From the NCBI GenBank assembly GCA_951394045.1, contig OX595985.1:1674001-1738000 (forward strand): a stretch of 64,000 nucleotides of DNA. The letters are read 5' to 3'. The notes below the pieces were generated by a model, which saw nothing but the letters and a program-made list of their open reading frames with translations, was not told the DNA's origin and did not search any database. Each line of letters opens with the position of its first letter. Within the stretch, counting starts at the first letter, position 1. The stretch comes from Nitzschia sp. DOCU1 (lineage: Eukaryota > Bacillariophyta > Bacillariophyceae > Bacillariales > Bacillariaceae). The position numbers and the translations under genes are program-made. Shown piece by piece: positions 1 through 64,000 of this stretch.

Positions 1-816
1 TCTTTGTTGGCAACTACTTCTGACGACTGGACGCCTCCTGGAACAACTACGGTATCGATGCGATACAAGGGATCTATCCATACATGTTCAGATAAGATTT
101 GCCGGTGGAACTATTTGGGCCTGCAGGGATCGCTGTTATCTAGCTTGTTGACCGCTCCAATATACATTTCCACAATGACGGTGGGACGCAAATTCACTGA
201 ATGTATTTGTCGGCGTGCTATTTGTTGTCGCGTACCGAAAGAACAAAAGAACAAGCGGTTGAGAAGATCATCCAACGACAGTGCAAGAAACAGCGTGCAA
301 TTGATGACTCCACCCGTGGTGTACAGACATAACCACCCAGCTGTCATGGGCACTGCTGTATACATGGACGAGTCGGGGGTTGTGGAAACAAGCTCGGACA
401 TTCGTGGGCAAGATGTTCGATTTCACTCCTCACGGTCATGGTGTTGGTGGCCCTTGCTTGACCATGAAGTGTCTCCTGGGTACGTCGAATGCATTGATGG
501 ATCTTCTGGATTTCTCTGGCAGAATGAATTGAATGATGATGATGATGATGATGCGCCCACTGCTCACGTAAAGAGCGTACCACCAAGGGTATCCACTGAA
601 TCCTTGACGAGGCTTTATTTTCAAGCCTTTGGCCTTTCTCAAAAGACCTGCAGGGAAGAGTCGTTGCAAGGCTACTCTACTTTCACACTTACAAGCCTGC
701 AACATCTCAAGTCAGAACTCTCTTCAGATTATGAACTTTCCAAGGACGAGCTGCTGTCGCAGAGTAGGATCTTTCGGCAATGGAGGCGTCGATTCAAGTC
801 AAATGGAGAGGCATGA
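1..816 (+). CDS. tRNA/RNA adenosine deaminase, C-terminal part (5' end outside window)
   Basis: This is the C-terminal part of an adenosine-to-inosine deaminase of the ADAT1/ADAR (A_deamin) type, which edits adenosine in tRNA (position 37 for ADAT1) or other RNA. The frame is open from base 1 and ends at TGA 814-816. The motif TCSDKICRWNYLGLQGSLLS, followed by PIYISTMTVG, matches the family block whose Cys is the last zinc ligand (CSDKIxRWNxxGxQGxLL). The catalytic HAE block must lie upstream of the window. An Asp run of six residues, encoded by a GAT repeat near 535-552, lies between the core and the C-terminal helical part. ADAT1 is more likely than ADAR because no RNA-binding domain would be expected in an alga, but the N-terminus is not visible. 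Family confidence is high; the subtype is inferred. Confidence 0.8.
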   Translation, partial: SLLATTSDDWTPPGTTTVSMRYKGSIHTCSDKICRWNYLGLQGSLLSSLLTAPIYISTMTVGRKFTECICRRAICCRVPKEQKNKRLRRSSNDSARNSVQLMTPPVVYRHNHPAVMGTAVYMDESGVVETSSDIRGQDVRFHSSRSWCWWPLLDHEVSPGYVECIDGSSGFLWQNELNDDDDDDAPTAHVKSVPPRVSTESLTRLYFQAFGLSQKTCREESLQGYSTFTLTSLQHLKSELSSDYELSKDELLSQSRIFRQWRRRFKSNGEA

Positions 817-1305
817 CAGCCAATACAGGGTAGAGTGATCAACTTGCTAGGATTTCGTCTTAGCTACTTGCGGCGACATGGTGAAATAGGATCGGAGCTA
901 GTAAGTTTGGGACTAGGTGGTTGTTTGGCGATGGCTTCCCAATAAACCTACTACATTATGAATCAGAGCTATGAGCTACAGGTCGTTTCTCGGCCACTAA
1001 TTGTAGTCGTGAAAGTCAAACAACATCGCGATACTTTTCTTCATATCTACGCGCGTGGGCTAAAGAAGCACACGGCATAATTCGACTGGCTCACTCATCT
1101 CCTTTCGTCGTCACGAGGCTCCACGAAGTTCGAAAAGGCAGACATTTCGCTGCCCTCGATCTCCGCATTATCCTCTTCCATATCTTCCAAGCAAGTCTCT
1201 CTCGTTCCTGTCCATCACCAGGTCGAGCTTCGACGAGAGGAGGATTTAAATAGCAGACCCGCTTAGTCTCAGTTCTCTGGGAAGCTATTACTGTATTCGG
1301 TAACC
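817..1305. other. intergenic, promoter side of PP5
   Basis: No coding sequence is supported here. The stretch lies between the 3' end of the deaminase and the ATG of the phosphatase and presumably holds a terminator and a promoter. No recognisable RNA gene or repeat was seen. Confidence 0.5.
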
Positions 1306-3025
1306 ATGTCGACGGACGAGTCATCTGAAGCGTCTAGCAGCATGCCCTCTGCGGCTGACACATCTGTGGAAGATAGCATGACTCCAATGGACGAAGATTC
1401 TTTTCCGATGGAAGAGATAGTTGATAGGTCTTCGGAGCCTGGAGCTGAGGAGAAAGCCATGGAACTCAAGGACAAAGGCAATGAGCAGCTACTGAAAGGT
1501 CACTACCTCGAAGCCATTGGATTTTACTCGGATGCGTTGGAGTATGCTCCCACCAACGCCATTATCTTGTCCAATCGTGCACAAGCCTACATAAAGGTGG
1601 AAAATTATGGTTTGGCCATGAACGATGCGACGGCTGCTATGGAATCGGATCCCACATACGCCAAGGCATACTATCGTCGTGGATCCGCACAGTATGCGTT
1701 GACGCACTACAAGGAAGCGCGAAAAGATTTCCGGAAAGTTTGTCAACTTAAACCTAAAGATCGCGATGCTCGAGCCAAGCTGCAAGCTTGTGAAAAGGCC
1801 GTTAAGGAGGCAGCTTTTTTGAAAGCGATCGAGTCGGAGAAAACGGCGCCGTTGAGCGAGACCTACGATCCCAACGCAATCGTGCTGGCGCCTGCTAGTT
1901 ATGATGGACCCAATCCTCTCCCAGAGGGTCCCACATCGGACTTGGATATGGAGGCATCCATGTTTGAGCCCGGTAATCTTCCTCGAGACTTTGTGCTGGT
2001 ACGATACGGAGCGAAGACAGGCCTGGAAATCATTGATACCGTCCCCCTTGCTCACGAGTGCTTTTCTGTATGTACAGGCCGCAATGGAACACTTCAAGAA
2101 TCAAAAGCTCATTCATAAGCGCTACGTGGCTCGTCTCTTGTTGTCTTGCTTGAAGTACTTTCAAACGCACCCGACGCTGACGGAAATTTCACTCCCAGAG
2201 TCACCACCAGACAGTCAGCCCGACGCTGAGCCCAGAGTTACAGTTTGTGGGGATACACACGGGCAGTACTACGACGTGCTCAACATATTTGAAATGAACG
2301 GCACACCATCCCACAACAATCCATACTTGTTCAATGGAGATTTTGTCGACCGCGGCAGTTTCAGTGTGGAAGTTATTCTCACGTATCTCATGTGGAAAAT
2401 GTCGGATCCCTCTTGCATCTTTCTGACGCGAGGCAATCACGAAACAAAGAACATGAATAAGATTTATGGTTTTGAAGGCGAGGTGAAGGCAAAGTATGAC
2501 GACAAGATCTTTGAATTGTTCTTGGAAGTCTTCTGTCACTTACCTTTGGCGGCAGTTATCGAGGACAAGGTATTTGTGACGCACGGTGGCTTGCCGGCCG
2601 AAGAGGGAGTGACGTTGGACGACATTCGAAAGATCAAGCGAGGAGGTGAACCACCCGAATCAGGATTGATGAGTGACCTTCTTTGGTCCGACCCCCAGCC
2701 TTTCCCAGGCAAGGCGCCTTCGAAACGTGGAATCGGCTTTTCTTTCGGACCGGACATCACTGCCAAATTTCTAGAGAACAACAACTTGTCCCTACTCGTT
2801 CGATCGCATGAAGTCAAAGAGGAAGGATACTTGGTAGAACACGGCGGCAGAACTATTACCATCTTCAGCGCTCCGAACTACTGTGACTCGATGGGCAACA
2901 AAGGTGCTTTCATACACTTTGACAAGAGCTTGAAGCCAAAGTTTACTCAATACGAGGCGGTGCCCCATCCAGACGTAAAGCCGATGGCCTACTCGGCTGG
3001 AATGGGTAGCATGTTCGGACTGTAA
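1306..3025 (+). CDS. PP5: Serine/threonine protein phosphatase 5 (TPR + PPP catalytic domain)
   Basis: Two exons, 1306-1998 and 2078-3025, are joined in phase 0 by a 79-nt GTACG...ACAG intron and give 546 residues. An acidic N-terminus is followed by three TPR repeats (about residues 50-160, with the typical KDKGNEQLLKGHYLEAI start). These bind HSP90 in known PP5 and autoinhibit the enzyme. The PPP catalytic domain follows (about 230-530) with the metal and active-site motifs GDTHGQ, GDFVDRG, RGNHE, LLWSDPQP and RSHE. The end, VPHPDVKPMAYSAGMGSMFGL, resembles the PP5 tail. The joined reading FVLAAMEHFKNQKLIHKRY matches the family linker and confirms the intron. The length is slightly above the usual approximately 500 residues because of the acidic leader. 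Confidence 0.95.
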
Positions 3026-3247
3026 TGGAACTAAAAACAGACGTTTGACGATACGCTGCTTCAACTAAAATTCATCTTAAGCAGGCCACAACTGTTTTAC
3101 AAAACAGGACATTAGGAAAGTCAATGCATAGGCCTGAAGGACTGCTGTGGGTTGAGTTGGAATATTGATCCGCCGTGGTCTTTACAAATTTCAGGTCAAC
3201 TGTCCCTGAAACTCCAATGACGGGATTCCAACTTGCACCGGGGACGC

Positions 3248-3560
3248 TTAGAAAGGAGCAGGGAAGTTTGATTGGCAGTTGGCAATAGCGTGTCCAAGGT
3301 CACGGGGCCAGGTAACAAGCTTTTCAAGAAAGTTTTGAAGACTCTTGAGGAAAGGGAAGCATGCTTCAAAAGGCTGCGTAAAAGGCAAAGACAGGTTGTG
3401 AGCTCGGCACATCAACAACACAACAACATCTACCAGTGGATGGCAGACGCAAACGTACTTGGATGAGGATCCAGATTCCTGCGCAGAAGCCAGCGACGGG
3501 CCAGGCAATGAAGAACAAAATGATCAACCACAAGATTGCGAAAATAGGATTCTTGGACAT
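3248..3560 (-). CDS. Small integral membrane protein, copy 1 (75 aa, uncharacterised family)
   Basis: Exon 1 (3560-3459) and exon 2 (3373-3248) are joined in phase 0 after ILIQ and give 75 residues. The N-terminal half is one or two hydrophobic segments (NPIFAILWLIILFFIAWPVA). The C-terminal half reads PFEACFP, then FLEKLVTWPRDLGHAIANC. A second gene at 14152-14466 has the same architecture and the same intron position. I recall small animal proteins with a similar start and a PFxxC motif, but I cannot name a function. It is convergent with PP5, and the two stops are about 220 bp apart. The coding call is strong because both copies conserve protein and splice site; function is unknown. Confidence 0.8.
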
Positions 3561-3679
3561 GGTGGATAGGCTTAGATTGATGACAGTCGAAATGAAGTGT
3601 TGTCAAAAGAGATTTTGTGGGACGTTCATCGATCGGATGTCTTGGCTGGTTGGATCTTGGGAATCCCTCCAATGTCGGC

Positions 3680-4050
3680 GCGCCGTTCGTAAGACATAGG
3701 TTTGAAAAACAAAAGTATGGTGGGACATCTTTAGTACTTATGAGAAAGAAATACCATTGAAAGCCCTCAACGCTGTATAAGTGAATATGATTCCGTGGAC
3801 GAGCGTGCGAACTTCAAAATATTTCGCTTAAATGAGCAATTCAACACTACGACTTGAGAAGCACGGCGCTTCGTTCATCCGACATACCGTCTTGTTGTGG
3901 CTTTCATCTTCAAAAACATGATGCTGTCACACACACGAGAACCACCCCCTCGCTCGGCATCAAGTTTTGGTCGGTGTCACCAACATCGGTACCGACATCT
4001 ACAGAGCTCAGTTGCAGAAGAGTCACAATTCAAACCACCGAGACAACGAA
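3680..4050. other. intergenic region between small membrane protein and zinc finger gene
   Basis: No gene is supported. Short overlapping frames start with non-ATG codons or differ from known families. The region presumably contains the divergent promoters of the two flanking genes. Confidence 0.4.
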
Positions 4051-4542
4051 ATGACAAAGATGACACTCAACGATCCTTCCGAGGAGTTGCCACGAGATGA
4101 AACAGGTTCGTTTCTTCATCTCAAACTCAAGCGCTTTCCGTCCGTCGATGCGTTGAAGATGGCGTACGCTAAAAAGACGTGGGCGCAGAATCCACAAGAC
4201 GCAGAGATCGATATTGCAACCTCCAGTCGATCCAAGTGCCGCCAGTGTCATAAAGTGATTTCAAGGGGAGATCTTCGGTTCCGATTGTGGCTCCAGTGCC
4301 ATAAAGGTTGCAAGAACAGCGCATATTTTCATGGAAAGGTTTGCATTTGGGAATATCCAGAAACTAAGAAGCTTCACACTACCGAAGAGTTTCTTGGGTT
4401 CCAGAAATTGGATGATCATGACAAGAAGTATATTGAAGATGAACTTTTCAAGTTGACTGCAAAACGGGGTAAGAGAAAGCCCGATGCGATTTCTTCAGAA
4501 GCTGTCGAAAAACAGGAACCCAAGAAACGCCGTTCTAAATAA
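4051..4542 (+). CDS. PARP-type zinc finger protein
   Basis: A single-exon gene of 163 residues, taken from the first in-frame ATG (4051); the frame extends further upstream only without ATG. Residues about 63-135 resemble a PARP-type zinc finger: SSRSKCRQCHKVISRGDLRFR, with the CxxC pair, then a basic/aromatic stretch and YFHGKVC supplying the His and last Cys, then a GFxxLDDxDxxYIED tail like the GFxxLxxxDQ motif of PARP1 and DNA ligase III fingers. These fingers recognise DNA strand breaks. The final 25 residues are Lys/Arg rich (KRGKRKPD, KKRRSK) and look like a nuclear localisation signal. There is no catalytic domain. The spacing H-x3-C differs from the usual H-x2-C, so the finger is somewhat divergent. 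Confidence 0.7.
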   Translation: MTKMTLNDPSEELPRDETGSFLHLKLKRFPSVDALKMAYAKKTWAQNPQDAEIDIATSSRSKCRQCHKVISRGDLRFRLWLQCHKGCKNSAYFHGKVCIWEYPETKKLHTTEEFLGFQKLDDHDKKYIEDELFKLTAKRGKRKPDAISSEAVEKQEPKKRRSK

Positions 4543-4645
4543 TGTACCTAGAGTGCGCACAGCTCGTGACGACCTATTGATACATTGAATCTAAAATAAG
4601 ACATTTTGTTCACACGAAGCGTGGTTATATTTTTTATGTACGAGT

Positions 4646-6164
4646 CTACTTGTCCTTCTTGGTCTCCTTGGATGGAGCACTGGCGGCACCATCATTGCCG
4701 TCGTCGTCCGGAATAACCTCCCCATCATCCGGAACGGAATCGTATGGAGGCCTCATATCATCTGCTGAAGGAACCACCAAAAAGACTATTCCAAACACCA
4801 GCAACAATATGACAATCAGCGAGTATGGAAAGTTATCGAGGAAGAGCGTCTCCATCTTCCCAATGAAACCTGGATTTTTTGGCTTCTTGAGCTGTGCTTG
4901 AGATGTGATTTCACCACTTTCCACACCCTTCATGAATTCTACCACATTCTTGTATGTGCTATTCTGCCAAAACATCTTGGTGGAAAAGTCAATGACAACC
5001 ATTTGCGGGTTGTCTTCCTCGAACACATTGAATTGCGTCAAAAATTTGGCCCATTTGGCTCCATCCATAATTCCAAAGTAGTACTTGTCGGCCTCTTTGG
5101 TTGGTAGTTTACTTGCATACGCAAGCGTGTGGTCCTTGATAGCCTTCTTTTGGGCAGCATCTGCAAAGTCAACAACGCTCACTGCCAAGGGTCTTCCCGC
5201 CTTACTGATACGATTAAAGTTGTTGGGTCCAAACTCGACCACAAGAGGAACATTGTTCGCATTCACCCAGGCAGCTAAAGATTCCGTCGTAACTCCCGCA
5301 ATGTTCGTGTCGTGATCTTCATAGGATTTGGGTTGAAGACCGGCTTCAATCTTGTGAACAAATTGATAGTTTCGTTCGTCCGTCCCGGGCGCCAACCACA
5401 AAAAATACGCTGCGGCTTGCTTTTGTCGCGCCACTTGATTGAAAATTTGATGAAAGCTAGTGGGTTCCTCAGCCGAAGAACGAGGATCATATCCCAGAAA
5501 GGCCACTCCTTCTCCCGTTTGTTCCTTGGCGTAGGCAAATGCCTCGTCGTAGGTTTGAACGACATGAACCGGCGGCCCACCCAACTTTTTGGCAAATTGC
5601 AGGAGGGCTTCCTCGTCACGACCTTCCGAATAATCCACAAGTTCGCCATCGAGACTATACTTTAGAGTGGGGTAGCCACGGATGTTGAACTCGCCACACA
5701 AGGATTTGTGCACGGTACAGTCGATTTTTCCAATCGCCATTTTTCCTTCGAGTGCGGGGGCGATTTTGTCCAGGACGGGAGCCATTTTCTTACAATGACC
5801 GCACCTATGAGAAAGATACGGGAGTTAGAACGACAAAGATTGTAGTAATGAAGGCATCCTTTCTGTCGGTCAAAGTTTTATCAATCCAACCCCATCCCCC
5901 GAGAAAGTTTCAAAGTCACTGAAACGGTCGGCTGTCCTGTTTCTTCTGGTGCTGACAACAATGATAGGCGACGTACCATGGTGCATAAAACTTCAAAAAC
6001 CACAATGGATTCGCCGGATCTTTGATCGCCGCGTGAAACGAAGTGCCATCCAAATGGACGACTTCCTTGTGGGGCGTTCCGCCCTGATACTCAGCCGACA
6101 CGGACGTCGCGAGGAGGAGACAAATGGCAAACTTCCACATTCTACTGGTTGTACTAGTTGTCAT
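4646..6164 (-). CDS. Membrane-anchored protein disulfide isomerase (thioredoxin domain, CGHC, KKxx tail)
   Basis: Exon 1 (6164-5977) and exon 2 (5804-4646) give 448 residues. The intron splits the active-site codons: ...YAPW + CGHCKKMAP, a canonical PDI redox centre. The protein starts with a signal peptide (WKFAICLLLATSVSA), followed by a thioredoxin domain with the active site near residues 62-66 and the cis-Pro loop IRGYPTLKY. A long lumenal part with degenerate thioredoxin folds follows, then one transmembrane helix (YSLIVILLLVFGIVFLVV), an acidic cytosolic tail and a terminal KKDK that fits the KKxx ER-retrieval signal. It should act as an ER oxidoreductase of the TMX/transmembrane PDI kind. 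An ATG at 6140 could be used instead of 6164 without changing the signal peptide. Confidence 0.85.
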
Positions 6165-6554
6165 GGTGATGGTTTCATTCACTACAAAATGGCATTGCTT
6201 TTCTTTTTGCTTCGCGAGAAAATCGAAGTTTGTCTGTCTGTCGTGCGTCAATGCCTTTATTAACCACGTTTTAACCGTTTCTACGCGACTGGCGTGCTTC
6301 GACCATGGGCAGTCAGGCAGCCAGCTCTCAGATTTTGAAAATCGTGCTGCCGCGGCGCCCTTCCTTGTCACCATCATTTACCGCCCTATCATAGGTAATG
6401 AGAGTTGGAAGACTTTGATTGAAGAGACATTATCATTGCACTTCGATTTGAAAGCCCCTTGCCAGTGTCTGAGTAGTGGTATTGGTGGATATTGATTACC
6501 GATTGAATTTCGTTGCTCCTACTACCGGAAAATACTTATTGTCTTCACACAACA

Positions 6555-9066
6555 ATGGGAGCCCCCCTGATGGAAACCTCGACGCAGACTTCGTCTCTTC
6601 CCCGTTCCGTCCTTACTGCCAATGGCGAATCATCCAAGACTGCTTCCCTGGAAGAGACGTACACCTCTTTGATCCAAGAGTACTTGCAAGTCATGTGCTT
6701 GGAGAACGCCACCTTTTTGGCGGAACGGCTTGTAGCAACTTGTAAATCCACCAATGCCTTGTATTTGCTCGCTGTTTGTCACTATCGATCGAGAGCTCCG
6801 CGTCGGGCGTTGATGGTGCTAGAAGATGTCAAAGACGCGACTCCCGCCTCGGACTATCTCACTGCCAAATGCTGCTACGATTTGGAGTACTTTGGCCGCG
6901 CCGAAGAAGCATTGTTGAAGCAAGCGAGGGCGGATTTTAAGGAAATGGTGGCCATGTCCAATGCTGCGTCCACGCCTAACATGGATGATTGGATACTCGA
7001 GACAACACCGTGTCCGGTTCCCAATGGAGCAGCTGGATTGTTTTTGCTAGGAAATATTTGCCGGAAGTCGACTCGCAAGCAGCGGGCTATGAAGTACTAT
7101 CGAATGTCACTTCAGGTACGATGAATTGGATGGAGGGAATCATTATTTGTTTCAGGGGAAAGTTATCTGACTCGTTGCCGCTTTTTTGTTATGTATATAG
7201 CTGGACCCTCTCATGTGGAGCAGCTATGAAGCTCTCTGTGAAATGGGCGCGACGGATATTGATCCGACTTCGGTTTTTGGAGTTCGTCCGCAGGAACTCG
7301 ATCAGTTGCAGGAACAAATGAGAAAGCCTCAGAATTCCATGCCTTTGCAGGAGAAGTCGGTTCTGTCTCCTAGTCTCCATTTCTCGCAAGTGCATCATCA
7401 TGGGACGCCGCTGGATGCCGGCAGCATGAAGCCGCTGCAGCCCATGGACCTTGGGACGCCTTCCAGCATTGGATCCATTCCCAAGGCGTCTCTTTTCCAG
7501 ACGGCACAAAAGCAAAAGGTTACTCCGAACCAGCTGCAGTTCGAAACACCTAACCTGACACCCATACCCCACCAGCAAGATGCTTCCTTTGCTGGAGGAG
7601 CACACACGACGGCTTCGTTTGTCGACTCTCACAATCCCAATACGGTACGCCGGGCCAAGCATGTGGCGGCAAGAATGTATTACCAGCCGTCCCCGGAAAC
7701 GCCCGAGTGGGAGAAGCGATCAGCTTCTCGGTATTTGCGAGGACGGTCCGCTTTATTTATGGATACGGACACCATTTCAGAGACTCCGTTGCGACGGGGC
7801 GGCCGACCATCGGAAGTGTCAACGGCACGGCGACCGCGTACTCTCTTTCATTCGGAAAACAAGACCAACAATACCAAGTTGGAAGAAGATGATGAAATTG
7901 TGCTCAACCGATCCTCACGTAGCACCGAAGACGACTCTCATCCTGAAGACGAGCGAGAGGGAAAGTCGTTGGATTCGCCTGGGTTGGAGAAGGAAGCTCC
8001 TGCAGAACCCGCTGGGTCGGAGGAATCGGAGGAACCATTGCTAGATCGACATGCATCCGTCCAGCAGATTCTGGAACTTCTCTGTTTGATGGGTGCGGGC
8101 TATTGGAAATTGTGTAACTATCGCTGTCGGGAGGCGTTGCAACTCTTTCAAAGCCTGCCGCACGTTCATCACAACACTGGATGGGCACTTCACCAAGAAG
8201 GTCGGGCATACTTTGAAATGGCTGACTATCAGAACGCTCAGCGTTGTTTGGAGCTGATGCAGCGTGTTGAACCACATCGAATGAAGGGATTGGAGTTGCT
8301 GTCCACGGTATTGTGGCAGCTCAAGAAGGAAGTCGAGATTGCCCACTTGGCCCAAAAGGTGGTCGATTTTGATAGGATGGCACCGGAAGCCTGGTGTGTG
8401 GTTGGCAACTGCTTTTCCTTGCAAAAGGAGCACGAGACTGCTCTTGTTTTCTTCAGCCGATCTCTGCAGCTTGATCCGAGCTTCACCTACACCCATACTT
8501 TGTCGGGGTATGAGTACATGGCTAATGAAGATTTTGAAAAGGCGGTGGCTTGCTTTCGCAACGCCATTCGAGTCGACGAACGGCATTACAATGCTTGGTA
8601 CGGAATCGGGGCAATTTATCACCGCCAAGAGAAGTATGACCTTGCGGAGTACCACTTTCATCGCGCCGTGGCGATCAACCCCCAAAGCTCGGTCCTCCGC
8701 TGCAATCTGGGTATGTCGCAGTACTCGAACGGCAAGCCTCTCCAGGCTCTGGACACTCTTGCAGAAGCATTTCGCCTGGACCCTCGCAATCCTCAAGCTC
8801 GCTTCCAACGCGCCACGATTTATGTTTCGCTCAATCGTCCCGAAGAAGCCCTCAAGGAACTCGAAAAGGTGCGAGACGCAGCTCCCCGAGAAGCCACGGT
8901 CCATTTCGCTATGGGCAAGGTCTTGAAGCGATTGGGTCGCCCCGACCAAGCTATGCGTTGCTTCTTGACGGCGCTTGATTTGGACCCCAAAGACAACCAA
9001 CTTATCAAATCGGCCATGGACAAGTTGGACGAGCCTGATATGGATGAAGAAGTTGCTGCTTTTTAG
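6555..9066 (+). CDS. CDC27: Anaphase-promoting complex subunit 3 / CDC27
   Basis: Exons 6555-7115 and 7201-9066 are joined in phase 0 and give 808 residues. The N-terminal ~170 residues are the CDC27 dimerisation TPR region (LIQEYLQV..., CHYRSRAPRRALMVLED, LLGNICRKSTRKQRAMKYY), ending at the typical LDPLMWSSYEALCEMGA. A low-complexity, Ser/Pro/charged linker (about 210-460) follows and would carry phosphorylation sites. The C-terminal array of at least seven TPRs (about 470-790) contains the signature GNCFSLQKEHETALVFFSRS and YNAWYGIGAIYHRQEKYDLA. APC3 binds coactivator C-box/IR tails in the ubiquitin ligase that drives mitotic exit. The length and order are those of the family. The gene is divergent from the PDI gene; their ATGs are about 390 bp apart. 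Confidence 0.95.
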
Positions 9067-9168
9067 AAGAATGATATGAAATCGCAACAACTAATGTATA
9101 ATATGATCTCATTATTAATTGGCTCGATCAACGTTACTTAGCATTCGGAGGATCGATCTATTGCTGAT

Positions 9169-10020
9169 TCAGATTTGGGTGCGCCGCACCAGCACCCTAC
9201 AGCTGTTTCTTGATATGTATCTCGAAGGTGTTTGCCTTTGCGAGTCAGAAATTTTGCTAGCTTCAACTTTCTTCAGTTCTGCCCCTTGTGCTTCACTTTC
9301 GGAAGCGCGGTAGTTGCGTGGGCGACCAATTGCCAGTCGTCGCCCTCGGTACCGCATGACGTGCCCATTTTGCTGCTTTTGTAATATAGAATCAACTGCT
9401 GTCGGTGAAGTACAAGTGAAAATGGCAACTTGGCGGTATATGAGGCAGTTTTGGACGATAGGCTCGGTGCTCTCCCAAGCTTTCTTGTTCGATTTTGGAT
9501 GGACATGGTCAACCAACGCCAGATTTAGAAACGAAAGCAACTTTTCCGGTTCCGCTGATTTCGGAAGGTTCCTCACGCAAAGCAGTCTCGAGTTGTGCGT
9601 GACATGAGCCTTTTGCACTTGTGCAAAGCGGGACTTTAAAATCTCAGACGATCTTCGTATCGCTTCTCGAGCCCGATGGTCGTTTCCTCGAGAGAGCCAA
9701 GATTCCCGCGTTTGGGGGATGTCACATTCTTTTCGTTCAAACTTTCTAAGAATCCTATTGCTGCAACACATGGTTTGAATATGATATTAAAATGGCTTTT
9801 TCTGAACGCAATACAGGCCTCTGCTTCCCATCGTCGTTCCCCATTGCGCCCCTTCCATGATGCGAGACGACAACTCAACATCCGATCTCTGACGCAAGAG
9901 GCTGCTTGGGTTCGGATTTGCGTGACCGCAAAACCCCACTTTTCTTGTCTCGTCGGGCGCATGCGACATCGGGGCGACACCGGAACCGATGGAACAGACG
10001 GACAGACAGTCAGTCTCCAT
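9169..10020 (-). CDS. RRM protein resembling U2AF large subunit
   Basis: Proposed exons 10020-9815 and 9760-9169 (265 residues). The second exon encodes one RNA recognition motif (about residues 126-225): RLLCVRNLPK as RNP2, a long loop, QVAIFTCTSPTAVDSIL in the RNP1 position, and RYRGRRLAIGRPRNYR at the end. The order LPxx..LLxFLNxAL and the closing RRLxIxRPxNY resemble U2AF65 RRM1/RRM2 (RRPxDY), so a role in 3' splice-site recognition is plausible. RNP1 is degenerate. The 54-nt intron (GTATTG...TTGCAG) is inferred only from frame continuity; an alternative is a start at 9771, giving about 200 residues without the leader. It is convergent with CDC27, 102 bp away. Confidence 0.6.
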
Positions 10021-10115
10021 AGATGAGGAGATTACTCGAATTGATCGGCAAAATGTGAAGTCGTTTGAGTCGTCAAGTGCGTACGTCATCGAACGTCGAA
10101 TAAGGATTGCGAAGT

Positions 10116-10158
10116 ATGGATGATCCTCAAAATTATTTTCTCGGCACAGTAGTGTTTT
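10116..10158 (+). repeat. left terminal inverted repeat
   Basis: Forty-three bases identical to the reverse complement of the right end. The segment up to about 10185 still aligns loosely (TACAG, CCTACTG, CGTAC blocks). Confidence 0.9.
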
Positions 10159-10357
10159 CTACAGGGGCCTACTGTCGTACCCCCCTCTGTACAAATAGTA
10201 CCAAAAGAAGACCCATAACCCGGAACCTCTCTCCAGGATTGCCCTCGCGCCATTTTTTGTGCTGATTCCAACGTAAAATCCCTACCGTATCGTACCGGTA
10301 CGGAACATATTTCACGTCGACAACGCGAAGAACGTCGACAAATAAAATATTTTGACG

Positions 10358-12850
10358 ATGGCGTGACTTTCTGCTTCCCACATGTCAACTTCTGCTTCCC
10401 ACATGTCAGAGACCATTCCAGAGAAAGATCCAAGTCCAGGGAAAGAAGCAGTGATTCGCGGGATAAGTCACGAGATCGATCACATTCAAGAGAACGAAGT
10501 TCACGGGAACGAAGCAAGTCTAGAGAGCGGAGCGATTCCCCAGGGGAGACTGAAGATCCTGAGACAGGTGTACGCAGAAGACGGAAATCCAGCGTAGAAC
10601 GACAGAAGCGAACTTCATATGTCAAGGGTGCATCTGCGCAGAGGAAAGACAAAAAGGTCTCAGAGGGGCGGAAATCCAGTGTTTTGGGTTCTTTGAATGC
10701 ATTTTTAGAGGAAGGAAAAGCTGCGGCACCGGCCACTCCCAAGGATGATCGCAGCGTCATAAGCTCACTGAGCAAAATCCAGAGAAGAAAAAGGACCTCT
10801 ATGCCCACTGGGTCTGCGTCTGTATACGGGTCTGCGTCTGTATACGGTGGACAAAGTCGGGGTGACTTTCGACAGCGACTTCAGCGGTCACGATCGTTTT
10901 CAGCGTCCGCATCTAATGGCGATGCAGAAACTGTATCGGTCTCTGGAGATCATCACGAACGGCGGAAAGAACGAACGTCGACGGTCCGAAGTCGGACGCC
11001 TAGCGCACGAACACGACATTCTGTCCTCAATCAAGAGAGACTTGAGAAACGTTCAGTGACAGATTCTATTACTACGTCTTCTTCCCTGCCATCCGATCAC
11101 CCACCAGTTTTGGGTGAGAGTTCTAGCCGGCTGCAGCGAAAACTCAGCTTGACAACTAGCAATGGAGCCGAAATTCCACCTGGATTCCCAATCGCTGCTG
11201 TAAACCAGAAATTGACAATGTCGGATATGGAGTCCGTGGGGCACTCCAGTGGTCCCACCATTCTTGAGAGCACAGCCAAAATCAGGGAGAGGCAGCTGAA
11301 GCGCGCAGAATTAAGCCAGCTCGGCGAAAGTAGCCGCTCGCTTACCCTGAACGATCTGCGAGGGCTCAGACGGAAGAAAAGTTTGAGAGCGATGGCCCCT
11401 GACGCCCCTCCTCCTCGGTCAATAAGCGTTGAAAATGATGAAAAGTCAAGGGACGGCAGCAAAAGGCCAACCCATTCGTCTTTGCCAGCCCTGGGGCACA
11501 CTCCCGTGCCACCGAAAGGCAGTGGCGAACAGGTGGATTCCGTGGGGCACTCCAGTGGTCCCACCATTCTTGAGAGCACAGCCAAAATCAGGGAGAGGCA
11601 GCTGAAGCGCGCAGAATTAAGCGTTGAAAATGATGAAAAGTCAAGGGACGGCAGCAAAAGGCCAACCCATTCGTCTTTGCCAGCCCTGGGGCACACTCCC
11701 GTGCCACCGAAAGGCAGTGGCGAACAGGTGGATCTCTCTTTATCTGCCAGGCTTGACCAGATTGGGGCTAAGTCGCCCTCGACACGATCACGAAGAAAGG
11801 GTAGTAGCCAGAGCGTCGCTAGCGCTCCTGCAATGTCTGACAAGCACAGGGCAAAATCGCCAAATGTTCGAAAGCGCGTCAAAAACACATCTAATAACAA
11901 AAGCGAGATAACGGAACGGGAAAAGAAGAAACCAGAGACGCTACCGGCAACGACATCGACTGATGACGAGACAGATAATTTGGCTACGTTTTTGGGGATG
12001 CCTTTGCTGCTGTTGTGAGTGGCGGCAATTTGGAGCTACTGTGTTCGACTGTTACAAAGCTATCGTTCGTGGAAGAGTGGCTACTTTACGCAGAATGGGC
12101 GTATGGTCTCGAAACCGTTTCAAGGATCTAGCAGAAGACTATGGATTGTGTGAAAATACCGGCAGGCGGGTTGTGTACAAAAAACTCCAACAGATTCTTG
12201 GAATGAGGGCTGCGTGGCCCATGTATGCTACGCATAAGGAAGATCTCAAATTCCGTTCGGACGCCATGAGAGCACAATTAAAGGAGACCCAGAGAATCGT
12301 GATGCATGACAATACCAATGTATCTTGGGCGGCACCGTCCGATGCAAATTTGAATCGAGCATTGTATTCTGAGTATTATGGTGAATGCTGTGCAAAAGGT
12401 GGAGTCGCTCAACAGCTCTGCAGCTGGACGCGTGCTGTTGAGTTGATGACGGGTGGTATTCCAGATTCAGCATATGTTGACATGGCAAAACTGTTTGAAG
12501 ACCAGAAGAAGTTTGCTGAAAGATATCCCGATCCATTAGTTGAGGGTGGCTTCATCAATATAATGGACAAGGGGTATCCTTGCACATTAAGCGCCATGAA
12601 TCATGGACAAACATGCTTGCAGCCAGATTTTGCTGAAAGCGACCGGCAGTTCTCTCGGGAGTCAACACTTCATAGTGCAGCAGTGGCTGTTGTACGTTCA
12701 TCCAACGAGCGAGCTGTGAAACTGATGAAGCACTCGTACTTGTTTGCCCATGGATTTGCCTTGAAGCCTCGTCAGGATCCGCAGGTTGTTGCAGATTTGT
12801 GGCTAGCCTGGGGCTTTCAAATCAATTTCATGTACGCTCCTGTCCTCTAG
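10358..12850 (+). CDS. SR-rich DDE transposase (DDE_Tnp_4-like)
   Basis: Proposed exons 10358-10362, 10410-12014 and 12094-12850 give 788 residues. The last intron (GTGAGT...ACGCAG, 79 nt) restores one frame exactly. The first (47 nt) is more speculative but yields a start MADHSRERSKSRER. Residues about 3-50 are an RS domain (RSRER/RDKSRDRS repeats). A basic, Ser-rich region follows, containing an internal duplication (see repeats). The catalytic part has MHDNTN (Asp about 609), GGIPDSAYV (Asp about 661), IMDKGY and RSSNERAVKLMK (Glu about 742), which match the D-D-E and DxGY motifs of DDE_Tnp_4 transposases. It should cut and paste the surrounding element. The SR half is unlike transposases I know and may be a fused host-like domain or an unrecognised binding domain. 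Confidence 0.75.
10808..10848 (+). repeat. 18-bp tandem duplication in transposase exon
   Basis: The phrase TCTGCGTCTGTATACGG occurs twice in a row, adding GSASVY twice in the protein. A similar 21-bp doublet (CTTCTGCTTCCCACATGTCA) lies at about 10370-10410 in the proposed first intron. Confidence 0.8.
11233..11733 (+). repeat. in-frame nested duplication inside the transposase gene
   Basis: Unit A (84 nt) occurs at 11233-11316 and 11539-11622, and unit B (116 nt) at 11423-11538 and 11618-11733. By eye the copies look identical. The first copy has 106 nt between A and B; in the second they are fused at a shared TAAGC. The simplest history is a 306-nt tandem duplication followed by an in-frame 111-nt deletion between TAAGC direct repeats. 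Confidence 0.9.
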
Positions 12851-13066
12851 CTAGTATTCCTGTGAAGTAGAACAATTTCATGCGATGTACCTTTGTCGTT
12901 AGCACTCTGGGAAGCTAATAATAGCTACCGAGTGGTGTGAGGAGAGAGAATGTGGGAGCACGAGAGATCGGCGTGAATTGAGAAGGGAGTCGTAGAGAAT
13001 CCCTGATGCCGACGTCATCTTTTGTACCAAGGTCTACTGACGATGTACGTCAGTAGGGGCTCTGTA

Positions 13067-13109
13067 AAAACACTACTGTGCCGAGAAAATAATTTTGAGG
13101 ATCATCCAT
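13067..13109 (-). repeat. right terminal inverted repeat, with adjacent hairpin
   Basis: Reverse complement of 10116-10158. Just inside lies a perfect hairpin, CTACTGACG (13034-13042) and CGTCAGTAG (13048-13056) around a 5-nt loop, which is only partly present at the left end and could be a transposase-binding or folding site. Confidence 0.9.
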
Positions 13110-13244
13110 TGAAATCTTTCGCTCTGTCTCTTTTTTTGGATGCTGAGAATGGCGTCATGGTCATGACATCGGGCATACGGCACCAAAACGACGTATCGCT
13201 AGCATCAATCCCCTCGGAACACTCTTTATTCTTTCGGAAGCAAC

Positions 13245-13907
13245 ATGAAATACGCATCGTTCTTCGTCGCGTTGGTCGCCCTGTTGGGTGCAGAGGCCTT
13301 CTCTCCTCGTAAGTTTCAACGATCCACGTCGGTTCCTTGCTAGCATGAATCAATCCCCCTATGTCAAATCTCACCCGCCCAATTGTTGCATCCTGTGATA
13401 TTGCAGAAACGCACAAGGCCTCCACGAAGCCTTCGTTTGATTTGAAGAAGGCAGCGGGAAGTGCCTTCGCTGCATTGACAATCGGATCGACAATTCTCAA
13501 CTCTCCCATTGCCAACGCTGTTGAAGTTCAGCCATTTACCTTCTCGTCCACCAATATCGTCGCTGAAAAGGTCATCCGCCAAGGTCTTTACCAGGAGTAT
13601 GAAGTTGATATCGTTCAAGAGCGTGATGATGCTCGCTCTACATTCAAAGATGCTGCCGAGACCAAGTCTAAGAAGGGTACGTTGGATGCAGTAGGTTTCA
13701 AATGATTGGATCACTATCGGAGTAGATATCTCATGCCTAATACTTTCCACAGGTAAATACACGGCAATTCTGGCCATCTTGATTGTCGGTTCGTTTATTG
13801 TGCCCATGGCGCAATATTTTTGGTACGTGCGTGACGACGACAGCTCGGACCGATTCTTTGCGGAGGATGTTCCCGAACCACCAAAAAAGAAGAAGGGATT
13901 TTTCTAA
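13245..13907 (+). CDS. Plastid-targeted small thylakoid membrane protein
   Basis: Exons 13245-13308, 13407-13676 and 13753-13907 give 162 residues. The N-terminus is a signal peptide ending AEA|FSPQ, the diatom plastid-import cleavage motif. A second hydrophobic stretch (AFAALTIGSTILNSPIANA|VEV) looks like a thylakoid lumen transfer signal. The mature part has about 60 mostly polar residues (VVAEKV-like IVAEKVIRQG, YEVD, DDARSTFKDAAETKSKKG), then one transmembrane helix (YTAILAILIVGSFIVPMAQ) and a short tail YFWYVRDDDSSDRFF ending KKKKGFF. The topology fits a small photosystem or thylakoid subunit specific to red-lineage plastids, but I cannot assign it to a named subunit. The transposon right end lies 135 bp upstream of the ATG. 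Confidence 0.75.
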
Positions 13908-14151
13908 ACTCGACACGGGAGACTACAGTTCACGTCAGCCTACTACACTTAGATGGCGATCCGGGAACTTTATACCGTGGCTACTTTACAGATGTATCGG
14001 GTTTAAACTACGGTTCAGGAACAATCAAAGGAAATAAGTCCAGCATTGCTTCGTCTTGATATCCTTGTCATCCTGTTAATCGTGCCATATCGTATGACAT
14101 ATCTAGATCACTGCTAGGAATCTTATCCGCTGGTCACTCTAACCAAATGCA

Positions 14152-14466
14152 TTAGGGTTGAGGGCAGCTGCTGCTGCACGAAGCAATGGCGTTACCGCAG
14201 TCACGAGGCCAAGTGACGAAACGCTCCAAGAAACTGTTGCAGTCGCCAATGGGTGGGAAGCAGGCTTCGAAAGGCTGTGTGTTATAATATGAAAACGCGG
14301 GGATAAAATCTGTGAGACTGTTGTGCTTCTTTCTTTCCTTGTCCTCGTGCTTGTCAAAACGTACCTGCAAGAAGATCCAGAGAACACTGCACAGGAAGGC
14401 AAGAGGCCACGCAAAAGCAAAAAGGATGACGATCCAACAGAGAGCGTAGATTGGATTTCCTGCCAT
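14152..14466 (-). CDS. Small integral membrane protein, copy 2 (74 aa, paralogue of 3248-3560)
   Basis: Exons 14466-14365 and 14274-14152 give 74 residues. The first exon has exactly the same length (102 nt, 34 codons) as in copy 1, and the intron falls at the same phase-0 site, after IFLQ and before PFEACFP. Conserved features are NPIYALCWIVILFAFAWPLA (membrane segment), Cys in PFEACFP, FLERFVTWPRD, CGNAIASC. The intron here is 90 nt and has no in-frame stop, so retention would add 30 residues; the paralogue argues it is removed. Function is unknown. The gene reads away from the uL23 gene. Confidence 0.8.
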   Translation of the reverse strand: MAGNPIYALCWIVILFAFAWPLAFLCSVLWIFLQVRFDKHEDKERKKHNSLTDFIPAFSYYNTQPFEACFPPIGDCNSFLERFVTWPRDCGNAIASCSSSCPQP

Positions 14467-15122
14467 TTTGTCGATTCAGTTACAAGACCAGTTGAAATGC
14501 TTTCTCAACTTAGAGCGAAAGATTGTGGAAGCCGGAATAGAAGAATCCATCGAGCATACAGCCGACTCTTTTTGGCAGCAGGTGTCATTGTTTCAGCGAT
14601 GCGCTAACCCCAACAAAGAATGAGCCTCCAGTCCTGTATTGCACCCAGAAAGTCTTCTTTGGCGAAGTTGGTCTCCGCTATTGTGTGTGCTAGCTACTTG
14701 TGGCAACCTCATGAGAGTGTGGTCTCCGCGTCACATTTATCGGATGGAGACGTTGGAACCATCGCTGACCTATGTTCGGGTATTTTTAGCGATAATAAGG
14801 TTCAGTCACGAATAGTTGGGTCGACAACGAACGGAGTGGGCATCTGCGTCCGTCCGCCGCCGCACGCCTCACATGGTATTCTTCGACTGGTTCGATTTGC
14901 GGCGACCTCTCATCAAGAAAGGCGGTGCACCATGGTATCGAAGGAAATATGTCGAACGAGGCCCTCACTCATAATCTTCCGTCATAACCACCACTTCTAA
15001 TCTGAATGGCATAGAGTCATCTCAAGCTCTATTCTCTCAGCGTTGTCATATCGTTTGGATTGTAATTTGTCCTTCGGCTTGATCCATTGCAATTCCCGCC
15101 ACTCCGACAAACACCAGAAATC
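14467..15122. other. divergent promoter region; no supported gene
   Basis: This lies between the small membrane protein gene and the uL23 gene. A 126-codon ATG frame at 14620-15000 begins with a signal-peptide-like stretch, but nothing in it resembles a known family and its C-terminal half is compositionally random, so it is not called. Confidence 0.4.
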
Positions 15123-15491
15123 ATGTTGGCCAACGTCGCAAAGGGGTTCCGCATGTGGATGCCCAACATGCCGATGTTAATGACCTCTGCTCGGAACGCG
15201 ACTGCCACCCAACCAGCTAGGGCAACATTCCGCGTCGTCCCTCGGATGACCAAGCACGAAGTAAAGGAGTATCTTACCAAGATCTATGGCCTGCCCGTCA
15301 CGAAAGTGAACACACAGAATTACATGGGAAAGCGAAAATTGGTCCGGGGGGCTCGAAAAATGCTTTACTACAAGTATGCAGATTTCAAGAAGGCCATTGT
15401 TACCTTTGACCGGAGTTTAACAGACGTTGGCAAAGGCATGCGCATACCTGAAATTGATGACGTTGACGAGGAGGCCGAAGAAACGTCATAG
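15123..15491 (+). CDS. MRPL23: Mitochondrial large-subunit ribosomal protein uL23m
   Basis: A single exon of 122 residues. The core MTKHEVKEYLTKIYGLPVTKV, NTQNYMGKRK and the later YKKAIVTF-like YADFKKAIVTF are the uL23 signature (beta-alpha fold that binds 23S rRNA domain III near the tunnel exit). The approximately 30-residue Met/Arg/Ala-rich N-terminus (MLANVAKGFRMW...SARNATATQPARA) looks like a mitochondrial presequence, and the acidic C-terminal tail is typical of organellar forms. The first ATG of the frame is used; upstream in-frame codons lack ATG. A plastid location is less likely because no signal peptide precedes it. Confidence 0.85.
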   Translation: MLANVAKGFRMWMPNMPMLMTSARNATATQPARATFRVVPRMTKHEVKEYLTKIYGLPVTKVNTQNYMGKRKLVRGARKMLYYKYADFKKAIVTFDRSLTDVGKGMRIPEIDDVDEEAEETS

Positions 15492-16258
15492 TTTCCGGCA
15501 AGTCTTTAAACATGCACTAAAGTTAGCTTGAGCCGAGTGATTGAAAATATTCTTCTGAGGCCCACCTATAACCGCGTTATTGTTTGAAATCTTGATCCTG
15601 ATCCTAGTGCTGTGAGAATTATCTAGAACTTTACCACTGAGATGCAAAGTATTTGATGCCCTAGGGACTCACTAGGATGATGAACCTTGCATGAAGTTTC
15701 ATAGATGTGCTTGTCAAGCCAATAAATGCATCTTTTGTTTTGCTAGAAATAATGGCAGTCTGCGGAAAGTTGAATCCGGTTTGATTGTGGTCCCTTTTAG
15801 TTCCCCGAGGCCTCGAGTCGCAAGCAACAAGAATATTAATCAATGAAGCTTGAAGTGGACTGGTTATCGTAGAGTTAGTTGCCAATCCATGACTACGTAG
15901 AATCATATTCTAACTAGAAGTAGTAGAACGACTACCGGTAGCTAGCTACTTCTGGTAGCTCTCTAGAAAACTTCCTTGAGAATTGGGATCGCGTCGTTTG
16001 AGTCGATTTGCAGTCTTTCCCCATCAGACGACGACGACGACGTCATGATGAGACTGGGACTCGTTGGACTCAAAAATCTTCTCACAGCGGCGTCCAAAGC
16101 AGCGTGTGCAGGCGGCGGACAATGACCATTTTCTCTCGGCGCATTCCGTCGAGAAGATGAAGTGGAGCACCTTTCAGCTTCAGAGTGGAGGTGCGGAAGA
16201 AGCAAGGGTTGGCTTCAGTTATTAGCCTTGATTTTTTACTGCGAGAGTTTCATTCACT
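15492..16258. other. intergenic region with short palindromes
   Basis: No gene is supported. Around 15930-15965 there are several overlapping CTACCGGTAG / GTAGCTAGCTAC-type short palindromes. Minus-strand frames here do not resemble proteins. Confidence 0.4.
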
Positions 16259-18563
16259 ATGACGCTTCTCCTTTGCGCAACCCCCCTGGTGTTGTTGTCG
16301 GCCTCCATCGCGACTGCAGAAATGTCTCATCCGATTCGAAAAGCGTTCGAAGGCTCACTAGTAGGATCATCATCCCGTCGCAGTCTCCAGGATACGTCGT
16401 CTTCGAACGTGCAAACGGACATTAAGGACTATGAGTTGTGGGAGCCCAAGGAAATTCATAGGGTTCTGCAGGAGTGGAAAGAACAATATTCAGATTTCTT
16501 GACTGTGACAACGTCCCAAGAAAAGTACGGCCTGCCTGCCGCTGGTGATGACAACGATTGCCCCTTTTACCCACAGAAAGGATGCCCAAACTATATCCTT
16601 GAGATTCAAGATTATACAGTTCATCCTCCAGACTCGGACTCGAGCGATCATTTGCCTGAAGTCTTTTGGAGTGGTTGCTTGCACGGAAATGAGCGAGTGG
16701 GACCGACGGCGACCATGGAAGCTGTAGCATTGCTTTTGGAGGCGGCACAATGTGAAGCTTTGCCTGGCGAAGGCGCTATAGGGGGCATTCAGGAGGCCAA
16801 TGAATGTCGCCAGAAACTCAAACAAAAAGGCATTGACGCAGTGCATCGCAAGTGGCTCGCTCGACTAGTCACTACTAGACGCATCCTAGTGACACCGTCC
16901 ACCAATGCGCTAGGATACTTTCGTAATGTCCGCGAAGAAGGTAGAGTCGATCCTAATCGGGATTTTCCGTACGATTTGCAGGATGCTACCCAGTGCATGC
17001 AAACAATTGCGGGGCGAACTCTGAATGAAATTTTTCGTGAGCACATGTTTCAACTCGCTCTGACGTTTCACGGGGGCATGGAAGTGGTGGGCTACGAGTG
17101 GGGTGCTCCCACTTGGCTGAATCATCTCAGCCCCGACCATGTTGGTCAAGATGTAATTGCCGCAGCGTATTCGCGGTTTGGAGGTGGATGGAGTAAATCG
17201 AAACCGTGAGTCTCGTAGTGAGTCTACCTGCTGATAAGGAGTCGTTCTTGTCTCATCCGTCGTCGCTCTTGTTTACAGCTACCAATATGGCACGATGAAT
17301 GATCTAGTGTATTATGTTAGAGGTGGCATGGAAGACTGGGCCTATGCAGGCTCGTTCGATCCCGATCGCGTCATTCAGTGTAAACCAAACTCATTTGGTG
17401 GGTATGCCGCTGACAAGACAGTCTACAACAACTCGACGCTGCGTGTTTTCAACATGCTGGTTGAGACCAGCGATCAAAAGGTGCCTCAAAAGTCAGACTT
17501 GGGAAAATCCTTGGATGTCATGAGCCGGGACACCAAGGAAAACGGTCATGTATCGCGGAATATCCGACTGGCGCTGTTAGCAGCGGAACTCGTGGAGCCG
17601 TATGTTTCGATCGTCGGAATCAACGAGCTGGCGGTTCAAGACGATCTCCCACCCTTGTCCAAGCGAGACGGACGAACTTGTCAACATAAAAAAGCCTTTT
17701 CGATTGCAAAGGACCTGTCAGAGGTTGAGATTCAGTTTACCGTTGGGGGGTCCATGAGCATCAACAATGTGGAACTTTGGTACGCAAAGTGGGACGATAT
17801 CCCAAAAGATCAATTGGACTGCATCTCGCAACCTTCCAGTACCACTGGCTTTCAGAAGGGGACAATTATTGGGGCGACCAATGGAACGGGGTACTTTTCC
17901 AGATCTGGTTCACACCCGCGGCCCGAAGTTGTTACAGAAGCGTCCGACATGACTTTTGGGCCCATCTTCAAAGCGAAAATGAACGTGCCGGCTGGTCTAA
18001 AAGCGCTGGATCAGCTGGTAGTCTTAGCGTCGGCCCGTGTTGATCAAGATTGGGCAAAGCATGTACCCAACACTGCCCCCGACTTTGGCCCTCAAAGTCA
18101 CATCGTAAACGCCCGCACGAATCCAGATTGGCACCACGAAAGTGCAGGGAAACACGTCAAGGGACGGCTGGATTGGTTCTCCAGCCCTGTCACGATTGTA
18201 ATTGGGGATTTTTCCGAAAGCGTGGGTTCGCATGTCGGTGGTGGTGGTCTTGTTAAGACTGTCGAAATGTATCCGCGCTTTGGTGGCGGGGCGGGCAACA
18301 GCGGGCTGAAACCCAAATCAGCCACGGATGACCAACTAGGCTTCCCAGTGAGCATGTGGTACGCATTTGCGGGCTTGCTTGTGTTTGTCGCCATTTGCTT
18401 TTGTTTTGCCATGTCACGCAGCCGGCGACGACGGCCCAAGCCTGTGTTGTCCGACGATGGTTTCACTTTTGATGCCAAGCCATACTCGGATGTCGGCGAC
18501 GATGATGACGAGCTGGACGACGACGACCTGAATGATGGCGTCGAGTTACCATCACTCGCATGA
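16259..18563 (+). CDS. M14 zinc carboxypeptidase, type I membrane protein
   Basis: Exons 16259-17205 and 17279-18563 give 743 residues. A signal peptide (TLLLCATPLVLLSASIATA) is followed by an M14 metallocarboxypeptidase domain (about 55-430). HGNERVG supplies the zinc ligands His and Glu, DPNRDFPYD the substrate-binding Asn-Arg, and LTFHGGMEVVGYEWG the third zinc ligand. A beta-rich domain follows, as in carboxypeptidases D/N/M, then one membrane helix (MWYAFAGLLVFVAICFCFAM), a basic stop-transfer stretch (SRSRRRRPK) and an Asp-rich cytosolic tail. It should trim basic or other C-terminal residues from secreted or surface peptides. The region of the catalytic Glu could not be pinned by eye. 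The split codon CC|C preserves the family reading FGGGWSKSKPYQYG. Confidence 0.85.
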
Positions 18564-19284
18564 TCACCAAATACCTGAGTAGCAGTTCATAAAGGAACAT
18601 TACAAATATCACCAGTCCCCCCATGCAGCGTTCCTACCATTTTTGTTCCTGATTGGATTCCGAGCTAGCGGCAGGCACAGTGCGATGCTGGGTTAAGATG
18701 AATATAGGTTTGTCTTGTCGAAAGTCCTCTTAGTCCTTCGTGAAGTCTTAGTAGTAGCGCAAACACGATTGCAGTCGATGGTTTACAATCGAGTCTCCAT
18801 GTCCATCAGATTCGGATCACAACAACATCGGATGATGATGAGTCGAAAGTGTAAGAATCGTGTGACTCGGAAATATTCACATTGTGATTTTTTATCTTGT
18901 TTCTTCCGTCTTGCTTTATCATCATCTTTCGGATACTATTCCAGAACAATCGTCAAGTTAACTAGTTTAGTTGCACTTGACCGAGCTGGACACTCATCTC
19001 GCGCGCTACTGCTAGCAAGTCTTCAGCTACGTACTGCTGATGACTGCTACGATTGTTACTACTGATTGGATTCGGTCGACCAAACAGACTGAGAAATAGA
19101 ATCGAAAGAGTCGTGAAGTCTGTCCTCCGCTTCTCCCTCGCACATCGTTGTCCGTCTCTCTCGTCGCCACAGAAAAAGTTTGCCGCCACAAAATAATGAA
19201 CGACAGCCCATCGAGCACAACATCGAAATAGGTTCAAAGCAGGGTGATAGGAAGTATCGTTACTGTCATTAGTCAAAAGAGAGA
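18564..19284. other. intergenic region upstream of TYW1
   Basis: No supported gene or RNA. Only short frames with atypical composition are present. It probably holds the carboxypeptidase 3' UTR and the TYW1 promoter. Confidence 0.4.
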
Positions 19285-21693
19285 ATGAGTGGATCATCGA
19301 CTGGTTCATCAAGAGCGGTGGCAGCTGCGTTAGTGAGCGCAGGTGTGGTTGTCACTACTTTGGCCGCTAGTAGTTGGTGGTTCGCGCGAGAACAGTCCTC
19401 CGACAGCAAGGACCATGAAGAATCCAAGGATGATGCTTCTCCCACTCCCAGAATATCCAATGCTCGAAGAACAAGAACGCGAAAACCCACAGAACTTGTT
19501 GCTGATGCCTCTGAAGAAATTCCTGCTTCCATGATTCGAGAAATCGACACGTCACAGGGTAACCAGCAGGATACCACTGAATCCAGGCGTGGACGCATCT
19601 TGGCACCAAACACAATTACGATTGCCCATGGATCTGTCACTGGAACTTGCGCCAAACTGGCACAGCAGTTGTTCGAAGCGCTGACCGATAAGGGTTTGCT
19701 GGAGCAGAAGTACACCACTATTCAATTGGGGAAACTAGAAGAGTGGGATTGGTGGGACGAATTACTCAACAACGACGATGGGGACAACGAGGAAAAGAAA
19801 ATGGACAAGGGTGTCATTTCAGAAGAAACGGCTCCACCAGTTTTGTTGGTATTATTGCCTACACACCATGGGGGATCCTGGCCTCCTTCGGCGACCTGTC
19901 TAGAGACGGCACTGCAAGATTTGGCCAATGACTGGAGAATCTCCAAGCACCCCCTCAAGTCCAGTCGATTAACAGTTGGAGTTCTCGGTATGGGATGCTC
20001 GGATTACGGCGACGATAGTGTTGGAAGGCCGGCTCGAGAGGCCTTTTCCAGCTTTCGACAACTGGGGGCGATCATGATGGGACGTCAGGTACGAATTGGT
20101 GACGATGCATCGGGAAATCAAGATCGGGTGCTGCAAGCGTGGATCCACCACGATATTTTACCTCGTCTTGTGGTTGACGATGATGACGACCACGAGGGCC
20201 ATGGCCACAACGAAAAAGAACCAGAAGTGGTTGACATGGAAGATTTGGGTACATCCATGGAAAGGGCGGAAAACGACGATGACGGCATGGTCAAGACCTC
20301 AGAACCCCGAGAAATGGTGACATCGTCCCAGGCTGCGGCCCTGAAGAAGGAGGGCTATAAATTGATTGGAACACACAGTGCTGTCAAATTGTGTCGGTGG
20401 ACGAAGCATCAGTTGCGGGGTCGAGGCGGCTGCTACAAGCACACCTTTTATGGCATTACGTCGTACCAATGCATGGAAGCAACACCAAGTCTCGCGTGTG
20501 CCAACAAGTGCGTCTTTTGCTGGCGCCACCACAAGAACCCTGTCGGCAAGGAGTGGAAATGGAAGACTGATGACCCGCATTTTATCGTTGATCAAGCCGT
20601 CAAGACTCACGTGCAAATGATCAAGGAGACCAAGGGAATTCCTGGGGTAAACAACGAGAGATGGAAAGAAGCTCACACAGTACGCCATTGCGCGCTATCG
20701 CTAGTCGGGGAGCCAATCATGTACCCGCGTATCAACGAATTACTAGCGGACTTGCATCAGCGGCAGATCTCTACCTTCTTGGTGACGAATGGTCAACACC
20801 CCAAGGCTATTGGATCACTCATACCTGTCACTCAACTCTACGTGTCTGTCGACGCTCCCACGCCCGAAAGCTTGGTGGCCATCGATCGACCGCTCTTCTC
20901 AGATGCTTGGGAACGGCTGCAGCAATCCCTAGAGCTACTGAAAGACAGGGGACAGCGAACCGTAGCCCGGCTGACCGTGGTGAAGGGATGGAACTCAGAC
21001 GAGATCGAGGGCTATGCCAAATTGATTGCATTGGGCAGGGTATCCCTAATCGAGGTCAAAGGCGTTACATTTTGCGGCAAATCCGATGCTTCCAATCTCA
21101 ATATGTCGAACACGCCGTGGCATCATGAAGTCGTCGAACTCGTCCAGACGCTCAAGGTCGAATTGGACAGGTTGCGACAAGCAGGCGGTCCAAACGCGCC
21201 TCCCGAGTACGATCTAGCCTGCGAACACAAGCATTCTGTTAGTGTCCTCTTGGCGCGCGTCGATCAATTCGCGTATCAAGCAGAGGATGGATCCAGACGA
21301 TGGAAGACGTGGATCGACTACCCCAAGTTTCACGAACTAGTTGCCAAGCACGAAGCAGACCCTACGTTCACTTTTAGCGTCCAAGACTATGTTGCTGAGA
21401 CGCCGGCCTGGGCACTTTTTGGCTCGGAAGAAGAAGGCTTCGACCCGACCGATACGCGACATCGAAAGAAACAGAAGTATCCAAAGTACACCAGGTTTGA
21501 CGAGAAAGGCGTTCCCACACATGATCATGAAAATCAAGAACTGAGCCCCGAGGAACGTGCTCGCCTTCAGACGCTCATGGCGCAAAAGATGAAAGAGGTT
21601 GGCTCTGGATCCACCGTCACGGAGCTCAAAGGCGGCGAAAAGGTGATTCAAGATGCAAGTCTTATGTTTCGTGGGCAGGTCATTGTAAAATAA
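19285..21693 (+). CDS. TYW1: tRNA wybutosine synthase TYW1 (flavodoxin + radical SAM), with N-terminal hydrophobic segment
   Basis: A single exon of 802 residues. TYW1 makes the tricyclic 4-demethylwyosine from m1G37 of tRNA-Phe using pyruvate and S-adenosylmethionine. Residues about 105-290 are the flavodoxin-like FMN domain (ITIAHGSVTGTCAKLAQ, LLPTHHGGSWPPS, VGVLGMGCSDYG). The radical SAM domain (about 340-700) carries CANKCVFCWRHHKNP with the cluster cysteines near 405, 409 and 412, plus SLVGEPIMYPRI, TNGQHP, VSVDAPT and RLTVVKGWN, all TYW1 hallmarks. The first 35 residues contain a strong hydrophobic segment (AVAAALVSAGVVVTTLAAS), suggesting ER or other membrane anchoring. Acidic linkers separate the domains. 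The length is close to that of animal and yeast TYW1. Confidence 0.95.
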   Translation: MSGSSTGSSRAVAAALVSAGVVVTTLAASSWWFAREQSSDSKDHEESKDDASPTPRISNARRTRTRKPTELVADASEEIPASMIREIDTSQGNQQDTTESRRGRILAPNTITIAHGSVTGTCAKLAQQLFEALTDKGLLEQKYTTIQLGKLEEWDWWDELLNNDDGDNEEKKMDKGVISEETAPPVLLVLLPTHHGGSWPPSATCLETALQDLANDWRISKHPLKSSRLTVGVLGMGCSDYGDDSVGRPAREAFSSFRQLGAIMMGRQVRIGDDASGNQDRVLQAWIHHDILPRLVVDDDDDHEGHGHNEKEPEVVDMEDLGTSMERAENDDDGMVKTSEPREMVTSSQAAALKKEGYKLIGTHSAVKLCRWTKHQLRGRGGCYKHTFYGITSYQCMEATPSLACANKCVFCWRHHKNPVGKEWKWKTDDPHFIVDQAVKTHVQMIKETKGIPGVNNERWKEAHTVRHCALSLVGEPIMYPRINELLADLHQRQISTFLVTNGQHPKAIGSLIPVTQLYVSVDAPTPESLVAIDRPLFSDAWERLQQSLELLKDRGQRTVARLTVVKGWNSDEIEGYAKLIALGRVSLIEVKGVTFCGKSDASNLNMSNTPWHHEVVELVQTLKVELDRLRQAGGPNAPPEYDLACEHKHSVSVLLARVDQFAYQAEDGSRRWKTWIDYPKFHELVAKHEADPTFTFSVQDYVAETPAWALFGSEEEGFDPTDTRHRKKQKYPKYTRFDEKGVPTHDHENQELSPEERARLQTLMAQKMKEVGSGSTVTELKGGEKVIQDASLMFRGQVIVK

Positions 21694-21964
21694 ACATTGG
21701 TCACCTTTAAATCCATATGACCTATTGTCTTTCTGATAACATAACTATCTTGCAATAGTATGGGTCTCTCCAATCTGAAACTCATGGAGTCCTTTTCCAT
21801 GTGCTTGCCGCGGTTGTGGAGGTACTTGATGCTCGGGCGGGCACTATCTTGGGCTTCTCCAAAATTCCCGGCGACAGCAAAGATTACTAGGTTCCCTCTT
21901 CCACACACGTTCTTCCATTCTGATGGTAGTGCTGTGTGCCATTTCGCTTCGTTCTTTTCAGACT

Positions 21965-22812
21965 TTATAGTTTCAAAGTCGGCTTTCGAAAGATTTGTTT
22001 CACGCCTTCCCACGGCTCGATATCCCAAGATTCTTCATGGTCGACGATGCAAAAAGTATCAGGATCGATAGTGTAGGTGACACCCCAAGGCCAGGCAAGT
22101 ATGGGCTTCCAAGGCAAATTCAATTCCAACTTGACCATAATCTTGTGTCCAACAGCAAAGAGTAAAGTGAGATGATGACATCATGGTGCTGGGTCCGGCA
22201 ACAAGCCAGTATTTTCTATCTTTTACTCACTTTGGTTTGGATAGTTGTCTCGTTTGGTTGATTGTATTGCAAAACCTTGGCGTCATATTTGGTGATAAAA
22301 CTTCCCAAATTGGCGAGATTGGTAACAAAGCGATCCCGTCCAGCAAAACTGACAAAGGGATCACGAAAGACACAGTCGGGAGCATACAATTCTTCGTCCA
22401 CTTGACCCGACAAGAAATAAGATCGATCGTTGTCCAACTGAATACGCTTGAGGGCTTCCTGGAGGGATTCAGGTGGGCCCGTAAAAGTAGTTGTGGGATC
22501 CTGTGGAGCATTGCTGTTGCTAAAGGCCTTGCCAAACCACTCGACGGCATACCAAGACGCTTTGGTGATCGGATTCATGGGATCGTTTGGATCAGAAGCA
22601 GGGCCTTCTTTGTCCGTATCCGACTTTGACGAGGCTTGGAGAAGAGTTCTTGTACCGCCGCCGCGACTGCTGAGGCTAGTGCACTTGGAATCGCCATGGC
22701 GGCAGGGGGAGAACTCTCCGAGAACAAAGCCAGCAGTTCGGCGTACAAAGAGGAGCCCAAGACACAGCAGCCCTGGCAGTAGGAGGCGCCAATGAAAACG
22801 CCTTTGTAGCAT
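21965..22812 (-). CDS. DUF2358 (SnoaL-like) protein, probably plastid-targeted
   Basis: Exons 22812-22231 and 22141-21965 give 252 residues. The leader LLLPGLLCLGLLFVRRTAG|FVLG is a signal peptide with Phe just after the likely cleavage point, consistent with plastid import. Residues about 120-240 match the DUF2358 fold (NTF2/SnoaL-like): LYAPDCVFRDPFVSFAGRDRF, then LNLPWKPILAWPWGVTYTID and HEESWDIEPWEG. Similar proteins occur in plants, cyanobacteria and algae; no reaction is known. The second intron acceptor (CACAAG) was chosen because it gives TTIQTK+IMVKLELNLPW, which fits the family strand order. An alternative acceptor slightly upstream would add residues. Confidence 0.7.
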
Positions 22813-23659
22813 GTTCACAGAGTCTACCGAGTGCCAAAAGAAAGACCAGATATGGTATGGGTGGCAAGAATAGGGGACGTGTTCACTCTACTAGTAGCAG
22901 CAGTAATGACTGCGCAATAGCAGAGGGTACGATAGATATCCATGGTCGTTGTCGACGGCGTCACGTGCGACCACGGAGGAGGAACGGACGTGCAAAGACT
23001 CTACCGGCACATGTACTCAAAAAGTAGCTGCTAAATGGATACGCAGCTATGATCTACCGCTTTGCAGCGACTAGTAGTATTGGAAGAACCAAGAATAGTT
23101 GGTATGTCTCGCTTCAACTACAATGCAGCGGCAGCATTCCGATACGATCATTAAACTAGTATCTCCTTACCCGTCGTCCTGAAGTCAAAACGCAACATCA
23201 AGTCTCCCAATAAATTACGACATGCTGAAGCATAGCTAACCTGGGTAGGGGGAACTCTCCTTTGGGCGGAGCAGCTGTGGCCTATCCCATCCATATCGAA
23301 CAGCTTTGACGTAGCGGTGGGGCTCAGTAATTTGTTGCGTTAAAACACAACAGGTGAAGCCAATTAGGTTCGATGATCAAGCATAGCTAACTATTAATTA
23401 GCGTTAACATTGCAACAGAACAGTTTTATCGGCATTGCTACGTGCTACTAGAATGGAACAAACTCCTTGTCGATAATGCCCTTGTTCGTGCATAGTTTCA
23501 TGACCCGACCATGGCACCAAAAGGCATCGAGAACAATTCGCAAGGCCATCGGCGATGTAACGTCGGCATAATCATAGGGTGCCAAAGCCCGAGGAGAGCA
23601 TTTCGTTGTTGATGTGCATAGTTTAGTCGTTAAAGGCAAGTACTACAGCCCTAGAGTGT
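22813..23659. other. intergenic region, no gene seen
   Basis: About 850 bp between the DUF2358 start and the 3' end of the V-ATPase gene. Only short random frames were seen, and no tRNA-like or repeat structure was recognised. Confidence 0.4.
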
Positions 23660-26361
23660 TCAGACGGCTTCCTTGATGATAATATGGAAAGAGAAAGGAG
23701 AGAAGCGGATTCCATCAGCCTTGAAGAACTTGTTCTGGAACTCGACCCAGTGCAAACGAAGGGCGTGGAGGAAACATTCGAGCACATCCATGGCCAGCAA
23801 GACACCAAACGTAACTCCCGCGAAGACTCCAAAACCGAAGAAAGTGGCAACGCTTCCCAAAGGCAAAGTCGTCAGCATTGCCTTTTCCCAAAACACAGTG
23901 GCGAGCTCGGAGTGGGCAAGCGACAGAGCCCAGAGACGAAGGTACGAGGCAGTGTTGGAAACCATACCAAGGACGAATTCGATGGTCTCAATGGCTTGAT
24001 GAATAACGATCTCTCCGAACCCATGCTCTTCTTCTCCTTCTTCGTGACCGTGGTGCGCCCCTTCTTCATCCTGGTGCTCAATGCGATGGTGGCTTTGTTT
24101 GCTAAGGAAATAAGGCTTGGCCAACAAAAGGACAGGAACAGAGGCAAAGGCACACAAGAGAAGCACGTTTTGGAGCTGCGCTTGTCCGGCAAACATGGGC
24201 TCGATGACATCTCCTGGTTGAAGGGCAATGTTGATCAAGGTAGTGATAAGGTTGGGGGGTTGGCAACCATCGCCATCTCCGCCAAAGTCCAAGGGGCACT
24301 TGATGGCGGTGGTGTCCCCATCATTGCACGAGTAACCCCAGGGGGTACAGTAGCCGTTACCGCTTTGGTCACAGACCACCCAGTCACCCTTGTAGTCCGA
24401 GCTACCCCACCCATCGCCATTGGGGTCCAAACAGGTGGCGGAAAGCATGCGGGAATTCCAGTCGATACTCCACTTCATAAAGATGAGGACGACCATGTAG
24501 ATGAATAACGACACAGCGAAGATAACCATCGGAATGAACTCAAACAAAAAGTCCAGCCGTTCACCGAAGTAGATGGCATTGAGCCCCTTCAACATGGTTC
24601 CCATGAACATTTGGAAGATACCAAAGATCACCGAAAGCTTCATCTTGAAAGAGTTGAAGAACAAGAGCTCGTTGGAAGTGACATGCCAGATAGGATCGAG
24701 ACCGAAGGGGTAGACACTGTCGTTGGCTCCGTAATCGGAAATGGGTTCAGCGGCAGATCCTTCCTCAACTTCTCCATAGGCCTGTCCTTCAAAGGCCCAG
24801 CGAGAACCAAAGAAGTTGATACCCAAGGAGAAGCAGTCGTTGTAGATCATACCGGCGTAAATGGCGAAGAAACCCATCATCAAAAGCATGTAACGTCCCA
24901 TGTGGACACCTTCCGTCAACTCGTCCATCTTGGATCCTTCATTCTTCTTCTCGTTCCAGACCAAAAGAGCTCCGACAGTGAAAAGGAAGAGGCCGTGTCC
25001 AATATCACCATACATGACACCAAACAAGAAAGGGAAGGTGGCGGCAGTGAATAGAGCAGGGTTGGCTTCTCGATAACGGGGAATACCGTACGTGTTAACG
25101 AACTCTTGGAATCCGTACGTGAACTTGTTCGTCACAAAGTGAGTGGGGGGAGTAGGCCAGGGCTGGGGAACATGGTCCACCAAACTGGGCATAGCCATGT
25201 CCATGTTTGCGTGCGCCTTTTCGACAGCAGCCTTGACTTCTTGCAAGTGCTCACTGACGACCCATCCTTCTCCACGAAGCATGCCGGACACATCAGCCTT
25301 GAACATGTTCAAAGAGTGGTATACGGCTTTCTCCTTGAGGACCATCCAAGTCCAACGCTCAACGTGCTTGGCGAGCATCTGGCATAGACGGTAACGAGTA
25401 TCTTGATTCTTTAACAAGATAGTACGAGAGTCAACAAGCTCTTGGGCATTCTCAGTCAACATCCTCTCGACCGAGGCCGAGTCATCCATATCAGGAAGCG
25501 AATATCGGTGTGCCAAGAAGGCATCACACAGCTTCTTAAGCTTTGCCTCGATGCTGTCGGATTTGTAAAAGATGATAAAGACCGACTTATCGATAAGCTC
25601 TCCGGTATTAGGATCCGTGATTGGCTGCTTAATGGGGACAAATCGCAAGAAGCAGTTTCCCTTGGTAGCACGCCAAACCATGCGCTCAAATCGCTGACGC
25701 TCTTCGGTGGCAACGACGCCTGTAATAGACGAGAAGCGCATGTCCAAGTCAGGGCGCAAGAGCTCTTCTTGATTGGAAGGACCAGAGGGTTCACTGGAGA
25801 GTTCGGAAACAGCAAGACGAGGTCCGTCAGTCATGAAAAAGCGACGTGCCTTCTCCAAGACTTCTTGAAGCTCGACCTTTTCATTGTACTCGACCGTCAG
25901 CTTTTCGCTGTACGTGTTAAGTTCCTTGAGTTGCGTCTGGTAATCTTCCAACTCGCTCTCAAGACTTTCCAAGACTTGAGTTCCGCTGGCCTTGCTGTTA
26001 TCCTTCGAAAGGACGGGGGTTTCCAAAAAGGTGTCCACGTCGCCAGCCGAGAGGGTTTCAATGCCGAACCTGGTAATCTCTTGCGAGAAAAAGCGGAGTT
26101 TGCGCTCCAATTCATCGCATCGCTTGACGTAAGTCACGTAACGACGTTGGAAGGGAGTCAAGTCGGGGTTCAACTACAAACAAAATAAAGAGTTGAGTGC
26201 ATGGCAAACTAGTGAAACTATCCGCCAGGCAGAGTGAAACTCACATCGGTGAACTGAATGGCGCCCAACCTCCCCAGATCAGAGAGACAGTCGTGGGCGG
26301 CGTCTTCATTCATGATGATGGAGATGTACTCCATCGGCTCGGAACGGAACCATTTCGCCAT
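23660..26361 (-). CDS. VHA-a: V-type H+-ATPase subunit a (V0 116-kDa)
   Basis: Exons 26361-26245 (39 codons) and 26173-23660 give 876 residues. The join reads QFTDLNPDLTPFQRRYV, the conserved start of subunit a. The N-terminal half is cytosolic and coiled (two antiparallel helical arms). The C-terminal half has about eight membrane segments, including the proton half-channel helix ASYLRLWALSLAHSEL with the essential Arg (about residue 785) and LHWVEFQNKFFKADG near the end. The subunit forms the stator and the proton path against the c-ring and acidifies vacuoles and endosomes, or the silica deposition vesicle in diatoms. A Cys/Gly-rich lumenal loop between membrane segments (about 580-650) is longer than I expect for animal homologues. 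Confidence 0.95.
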
Positions 26362-27117
26362 CTTGAAAGGTTATTCAACGCCGAGACGATTACCTACAAA
26401 CAAAAAGAAGAGCGGCGTGTAATGTTAAAAGCAACCAAGCTACCTTTGGTCTTGGTCGCCAATGCAGAATAACATGGCGGTTCATCGTCATTCGCACGTC
26501 TACAAAACTCGTTGACGCGCACGTCGTCCATTCGATTGGGCGGCTGGCGATGATGAAGCCAACTCTTCGCATACAAATTTTTATCTATTCTTCAGCGCTG
26601 ATACTAATGGAATGCTTTTCAACGGTCCTTTGCAGACCGAAATATATATGTTACTTCTATGCTGGAGGTATGCAACTACTTAAGGGTTTAACGCCTGTTT
26701 AGCGGCACAATTGTTGTATCCCCCTATCTGATCGTACATACCGCCTATGCCTACGGAAGGTACCTATGATCACAGATGCCCCCAAGGGTTCTTACCTGGT
26801 ACCAGTACCTGGTACGGCCTTCGTCCGTTCTTGGATGGGCTTCGCCAAGGATTTGGGCTTCGCTATGCATGATGATGATTTGCAGTGCGCCGATGACCAT
26901 TTGGATGCGATTCCGCTTCCCTTCTTTGATTTGAGATCGTGTTGCGTCGTGTCATAAATTTGTTTTGCGAACGAAAAAGTTACGTTGTGTCGGTGACTCT
27001 ATCGCAGCATTTCTCTCACTTCTAGCTACTAGAACTTGTTAAAACTTTCCTTTGCTGCTGGTGGCAAGGTTTGTGGAGTGAAGTTGTCGTGCTTTCGAAA
27101 CCCTCAGAGTACTCGGC
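26362..27117. other. divergent promoter between V-ATPase a and ABC transporter
   Basis: No gene is supported. A local ACCTGGTAC duplication lies near 26795-26815, and the rest shows no recognisable element. Confidence 0.4.
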
Positions 27118-30100
27118 ATGTCGTCAAGCGACCGAAAACAGGGGGCTACAGTCCCTCGTTCAGGTTCCGGTACTAATCTGTCCGACCTGGAGCACTCCGA
27201 TGTTGAAAACAGTGCTGGCCCGGCCAGAATTATTCGAAAGATCCGAGGCGATGGGACGCGAAGAAATCACTTGTCCTTTTTAGTGTCAGAACGAAAAGCA
27301 AGACAACGCTATCTCATTAAGTTGTTGCGTCGAGACAGTCTTCGTGGGAGTGCGCACGGAAGTGATCATGGGGCAGCAGTAGCAGCCGGAGAGGCTGTTG
27401 TGCCTAGGAAGGGCGTCTCGGGTGGTTTTTTGGAGAAAGACTTGACCTCTTCTTTGCCTCGTCCTGACGTTGCCACACGAAGTGCAAGCGGGATGTCCAC
27501 GGCAACAGTAGAGTACGAATTGACAGAAACACAAAAGGAGCAAATGCAGAAAATGTCCGAGTCCATGAAGATTATTCAACGCAAACTAGAAGAATACAAG
27601 CACTTGTGGTTTCACTTTCCAATGGAAGTACGAATTGACGATCTGACGTACTCGGTTCCGGTGACCGCTGCTTCAAACAAGATCAAGACCGTTTATAACT
27701 CGAGTATTGTTTACAAGATTGTTAAAGTTGTCAAGAATCTTGGGAAGGACCAATCGGCGGAGGCGGGGACGCAACCGTCGTCAAAGGCCATATTGGAGCA
27801 CATTTCGTTGTGCCTCAAGCCTGGCCGAATGTATCTGTTGTTAGGGCCACCAGGATCGGGCAAGACAACTTTGCTAAAGGCGATTGCCGGCCGGCTTAAG
27901 ACCAAACATGGAGAGACCATGTCAGGTAAAGTCAGCTACAATGGAAAGTCCTTCCAGGACCGGACTCACTTTCACATTGAGAATGCAATTGCTTTTATTG
28001 ATCAATTGGATCGGCATGCTCCGCGACTCACGGTCGACGAAACCTTTGAGTTTGCCTTTCAATGCAAAAATGGAGGCTCGCATGTGGATATGGCTGAGTG
28101 GAGTAATAGCAAGGAGGAACGGCTCGTCGCGCAGGATGTGGCCAAACGAGCAGACAGCGAACGCCTGCTGGTTAATCTTGTTCTCTCATCCCTGGGTCTG
28201 ACGAGCGTCAGAGATACGTTTGTTGGTGATGATGAGATCCGAGGAGTCAGCGGTGGACAACGGAGGCGGGTGACAGTTGGAGAAATGCTGTTCGGAACAA
28301 CGCCCGTGGTTGTAGGAGATGAAATTTCCAATGGATTGGATGCTTCCTCGACCTTTGAAATGGTTCAAATTTTAACCCTTGGATCCAAGGACAATCAACG
28401 AACACGTGTTATCTCGCTTTTACAACCAAGTCCGGAGACGGTGGCGCTCTTTGACGAAATTATTTTGCTGGGTGACGGAATGATTCTGTATGCTGGACCT
28501 ATCGCAGACGTCGAAGACTACTTTGCGAAGCTCGGTTATCGTGCCCCACCTTACATGGACGTCGCCGACTTTCTTCAGCTGCTATCTTCACCCTCCAATT
28601 GTGAAATGTTGTTTCACCCGCCACCTGAAGTAGCCGAATCTCAGCCCAAGCCTTACACGACGAGCCAATTGGCCGAGTTGTTTCGAAATAGTGCAAACGG
28701 ACTGATTATTCAAGCCAGTCTAAAAGCTCCCTTTCAGCAAGTATGGGGTAGTTCCACCGAGGGTGTGCAGGTCGCCGATGGAGTTGACCACTTGGACGAC
28801 AGGCGCTTTCATCGAAAGTTTGGGAATTCCTTTCACAGGTCGGTCATGCTCAATCTCAAGCGCAACTTGACACTTTGGATTCGCGATCGTCGTGTTCTTA
28901 TCGCCAACGCCGCCAAGAATATCATCATGGGTCTCAGTGTCGGTGGAGTCTTCTTTCAAACAGATGACGTTATTTCTGTTCTTGGTGTCCTCTTTCAAGG
29001 GATGCTTTTCATCATGTTGGGTGCCATGGTGACAGCACCAGGCTTCGTGGACGAGCGGGTTATTTACTACAAGCAAGCCGATGCCAATTTCTTTTCATCC
29101 TATCCATTTGTCCTTGGAAAGGCAATCTCGAAACTGCCCCAGGTACGAAGCTTGGTTGATATGAACCGATTAGTTTTGCTAGTCTGCTCACCCAGTTCAT
29201 TAGACGACGATGGATTGCTTTGCGTTTGGCACTCTCCTCTATTTCATGGTGGGATTGGCAAATACGGCGCAAAACTACTTCATTTTCATGGCTATTATCA
29301 TCGCCTTCAGTGTCCTTATGAACGAGCTCCTCTTTGTCTTTGCCACTTTTGCGCGAGCGAAAGATATGGTGCAGGTGGCAAGTGCTTGTTTGATGTTTTT
29401 CTTTATTTTGTTTTCGGGTTTCATCATTCCTCCCAATGTGATTCCCAGCTACTACACTTGGATTTACTGGTACAATCCTATGGCGTGGGCGTATCGAGCT
29501 CTGTTAATTAACGAATATCGGAGCTCAAAGTACACTCAGGAAGAAGGAGACGAAATCTTGACCTATACTGGCTTTTTAGACGGGAGTGGAGAGCCCTTTA
29601 CGAAGAAATGGGTTGGCTATAGTTTCATCTATCTATTGGGCCATACAATCATTACCATGCTGGCCTCTGCCGTCTTTCTCAAAAGAGTCCGGGTGGCCAA
29701 CACGTCAGGAGTTGGCGATGATCAAATCGAACAGGTGCAGTCGGCAGAACCTGTTCCTGAAACAAACATATCATTCAAGCCAGTCACTTTGACATTTGAA
29801 AACATCTGCTACGATGTCAAGACATCTAAAGGAAACGAAAGCCTGCGACTGTTAGACAACGTCAATGGGGCCTTCCGATCCGGCAGAATGACTGCTTTGA
29901 TGGGCACTTCTGGTGCCGGAAAGACGACTTTGATGGATGTCGTTGCGATGCGCAAAACGTCTGGGACTATCCAGGGAGACATTCGTCTTAACGGATACCC
30001 TCAGGATCCCGTTGCTTTCCGCCGCTGTTCGGGATTTGTGGAGCAATTCGATGTGCAGACACCACAGCTGACTGTGCGAGAGACGGTGCTATTTTCCGCC

Positions 30101-31855
30101 CGGCTGCGTCTGGATGTACTGAAGGTCGAGAAAGATGAAGACAAGCAGGCTTTTGTTGACCATGTTTTAAACACGCTGGAGTTGACGCCTCTTGCTGACG
30201 TTCTTGTTGGAAGTTCTGAAGACGGCGGGCTCAGTTTCGAGCAAAAGAAGCGTCTCTCGATAGCCGTTGAACTGGCGGCATCTCCGTCAATGCTGTTTCT
30301 GGATGAGGTAGGCAAATGCAAAAACTGTACTGACGACATCTCGTTCTTAATGAACTGTGGGCTCACGTTGATTTTGTTTGTCCGCTATTAGCCAACAACT
30401 GGGCTCGACGCCCGAAGTGCTCTATTGGTGGTGAAACTCTTGCGGAAGATTGCCGATCAGGGTCGTACCATCTGTGCCACTATCCACCAACCTTCATCTG
30501 CCGTCTTTGACATGTTTGTAAGTTATGAAAGTGCCAGTTATTCGTGCAAAAAAGCGCGCTGTGTTCTCACTCCCTGCCTCCTATTTACCAGGACGACCTC
30601 TTGCTATTGAGAAAGGGTGGGCGAGTAGTCTATTTTGGAGAGGTAGGCGAGCAAAGCAAGGTGCTCATTCAATACTTCGAGGATCACGGCGCCAGGCGCA
30701 TCGATATCGGCGACAACCCTGCAAATTGGATGTTGAGAGAGGTTCAGTCCCCAGACAACCCCAAGGACCTTGCTGACGAATATGTCAAGTCGAAGGAATA
30801 CGAAGCTCTTAAGACGAAGCTTGGAGAAGTGAGGGAGACGCAGATTGAAACTCTTGAGATTACATTCCCAACGGTATTTGCCGCTCCATCTGATCTTCGG
30901 CAGAGGCTGATGAACAAGCGCCTGCAGACCATCTACTGGCGTTCCCCAGCCTACAATCTTTCTCGCTTGTTGGTGTCCTGCATTATCGCTTTCATTCTCG
31001 GTTCTGTATTCCTGGGAAATCGAGATCCAGAGGTGGTCTCCGAAGCCTACATGCGTGCAGCTTTGTCAATCACATTCCTCTCCTTCATCATTATCGGCAT
31101 CCTTTCAATCACATCGGTGCTACCGGTAATGCTTTCAATCCGAGATGTCTTTTATCGTCATCGCTCAGCTGGCATGCTGGATAATCTTTCACTTGGTTGG
31201 GCTCTCGGTACGGCTGAGAAATGGTTTATTGTTATTTCCTCGTTTCTCTTTTGCTTGGTGTACCTCGGCGTATCCGGCATTTCTACTGGCTTGTTAAAAA
31301 GAGCTATTGGCTTTTGGGTAAGTCAACTTTTGCAAATTCGATCATCATTGGAAAGGAATCTGACTTTTCTTTTTCTGCTCTTAGGGCATTTTCACGTTCA
31401 ACATTGCCATCTACTCTTACTTTGGTCAAGCATTCATGTGCTTGGTGCCGAGCATGCCTACGGCTCAAATTCTGGCCAGCGTTTTCATCGGTCTGAACAA
31501 TTTCTTCTCTGGTCTCATTGTGAGGCCGCAATACATGACAGGATTTTTCGAGCTTCCTTACTGGATCACGCCCGGCCACTACGTGTACGAAGGCCTCGTG
31601 ATGGCGCAATACAACGGTGATACTCGGACAGTGATGGCCAACAACAACAGCGAGTTCTACGACTATTTAGGGTGCGAAGATCATGTTGTGCAACAGTGCA
31701 ATGGAACCGTGGAGCAATATGTTTATGTTTTCTTCGGTGGACGGTTCAACAAGCAGAACGAACTCCAAGACATTTTGGTGCTAGCTTTGTTCCTGGTGAC
31801 GGCCCGTGTCACCACCTTCTACGCTCTGAAGAAGTTCAACTTTTCCAACACATAG
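27118..31855 (+). CDS. Full-size ABCG/PDR-type ABC transporter
   Basis: Five exons (27118-29142, 29204-30307, 30392-30517, 30592-31317, 31385-31855), all joined in phase 0, give 1483 residues in the order NBD1-TMD1-NBD2-TMD2. NBD1 has GPPGSGKTTLLKA (about 243), VSGGQRRRVTVGE and VVVGDEISNGLDASST. NBD2 has GTSGAGKTTLMDVVA (about 909), a degenerate signature GLSFEQKKRLSIAVEL, and FLDEPTTGLDARSA created across the third splice. The second Walker A is canonical, whereas fungal PDR proteins have a degenerate one in NBD1. Each TMD carries about six helices, with family motifs such as PFVLGKAISKLPQ. It should export lipophilic compounds or lipids from the plasma membrane. Long Ser/Arg-rich N-terminal 120 residues precede NBD1. 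Confidence 0.95.
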
Positions 31856-31899
31856 AGGCGCAGGTTGGAAGAAATTAGTAATTTTCTGTTAGCTTGAGT

Positions 31900-32895
31900 T
31901 TACGATTGTCTTGGCTGCGCCGCTTCCGCTCTTGATACCAACTCTCGCAGATACTCTGCTTGAACTCGTTGCGCCATCGATCCATTCTCCAGCCCCAACA
32001 CGACTGTTTCCATAGTCCGTTGAATTTCTGAAATCAAGGCCGATGGCTTGACTCCATCCTGCAGCGCGGCACGCTTAATTTCCGCGTCCCATTGATCCGT
32101 ATCGACTGTGAGAAGTTTCTCAAATAGCTTTGCAGCAGACGTTTTCTCGTCGGATCCATCTGACATTCTTTCCCGAGCTCGCACAATTTGAACCCCCGAG
32201 TACATTTGCAGAACTTTTTGAAGAATGGTCACCATGCCGTCCATTCCATCTTCATGACTCTTCATCATCCATGCATCGACGGTCGACAGGAATCCTTCAT
32301 CCAACGAACTTGGTTCCAAGCCTTCCAATGTCTTACGCATGGCTTGTACTTGCGCTGGAAGCAGTGGAACCATGAACTCTCCTGACTCGGGCTCGGCTGC
32401 TGCCTTGACAACATCTTCCACTTCTTTGGCTCGTTCATCCAGTTGTTCTTCAGTGGTTTCCACGACTGCCTCCAAAGTAGCAACTAGATTCGACGCCAGA
32501 GCTTCTAGCCTTTTCTTTTCTGTTGAATCACTGGTCTTATCGATGAGTTCAGCAATCCGCAGGAAGAATCTAGGGCTGGAAATGACACGAAAGGCTCGAC
32601 GGACGGCATTCGGCAATTCGTAGGGTTTGGCATTCGCCAATTTCACAATCATTTCGTCCATGATTTCCAAATCTCGGGCAGTAGGTTGCACCTGATTTCC
32701 TTCTAGGCGAGAACGTTTGGGAATCGGGGTTTTATCCTCATCGTCTTTGGCAAGCTTTAACGACTCGGTTCTACGTGTCGAAGCGGCGACTCCATCCAAT
32801 AGCAGAGAATGGTGGTGACATGAAATTCCCACCGAGAACCCATCGGTGGAATTCAATACAGAGATGAACGCCAAAGCTGCGGCCGAAACTTTCAT
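31900..32895 (-). CDS. Plastid-targeted conserved protein (At4g37920-like)
   Basis: A single exon of 331 residues, from ATG 32895; the frame runs further upstream without ATG. The leader KVSAAALAFISVLNSTDG|FSVG is a signal peptide with Phe at the expected plastid-import cleavage site. The mature part is helical and charged. The block KPYELPNAVRRAFRVISSP, with FFLRIAELID, and the later LVATLEAVVE...LDERAKEVEDVV, reminds me of the plant chloroplast protein At4g37920, sometimes described as endoribonuclease E-like. That link is from memory and unproven. It is convergent with the ABC transporter; the stops are only about 45 bp apart, so the 3' UTRs probably overlap. Confidence 0.65.
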   Translation of the reverse strand: MKVSAAALAFISVLNSTDGFSVGISCHHHSLLLDGVAASTRRTESLKLAKDDEDKTPIPKRSRLEGNQVQPTARDLEIMDEMIVKLANAKPYELPNAVRRAFRVISSPRFFLRIAELIDKTSDSTEKKRLEALASNLVATLEAVVETTEEQLDERAKEVEDVVKAAAEPESGEFMVPLLPAQVQAMRKTLEGLEPSSLDEGFLSTVDAWMMKSHEDGMDGMVTILQKVLQMYSGVQIVRARERMSDGSDEKTSAAKLFEKLLTVDTDQWDAEIKRAALQDGVKPSALISEIQRTMETVVLGLENGSMAQRVQAEYLRELVSRAEAAQPRQS

Positions 32896-33404
32896 GGTGA
32901 CCGAATGTGCCAAAGCAAGTACCAGGAGCTGGACCTATTGATGATGGTCGACCTGATAAGAAATGAAATGGAGGGTGGCCATGGTCTCCACAAGTCGACA
33001 GGAGCATACCTCAAACAGCTTCAATGTTGTGTGGCAGCAACTTTCTGCAGAATGATGACGTACTTCCACCGAAACGGTCGGAGAAGTCGTTATTGTGACG
33101 TACCAGCCAGTACGTTCGCCATCTGTCTGTCTGTCGTTCGTTCACCTCTCTCACACCTCATTCATTCCCGCTTCAGTCCTGCGGTCATTGAGGAAGGACG
33201 CCGAACGACACACTACAGTGTACACGATAGAGCTTATTTTCAACACTCAACGACCCCAACCATTGCTGTTTCCATTGTTGGATCGACGGAACGACTGACC
33301 CACCGTCTATTCCCCTTATTGGTTATCTTACTCTCGAAACGACTTTCTCTTCTCCTCTACCTCCTTGATCGTTCTGATTAGCTGTCATCATCATCATCAT
33401 CATC
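32896..33404. other. divergent promoter region with CAT repeat at its end
   Basis: No gene is supported. A run of seven CAT triplets (33387-33407) runs into the ArfGAP start codon, so the ATG is the last unit of a microsatellite. Confidence 0.5.
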
Positions 33405-34506
33405 ATGTCTCGACCGTTTCAACATCAAGACTCCGGCAACGTCCGCGACGACGGCACGGTGACTGCCGCCGGCAAAGGTCAAGTGTGCATTGACACGAAA
33501 GATAAGAATATGCAATTCAAGAAACTCAAGGCCATCACCACCAATCAAGTCTGCTTTGATTGTCCGGCACCTCGACCGACCTGGGCCTCTGTCACGTATG
33601 GTACGTAGTCGTTCGTTCGCTCGATGGCGTATGCATCGGATGCAATCATGTCAGGCTTCTCAACCACGTTTCTCTTCATCAGGCGTCTTTTTGTGTTTGG
33701 ATTGTTCCGCGACTCATCGTAGTATGGGAGTGCATACTACATTTGTTAGAAGTGTCGATTTGGATGAGTGGACTCAGCGTCAAATCGACGCTATGCGACT
33801 GGGTGGCAACGCAAATGCCAGGCAGTTCTTTCGACAGCACGGACTCACGGACATGCATGGCAAGATTGAAAAGAAATACACGAGCAAGGCGGCGATTTCG
33901 TATAAAGCAGAACTTGCGAAACAAGTAGAAGCTGCCGCGGCAGTTAGAGGAGAAGGAACGGTCACTAGTGAGAATGGCGGCGTAGCAGGAGTAGGTGACT
34001 TATTGGCGAATTTGGCGTTACAGGATAAGCAGGAAGCGGCACAAGCCATGTTGGAATTGCAAAAGGCTGGCAAACCAGCTGTTGCAGCAGCACAACCCAA
34101 GGGTGTCTTGGCATCGCAAAATGCGGCGGCTCGTGGTAAACTGGTTATTACGCCTCCCACTAGTGGCAATGCCCCAGTGTTGCGAAAGCCTGCTTCCAAG
34201 GCATCCGGCGCCATGATGTTGAAGAAGAAATCCTCGTCGGGTGGAGGTGGATTGCGAGTTAACAAATTAAAAGTCGGTGGTGCCAGCGATGAGGGAGGCT
34301 TTGATGAGATCGGAGATGTCGTCGATGCACCAGAGCCTGCACCACAAGCTCCCGAGCCAAAGCCAGTAGAGGTGGCGCCTCCCCCTCCACCCAAGCCAGC
34401 TCCGGCACCTGCACCGGCTCCTCCGCCTTCCCCAACCAAGACTACGATGGAGCAGGGAGTGTCAAAGTTGCAGGCCATGAACAATGATTTCTTTTCGGGC
34501 ATTTGA
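33405..34506 (+). CDS. ArfGAP GTPase-activating protein (ArfGAP2/3-like)
   Basis: Exons 33405-33600 and 33683-34506 give 339 residues. The ArfGAP zinc finger is split by the intron: [17 protein letters not shown] + [20 protein letters not shown], giving CxxC-x16-CxxC with the following Arg finger (THRSMG) that stimulates GTP hydrolysis on Arf. RSVDLDEW and [15 protein letters not shown] complete the domain (residues about 30-150). The C-terminal half has a basic/Gly-rich stretch ([19 protein letters not shown]), similar to the COPI-binding basic region of ArfGAP2/3, a Pro/Ala-rich tract and a short helix at the end. It should control COPI coat release at the Golgi. Confidence 0.9.
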
Positions 34507-35486
34507 GAAGTAGAAGTTGGAGGACGGGAAACAAATGTGTCAATGTGAGTTTTGGAGTGTTCCAAGAAGTAAGCATCGCATCGCTACTTGCTTCAGATCC
34601 AAGAAATAAATTTCAGCATAGAACATTTGATGTCTGCATCATCGCTTTGATACGCTCTAGCTTTGTTAGTACCGAGAATCGAATCACATTAACCTCCAAG
34701 AAGCTTGGGGGGTAAGCCAGTTTTGCTGTCACGAGGTGTAATATTCTGCCATCGTCGATTGTCGAATATTCTTCATGGTATTAGACCCGACACCTTTAAG
34801 AACAAGGCACGCTGAATACACCCTATAAAAGTTCTCTACACTAGGACTACGATTGTGACGCCGCACGTAACAACGTCTTCTGTACCACCAGCAGCTAAAT
34901 AGTTCAGCAGCGGAGAGTTACTAGTATTACTACGAGCTGAAGTAATACAGTAGCTTGCGTCCCTCTACTCATTGCGAATACTCATGATGTTTCTGCCTGA
35001 CCCCAGTATCCGTTTGAGTCACATAGATGCAAGTGATAGCCGCCAGAATATGTATTTGCTATGACTATCGTACCGGTGGCGATGGAATGAAACTATGCTC
35101 ATATTTCTTCCACACGAACTTTCGACGGGGGACATCCGACCATTTGGGAATTTGGAATTTCGAAAATCCACGTTCCTCTAATACTGAAATGCCTCCACGT
35201 CATCATAAAGTTTGAAAAATTTAGCTACCGTCCGTTGCTGCCTGCGTGCGCGCATGCACCTCCGGAGCGAGGCAAACGCGAAAAAAACAACGGCATGTTT
35301 TTTGAGTCCCAAAAAGTCCATTCGACGATAACGGGGGAACGCATTTTGGAAACAAAGGAACAACGGAAAACACAGGCATCACTTCTTTGTTGTCTTTGGT
35401 TGTTACTTTTCTCTTTACTCATCCTTGATTGACTGAGACCATTGACGTATCTGTCAGCTTCTTGATTAATCGAAAGCATCGAAACA
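34507..35486. other. intergenic region upstream of the dynamin gene
   Basis: About 980 bp without a supported gene. An imperfect inverted repeat around 34918-34955 (CTAGTATTACTAC...GTAATACAGTAG) could form a hairpin. The last 300 bp are AT-rich and pyrimidine-rich, as expected for a promoter. Confidence 0.4.
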
Positions 35487-37751
35487 ATGGATACTCTCAT
35501 TCCCATTGCTTCCAAGCTCCAAGATGTTCTTGGAGCTGTCGGTCAAAATACGCAGTTGGACTTGCCTCAGATTGTCGTGGTTGGAGGTCAATCCTCAGGC
35601 AAATCCTCCGTGCTTGAGGGTCTAGTAGGCCGATCTTTCTTGCCCCGAGGTACTGGTATCGTGACACGCCGTCCTTTGATCTTGCAGCTCTTCAATACTC
35701 GTGCCCTCTCAGACGCCGGGGACGACTCTGAAGACTACTATGAAAATCTCGACCCTAACGCCAGCACTTTGGACTCGAACGAGGAGTGGGGAGAGTTCTT
35801 GCACATCCCTGGCAAGAAGTTTCATAAGTTCCAGCAAATCCGGGACGAGATCGTCCGCGAGACGGATCGTTCTACGGGAGGCAACAAAGGAATCTCGAAC
35901 GATCCGATTCGACTCAAAATCTTCAGTCCTCGCGTCTTGTCCTTGACGCTGGTCGACCTCCCTGGAATGACCAAAGTTCCCGTGGGAGATCAGCCTGAGA
36001 ACATCGAGGAGCAAATCCATGATATGATCTTGCAGTACATTTCCAATCCTAACGCTATTATTTTGGCTGTCACTGCTGCCAACACGGATATTGCTAACAG
36101 CGATGCGCTGCAGCTTGCCAAGGCGGCTGATCCGTATGGAAACCGCACGATTGGTGTCTTGACCAAGCTAGATCTCATGGATCCTGGAACGGATGCTTCC
36201 GAAGTCTTGAATAATCAGTTGATCCCTCTCCGCAAGGGTTACATTGGCGTAGTCAACCGGGGGCAGAAGGATATTAATGAAGACCTTTCCATCCGCGATG
36301 GACTGCGCAAGGAGGAAGCTTTCTTTGCGCACCATCCTATTTACTCGCGTGATCGTGAGCTCTTGTCCAGGTGTGGTACCGGCACTCTCGCCAAGACCCT
36401 GAACGTCATCCTTATGCACCACATTCGAGAGTGCCTTCCTGACGTCAAGAATAGAATTTCCTCTATGATGAACGACGTCCAATCCGAATTGGAGGCCCTT
36501 GGCAATCCAGACGAGGGCATGTCCAAGAACGCTCTTGGTGGAACTCTTCTTGGACTCCTGTCCAAGTTTGCTACCAACTTTGCCTCTATCATCGACGGTA
36601 AGGGTGGTGAGCTCAACAATACCGCTAACGCACGCAATCTCGCCTTGATTGAATTGTTTGGTGGTGCGCGTATCAACTACATCTTTACCGAAATCTTTGC
36701 TACTTCTCTCATGGGTGTCGGTCCCTTTGACGGTTTGACTGACGACGAGATCCGTACCACCATCATGAACGCCAATGGTACTCGCCGTGCCTTGTTTGTC
36801 CCTGAAATCTCGTTTGATATCTTGGTGCGACGGCAAATTGCTCGATTGGAGCAGCCGGGTATTCAATGCGTCGACTTGGTCTACGAGGAACTACAGCGTA
36901 TTGCCCATCAGTCAGAACCCAAGGAGCTTGCTCGTTTCCCTTTCTTGAAGGAACGCATGGTTGAGGTCGTCAGTCTTCTATTGAAGCGATGTATGAGTCC
37001 GACCCAAATCATGGTTTCCAACTTGGTTAAGATCGAATTGGCGGTGAGTATTTGGATTGCATGCTTTGTCTTCTGGCATCGCAACAGCATCTAACATTTT
37101 GACGTTTTGCAGTACCTCAACACTAGCCACCCGGACTTTATTGGAGGATCGCGGGCCGTCGCTAATCTTATGCAACGAAAGGCCGACAACGACAGAATCG
37201 GAAATGGCGGCGGCGCCGGTGCTCCACCTGAAACCCCGAACTCTTCCTACTACGCCCCCGAGGACGAAGAAGGAAATGCTACTCCCTATGGTGATGCCAA
37301 TGGTGGAATCATGAACTTTATCTTCCGAGGTGGAAAGACTCCTCCTGCGGAAAAGCTTCATGCCCCTGGTGGTCCCCCTACGGTTGTGCATCTTCCCCAA
37401 GTGCCTCCTACGATGAAACAAACGGACTTCCCGGCGAGCGAAAGAGAAATCACTGAAATGCATGTAATCAAGTCGCTCATTGAATCCTACTTCCGAGTTG
37501 TCCGCAAGACCTTCATTGACATGGTTCCCAAGACGATCATGTACTTCTTGGTAAACCACGTCAAGGACGCCCTGCAGAATGAGCTCGTTTCGGAACTCTA
37601 TCGCGAGGCCGAGATCATGGGATTGATGAAGGAAGCGGAAGATGTCGCCCAAAAACGAAGTACCTGTACGGAAATGCGAGACTTGTTGGGCAAGGCTCTG
37701 GAAATTGTAAACGAAGTACGGGATTACAACACATTCAGTCACACCGAGTAA
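35487..37751 (+). CDS. Dynamin-related GTPase (DRP1/Dnm1/Vps1-like)
   Basis: Exons 35487-37043 and 37113-37751 give 731 residues. The GTPase domain (about 1-310) has GGQSSGKSSVLEGLVGR (P-loop), PRGTGIVTRRPL (switch I), LVDLPGMTKVPVGDQP (G3) and TKLDLMDPG (G4). The middle/stalk region follows, then a Gly/Pro-rich insert B (about 540-610) in place of a PH domain, then the GED (about 630-725: VIKSLIESYFRVVRKTFIDMVPKTI). This is the architecture of fission dynamins that divide mitochondria and peroxisomes, or of Vps1. In algae a plastid role is also possible. There is no Pro-rich domain and no membrane helix. Confidence 0.95.
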
Positions 37752-38012
37752 TTGATGCTACTAAGGCGCTCGGCCGACTTTGCATCGCGCACTGCCCGGC
37801 GGGGGAAGGAATCACCATGTCTACTACCAAACAACTGCGTCTCTACTCTAGACTCTCTTCTTCCCGGCAGTCCACACCCCACAGTAATGGAATAATTACA
37901 CACCGTTGCCACTCCACTTTACTAATGCAGTAACATTTCTGTTAGTAGCATACAACTAGGTATTCTAGCACTTTCTTTTTAGAATATTGTAATTGAACTT
38001 TTTATTAATGAC
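37752..38012. other. short convergent intergenic region
   Basis: Between two convergent stop codons; AT-rich at the end, consistent with 3' UTRs and poly(A) sites. Nothing else was seen. Confidence 0.5.
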
Positions 38013-39350
38013 TCAAGGCTTCTTCAACAGACTGGCAAAGAAATCCGACACTTCAGCATCCTTGCCATCCTTCTTATCATCATCACCCGGTCGTTTCTCA
38101 GGACTGACCGACGCTGGCGGCGGTAAGTCGTTGGCAGACGCAATACTTTCCCGCAATTGTCCCAGCCACTTCATATCGCCCGTGCCCGTTTGCTTCGACG
38201 TAGCATCGCTCTCTTCCTTGGGCGTAAAAGGCAGGGCCACCCATAGCGAATCCTTTTGAGCATCCCAATGTCCTGGATAGTTGGCACTTCTCAAGACGAC
38301 ACTTTCAATCAAGTCTTCTTGATGTTTGCCAGGCCCATACAAGGCCGTGGCAACCACGACCGTTTCCGGAGCAGGTTCTTCTTCCAACTCTATAATGACA
38401 GCGTCGTCGTCTCCTTCCAAAGCCTTAAGGGCGTTGTTGTTGCCACTACTAGTCTCCCAAATAGCTTGATCCAATGCCAAGTCTCTCCACCATTGAGAGA
38501 GTGTTCCATAATCCACAGTGGGTTGCAACGAGTTTGTAGTCGTTGTTGTTGTTGCCGCCGCAGCAGTCGTGGATTCCGGCGGCGCATTCTCCTTGGATGT
38601 TGTTGTTACAGCAGCTGCTTTTGGAACAAAGCACAAGGAACAATTCAACGCTGCCGCAAATTTGCGCAAATGATAAATGACCAATGCTTGTGCTTGCTTT
38701 TGTTTGTAGGCATCCGGACTATGATCGTCGGCCATAGTTCCAGTACTATTCTCTTCGCCCTCGGGCGGCACTTGGGCACAAATCATTAGAGTCGTTGTAA
38801 CACTCTTGAATGATTCATTGACATTTTGTTTGGAATTTTCTTTCGGATCCTCATTCGCCTTTCCAAATTCGATCGATTGCAATTGAAACAAGGACGTGGT
38901 GGCCGTTTGTCGTTCTGGTTCCATAGGAGGAGGATGCCGAATCAAAAACCGCACCAACACATTTTGAAGGAGCGACAGTGTCGGTTCCACTTTGGAGGGA
39001 TCCGTCAAGTCGACAGTCCATAAAAAGACGCGAACTTGTGTAGCCATGGTGGCTAGTAACGAATCGACCAAGGGTGGTTCCCCACTAGTACTTTTGTTAC
39101 TGGACGTAACACGGCAATTCCAAACGCCCAAGTCTGGCGTTTGATGCCGATTTTTGACTTCTTCCTCTTCTTGAGATCCAATTTGAATGGCTTGATACGT
39201 CAACGCCGAATATCCCGACAAGACGGAAGTCTCTTCCAATTGAATGGGAGTGTCCACGTATAGTTGCAGGACCGTGGGAATGCTGCCACTGCCACCAGAG
39301 GCGGCCGTTTGGCCGGTAGTGGACTCGGTCAGGACAGAAAATAATCCCAT
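38013..39350 (-). CDS. Cytoplasmic dynein light intermediate chain-like protein
   Basis: A single exon of 445 residues. Matches to the LIC family, by eye: LGVWNCRV and RVFLWTVDLTDPSKVEPTLS (the IW..D / FVADMSRPW strand of the Ras-like domain), HLRKFAAALNCSLCFV (HLRRFCLQYGAALIYT), and SANYPGHWDAQKDSLWV (the FIPxGWD block). The extreme C-terminus, EVSDFFASLLKKP, matches the LIC helix (FFxSLLxK) that binds cargo adaptors. No P-loop is seen at the N-terminus, so nucleotide binding is unlikely. Thr/Asn/Gln-rich low-complexity inserts lie at about 235-265. It would link dynein heavy chain to adaptors for minus-end transport. The identification rests on scattered motifs. Confidence 0.65.
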   Translation of the reverse strand: MGLFSVLTESTTGQTAASGGSGSIPTVLQLYVDTPIQLEETSVLSGYSALTYQAIQIGSQEEEEVKNRHQTPDLGVWNCRVTSSNKSTSGEPPLVDSLLATMATQVRVFLWTVDLTDPSKVEPTLSLLQNVLVRFLIRHPPPMEPERQTATTSLFQLQSIEFGKANEDPKENSKQNVNESFKSVTTTLMICAQVPPEGEENSTGTMADDHSPDAYKQKQAQALVIYHLRKFAAALNCSLCFVPKAAAVTTTSKENAPPESTTAAAATTTTTTNSLQPTVDYGTLSQWWRDLALDQAIWETSSGNNNALKALEGDDDAVIIELEEEPAPETVVVATALYGPGKHQEDLIESVVLRSANYPGHWDAQKDSLWVALPFTPKEESDATSKQTGTGDMKWLGQLRESIASANDLPPPASVSPEKRPGDDDKKDGKDAEVSDFFASLLKKP

Positions 39351-40016
39351 GCTGAATCAATGCAATCACTGCAATGTAATCAAAGATCGTCCACTACTAC
39401 TACTACTACTACTGGAGAGTAGATCGGACAACAAAATGTAAGGACGACACGGATGGCTGTCGTTTTACAATGCAGTGTGGTGGACGCAACAACAAAAAGC
39501 CAATGCCTCTTGTTGGCTGCAGGCTGAAATTTCGCCACGATGATGCATGGAGTGCATCTTGAACCTCATGGTCGATAGAGTCAGTCGAAAGAGCCGAGAG
39601 CGCGCGCGGCGGTATCCATTTTCGACCCTTCTGCCATCACGATACATCCTGCCCAAATGTGTGGTCGATGAAGTCGAAAGCGTCCGCCGGTCAGGAGCGA
39701 GAGCGTGTCTGCCAACCCATGCGACAGGGTCGGTACGCGGTATAGTATGTACGTACAGTCAGTACATACGTGGCACTCGTACCACAGCGTATGGACACGC
39801 AAAAGTGTCTTTTCGGCCGTCCTTCCGCTCCCGCCCGCTTCTCTTCGATGCCAATCCTGCACGCATTTCATTTTCTCGCCTCTGTCAGGTATCACACTTT
39901 TCTTCCTTCCTTGAAGAGAGTATCGACGTGACTATCTGCTACTTACCTTGAGAGATTCTATACAAGGCCTTGCTGTGTTGTTAGAAAGTGTTGTGCAAAA
40001 ACGCGTCCCAGTAAGA
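39351..40016. promoter_or_regulatory. divergent promoter between dynein LIC and Mg2+ transporter
   Basis: No gene is supported. It contains a CTA triplet microsatellite (about 39391-39413) and a perfect 8-bp-arm inverted repeat GTATGTAC (39745-39752) / GTACATAC (39762-39769). The regulatory role is inferred from position only. Confidence 0.4.
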
Positions 40017-41649
40017 ATGGTCCAACTGGTGGAGAAAGTCGTGGCTCGTCTGCCCCGTCGAGACGAGTCCTTTGCCGATTTGGAAGATCAGGAAATGGTT
40101 CGGTTAACCACCACCACTACTGAATCATCTCCTGCCGAAACATCATCATCCTTGTTGGTGGAAGAAAATGAACGGCTACGTCGTCAAATTGAAGATTTGC
40201 AAACACAAGTGAGTGTATTACGGCATCGTTACGTTCAACAACAAGGCAGCAACAGCAGCAACAACAACAACAACAACAAGAAGAAAAATCCACAACAAGC
40301 TCCTGGCGTTGTGTTGGAGCTACCTCGGGCCATGCGTGGTGGGAATACTAGCAATAGCAGCAGTACCATGATGGCAATCACGGCACCCCTAAATTGTTTG
40401 CGAGGCAACAAACCACAACTGAATCGACTTCCAAAAGATCATCAATCGTTTACTACCGAAGATGATCAAAGTACCATTGAGCCCGGACCGGATTTGGAAG
40501 TTTATGAATCTAGCAGTGGATTGAAAAATCGCACCAGTCATTTCAATAACAACGATTTCCATAATAATGCGACCAAACGAAAATTGCCAGGAGCCGCCGC
40601 AGTAGTAGTCACGTCATCTCCCACCGATGATCATACGCGCAAAACAGAACTATTAACGGATGGGTCCTTATCGTCGGATGGGGGTGGCGGTGGCAAACAT
40701 TATCATGATCCCGATATTCGATTAATGATGGACTTGGAAAGCAAATATGTTGATGAGGAGGAGGATAATAATGAAGAAGAAGAAACTGGCGTATTATTGC
40801 CTCTTCGCCCCAGGACAACATCATCCATTGCAAGGGGGGAAGGACGCCACCATACTACGAATCCTGGGTCAATGGAAGAAGAACCTTTTTGGAGATCCGT
40901 TTCGGATCGGGCAGGATGGTTGGTGGGATTACTGGCTCTACAAAGTATGTCGAGTTTTATTTTGGCACGAAATGAAGCATTACTACAAAATCATTTGGTG
41001 ATTATTCAGTTCTTGACCATGTTGGGTAAGTTGTGTTTTGGGGGAGCAGTAGTGGCACTGGGAACAACAAACGCGTTTTCGCCAATGATAAAGTCGCTCA
41101 CAGCACCATGCTATTTTGTCTTTGCTTTCTTTTCATTTTGTACAACAGTCGGGGCTGGAGGAAATGCAGGGAATCAAGCGAGTGTACGAGGTACGTGAAT
41201 CGGTGGCCTCCTCATGTCCAATTATTTTGTGACGTCTGTCGTTAACGTATTCTATTGTATGACTTTTAGTCATTCGAGGCCTTGCGACCGGTGCGATTGA
41301 CGATTCCAATTCTCACCGCGTTTTGAGGCGCGAATTTATCATGGGTGCCACGCTCAGTATGATTTTGGGAACGGCTGGATGCATTCGGGCCGCTATTTTC
41401 ATGACGCCCTTCCTAGAGACAATCGCAATTACCACCTCCTTATTCATGATTGTCATTATTAGCATCGTACTTGGAGCGCTAATGCCTTTGGGAATGAAGT
41501 GGTTGGGCATTGATCCGGCGCATTCTTCGACGACCATACAAGTGGTTATGGATATTTTGGGGGTGTCAATTACCGTGTGGATGAGTTCCATGATTTTGGA
41601 TTCGGGATTTCGCAATTGGCTATTGAGCGCCGTGATGGATGCACGATGA
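40017..41649 (+). CDS. MgtE/SLC41-type divalent cation transporter
   Basis: Exons 40017-41025, 41149-41190 (42 nt only) and 41270-41649 give 476 residues. The first 290 residues are low complexity (Asn, Ser, Thr, Gly rich, with a short coiled coil ENERLRRQIEDLQTQV) and likely cytosolic. One MgtE membrane domain follows: GWLVGLLALQSMSSFIL, then IIQFLTMLVGAGGNAGNQAS and VIRGLATGAI, the family selectivity signature. This is rebuilt only when both introns are removed, which is the evidence for the tiny middle exon. Five membrane helices are visible, ending VSITVWMSSMIL. It should move Mg2+ across a membrane, and there is no CBS domain. If the first intron were retained, the frame would continue with a different hydrophobic helix. 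Confidence 0.85.
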
Positions 41650-41898
41650 AAATGGAAACCCACAATCGATTTTGTCAACAAAATAGGGAGGCGGTGGCAC
41701 CTCCGAGGATTTTTGCTGTTGTCCGTATTGGACTTACGAAGAGCCTGACCAACGAAACGATAGACCCATCTCTGCTTAACTATATTGCAGAAGTTGGAAA
41801 ATTTCGAACGCGACGCTCCCATCAACAACGAGGGCAGCTATAGCTTAAAGAGCATTCGCTAGTAGAACTCGAATACTACAGTGATACTATCCTATTGC

Positions 41899-44090
41899 CT
41901 ACTGCAAGCTAAAGGTTTCCATTTTCAGCATGTTGGCTGCATCCACTTGAGCCTGCGTCAAAATCTTCATACTGCACAAGTCTCTCATTTCGTCCTTGGT
42001 GCGGCAATAGCTCAAACCCTTTTCGTACAACTCCAAGACTTCCCGTGCCGATTGCAAGTCTTGCGCCATGCCGAGCTTGAGTTGACCCAACTGTATGTAA
42101 GCCGCTTGGAATTGTGGATCCACTTCAATCGCCTGTTGCAGAAACTTGACGGCTTCCATGGCAACTTCCAATTGCTTGCCAGGCTCCGGAGGCGAGTTGA
42201 GAACAGCGAGTGCCGCATTAACGTACGGAGTCGGATTCTTGGGCTCAAGTCGAATGGCCTTTTCAAATTGCTCCTTGGCTTCCTCGAATTCATTTTGCGT
42301 AAACAACAACTCTCCCCGATACGATTGAACTTCAGAAGAATCCGGGTCCACTCGGGCCGCCAATTCAAGATGCTTCTTGGCCCCCAAGGGATCGTTCTTG
42401 GATGTCAAGACAGCCGCCAAACGTAAATGTGCTAGGACGTGGTTGGGACGGAGGTTCACGCACTTCTCCAAATCGGCTTGGGCATCGGCTAGATTGGCTT
42501 GTAGCATACGCAAGTTGGCTCGATGCAACAAGGCATCCACGGCATTAGGATCCATAATCAGCGCCTTTTCAAAGAGCTTGAGCGCTTGGTCGAGTTTGCC
42601 AGCGTCCATGGCGACGCCAGCTTTCTTCACCATGATCTCCGCCTGAAGGGCGACGAAAATGTTAGACGAGACAGCTTGCATTGATTTTGCCACACAACTC
42701 ACAATCGATACTACGTACATTGATTGGTTCCAAATCGGAACATTCTTGGTAGCATTTCGATGCTCCATCCAGATCATACGTCCAGTGCTTCACCATACCA
42801 ACCCACTCCAGCAAACGGCAGTAATCATCATCCTTCATCATGGTCACTGCATCGGAATTGCCCTTGACGAGATCATATGCTTCCAAAAAGACCTTTCGCG
42901 CTTCTTCAAACTTGGTATCATACACTAGGCGTCGGCCAATTTTCAACATGACACTTGCTCGATCGGCCGTCGTCGTCGGATCCGGAACAGCCGCGTTAGC
43001 GGGTAGAGATTCCAATTCCTTCTTGAGTTTGTCGACTGACCCATCTCGTGCCGCCTTTGCCATCCATGCATTGTATCCAGTGTATGATTTGAGCAATTGC
43101 AGCAAGGTATAATCCGAAGGAAGTGTATTCTGGTTGTTGGCAGTGGTGATATTCGCCAGTTCCTCCAATCGTTCTGGCAAAACTTTGTTTAACAACTCTT
43201 CCAACTTGCTTTGCGGTACCGGCGGCGGCGACGACGGCGGCAATCCCAATCGTAGTTGATCCCTATGTTGTTGCATATAGAGCAATTGCAAGGCACACAC
43301 TTCCACCAGTCCCTGATAAAAGTCCTTGAAGGATTCCAAAATTCGTAGCTTGCGAGTTCTTGCCTTGACATGGTTTTTATCGTACGTCTCCAAGATTCTG
43401 TTGCAATCATCCAGGGCAAGTTCTGGCAAATTTCCCTTTTCGTACATGGCGGAGCGGTTGTTAATCAAAGTGACAATCTGCTTGTTGAGAGACGACGATG
43501 TGCTAGTCGAATCTGTTTGTTGTCCATCGACCAGATCGAGTGCTTCGGTAAAGGCCTGAGCTGCTTCCAAAAACTAAAAAAGAGAGAAAGAAAGAACAAT
43601 TCCAGAACAGGCAATGTCAAATATCAGTAAGTCACATGGACCAGAACGTTTGGCAACACAAAACACATGGACAATGTAATGTCCCAAAGAGCCCGTCGTG
43701 CCAATGCTCCTACATCACGATGATACCCACCTGTTTGTTTTTAAAAAACGCCTTGCCCTTCTTGTCGAGTTCTTCAATCTTGGCATGAAGTTCCTTTTCA
43801 TCCATTGGACCACTACTAGTAGGAGATTTCTCGGGCGACTTTGCTGCTGTTGTTGTAGTAGTGGCCTTGACAGGGCTACTGCTACCACCGCCTACCGATC
43901 GGCCCTTGGCCTTGACGGTAGCATCATCGGCCATGTCATCATCATCGCCATCATCCAAGGTCTTTGCTTTTTTGTTCGAGGCAGGTGTTGAAAGATTTTG
44001 TGACAAGTAAATCATGATTCCGACAGCCGCGACGGCTGCCAAGCCCATGAGCAAAAGTTGCGTGGTTTGTTTGTTGCTGCGAGCGGACAT
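41899..44090 (-). CDS. TOM70: TOM70-like mitochondrial import receptor (TPR)
   Basis: Exons 44090-43731, 43573-42719 and 42642-41899, all phase 0, give 652 residues. An N-terminal membrane anchor (TTQLLLMGLAAVAAVGIMIYL, about residues 9-30) is followed by an acidic/Ser/Lys-rich linker. TPR repeats run from about 100 to 640, beginning with the clamp-like KIEELDKKGKAFFKNKQFLEAAQAFTEAL. The second block (FEKALIMDPNAVDALLHRANL, LEKCVNLRPNHVLAHLRL, YRGELLFTQNEFEEAKEQFEKA) forms the preprotein-binding core. The anchor-clamp-core order is that of TOM70, which takes HSP70/HSP90-bound precursors at the mitochondrial outer membrane. Algal TOM70-like receptors at plastid membranes cannot be excluded. 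Confidence 0.85.
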
Positions 44091-44668
44091 TTTGGTCGAT
44101 GTTCAACACTCCAATTATCCAATGACTACCGGTAGTAGTAGAGCTAATAACACAGCTCTCCAAAGACACACGTGTGTGTGTGTGTGCTATTCGTAACTTG
44201 CGCAACTATTTTCGTGCTGGACTCGCAATCCGGTGGTCCTACTATGGAGTGTAACACCGTTGAGGTATACTTTTGTGGCGGATGTGATGTTGTTACTCTT
44301 GGGCTCTCCTCTCGTCGTCGTCGTTATCTTCGCCAAACCCCGCGCCGCTCTCTTTGCGGTTGTCACTGCTCTCCGACTTTCCAAAGGATGCAAGGTTTGG
44401 TGTTTACCGATATGATATTCACTTGGAGAACTTTAATCGTGGACTAAACTATCACAATCAATTACCATCTAACATATTTTAAAACATTTTTTTTGATTTA
44501 CGGTTATTAACGACGTACGGACCTCGCGCGGTTGGATCCAAAACACTCGCAGAAAGAATAGAGATCTCATCGGTGGACAATGATGGGGCGACCGACCAGG
44601 CAGCACATGCCACATCACATCTCTAATCAATAAAACTCAACGTTGACTGACCCCCTCGCCTGAATAGT
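44091..44668. other. divergent promoter between TOM70 and cyclophilin genes
   Basis: It holds a TG dinucleotide microsatellite (about 44171-44186). Frames of up to 91 codons here have no recognisable similarity and are not called. Confidence 0.4.
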
Positions 44669-45682
44669 ATGTTTACGAGATTACACTGTCGATCTCAAGT
44701 ACAAAAGAGCATGATTCTTCTATCAGCCATTCTAGTAGTGACATTATCGTCCATGACGTCTTCGGTCCATGCGTGGTCCTTTTCCAGCAACGTTTTGGAT
44801 CGACGATCCTATCTGGAACTGCTACAGCTGATACCTCTATCGACATTATTGACGACATCTTCCAATGTTGTAGTTGCTGAAGTGTCTGCTTCTACTACTA
44901 CTACCACAGCCGTGCCTACCATGCCCAATGTGCCCATTACTGACAAGGTCTTTTTTGACGTTCGCATCGCCCGTCAAGATGGATCGACCTATGTTCGAGA
45001 CGACCTACCCGATACCTTTGAGAATCGCGTTTTGAAAGCTCGATTAGTCATTGGATTGTATGGTACCGTGGCACCCAATCACGTCCAACGTTTTCTAAGT
45101 TATGTGGTCCCACCCAAAGACGACGACGTGGAAAATCCCTTTCCCTCGTATGGTCGATCTACTTTTACTGCATTGGATCAGCAAACGGGGCTCTTTCAGG
45201 GAGGCTACATTCCATCACTACGTGTCACAGACATGAGTGGATCGACAGCGATTACCTATGGATCTCGTGTATTGCCCGCGTCATTATGGATCGAAAAGTC
45301 ATCGCCGCCGCCAGAAAAACTATCCCATTCCACCAAAGGCCTGCTCACTCACAGAAACTTGGATGTCACACCCTCCTTTGGAATTACAACAAGAGCTGCA
45401 CCCGAATTATTGGATGCAACACATACTGTCTTTGGACAAATACTGTGGGATGAGGCCACTTTGGGCTGGTTCAATCAATTGCAAGATATTCCGACGTATT
45501 CGGTGGATCGACCCTCGGGTAGTGATGAATTCAGTACTGGGGGAGTAGCCACTTCGGTCTTTAATGCGCAACGAGACTTTTTTCGCGGTGCCGCCAAGTC
45601 GGTAGGCGATACTCGTGTGAGCAAGTTATACGAAGGAAAACTATTGCGGCGAACCGAAGTCATGCAAGTAGGCAAGTTATAG
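44669..45682 (+). CDS. Plastid (thylakoid lumen) cyclophilin-type peptidyl-prolyl isomerase-like protein
   Basis: A single exon of 337 residues. The leader MILLSAILVVTLSSMTSSVHA|WSF has Trp directly after the signal cleavage site, a diatom plastid motif. A second hydrophobic stretch (LLQLIPLSTLLTTSSNVVVA) suggests export to the thylakoid lumen. The cyclophilin-like domain begins at KVFFDVRIARQDG and RLVIGLYGTVAPNHVQRFLSY, followed by FQGGYIPSLRV in the place of the FMIQGGD strand and HTVFGQIL near the end (V-FGxV in cyclophilins). Canonical catalytic residues (the FxxQGGD Arg/Phe/Gln set) are only partly kept, so isomerase activity is doubtful. It resembles the plant lumenal CYP26/CYP28 group. 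Confidence 0.75.
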   Translation: MFTRLHCRSQVQKSMILLSAILVVTLSSMTSSVHAWSFSSNVLDRRSYLELLQLIPLSTLLTTSSNVVVAEVSASTTTTTAVPTMPNVPITDKVFFDVRIARQDGSTYVRDDLPDTFENRVLKARLVIGLYGTVAPNHVQRFLSYVVPPKDDDVENPFPSYGRSTFTALDQQTGLFQGGYIPSLRVTDMSGSTAITYGSRVLPASLWIEKSSPPPEKLSHSTKGLLTHRNLDVTPSFGITTRAAPELLDATHTVFGQILWDEATLGWFNQLQDIPTYSVDRPSGSDEFSTGGVATSVFNAQRDFFRGAAKSVGDTRVSKLYEGKLLRRTEVMQVGKL

Positions 45683-45907
45683 TGAGTCGATTTTTGTGGT
45701 TGAGTATTTGACCTGCACTCTACTACTAGCTAGTAGGTTGTCAAGACAATGCAGTTGTTCTATCTATCTAGCTAGAGCATGTAAAATACAGTCACTTTAA
45801 CGTTTACACAGCGAGAAACACGTTGCACAGTTCACAATGTAACAGATAACACAAGCAGGGTGGTGCCAAGACGACGGGGAATGTCAAGAAAAGAATCTGT
45901 TCCTCGT

Positions 45908-48341
45908 CTAGTTCGTCTCGCACCGTTCAGCCGCTCTGGGCTTGAGCATTTTAGCGTTTGGCGTAGCAAATAGGATCCTATCGGCGCGGGGCCGAATCTG
46001 GATGGGTCGTCTAGGTTCAGGAAAGGGGACTCGGGTAAATAGACGTTCCTCATGACGTATCTCAACGTGCTTTTCCATCTTGGGAGTCGGCGAGGACGAT
46101 ACCTCCGACTCCTGCTGCAGCGATCTGGTAGGAGTTGTCGGCGTTGATAGCGAGATTCCGTTGCCTTTCTCCATTTCGACCAAATCATCTGCGGATCGGC
46201 TCCGTTGAAACGACGATTCCAACGAGATTTCATTCGAGGACGGAGTCCGAATGTGACGAATCGACTTGGTAAGCTTTCGCGTCATTCGTCGCATAAAGGT
46301 TTGACGTTTTCCAGGTATGATCGGCGTGTGGTTCTGAAGCAGGACAATCAAGAAGATTTTGGTCTGCAACACCATAATCGGAATCTCCAAACCTTGGAGC
46401 GGTAACGTTCCATACAAATCCACTGATGGATAGTGAATTCCCATCTCCTCTGGCCTCTTGGGCGGGTCATAGTTGATACTGAATGTCTCTTCGTCGTGAG
46501 GATTCGACAAGAATACCGTCGAGTTTTTGGGGACTTGGACGCCGTCAAGTTCAATCGTTTGATTGACAGTTTTCAATCCTCCCATGAAAGGTGGGCAGAA
46601 GCGCATCGCCTCATAAATCAGGTTGTCGAGTTTATTCATTTTTCCAAGGACAAATGACGTAAAGAGACGATCCTTGTACTTCTGCTCCAAGCGATCGATT
46701 TCCGCTTGGACTTGATTGCAGGCATCTTCGTGTTTGGAAAGCAAGTACATAGCCATGGAAGTCCAAGCTTGGCCAGCATCCATCATCATCCAAATCAGTA
46801 GGGTTATTTCCGTGGTTGCTACCCGCGTGATACCTCGACCTTCATAATCGGCGGAACGCAATATTCGATCCAGCACCGACTGAGGCGTTTTCCGCATAGG
46901 GTTTTTCACCAACAATCGTGAGCTTTGCACGTCCAAAACGTCCGGTTCTGATGATGCGCGGAACCTTGGTCTTGTTGCCACCTTTGTAAAGCCAGAGTCC
47001 GTCACTGCCATCTCCGGCACAATGTCATTCTCAGACTGTGTCCGTGTACGGTTGGCGTCAGCACTCAAGGATCTTCGAAAGCCCATAATCGGGTGCTCGC
47101 TCGGAAAGAAATAATTCTCGGTCAGTCTCCACAATGGGAGAGCGGAAGTAAAGGGGTCGCGCGTTGCCCGACCTTTCTCATGGTGAACAGGGATATTCTT
47201 TTCACATTCTTCGATGTGAGAACTCAACAAAGTTTCCAGCTTCTTTCGCGCGTTGAGCGCTCGACCGTACGGATTGAGCCGCCATAGTTGCATCCATTGC
47301 GGGCCATACGTGAATTTGATATCGCAAAGACCATCCTTGAGTCTATCCATCCACAGCAGCAACCTTTCCTTGCTGGGACGCTCCTTTTCGGGTGGTTCGT
47401 TGCTGACGGTGTCTTCCTCAAAACGCACCGACTTTTCATTGTCGGCTTCCACAAGACTTCTGGACGACATTTCCTTCAACTGCGACGCCGAGGACAAAGT
47501 ATCCCGGTAGTCGTGGTCGAGATTTAATACAGGCCCCTGGGTCAAGTCCAGAGTGTATGATCGCAAAGCATCCAATTTGATCATGTGGGCCTTTTCTTCA
47601 GCATCACTGAGAGTCGAATCGCTCGTGTTCATCAAGTCTTCGTCTCCAGAATTTCCTGCAGTCCCATCGCTATCTTTGGACTCTCCAGGTCGAATACTAT
47701 GTCGATCTCCTTTATTGAAATTTCCTGCCAAGATCTCATCAATGCACTTTTGCGCCAACTCGGCAAATTGTGGGGCGAGCTTGACTACCGATGCATGACT
47801 TAGAGGCTCGCTAATCATGGACCGTAAGCACGTTGCCTCTTCCTCCTCCAGTATGGCCAGACACGTCTTCCCCAACAAGGTGATTGGCGGCGTATTGTAG
47901 GGCCAGCCCTCCGTGACATCTCCTTCCAAAATGACCTTTTCCACCCGTTCGCGGCCCTTGGCCACAATATTCCATTGACCCCATACAAAGATGCAGAAGA
48001 CATCAGCGAGCCGCCTACTCCAACTTGAAGGGAAACACCGCCATTCTCGCCACTCTGGCGGAAACAAAAAGGCTACATCCGAGCCGAATTTATGAAAGAG
48101 TATTGTATGCCCTAATACGGGCCATGCGCCATTCCCTGTGAGAGCCCTCGGCGGTACTGGCAGAGATGAATTGGAGTCACGTTTCGGTCCCGATATTAAT
48201 TGAAGAATCGTCAAGTAGCCATAATAAATCAACACAAGGGCGACGACGACGATGACAAATGGCTACAATACCAAGAGGGGGTTGAGTGAGTGTGAGAAGA
48301 AGGCAAGCTACATCATGGGAATACCTTCTCGTACGTACCAT
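45908..48341 (-). CDS. Cytochrome P450-like protein lacking the haem-ligand Cys
   Basis: The start codon is alone in its exon (48341-48339), spliced to 48262-45908, giving 785 residues. It has an N-terminal anchor (PFVIVVVALVLIYYGYL) and the P450 Pro-rich/Gly hinge (GNGAWPVLGHTILF). An acidic insert, about residues 180-310, is not part of P450. The I helix (DAGQAWTSMAMYLLSKHED, about 497-515) lacks the acid-Thr pair of AGxxT in usual spacing. The K helix has EAMR (about 553) and LDGVQVPKNSTVFLSNPHD follows. At the haem loop the sequence is LYGTLPLQGLEIPIM with Leu (about 624) where the axial Cys belongs, and there is no Cys downstream. The C-terminal 140 residues are basic/Ser-rich. It is probably a pseudo-enzyme with an ER-anchored P450 fold. 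Confidence 0.75.
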
Positions 48342-49020
48342 GTTGGTGTGCAATTTCGAGGCTCGGACGAGCGATTCTCACCCTGGACTCTGAGAACGCA
48401 GTGCTGCTACTCTGGTGGACAATCAATCACAACAACCGGCTTTCTATCTGAATAGAGTGGCTTGGTTCATTTACCCAAGTACTTTTCTATGGTGGTGTAG
48501 ACGGTCACCAACTACAATAGGGGCAAGTGCCAGAGAGTTTCGTTTCGCCAGATGGTGTGTGTTCAAAAGTTTGCGTGAAATTCTGCGTTGGGGCCCGTTG
48601 ATGACTCTTTCTCGCCACCACACTACTTTGCTTTGGGAAGCCACCACATGAAAGAATGATTTTTCTAATAAGTCGTTTGGCGGACTCGCAAATACCGAAG
48701 TAAGTATACGATTAAAGCCCATGTGACAACTGGGTGCCAAATGTTGAATATGGACATGAAGGTTGCATATGATGCTTACTATGGGCAGACATCGCTGTTT
48801 TGCGCGCGCCATCCCGAGTCGTGACAAAGGACCAATTAGAATCCTTTTTCTGCTACTACCGAAGAGCACGCGGCGCAAGAAGGGATCATCGGTCACACCC
48901 CTTCCAAGAAAAGAAATTGTGGCCAAAGCAGTCGGTCGGGTCCTCGAACAACGACAATGACGACCAAGACCTTTCAATGTACTACTACTCTTTCCCGGAG
49001 TATAGTGGCAATGATCCAAC
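48342..49020. other. divergent promoter region, no supported gene
   Basis: A 196-codon minus-strand frame (48471-49061) crosses the start of the next gene and has no family resemblance; it is treated as antisense chance. No repeat or RNA gene was seen. Confidence 0.4.
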
Positions 49021-50294
49021 ATGGCTCTCCAACAGCAGACAGCTCCCATCGGAGCTTCCATGGTGCACCTCTTCGGTGTCGCACCCGGTCAACAAGCGCA
49101 TGAACACTCGCCGGCTACCGTGGCAACAACGACAACAAGCAGCATTCCGCATCGACAACTTTCCTCCTTCTCCAAACCAGCCATTCCCTGCATTCTACTG
49201 CCTGGTGACGATGAACAAATCCATAGCAAGCGAATTTTATTGCAAGGACCGCCCAAGTCAGGACGGACCAGCATGGCCATGAATTTGGCGTACGCTTGCG
49301 CTGCCGAGTCGGCGGCACCCTGTCATTGCTCCGTGCAATCGTGTCGATGCACCAGTGTGATTCTGTACCGAAAAGCAAAAGCAGCGCCTTCCACTGATAG
49401 AATGCGATCCAACTCGGCTAAAGAAGACTTTCCGTTACCATGTCGATTTGTCGGCAAGGCTACAGAGGGTACTAGTGATACAGCTGCTGGCAACACGACA
49501 ACTACGAACCATTCAATACATGTCCATCATCATCATGCTTTGAAAAAATCAGCCACTACAACTGTACAGGAGGAAAAAAATACTCCAGACGACTGGGATC
49601 CACAAATTCTGGGACGCATTCGAATTCAATATGTGGCGTCGGCAAAGGAAATGCTTCAAGATTTGTTGGGCGTACTTGCCAAGCCCTTGCACGACCATCC
49701 GTCTCGTGCCATTATCATTGATGATTTGGATGAGATTGTGGCTCGTCCGACAACAGCATCATCATCATCATCGACGACTACTTCTTCCAGTATGGCTCCA
49801 ACAGTGGGTGGAATGCAGCACAATTCAAAATCTGTGCATACGGAAACGACTATTTCTATAATGCAAACATGTAAGAGGAATGACGAATCGTCGATGGAAC
49901 TTGCCTGCTTCTGAAAACAGTGAATATCTCTCAACCATCTAAATTTTCTTCAGTGGCATTGGCGGTGGATACTAGTCACGCATTGGAGCGCCTTCATGGC
50001 GTTTTGCCTTTTTTGGTTGCGACCATGTCATCCTCCACGATTTCAGCCCCGTGGATGGATACGGTGGTCTCTCTGACAATGTGCTCTTCTACTCATTCAA
50101 GTGATGTTGCTCTAGTAGATGCTCGGAACCAAGGCTCTCGTAGCCAAGCAGGCGGGACGCTTGGTCGGTGGAGGGCTGACTTTCGGGGCAAGGGATCTGG
50201 GACGGGTTCGTTATCTTGGTCGTCGATAGTGGACTATTCCTTTGTACAACATTCTGACGACGGGAACATTATTGAATGGGATCAACGCAGCTAG
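49021..50294 (+). CDS. SWSAP1-like RecA-fold ATPase-related protein
   Basis: Exons 49021-49870 and 49954-50294 give 396 residues. After a Thr/His-rich leader comes a P-loop-like KRILLQGPPKSGRTSMAMNL (about residues 70-89), where the invariant Walker A Lys is Arg. A Cys/His cluster (CHCSVQSCRC) lies just after, then LGRIRIQYVASAKEMLQDLL, then a Walker B strand AIIIDDLDEIV. The order GPPxSGKTS...RIQMKYV...VVIDDF matches plant and animal SWSAP1-like proteins, RAD51 paralogue-like partners of the SWIM-domain protein SWS1 in homologous recombination. A low-complexity His/Ser/Thr insert separates the motifs. The C-terminal exon ends WSSIVDYSFVQHSDDGNIIEW. Assignment is by motif order only. Confidence 0.55.
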
Positions 50295-52068
50295 GGCATG
50301 GCGCTCGCTGGTGTACTTGCCGCGCACTATACTGCTATGGGGGGAGGGTGTGCTCTCTATGAATCTTTGGGTAAAAGTATGCGCCGAGTAACCACATGAA
50401 TGTTTCCAGTTTGTGGGAGCAGCCGTATCTTTGCTTCGGTTGTGTGGTTGAAAGTGAAAGTGATAGAAGGAGGCGAGTTGAACTATGTGCCCCCACTCCA
50501 TCAGAAGGTCACCTGCCTTCCGTAGAAGTTGGCGTTCAGAGCTCGGCAGCTACTAGCACCTGATGATGGAGAGCAAGTAGTAGAGTGCTCTTATACTCTA
50601 TGGCTTCTAACTGGATAGTGCGCACTCTTTGATGGTTGCATAGTAACTGTAGCCAACTACGAGTAACAGTAGATTTGGCACGATAGTAAGCGCTTCCAAG
50701 TTGATGTCACACATGTTTCGGAACGTTCTTCGTCGCGTCAAGTCGCCTCCTTCCATAAGGTGCCGTAGAACCTAGTACAAAATGCACGACGTACGTCATC
50801 CGTCCGTGACCCGGATTTATAACTTGAGAACACGAGAATGCGTACCCGCCAAGACTTGCCGCCAGCCCAACTCTAACACAGAATCACGCCACCGCGACAG
50901 AACAAACTCTCACATTCGTATTCCCTGCCATCATACGGAGCTCTCTCTTCTCTGTCGCAGAAGAAAAACACCACAACACTATTATTTGTCTATTATCAAA
51001 GGTGAGCAGCTTACTTTTAACAATGTTGATGATCGATAATGAGACATTTCAATGTTTGCAGATGAGGGAGAAGTCTGCCTTCTCGTCATGTTGAAAAAAT
51101 GAGGGTCGGCTGAAAAGGAAGATTCCGTCTTCTCGTGGAAGGTTTCGTGCGCGCCTGGAACTGTTCGCAACTCCAATGGTTACACCAAGTTCCGCTTGAG
51201 ATCACGTTTGGTTTGTTACCGAGCTTTGGCAATGGAGTTGCTGTTTTCTTGGTCCATCTTTCCTACAGTTGCACTTGCGTCCATCCATCGTCTTGCAAAA
51301 ATACAATTCTGTTGCTGTGGAGGTACAGCACACTGGCTTTTCATTGACTTTCAGAATTTGCAATCGAGCCGTTCTTGATGGGAAGGAGTGACGCTGGGTC
51401 GGAATATCTTATTATGCCACGAATATCTTTATCTAACACCTGACACCATCAATTCTGCTCGGACCACGGACAGGCGGTTGCATTTCTGTACCAAATTCAA
51501 CTATACGTTCTACGCGACGTGGAATAGCTCGATCGATCCGCTCTTTTTCAAGGTGGAGTTCCCTCCAAACCCTCTGCACGCAGAAAGGATTAACAATTTC
51601 GATCCGCATCCCCATCATAACCCTGAGAAAGTTAGGGACGTCTCAAGACGACCTGGAAGCATCGCCAAACAATTTATACTCAAAGCTAGACAAACACAAC
51701 CTTGTCGACTATAAGGTGGGTCAGGTGCTTTTGGATCTTTTGAACTGAGTAAAGGGTTGAATTCCTACGCCACAGAACAATTCGATCTCTCTCGCAGGCT
51801 TTCAGCGCAGAAACCCAGAAGTGCGGGTTATTCCGACTGAGATTCGTGTCCTCCGCCCTTGGACGGTCGAGCTATATTGTGGCCTCTGAGCTCCTTACTT
51901 TTATTGCCATCAACCACTCAGCGTCTCACCGTTTTTTGGTTCGCTCTGTCTGTTGTCATTCAGCACAAGGCCACGACCAAGAGGTGATATCAAAAGAATA
52001 TTTCGCGCGCGGGTCCAGGCAGGCCCGTTCTTTATATTCGCAATCTATTCACTGCAAAATCTGAATTC
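50295..52068. other. 1.77-kb region without a recognisable gene
   Basis: The longest gene-free stretch in the window. Frames of 60-108 codons occur, but most start without ATG, none resembles a protein family, and I found no tRNA, snRNA or repeat signature. It could contain a non-coding RNA, a long 5' UTR of the Yippee gene, or a fast-evolving gene with several introns. Confidence 0.35.
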
Positions 52069-53162
52069 ATGGCTGCCGCGGGCGGCATAGGTATGTCATT
52101 GAGTGGGGTTGTACCTGGACTGCTGGTGAAGGTGCTTGTTTCACCCAAGTGCAGGTTCACTAACCATTTTTGCATGTTGCCTGCTGTGTTATACTCTTAA
52201 CACAGTTTCGTCGACGATGCAGTCCTCGCACCACCAGTCTCCACGGACAGGCGCAGCTGCTGCACCAGTGAACTTGCCTGGTGGAGGAATGGTGATGTCC
52301 CCAGGATCCTCTGGGGTGCCTGTACTCGCTGCACATCATTCGTCCTCGTCCTTGGGATATAGCAGTCGCTCGGATGTGGCACGACCAATGGCACCGCAAT
52401 CCCTGGTTGCATCACGACGTCATTCACACTCGGGAGATCATCGAATGCGGTCTCCTGGGACTTCAAGTCGGTCAAGAAAGATTATTAACGATGCATCGGA
52501 GGCGTTGGCGAAGGCTCAATCAAGAAGCGCTCGCAAGCTGAATGATTCCATGGTCTACCTGGACGGACCTCAGGTGTATGCGTGTGCTCAGTGCCGTACG
52601 CACCTAACAAGTCACGATGAAATCATCTCGAAGAGTTTTCATGGGCGGCACGGTAAGTGAAACTGGTAGTGCGGCGTTCTTTATTGCCTCCCTGCGGACG
52701 CTCAACCTTCAACGTTTTGGCGGTGCGCTACTCTTAGGCCGAGCGTATCTGTTTGACAACTGTGTCAACGTAACTATTGGGCCTGCGGAAGATAGGCGTC
52801 TCATCACTGGCCTTCACAGCGTTTGTGATATATTTTGTAAGCGATGCAAGACTATGGTCGGGTGGACCTACGCAAGGGCCTACGAGCAAAGTCAAAAGTA
52901 CAAAGAGGGGAAATTCATTATTGAGAAGATCAATCTCCATCTGGAAGAGAGTGATTACTATGATGTGGCACCTCCTGCTGGCGAGAGGAAGGATCGCTTC
53001 CGGGCACGGTCTATTAGCTGGGGTAGTGAATCTTGTTCATCGCAGAGACACGAGACGATCTATGAGTACCATCCTTCAGGGTCGCCGTTGGAGAGGCCGC
53101 GAAGCCCACGGAAACGGCAAGGGAGCGTTGGAAGTAGTGGTTCGAGTGGATTGCAGCGGTAG
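52069..53162 (+). CDS. YPEL: Yippee zinc-binding protein with long disordered extensions
   Basis: Exons 52069-52090 (22 nt), 52206-52652 and 52738-53162 give 297 residues. The Yippee domain (about 150-245) is canonical: [61 protein letters not shown] and [11 protein letters not shown], with the four zinc Cys (CxxC...CxxC). The intron falls inside the HGRHG|RAYLF junction. The N-terminal 140 residues (Ser/His/Arg/Pro rich) and C-terminal about 50 residues (basic, Ser-rich) are disordered; typical Yippee proteins are only about 120 residues. Yippee domains fold like cereblon/MsrB and have roles in cell division and centrosome biology; here the role is unknown. Confidence 0.9.
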
Positions 53163-53342
53163 TCTCAGATTGATCAACCTTCCGAAGCGGTATCACGCAT
53201 TTTGCTTTATGAACGGTGGCGAAGCTCCTGGCTTGTGGAGCTGTCCTGTTCAAATGAGAGAGTGTAACACTTTCAAAGATACTTAGTTTATATATTTTCT
53301 ATTGGTAGAATACTGGTTAAGCGAATAATTATTGTGGCTTGT

Positions 53343-53420
53343 TTCTTGTTCTTGTTCCCCTTGAAAAAGATTCGCTTGTGATTCTTGTTCTTGTTCCCCT
53401 TGAAAAAGATTCGCTTGTGA
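53343..53420 (+). repeat. perfect 39-bp tandem repeat, two copies
   Basis: 53343-53381 and 53382-53420 are identical. It lies between the convergent Yippee and 53474-54145 genes. The unit is 13 codons in a minus-strand frame, but that frame has no other sign of coding. Confidence 0.9.
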
Positions 53421-53473
53421 TGCGTAGATAGCTGCTCTAGTGGATTATGTGCCGAGGCTCGAATGGAAGACAA

Positions 53474-54145
53474 TTAGTTTCCAACTTGAGCCTTGAAGAC
53501 TTGAAATCCGTCCGGCCGATGCCAATCACGATATTGGCGTGGTGACCCTTCTTGGGTAGAAGAGGAGCTTGAAGTGGCAACTCCGAGCGACATGTCAGTA
53601 GCGCTAGTGTCTCTTGGGATCGAAAATCCCCAGCCACTAGACTTCTTGCTGGAATCTTGTGGCGTTGTGGGTGGGGGTATGAGCTGCTGCCCAGGAAGAG
53701 GATTCGATGGGTCATGTGTTGCCTTGCTTCTTAAATTCTTTGCTGCCACCTTTCTCGCTAAATTTTCCATCTCGTCTAGGGTGTTGGCGGATAGTGCGGA
53801 AACATCGTCTTCAAACCCACCGTCAGCTGGGAATTCAAGGGTGCCGCCTTGTTTCCTTCTTGTTTTTCTCGGCATGTCTGATTGGAAGAAGGGACCGAGG
53901 ATGCCACTGGATTTGTTTGGGTCGTCGCTATCTTCACCGCGGCAACTATGGATAACAAAGGCTGCGACGTCAACAAATCCTGCACACTGGCCGAGAACTG
54001 TTTTCACGGTGCTCCCGAGAAATGTCTCGCCATCACGATCACCCGATGCCGTCTTCCCGTCACGTGGGTTTCTGTAGGCATCGTCATCCGTTCTCGGTCT
54101 GGAATTGGCGGTTTTGGGTCGGCGTGATGTTGTGTTCGATACCAT
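53474..54145 (-). CDS. Hypothetical protein, Ser/Asp/Lys-rich
   Basis: A single ATG frame of 223 residues (start 54145). I do not recognise a family. It has a polar N-terminus with an Arg/Asp-rich stretch (NSRPRTDDDAYRNPRDGK) and a moderately hydrophobic central segment (TVKTVLGQCAGFVDVAAFVIHSC) that could be a helix or weak membrane segment. A Lys/Arg patch (MPRKTRRKQGG), a predicted helix LDEMENLARKVAAKNLRSK and a Ser-rich disordered tail follow. Codon use and length suggest a real gene. Convergent with Yippee. The stop overlaps no neighbour. Confidence 0.5.
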   Translation of the reverse strand: MVSNTTSRRPKTANSRPRTDDDAYRNPRDGKTASGDRDGETFLGSTVKTVLGQCAGFVDVAAFVIHSCRGEDSDDPNKSSGILGPFFQSDMPRKTRRKQGGTLEFPADGGFEDDVSALSANTLDEMENLARKVAAKNLRSKATHDPSNPLPGQQLIPPPTTPQDSSKKSSGWGFSIPRDTSATDMSLGVATSSSSSTQEGSPRQYRDWHRPDGFQVFKAQVGN

Positions 54146-55142
54146 AGCCACTAAAAGTTGCAATCCAAACTACAATTGCTGAAGAAGATTGATTCACTTT
54201 CCTAATTTGTGATGCAAGGAGGATACCAGTCGTCAATCGAGCTCTTTTCTAGCAATGGCGGCTCCTACCAGTCTGAGTGGTGCAATACCTCTGTGATGGA
54301 GTCGATTATGTTGACAATCGTCACACCACTGTTGGTTCAGAAACAGGCAGTCTCCATTTAAAGCTGCGATGTCCGACCATTAGAATAAAATTCTCGCAAA
54401 GATGAGGTGCGATTTTATTGGATGTACGTTCTGTGGCCCTGCTCCTCCCTCCGAGAATTCTGCTCGTACACCCAGTAGGGAACGCTACGTAAGTTGAAAA
54501 TCGATCGGCAATTGGACAAGGAGTAGCCTGATGTCGGCTTTTCACAAGCGTCCCATCGGATTTTTGGCTGAGTTCCCTCCGACATGGAGAGCTAAGTGGA
54601 GACTGGAAAAGTAGGACATGCTCGGAATTGACATCCACATGACGTTATACGATCATTGAGCCGCAACAAGATTGAAAAGATGCTACAATGGGCTAATAAG
54701 CCCAATTTTGGGGACGTGCAATCGTCCGTCGGCCGAAAACTCTGTTAAGTATTCCTTGCGCGACCAACGCCTTCTCACGAAATAGGCGCGCGGCGGCCAT
54801 GCATGGCCAAAACTTTTCTGCCACAATTCAATTCGTTATTGCGTGTCAAGGGCATTTTTCTCCGCCCGTTGGAGTTTCGAATGAGTTTGGCGTCGAAACA
54901 ACAATTGGCAACAACAACAACAGACCGACAACTCCAACCTGGTTTAGATCGGCATCGGAGGCTCGACATTCAGTTCACATATAACCACACACCAAATATC
55001 GAGTGGAGTATTCTACCTTCTCGCTTTCTTGCCGTCAGATCGTTGGAATTGGGTTCGATTGGCAGAGGTGCTCATACCCCTTCTGCAGCTGCGTCTTGGA
55101 CGAACAAACGTGATATCACACTTCATTATCAATTCAAACATC
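54146..55142. other. intergenic region, no confident gene
   Basis: About 1 kb. One 137-codon ATG frame (54803-55216) overlaps the next gene in another frame and is not supported by any similarity. A GGCCATGCATGGCC palindrome lies at about 54796-54809. Confidence 0.35.
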
Positions 55143-56806
55143 ATGACGATGCATCGATGGAGCATTATCTTTGTAATTCATTTGTTCCTGGGTATGTTGG
55201 CCAGTTGTTATTCTGATCCAGTCAGTGCTAAGTCTGCCGTAGTCGACGGTTCCATCTACTTATTATATCTTCCTTCGTTGATGACGACGAGCAGCGTTGA
55301 AAGCCTAAATACAGCAATGCAGCTCTTTCTTGAAAACCATTTTGATTTCGATCCAACCCCGGTCACTGAAGTTCGAGCTTCGCTAGTATCACAAAGCCTT
55401 GATGGGCGAAAAGTTATGGGCGACAACTCAACATACTATGTGGTGCAGGCCAACATGCAATTTTTTATCAGCTATCAAGGAAATGACAACGATAAGACCA
55501 GTATCCAAAATTCGATGGATGTTCGCATTCGGGGTTTGATAATGGACGATTGGACCGAACTTAGGTCGATTCTACGACTTCTGGATCCAGCTTTTGACTC
55601 CGTCAAGTACATCGAGCTCAAGTCAAAGACACTAGACTCTTTCAGCCCACCGCCGCTCGATGGACAAGATGACTCGACACAACAGGGCATGTCAGAAAAC
55701 GCCATGATAATATATCTGGCCCTCGGCATTGGTACCGTGGTGGCGTCGGTCACACTCCTCATTCCACATTGTCTGACCAGGAAACAGTGCAAACAGTAAG
55801 TGATGGAAGGTATCATATTTCGGATTTGTACCTACGATAATCGTGTTCTGATTTTTGCTTGTATTTTAGAGGATCAGCTCGTGGAACGATATTATCGTCG
55901 ACTTTGTCGGAGGGTTCCCAGGGGAAGCTTGGTGAAGTTTCCAAAAATTCTGAGACCGCGTCCCGCGACTCGCCACAACCACCACCTTCGGAAAGTGTGG
56001 GCCCGACTCCCAGCGAAGTGTTTGTAGTCGACAATAGTGGAAGCACTAGCCAGATTCAGCGAATTTTTTCCAAGGACAAGATATGCTCGTCTAATTCACC
56101 GACCCTACTTGATCTCAAAGTTATGAAACATTCGGCAGAGGATGCCTTGCGGAAGAGCATGAGGGCTATTTTGCGGGAGACGCCTTTGAATGTGGACGTG
56201 GAGGCGGGAAAGGAAGCTTATATTACCGATGTTCGTCGCGTTGGGACACGATTCACGGAGCACAACTCAGATAACGAAAGAGGCACTCCCAAAGCCAATC
56301 CCATATTGACGGACTCGCGGCAACGCCGAACGTCACGACAACTCTTGACGGAAGAAAGTGCATCGCGACCACGTCGTTCCATTCCTACGAAAGACTCATC
56401 AACAACAGTTTCGAAGACAGTTTCAAAGACAACCCCAGTTTTGCCCGCGGCTCCTTCTGTCGAAATGCCATATATTGCCAAAAAGGGGTCTCAAGCCCTC
56501 CCAGTGTCAACGACGTCCTCTCCGTTTCCGGTCATTTATCATACCAACGGCCACGATGGCAGTAGTGTGAGTACTATCACTGGGTGCTTGTCGTTTTTAA
56601 CAGTAGAATCGACAACAGAATACAAGGATCCGAGTGAGGAAGATGCCTCTCTGGGCACCAACGATGGCGCCAACGACAAGGACGACGAGGAGGAGGACTC
56701 TCAGACGGACCTGACGTTTCATAGTGAGTCAGAAGCGGACGATTTTGGGAGCATGGCACAGTCCCTTCCGTCTTGTATCAGAGAAAAATATGTAGACGAA
56801 GTATAA
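55143..56806 (+). CDS. Type I membrane protein of unknown function
   Basis: Exons 55143-55795 and 55870-56806 give 529 residues. A signal peptide (WSIIFVIHLFLGMLASC) is followed by an ectodomain of about 160 residues with alternating strand/helix character (VESLNTAMQLFLENHFDF, TYYVVQANMQFFISY), reminiscent of small SEA-like or other alpha/beta domains seen in diatom surface proteins. One membrane helix (MIIYLALGIGTVVASVTLLI, about 197-216) precedes a long cytosolic tail rich in Ser/Thr and acidic residues, with DALRKSMRAILRE as a possible helix. No catalytic motif is seen. The split codon CA|A and single frame support the intron. I cannot assign a family; cell-surface or vesicle membrane location is inferred from topology. 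Confidence 0.65.
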
Positions 56807-56870
56807 ATAGTTTTTGTATCAATGGCAGGGTTCAATTCTATAGTATAGAACAATAGTGAAAGCATAAATT

Positions 56871-58564
56871 CTAGACCGCTTCGTCCGACGGAATCGCCGT
56901 TACCACTTCCCTCTTGGGAGCGGAGGGGGGAGGATTGACAGGAATTCCCATAGACACGACCTCTCGTTTTGGTTTGGGGGCAGGAGGCTTTGGTGCTGGG
57001 GGCGGTGCCGTGTCGTCCTTGTCATCTAGCGTGGGGTCGTCGGCCTGACCGAGCATCTTGAAGAGCGATGCTTGAATCTCCCGTTGTCGCTCCTGTGTCA
57101 TACCCATGTTCTCGCCATCAAAACCACCCTTGTCCGGTTTGGACTTTCCGTTGGCTGGAGGACGTCCTTGTCCCTGCCGTTGTGGACCTGCACCGTTGCC
57201 AGGTCGCTGCCCCCGCATAGAGCGATTCTGGTACATTTCAAAGTACCATGGTGGGCACATGAGATTCATGGACGGTGGTACTGGAAGAGTCCAGGAATTC
57301 GGGACTTGCAGGCACGTCTGCAAGAAAATGCTAGCCGAGTCAAACATGAATTTCGGTCGCGGAGAGTTGTGATCACCCTCTACGATGATCAAGTTCTTGT
57401 CGCCCGCATATCGATCATATATAGCTTCAGCATGATGCTTCTTGATAAAGTCATCGTGTTCTCCCGCAACAAGCAGAGCTGGAATGAAGCACTTGTCCGC
57501 ATGTGATATTGGTGAAATCTGCTTGATATTGACGTTGGCTTGCTTCTTCACGGAGCCCTGAATCAATCTCAGAGCCACGCTTACAACAAAGGTGGGGACC
57601 ACAATGCCTTGATCTCGTCCTTTCTCAACCATTTCCTCGGCAAGTTGGGTCAAATCCGCAAACGGCGAGTCCAGAATCATACAAGCAATGCTGGGATCTC
57701 GATCTCCAAACATCAATGCTGTCGCAGCCCCCATGGACCGTCCCCAGAGCGCAATCGTGGAAACCACGTTGGTGGCTCGCAAGTGTGCAATGACACAAGA
57801 CAAATCTTCTCGCTCGTAGTAGCCGAGACTTACATACTCTCCATCGGATTTGCCGCTTCCAGCAAAGTCGAACGAAAAGACAGCAACTCCCAGTGATAGC
57901 AAATACGATAACTGAGGAAGGACTTCCACACGTGCACTGGAATTTCCGTGCATGTAAATGACCACAGGGATACGATCTACTGCTCGTTCCACAGGCTCCC
58001 AGTGAGAGCATTCCAAGTTATAACCTCGTTTGGTGCGAAGCGTAAAGTCGGTTCGAGTAAATCGTTTCCCACAAAACGTAAAGGCCGGAGGACCCAATGC
58101 TTCCATCTACCAGAAAGGTGAATGATTAGATTACCAAGGCAAGCTAGGATACAAAGGATTAGCCATGTCACCAAAGTACGTACCTTATAATCGGCTCGAG
58201 GAGGCCTGATAATTGCATTGACGAGCTCCTGATAACCCAACCTTGCCATTTGAATATAACTCAACTTCTTCTGCTGTTGCGCCGTCATTGCCTCGGTGTG
58301 CTGCCGCTTTCGTCGCTCATCCGTATCGCTCATGCTCGAATTTCGACGATGCTTCTCGGTCAATCGTTTATCTGGATTTTCGTTGTCTTCTCGCTGTTCC
58401 GCTCTATTACCATTACCATTAGCAGCACTAGAGTGTTTGGGCTGACAATTCGGGGCGGCAGTTCCAGCGTTCAACACCTTGTCGGCTTCTGGAGACTCCA
58501 AGGACATGGAATACGCCTCTTCGAGGATTTGTGTCTCCTCTTCTTCGGACAATGCGTTCCCCAT
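56871..58564 (-). CDS. Alpha/beta hydrolase with putative N-myristoylation signal
   Basis: Exons 58564-58184 and 58106-56871 give 538 residues. The start MGNALSEEEE fits a myristoylation site (MGxxxS). A charged 90-residue leader is followed by RLGYQELVNAIIRPPRADYKM, the conserved entry to the ABHD17/plant BEM46-like family. The hydrolase core (about 140-390) shows VVIYMHGNSSARVE (oxyanion loop), FDFAGSGKSDGEY, the nucleophile elbow GRSMGAATAL, LVAGEHDDFI (Asp) and GDHNSPRP (His). The C-terminal tail is Pro/Lys-rich and disordered, with a helix QERQREIQASLFKML. Related proteins are membrane-associated thioesterases or lipases. It is divergent from the E2-like gene. Confidence 0.85.
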
Positions 58565-59278
58565 GATGTACGGGTCGTGTTCCTTGCTCGTTACGGCAAC
58601 GAGACGAAAGGACAAGATTTATACAAGCGCGTGCCTATATTCAAGCAGCAACTCGAAGCAGAGATTATGTGGCAAACAAGACTATCGCCAACAGAACAGG
58701 AACCCGTATTATTGTCGTTGTCGTTCGTGAAAAGCGCAAGTTGGAGGAAGTGACACAATTGCGAGAGTTGTCGTGAATGAATCGTCCAAGGTTTTCTTTC
58801 ATGGTTGCCCTGAACGGCTATTCCAATTTTGCTGTTGAAAAATTTTCCAGGAGCGGAAACTCGGCAACGTATGTATTGGCGGGCGCGCGTAGATGTCTGT
58901 ATCCGGCAGTACCAAACTCTTCAACAAACCCGTAAAAGTACGTTAAAACGACGAGCCATCTGCTCTTTCGCGCGTGGCCGCCATGCTTTGCCCGCGCCGT
59001 TCAGGAAGGGCTTATGTCACACGAGCAATTTTGATTTGACTCAAAGGACTTTAGCTGGAGGCGAAAGGTGCCGTCCAACCGCCAACCGCGACGCCAAAAA
59101 GATCTTCGCGCTCATCGATCGGAGGGCGAAGTGCACCAGCAGACTACGTGGGCAGAAGCAGAACCAAAACGCAGAGGATAGGCGAAGGTGTAACACCTGT
59201 TAAGCACTTTGTTGCTAGTAGTAGGAGGGAAGAGGAAACGGTAGAGCCTTACATCTCCATCCATTCATTCAATCTACC
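58565..59278. promoter_or_regulatory. divergent promoter between hydrolase and E2-like genes
   Basis: 714 bp between two divergent start codons; presumed bidirectional promoter. A 124-codon frame (58829-59203) is not supported by any similarity. Confidence 0.4.
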
Positions 59279-60942
59279 ATGAACTCCGCACTGAGACTGC
59301 GAAACTCGGCCGTTGTTCGGTTAGGATGTCAATCGAGGCGGAGTGTGAGCAATGGCAAAAGTGGGGCAACCACCTCCATGTGGCGACGGCTGGATGCTCG
59401 ATCAATGAGTACGCTGCTTCCGGGGGGACTGGCTGGTGGATTGAGAGGGCGGGCGTTCCTGGTTGCTTCGTCCAATGATTTCTCGCAACGATCGTTCCAT
59501 GCCACGGTTGACCTGTCCAAAGAGTATCCCGTTCACACTTTGTTGCCCATGCCAGCGCTCAGTCCTACCATGGAATCGGGCACCATTGCCAAGTGGGAAC
59601 TCCAAGAGGGAGACAGCTTTGGAGCCGGAAGTGTGATCTGCTCGGTTGAAACCGATAAAGCCACCATGGACTTTGAAGCACAAGATGATGGAATTATTGC
59701 CAAAATTCTAAAGCAGGGTCCCGATGCGGTCGATATTCCGATTGGAGCGCCCATTGCCGTGTTGGTGGAAGAGGAAGCCGATGTGGCAGCCTTTGCCGAT
59801 TATGTTTTGGAACAAGAAGCACCCGCGGCTGCAGCTCCCGCAGCGGCTCCTGTGGCGGCGGCCGCACCTGCAGTGGGCAATGTCCCGAAACGAGAAGTCG
59901 CCGACGAATTCATTTTGTTGCCGTCGGCGCGATTTTTGGCAGAATCCAAGTAAGTGGACGACGACGAAAGGGTTTTGTTTGCCACAGTTTCTCATCTAAC
60001 GCTTCTTCCTATTACTTCAGAGGAGTGGACGCGACTGGTTTGCCTGGAACCGGTAAAGGAGGGCGAGTCACCAAGGGAGATGTTTTGTTGGCGCTTCAAA
60101 ATGGAACGCAAATGCCTCCCCTGGCCAAAAAGGCGGCGACTGCTGCGGCTGTTGCTACTTCAGCTCCTCCACCACCACCGCCCAAAGCAACTTCTTTGGC
60201 AGATTTGGCTGTCCCCGAAATCGAATCGTACGGAACATTCGCGGATGTACCAAACAATAATATGCGAAAGGTGATTGCGAAGCGACTAACAGAGAGTAAA
60301 CGGGAAGTGCCGCACTTTTACACATCCATGGAGGTGGAACTGGACAATGTCATGAAATTGCGAAAACTGCTGGCTGCCAATCACGATGTCAAAGTTTCGG
60401 TGAATGATGTGATTATTCGAGCAAGTTCGTTGGCGTTGCGTGATGTGCCGGAAGCCAATGGCACCTACGATGCCAAGTCAGGTACTGTAAGACTGCAGAA
60501 TTCTATTGATATTAGTGTGGCGGTCGCGACTCCTACAGGGTTGATCACTCCCATTGTCCCTCACACGGACAAGATGGGCTTGTCGGCAATCACTGACAAG
60601 GTTCGTGATTTGGCTGGACGAGCTCGAGAAGGAAAGTTGAAACCCGAAGAGTATCAGGGCGGTACATTTTGCATTTCAAATCTGGGTATGTTCGGTATTG
60701 ATGAGTTCTCGGCAGTGATCAACCCACCTCAAGCGGCCATTTTGGCAGTGGGCGGTGGAAGCCGACGTGTCGTCCCCACGCCATATGTTGACGGTGCAGA
60801 AGTCCAACCAAAGCCATCCATCAAGACCATAATGACGGCTCGACTCAGCGCGGACCGCCGAGTCATCGATGAAGCCACAGCGGCTCTTTTCATGAGCGCC
60901 TTCAAACACTACATGAGCAAGCCCGAACTACTCATGCTGTAA
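59279..60942 (+). CDS. Pyruvate dehydrogenase E2-like component without catalytic His (E3BP/protein X-like)
   Basis: Exons 59279-59949 and 60021-60942 give 530 residues. An Arg/Ser-rich mitochondrial presequence (about 1-75) precedes one lipoyl domain (about 85-165; lipoyl-Lys in ETDKATMDFE, about 127). Next come an Ala-rich hinge and the peripheral-subunit binding domain (SARFLAESKGVDATGLPGTG, about 215-250), which anchors E1 or E3. The acyltransferase-like domain follows (about 295-530; YTSMEVELDNVMKLR, ATPTGLITPIV, GTFCISNLGMFGIDEF). The active-site motif, normally DHRxxDG, reads DRRVIDEA: the catalytic His is Arg (about 503) and the Gly is Glu. One lipoyl domain plus a dead core is the pattern of E3-binding protein, so a structural role is likely. 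Confidence 0.85.
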
Positions 60943-61059
60943 AGTCCAAAAGCAATGCACCACATTATGTACATACAACCACTTCACTACTACTCTAGCT
61001 GTAGCGTTTTTCAAGAAAGTTTTCTTTAGTATGTCGTAATGTGGCCACTGGGTGGTGAC

Positions 61060-63391
61060 CTACGCCGTGATAAATACGGAAGTCGCACGGGCATCTTTGC
61101 CTTTTCGTTCAATTTCCGCGATCATGGCCTCCATAGTATCGCACTCCGCTGCCATTTGCTCGACCTGCGCTGGAGTCAACTTCAATCCTTTGCACTTTGT
61201 GCTGTCTTCGTGTGCCATTGCCGCTTCCACACGGACAACTTGATGACGGGAAAGCGTTGTCTGGAAGTAATGTTCCAACATCGACACCACTCCGGCCACC
61301 TCCATGTATCCAAGCATTAGTTTCTTATCCACTCGACCCGGTCGAATCAAAGCGGGATCCAACAATTCAGGATGATTCGAAGTGAGAATGACTATGCGGC
61401 CGGGACTGTCGACGACACCATCCAGAACGTTTAACAAGCCCGAAAGAGACAAAGCATCCGGGCTTAGGCTTCCCCAGAACGAGGGGCCCATGTCCAAGCC
61501 GGACGACTTTCCCTTCTTGTCTATGTTGCCTCCAGAGTCTGTCAAGGGCTCCTTGATCATTGCTGGCCCCAAAGGCTTGCTAAGATCATAGAAGTCACCC
61601 ATGCTATGCTGAGACGACTCATTGTCCAAGGATGACGATGAACTGGGAGAAACCATTGTGGCATTCGAAAGGGCCGTAGTCTCACCAAGGAGGTCTTCGA
61701 CGAGCTTGTCTTGTACAGGAATTCTCAAGTCCAAAAGATTTAGCAGCGCTTGTGCGTGCTTGGCCAATACATCGTCCAACTTGTCCACGTTATTCTGACG
61801 AACACTTAACATTTTCATGGCTTCATCTCCGACCTTGGCCAGGAGAGGATCATTGTGGTCATCTCCTACGAGGCCGAGAGCCGGCAAGTCGCTAGCCCTT
61901 TGATTCACAGCTTCGATTATCTCTGGGCGTGTGGCATCCTGCTTCAGCCGTTCTGATTTTTCCATCAAACGCTTTACCAGTTGTCTGCACGTGTTGTGCT
62001 TGCTTTCGACGAGGAGCTGCCACAAGGATTTGGGAGTTGGCAAATGCACCCGTTGCGGTTCGCCCGCATCCTTCTTGCCGTCGCGGCGTTTGACAACATC
62101 AGATGCACAGTCGACGTCCTCCATGACAAATATCTACGACGCAACAAAATCGAAAACGTCAGGTCACTGGGGCCTTTGCCATGATTTGTCTGCCGTGAGA
62201 TACTCACCACATCTTTAAAGCGGAGGCCGACCGACATGCTGGCACCTTTGACATAATAATCACGGTCAAAGAAGATTGACATGAGTTCACTGTTGGTTGA
62301 TATCTTGCTGAGTGGAACATTGACGATGGACCGACCGGTGTACTGGGCGATTGCTTTGATCAAGCTTGTCTTTCCAGTACCAGGAGGTCCATGCAGGAGA
62401 ATGCCAAGCTTGTGCGGGTATCCTCTTATGCTGTACTTTCCCGACTTTGCCATGAAATTGTCTACCAAGCTGAGCAAACTTTCCTTCTCTCGGAAAAAGA
62501 GACTGTCAAAAGTTTTTTCCTCGGACAACTTGTAGCGTTTGTACGATCCCGAGGAGCCTTTACCATCACCATCGCCCTTGCGCTGCTCGCTCATCTCGTA
62601 GTAAAAGCGTGAATGATCTTCGAGCTTTCCAAGTTCGCCCAAATACCACTGATAGGCCTTCTCGACAAAGTCGTCGATGGCGTCTTCACTTGGAGAATGG
62701 AAGTGAAACGTGGTATTTTCCTGTTGCTTCTTTGTCTCACCGTCCTTGCCTTCACCTTGGTCGTTGTGGTTGTGTTCGATTCGCATTCGAACAGCTGCTG
62801 GAGGACTGCCAAAGTGGCCAAGTGTGTGCCAATGATTGGTTGGTGGCTCCTTGACGACTTTGAAGAAGCTCAACGCACCGGCTAAAGTCCGCCGTTTCAA
62901 CTCGCGGTCCTCATCGTCATCGCCGGCTCCAAATTCTGATTCCATTAGATCCATGTACGCCGTGCGCAACTTAATCTTAACAACCTTGTTAAGGTATAGC
63001 TTGATTGCCTTTAGAAGAAACTTATTTTGCTTGTCTAGAGGAGGAATAACATAAAGGGAAGTGAGAAAAGCTTTCTATTCGAAGAACTGCATCGGTTGGA
63101 TACCGTACCTGGATCCAAGGGGTTGCGGCCGTTACTGGTTGTGGTATGGGATATGAACCGCTCATATTCTGGTTCTGGAGCATCTGGGATACCGAATAGC
63201 CAAACATTGATGCGGTCAATGTCGAATAGACTCTCCAGTTTTCCCACCCAGGTAAAGAGCATCTTGAGAATGAAAGGAACACACATGGCAATGACCATAT
63301 CGGCGTAAACATCCCCGGTTTTCAGGGCATTGAGCATACCCATCATTTCGAAGCCATTTGCTCCGAAGGAAGAGCTTTCGTCTCTCCTCAT
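61060..63391 (-). CDS. BCS1-like AAA ATPase with a long insertion
   Basis: Exons 63391-63109, 63034-62208 and 62133-61060 give 727 residues. An N-terminal membrane segment ([18 protein letters not shown]) is followed by a BCS1-N-like region, then the AAA core with [30 protein letters not shown] (quoted in parts: [20 protein letters not shown] is Walker A). [11 protein letters not shown] is Walker B, and [20 protein letters not shown] is sensor 1/Arg finger. Between Walker B and [11 protein letters not shown] lies an insertion of about 230 residues, mostly charged and helical; in BCS1 and plant AAA-ATPase-at-mitochondria proteins this loop is much shorter. BCS1 itself inserts Rieske protein into complex III; whether this paralogue does so is unknown. 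Confidence 0.85.
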
Positions 63392-63636
63392 TATTTTGTT
63401 GGTTTTGCTTTGAATATATGACCTTGTTTGGGTTATCTCGGCTCAGCGACTGGAAGCCCCCCACGTCTCATTTCACGTCTCAAGGTGAGACGTGGGCATT
63501 CAGGTCTATCGCGGTCACCAGTGAGACCCGGACTGTTCTTGGGTGATGGCCGAGATTTACGTCGGTGATGGGATGATAAATTATCACCGACACGATATTT
63601 CGATCAAGGGGTACACAGAGCGAAGGTTCAAATCTC
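63392..63636. promoter_or_regulatory. intergenic region with two perfect inverted repeats
   Basis: Inverted repeat 1: CCCACGTCTCA (63460-63470) and TGAGACGTGGG (63486-63496), with a third CACGTCTCA in the loop (63474-63482). Inverted repeat 2: TCGGTGAT (63562-63569) and ATCACCGA (63583-63590). They lie just upstream of the BCS1-like start and may be regulatory; the role is inferred. Confidence 0.55.
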
Positions 63637-64000
63637 CTAGTCGGGGTCTGATTCTGCGTCATCGAAAGCACCGGGCGGCCATCGCTTTTCCTTCCAAGCC
63701 CCCCGCCCTCCCACAAATCTCGCTAGAATCGCTGCGCTGTCATTGGAATAGTCGGCCCACGCCGAGTCGATAATTTGGGGAATATCGTCATAGTTCAAAT
63801 AAAAATCCGTAAGGAATGCTTGCTTTTGTCGCCGAATATCGAACCATCGCACCGGTCTTCCAACAAGGCGCTCCATCTCTTCCATCCAGTATTCTTCAAA
63901 GATTAGATTACGATTGACAGATGGGAACGCTGTCAGATTCATTTTACGTAGCATCTTTTCTTCTGTCAGATTCCACCAGTCTTTGTTATTGAAAACGACA
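63637..64000 (-). CDS. Hypothetical protein, C-terminal end (continues past window)
   Basis: The frame is open from base 64000 (reverse strand) to a stop at 63637, at least 120 residues. I do not recognise the family. The end includes WWNLTEEKMLRKMNL, YWMEEMERLVGRPVRWFDIRR and FYLNYDDIPQIIDSAWADY, an aromatic, charged, apparently folded helical region, followed by a Gly/Trp/Pro-rich, acidic tail. The upstream start, domains and introns are outside the window. Calling it coding rests on the continuous frame and protein-like composition. Confidence 0.5.
   Translation of the reverse strand, partial: VVFNNKDWWNLTEEKMLRKMNLTAFPSVNRNLIFEEYWMEEMERLVGRPVRWFDIRRQKQAFLTDFYLNYDDIPQIIDSAWADYSNDSAAILARFVGGRGAWKEKRWPPGAFDDAESDPD

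Follow-up and report, generated by a model that had tools for sequence, protein, structure and literature searches.

Background

P450 homologues without the axial cysteine have already been published, namely the bacterial proteins EryCII, DesVIII and AknT and six CYP5619D proteins of oomycetes. The axial cysteine is the feature that defines P450 chemistry; it lies in the motif FxxGxRxCxG, of which GxRxC grips the haem, and the other P450 motifs are ExxR in helix K, WxxxR in helix C and AGx(D/E)T in helix I, whose acid/threonine pair activates oxygen. In the account of PMC3391682, EryCII and DesVIII are bacterial activators of glycosyltransferases in antibiotic biosynthesis, and EryCII, a P450 homologue devoid of the cysteine, stabilises the glycosyltransferase EryCIII and has been proposed to activate it allosterically. 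AknT is described in much the same way as EryCII in PMC10054333. The six oomycete proteins lack the cysteine of the CxG motif and are, as PMC5919972 presents them, the only such members of a CYP5619 family that is marked by fusion to a peroxidase/dioxygenase and by an E-V-K/Q-R motif.

Here, a gene from a diatom is described that lies in a window of 64,000 nucleotides (C1:1674001-1738000, the whole stretch of DNA analysed), within a genome of 52 Mb in 63 contigs. The genome is recognised as that of a diatom by 18 matches to silicon transporters and by its CYP51, which, of the records named for an organism among the best 120 hits, comes nearest to those of Nitzschia species. The protein encoded at 45908-48262 on the minus strand is P450-derived. 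Like it, EryCII, DesVIII and AknT have the P450 fold without the conserved cysteine and are best conserved in the C-terminal half, and in the published descriptions they are inactive as P450 enzymes. The same descriptions give them no C and C' helices and an extra N-terminal A'' helix, which binds the glycosyltransferase, whereas the diatom protein carries an anchor at its N-terminus, long inserts of low conservation, a conserved C-terminal motif and an apparent C-helix, residues 140-151 forming a helix aligned to helix C in a low-confidence part of the model. The solved EryCII chain is not named among the best 60 of 64 matches (E up to 10) in a sequence search of the Protein Data Bank. From CYP5619D the diatom family differs in that all 19 of its 19 loops lack the cysteine and in that no domain besides p450, and thus no peroxidase/dioxygenase fusion, was found in the protein with Pfam at E up to 1. 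Oomycetes and diatoms are both stramenopiles, distantly related to each other. No title on a diatom P450 without the cysteine came up in searches of the open-licence literature, a scope outside which most subscription papers fall.

Gene model and P450 ancestry

The gene probably starts in a separate, tiny exon, as judged from its splice signals and its homologues:

48339..48341, minus strand: probable start codon and exon 1, consisting of the ATG only and followed by a GTACGT donor
48263..48338, minus strand: probable 76-nt intron, GTACGT...TGTAG, upstream of the main exon
45908..48262, minus strand: main exon, residues 1-784 in the numbering used here, plus the stop codon

Splicing the ATG to the 784-codon frame would give a protein of 785 aa with the N-terminus MPFVIVVVALV; the open frame noted earlier was confirmed. 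The homologues P0009 and P0012 read through the junction of exon 1 and the main exon with Gln-Pro, which is what unspliced CAG|CC would encode. A protein search of the genome found the gene in single copy, the sole other match being a 27% stretch of a canonical P450 (E 0.04).

A membrane-anchor segment and two P450 motifs are found along the protein:

48197..48262, minus strand: N-terminal hydrophobic anchor, residues 1-22 (windows of 19 residues reach a Kyte-Doolittle mean of 2.59; model helix 2-23)
48107..48163, minus strand: P450-type proline-rich hinge LPVPPRALTGNGAWPVLGH, residues 34-52 (entropy in the family among the lowest of all windows)
46601..46612, minus strand: intact ExxR motif, EAMR, residues 551-554 (27 of 27 rows)

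The hinge, the EAMR motif and the strands after helix K, all recognised in the earlier note, were confirmed, and the glutamate and arginine of ExxR in helix K are present in each of the 27 family rows. Pfam p450 (PF00067) matches residues 458-586 with 40.8 bits, above the curated cut-off of 22.8, which speaks against a chance match; it spans only profile positions 236-366 of 462. Between the family profile and 20 canonical P450s of the same genome, hhalign gave a probability of 99.1% and an E value of 6.8e-19, the 421 aligned columns reaching from the hinge near the N-terminus as far as helix L. In the Protein Data Bank, CYP3A5, CYP46A1, CYP51 and CYP120 are among the solved proteins that match it best in sequence. 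When the model of the C-terminal core was compared with known structures by two programs, the best 50 rows of each were P450s, with only moderate scores, and the best 50 matches of the whole-protein model were P450s too. CYP3A, CYP46A1 and CYP120, which are among the best matches by both sequence and structure, are canonical haem enzymes with the full loop.

The haem loop

The region in which the axial cysteine would be expected is rebuilt in the diatom protein:

46364..46414, minus strand: rebuilt haem-loop region YGTLPLQGLEIPIMVLQ, residues 617-633 (alignment and entropy)
46331..46387, minus strand: L-helix equivalent, residues 626-644 (model helix 626-644; core model 187-204, corresponding to 626-643)

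The p450 profile matches the genome 31 times; these matches fall in the window gene and at 24 further loci (three that lie close together are taken as the single locus L021), and every one of these 24, the short extra L021 matches included, keeps the cysteine haem motif. In an alignment of 51 rows, the cysteine column holds Cys in 32/32 canonical P450s, which are the 24 loci of the same genome and eight diatom CYP51s, and a gap in 19/19 rows of the family. Aligned to the canonical loop the window protein reads YGTLPLQG-----LEIPIMVLQTK, the five absent columns being GxRxC, and the best alignments place this deletion between Gly624 and Leu625. A five-residue gap was likewise obtained by profile-profile alignment, over GPRNC, and the alignments with CYP3A5 and CYP51 also show a shortening by five residues, with the gap a few residues away; the alignments agree on the length of the gap and differ on the remaining neighbour.

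The haem loop had previously been read as carrying a leucine where the cysteine must be. Such a substitution was rejected, as the deletion of five residues fits the profile-profile and 51-row alignments better. It had also been stated that no cysteine occurs further on, which needs correction for Cys781 at the C-terminus, far from the loop. The absence of the cysteine from the loop itself stands: no conserved cysteine aligns in the haem pocket in the 51-row, profile-profile or CYP51 alignments, and the profile-profile gap over GPRNC covers the position, while the placement of the loop by AlphaFold is not confident. Pointing the other way, P0019, alone among the 19 loop-bearing rows, has a cysteine at position 613; P0020-P0022, which end before the loop, have Cys613 as well. 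Taken from the alignments, the loss of the haem-thiolate cysteine is well supported.

Other P450 motifs

Further residues of P450 catalysis and haem binding were compared at two helices:

46733..46834, minus strand: I-helix, residues 477-510, with DAGQAWT at 495-501 (core-model helix 480-510; mean pLDDT 65 to 85 by block)
47810..47845, minus strand: C-helix equivalent, residues 140-151, with Ala143 in place of the tryptophan of WxxxR and Arg147 kept (alignment; modelled as a helix, at low confidence)

The acid/threonine pair of the I-helix is altered to AGQAWT in the window protein, as the earlier note had observed, and the alteration is shared: the acid position is non-acidic in 27/27 rows, mostly alanine, and the threonine position is occupied by tryptophan (Trp500) in the same 27, a count from which P0026 was omitted as a chance alignment of intron read-through. 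Two losses were absent from that note. The tryptophan of WxxxR in helix C is found in none of 25 rows (alanine in 21), with the arginine kept in 22 of them, and the arginine of PERF/W is absent in 24 of 27 rows, window protein included, Arg598 being present only in P0019, P0028 and P0029. From these motifs together with the loop we infer that the protein has no haem-thiolate centre and performs no P450 oxygen chemistry.

Family and constraint

At least 29 homologues were found, 19 of them in a first search (33-70% identity) and 10 more in a second that scored only candidates sharing most words; the number is a lower bound, since P0016-P0019 of the first search are absent from the list of the second. 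Counting the window protein, 19 of the 30 sequences reach the loop, so that 18 homologues encode the same loop without cysteine, the outcome that the earlier note had proposed to look for in orthologues. Entropy was compared over 17-residue sliding windows, 548 of which had enough rows; residues 617-633 came 12th from the lowest, at 0.38 bits against a median of 1.12, and the lowest-entropy windows are those of the N-terminal hinge. Gly618, Leu620, Pro621, Gly624, Glu626, Pro628, Leu632 and Gln633 are invariant in all 19 loops. Since few stretches of the protein are as well conserved as the rebuilt loop, it has been selected and has not decayed, and judged from this conservation the P450-derived core without the haem-thiolate loop is maintained by selection.

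The tree groups the family into a single clade (support 100/100), whose stem, at 2.54 changes per column, is much longer than the branches inside it; rapid change that later gave way to constraint would leave such a pattern. It is by this long stem that the clade connects to the rest of the tree, and the tree program warns of long branches meeting. The deepest loop-bearing branches are P0017 (1364 aa) and P0019 (925 aa), in which inserts before the I-helix are hundreds of residues long. Labels of eukprot, mmetsp, nr or uniref are attached to 0 of the 29 homologues and to 8 of the best 120 (of 1299) CYP51 hits, a difference too small to mean anything.

Inserts and C-terminal tail

The core is interrupted and extended by the following stretches:

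47372..47728, minus strand: net acidic, poorly conserved insert, residues 179-297 (26 acidic, 14 basic residues)
46892..47128, minus strand: second poorly conserved insert, before the I-helix, residues 379-457 (conservation 0.48 over 379-455)
46940..46960, minus strand: RASSEPD, an R-x-x-S-x-P site in the second insert, residues 435-441, such a site occurring there in 21/30 rows
45911..46318, minus strand: basic, Ser-enriched C-terminal tail, residues 649-784 (composition)
46007..46027, minus strand: conserved PFPEPRR motif, residues 746-752

An acidic insert, put at 130 residues in the earlier note, and a Ser-rich tail were both recovered, the former as residues 179-297, in which stretches of conservation 0.47 and 0.42 flank a conserved one at 229-250 (0.80), the latter with 16% serine over residues 649-740 against 8% overall. 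The second insert had escaped that note. Its R-x-x-S-x-P site does not always fall in the same column; of the nine rows without it, P0023-P0026 have no insert, and P0019-P0022 and P0027 have the insert and no site. Only 7 of the 30 rows have more such sites than 95% of their shuffled versions, and for the window protein the observed number is attained in 124 of 500 shuffles. The R-x-x-S-E-P sites were also weighed as 14-3-3-type sites; no more than a recurring site is claimed. The C-terminal motif, as PFP[EV]P[RK]R, is present in 19 of the 30 rows, exactly those that extend as far as the loop; the remaining 11 are incomplete in this part.

Interpretation

The earlier proposal of a non-catalytic P450-derived protein is supported by the conserved loop without cysteine, the altered I-helix and the retained P450 core; its role, as put forward there, may be that of a scaffold, a lipid binder or a regulator. 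The reading we favour, with a probability of roughly 0.55, is that of a haem-free, membrane-anchored P450-derived pseudoenzyme that works as a binding or allosteric partner of another enzyme. The N-terminal anchor would sit in a membrane, probably the ER membrane in which microsomal P450s reside, and the P450-like domain and its disordered arms would face the cytosol. There the protein may stabilise or allosterically switch another enzyme, for which EryCII/DesVIII would be the precedent, by way of a contact surface formed either by the rebuilt loop/L-helix face or by the conserved PFPEPRR tail, and the insert with R-x-x-S-E-P-D could act as a switch controlled by phosphorylation. Only tentatively may one go further and suppose that an algal lineage made a membrane P450 into a haem-free regulator, in which the loop was cut once in the ancestor, the shortened loop is now a strictly conserved binding element, the counterpart of the EryCII type arose independently and control is exerted by phosphorylation through the inserts.

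If that supposition is true, the family represents a eukaryotic counterpart of the allosteric partners of the EryCII type. With GxRxC removed, the core still recognisable and the shortened loop nearly fixed, the family would in any case be a clear example of how an enzyme fold finds new use once its cofactor is gone, and would offer a defined test of the capacities of the P450 fold without haem. It would also be a warning that counts of algal P450s based on Pfam can include proteins that are not monooxygenases.

The main rival is a haem-free lipid or sterol binder, in which the apo-pocket is kept, Trp500 and the new loop fill the haem site, and a hydrophobic ligand is sensed or carried at the membrane. 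The retention of fold core, anchor and hinge speaks for this possible, if doubtful, role, as does a likeness to CYP51, the sterol 14-alpha-demethylase. The family and the diatom CYP51s have in common AGQ in the I-helix, RxCPxF after ExxR and QxK in the L-helix, and several of the best 50 structural matches of the core model are CYP51s. Scored against the family profile, the CYP51 of the genome (L005) comes first among its canonical P450s by single domain (18.4 bits) and second by full sequence (18.5 versus 18.6 for L010/L022). Local profile scores were 81.5 for the CYP51 alignment, 73.1 for L022, 72.3 for L006 and 65.6 for L005, the first being favoured over the single-row scores because it comes from an alignment of 25 rows. 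Kinship with CYP51, promising from motifs and profile scores, is nevertheless without support in the tree, which places the two on opposite sides of a weak branch (55/81), and diatom CYP51 keeps FGGGxHxCxG, unlike the family. A core broken by long, poorly conserved inserts also speaks against a binder of this kind. L022 (G000:C5:993998-994732), which is among the loci closest to the family by profile score, is a canonical P450 with a frame of 671 aa and FGVGPRYCLG.

Loss of the cysteine alone need not end haem binding, and the protein might still hold haem through another side chain, without the thiolate, for work of a peroxidase, carrier or sensor kind. This is less likely than lipid or sterol binding and, on the whole, improbable. 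In its favour, the loop region opens with tyrosine or histidine at residue 617 in 16/19 rows (phenylalanine in three), and Arg147 is retained in 22/25 rows; against this, the whole of GxRxC is gone, the C-helix tryptophan is lost in 25/25 rows and the PERF/W arginine in 24/27, and residues 617-633 contain no invariant His, Cys or Tyr.

A cysteine-bearing loop could also be supplied to some transcripts by alternative splicing or by a missed exon, and there is a feature of the family that invites the thought. Eight homologues (P0011, P0014, P0020, P0021, P0022, P0027, P0028 and P0029) all end exactly at the leucine before the loop (YPSVxL etc.), and this shared stop suggests a conserved intron there, of phase 2, splitting the Tyr codon so that TA|GT reads TAG; in these homologues the loop would be a separate exon. 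In the window, however, the loop follows on from the preceding exon without interruption, and the 19 sequences that carry a loop, 18 homologues among them, all have the same one without cysteine. A misassembled or alternatively spliced loop exon, which the earlier note had named as a possible objection, is for these two reasons very unlikely. A decaying pseudogene or annotation artefact, to which the single copy and the weak P450 score might point, is highly improbable in view of 785 open codons, at least 29 homologues (identity 33-70% for the ones from the first search) and an altered loop that is among the most conserved parts of the protein.

Neighbouring genes

Two frames on the plus strand adjoin the P450-like gene. 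The one at 44669-45682, in which Pfam weakly recognises a prolyl isomerase domain of cyclophilin type (29.2 bits), converges on its 3' end, and the one at 49021-49914, with a weak AAA ATPase match (Pfam 25.5 bits), lies upstream and is divergent from it. Elsewhere in the window Pfam identified ordinary genes for a wyosine-type radical SAM enzyme (19285-21693, plus strand), the 116-kDa subunit of the V-ATPase (23660-26173, minus strand), an ABC-2 type transporter (27118-29511, plus strand) and a dynamin-like protein (35487-37094, plus strand).
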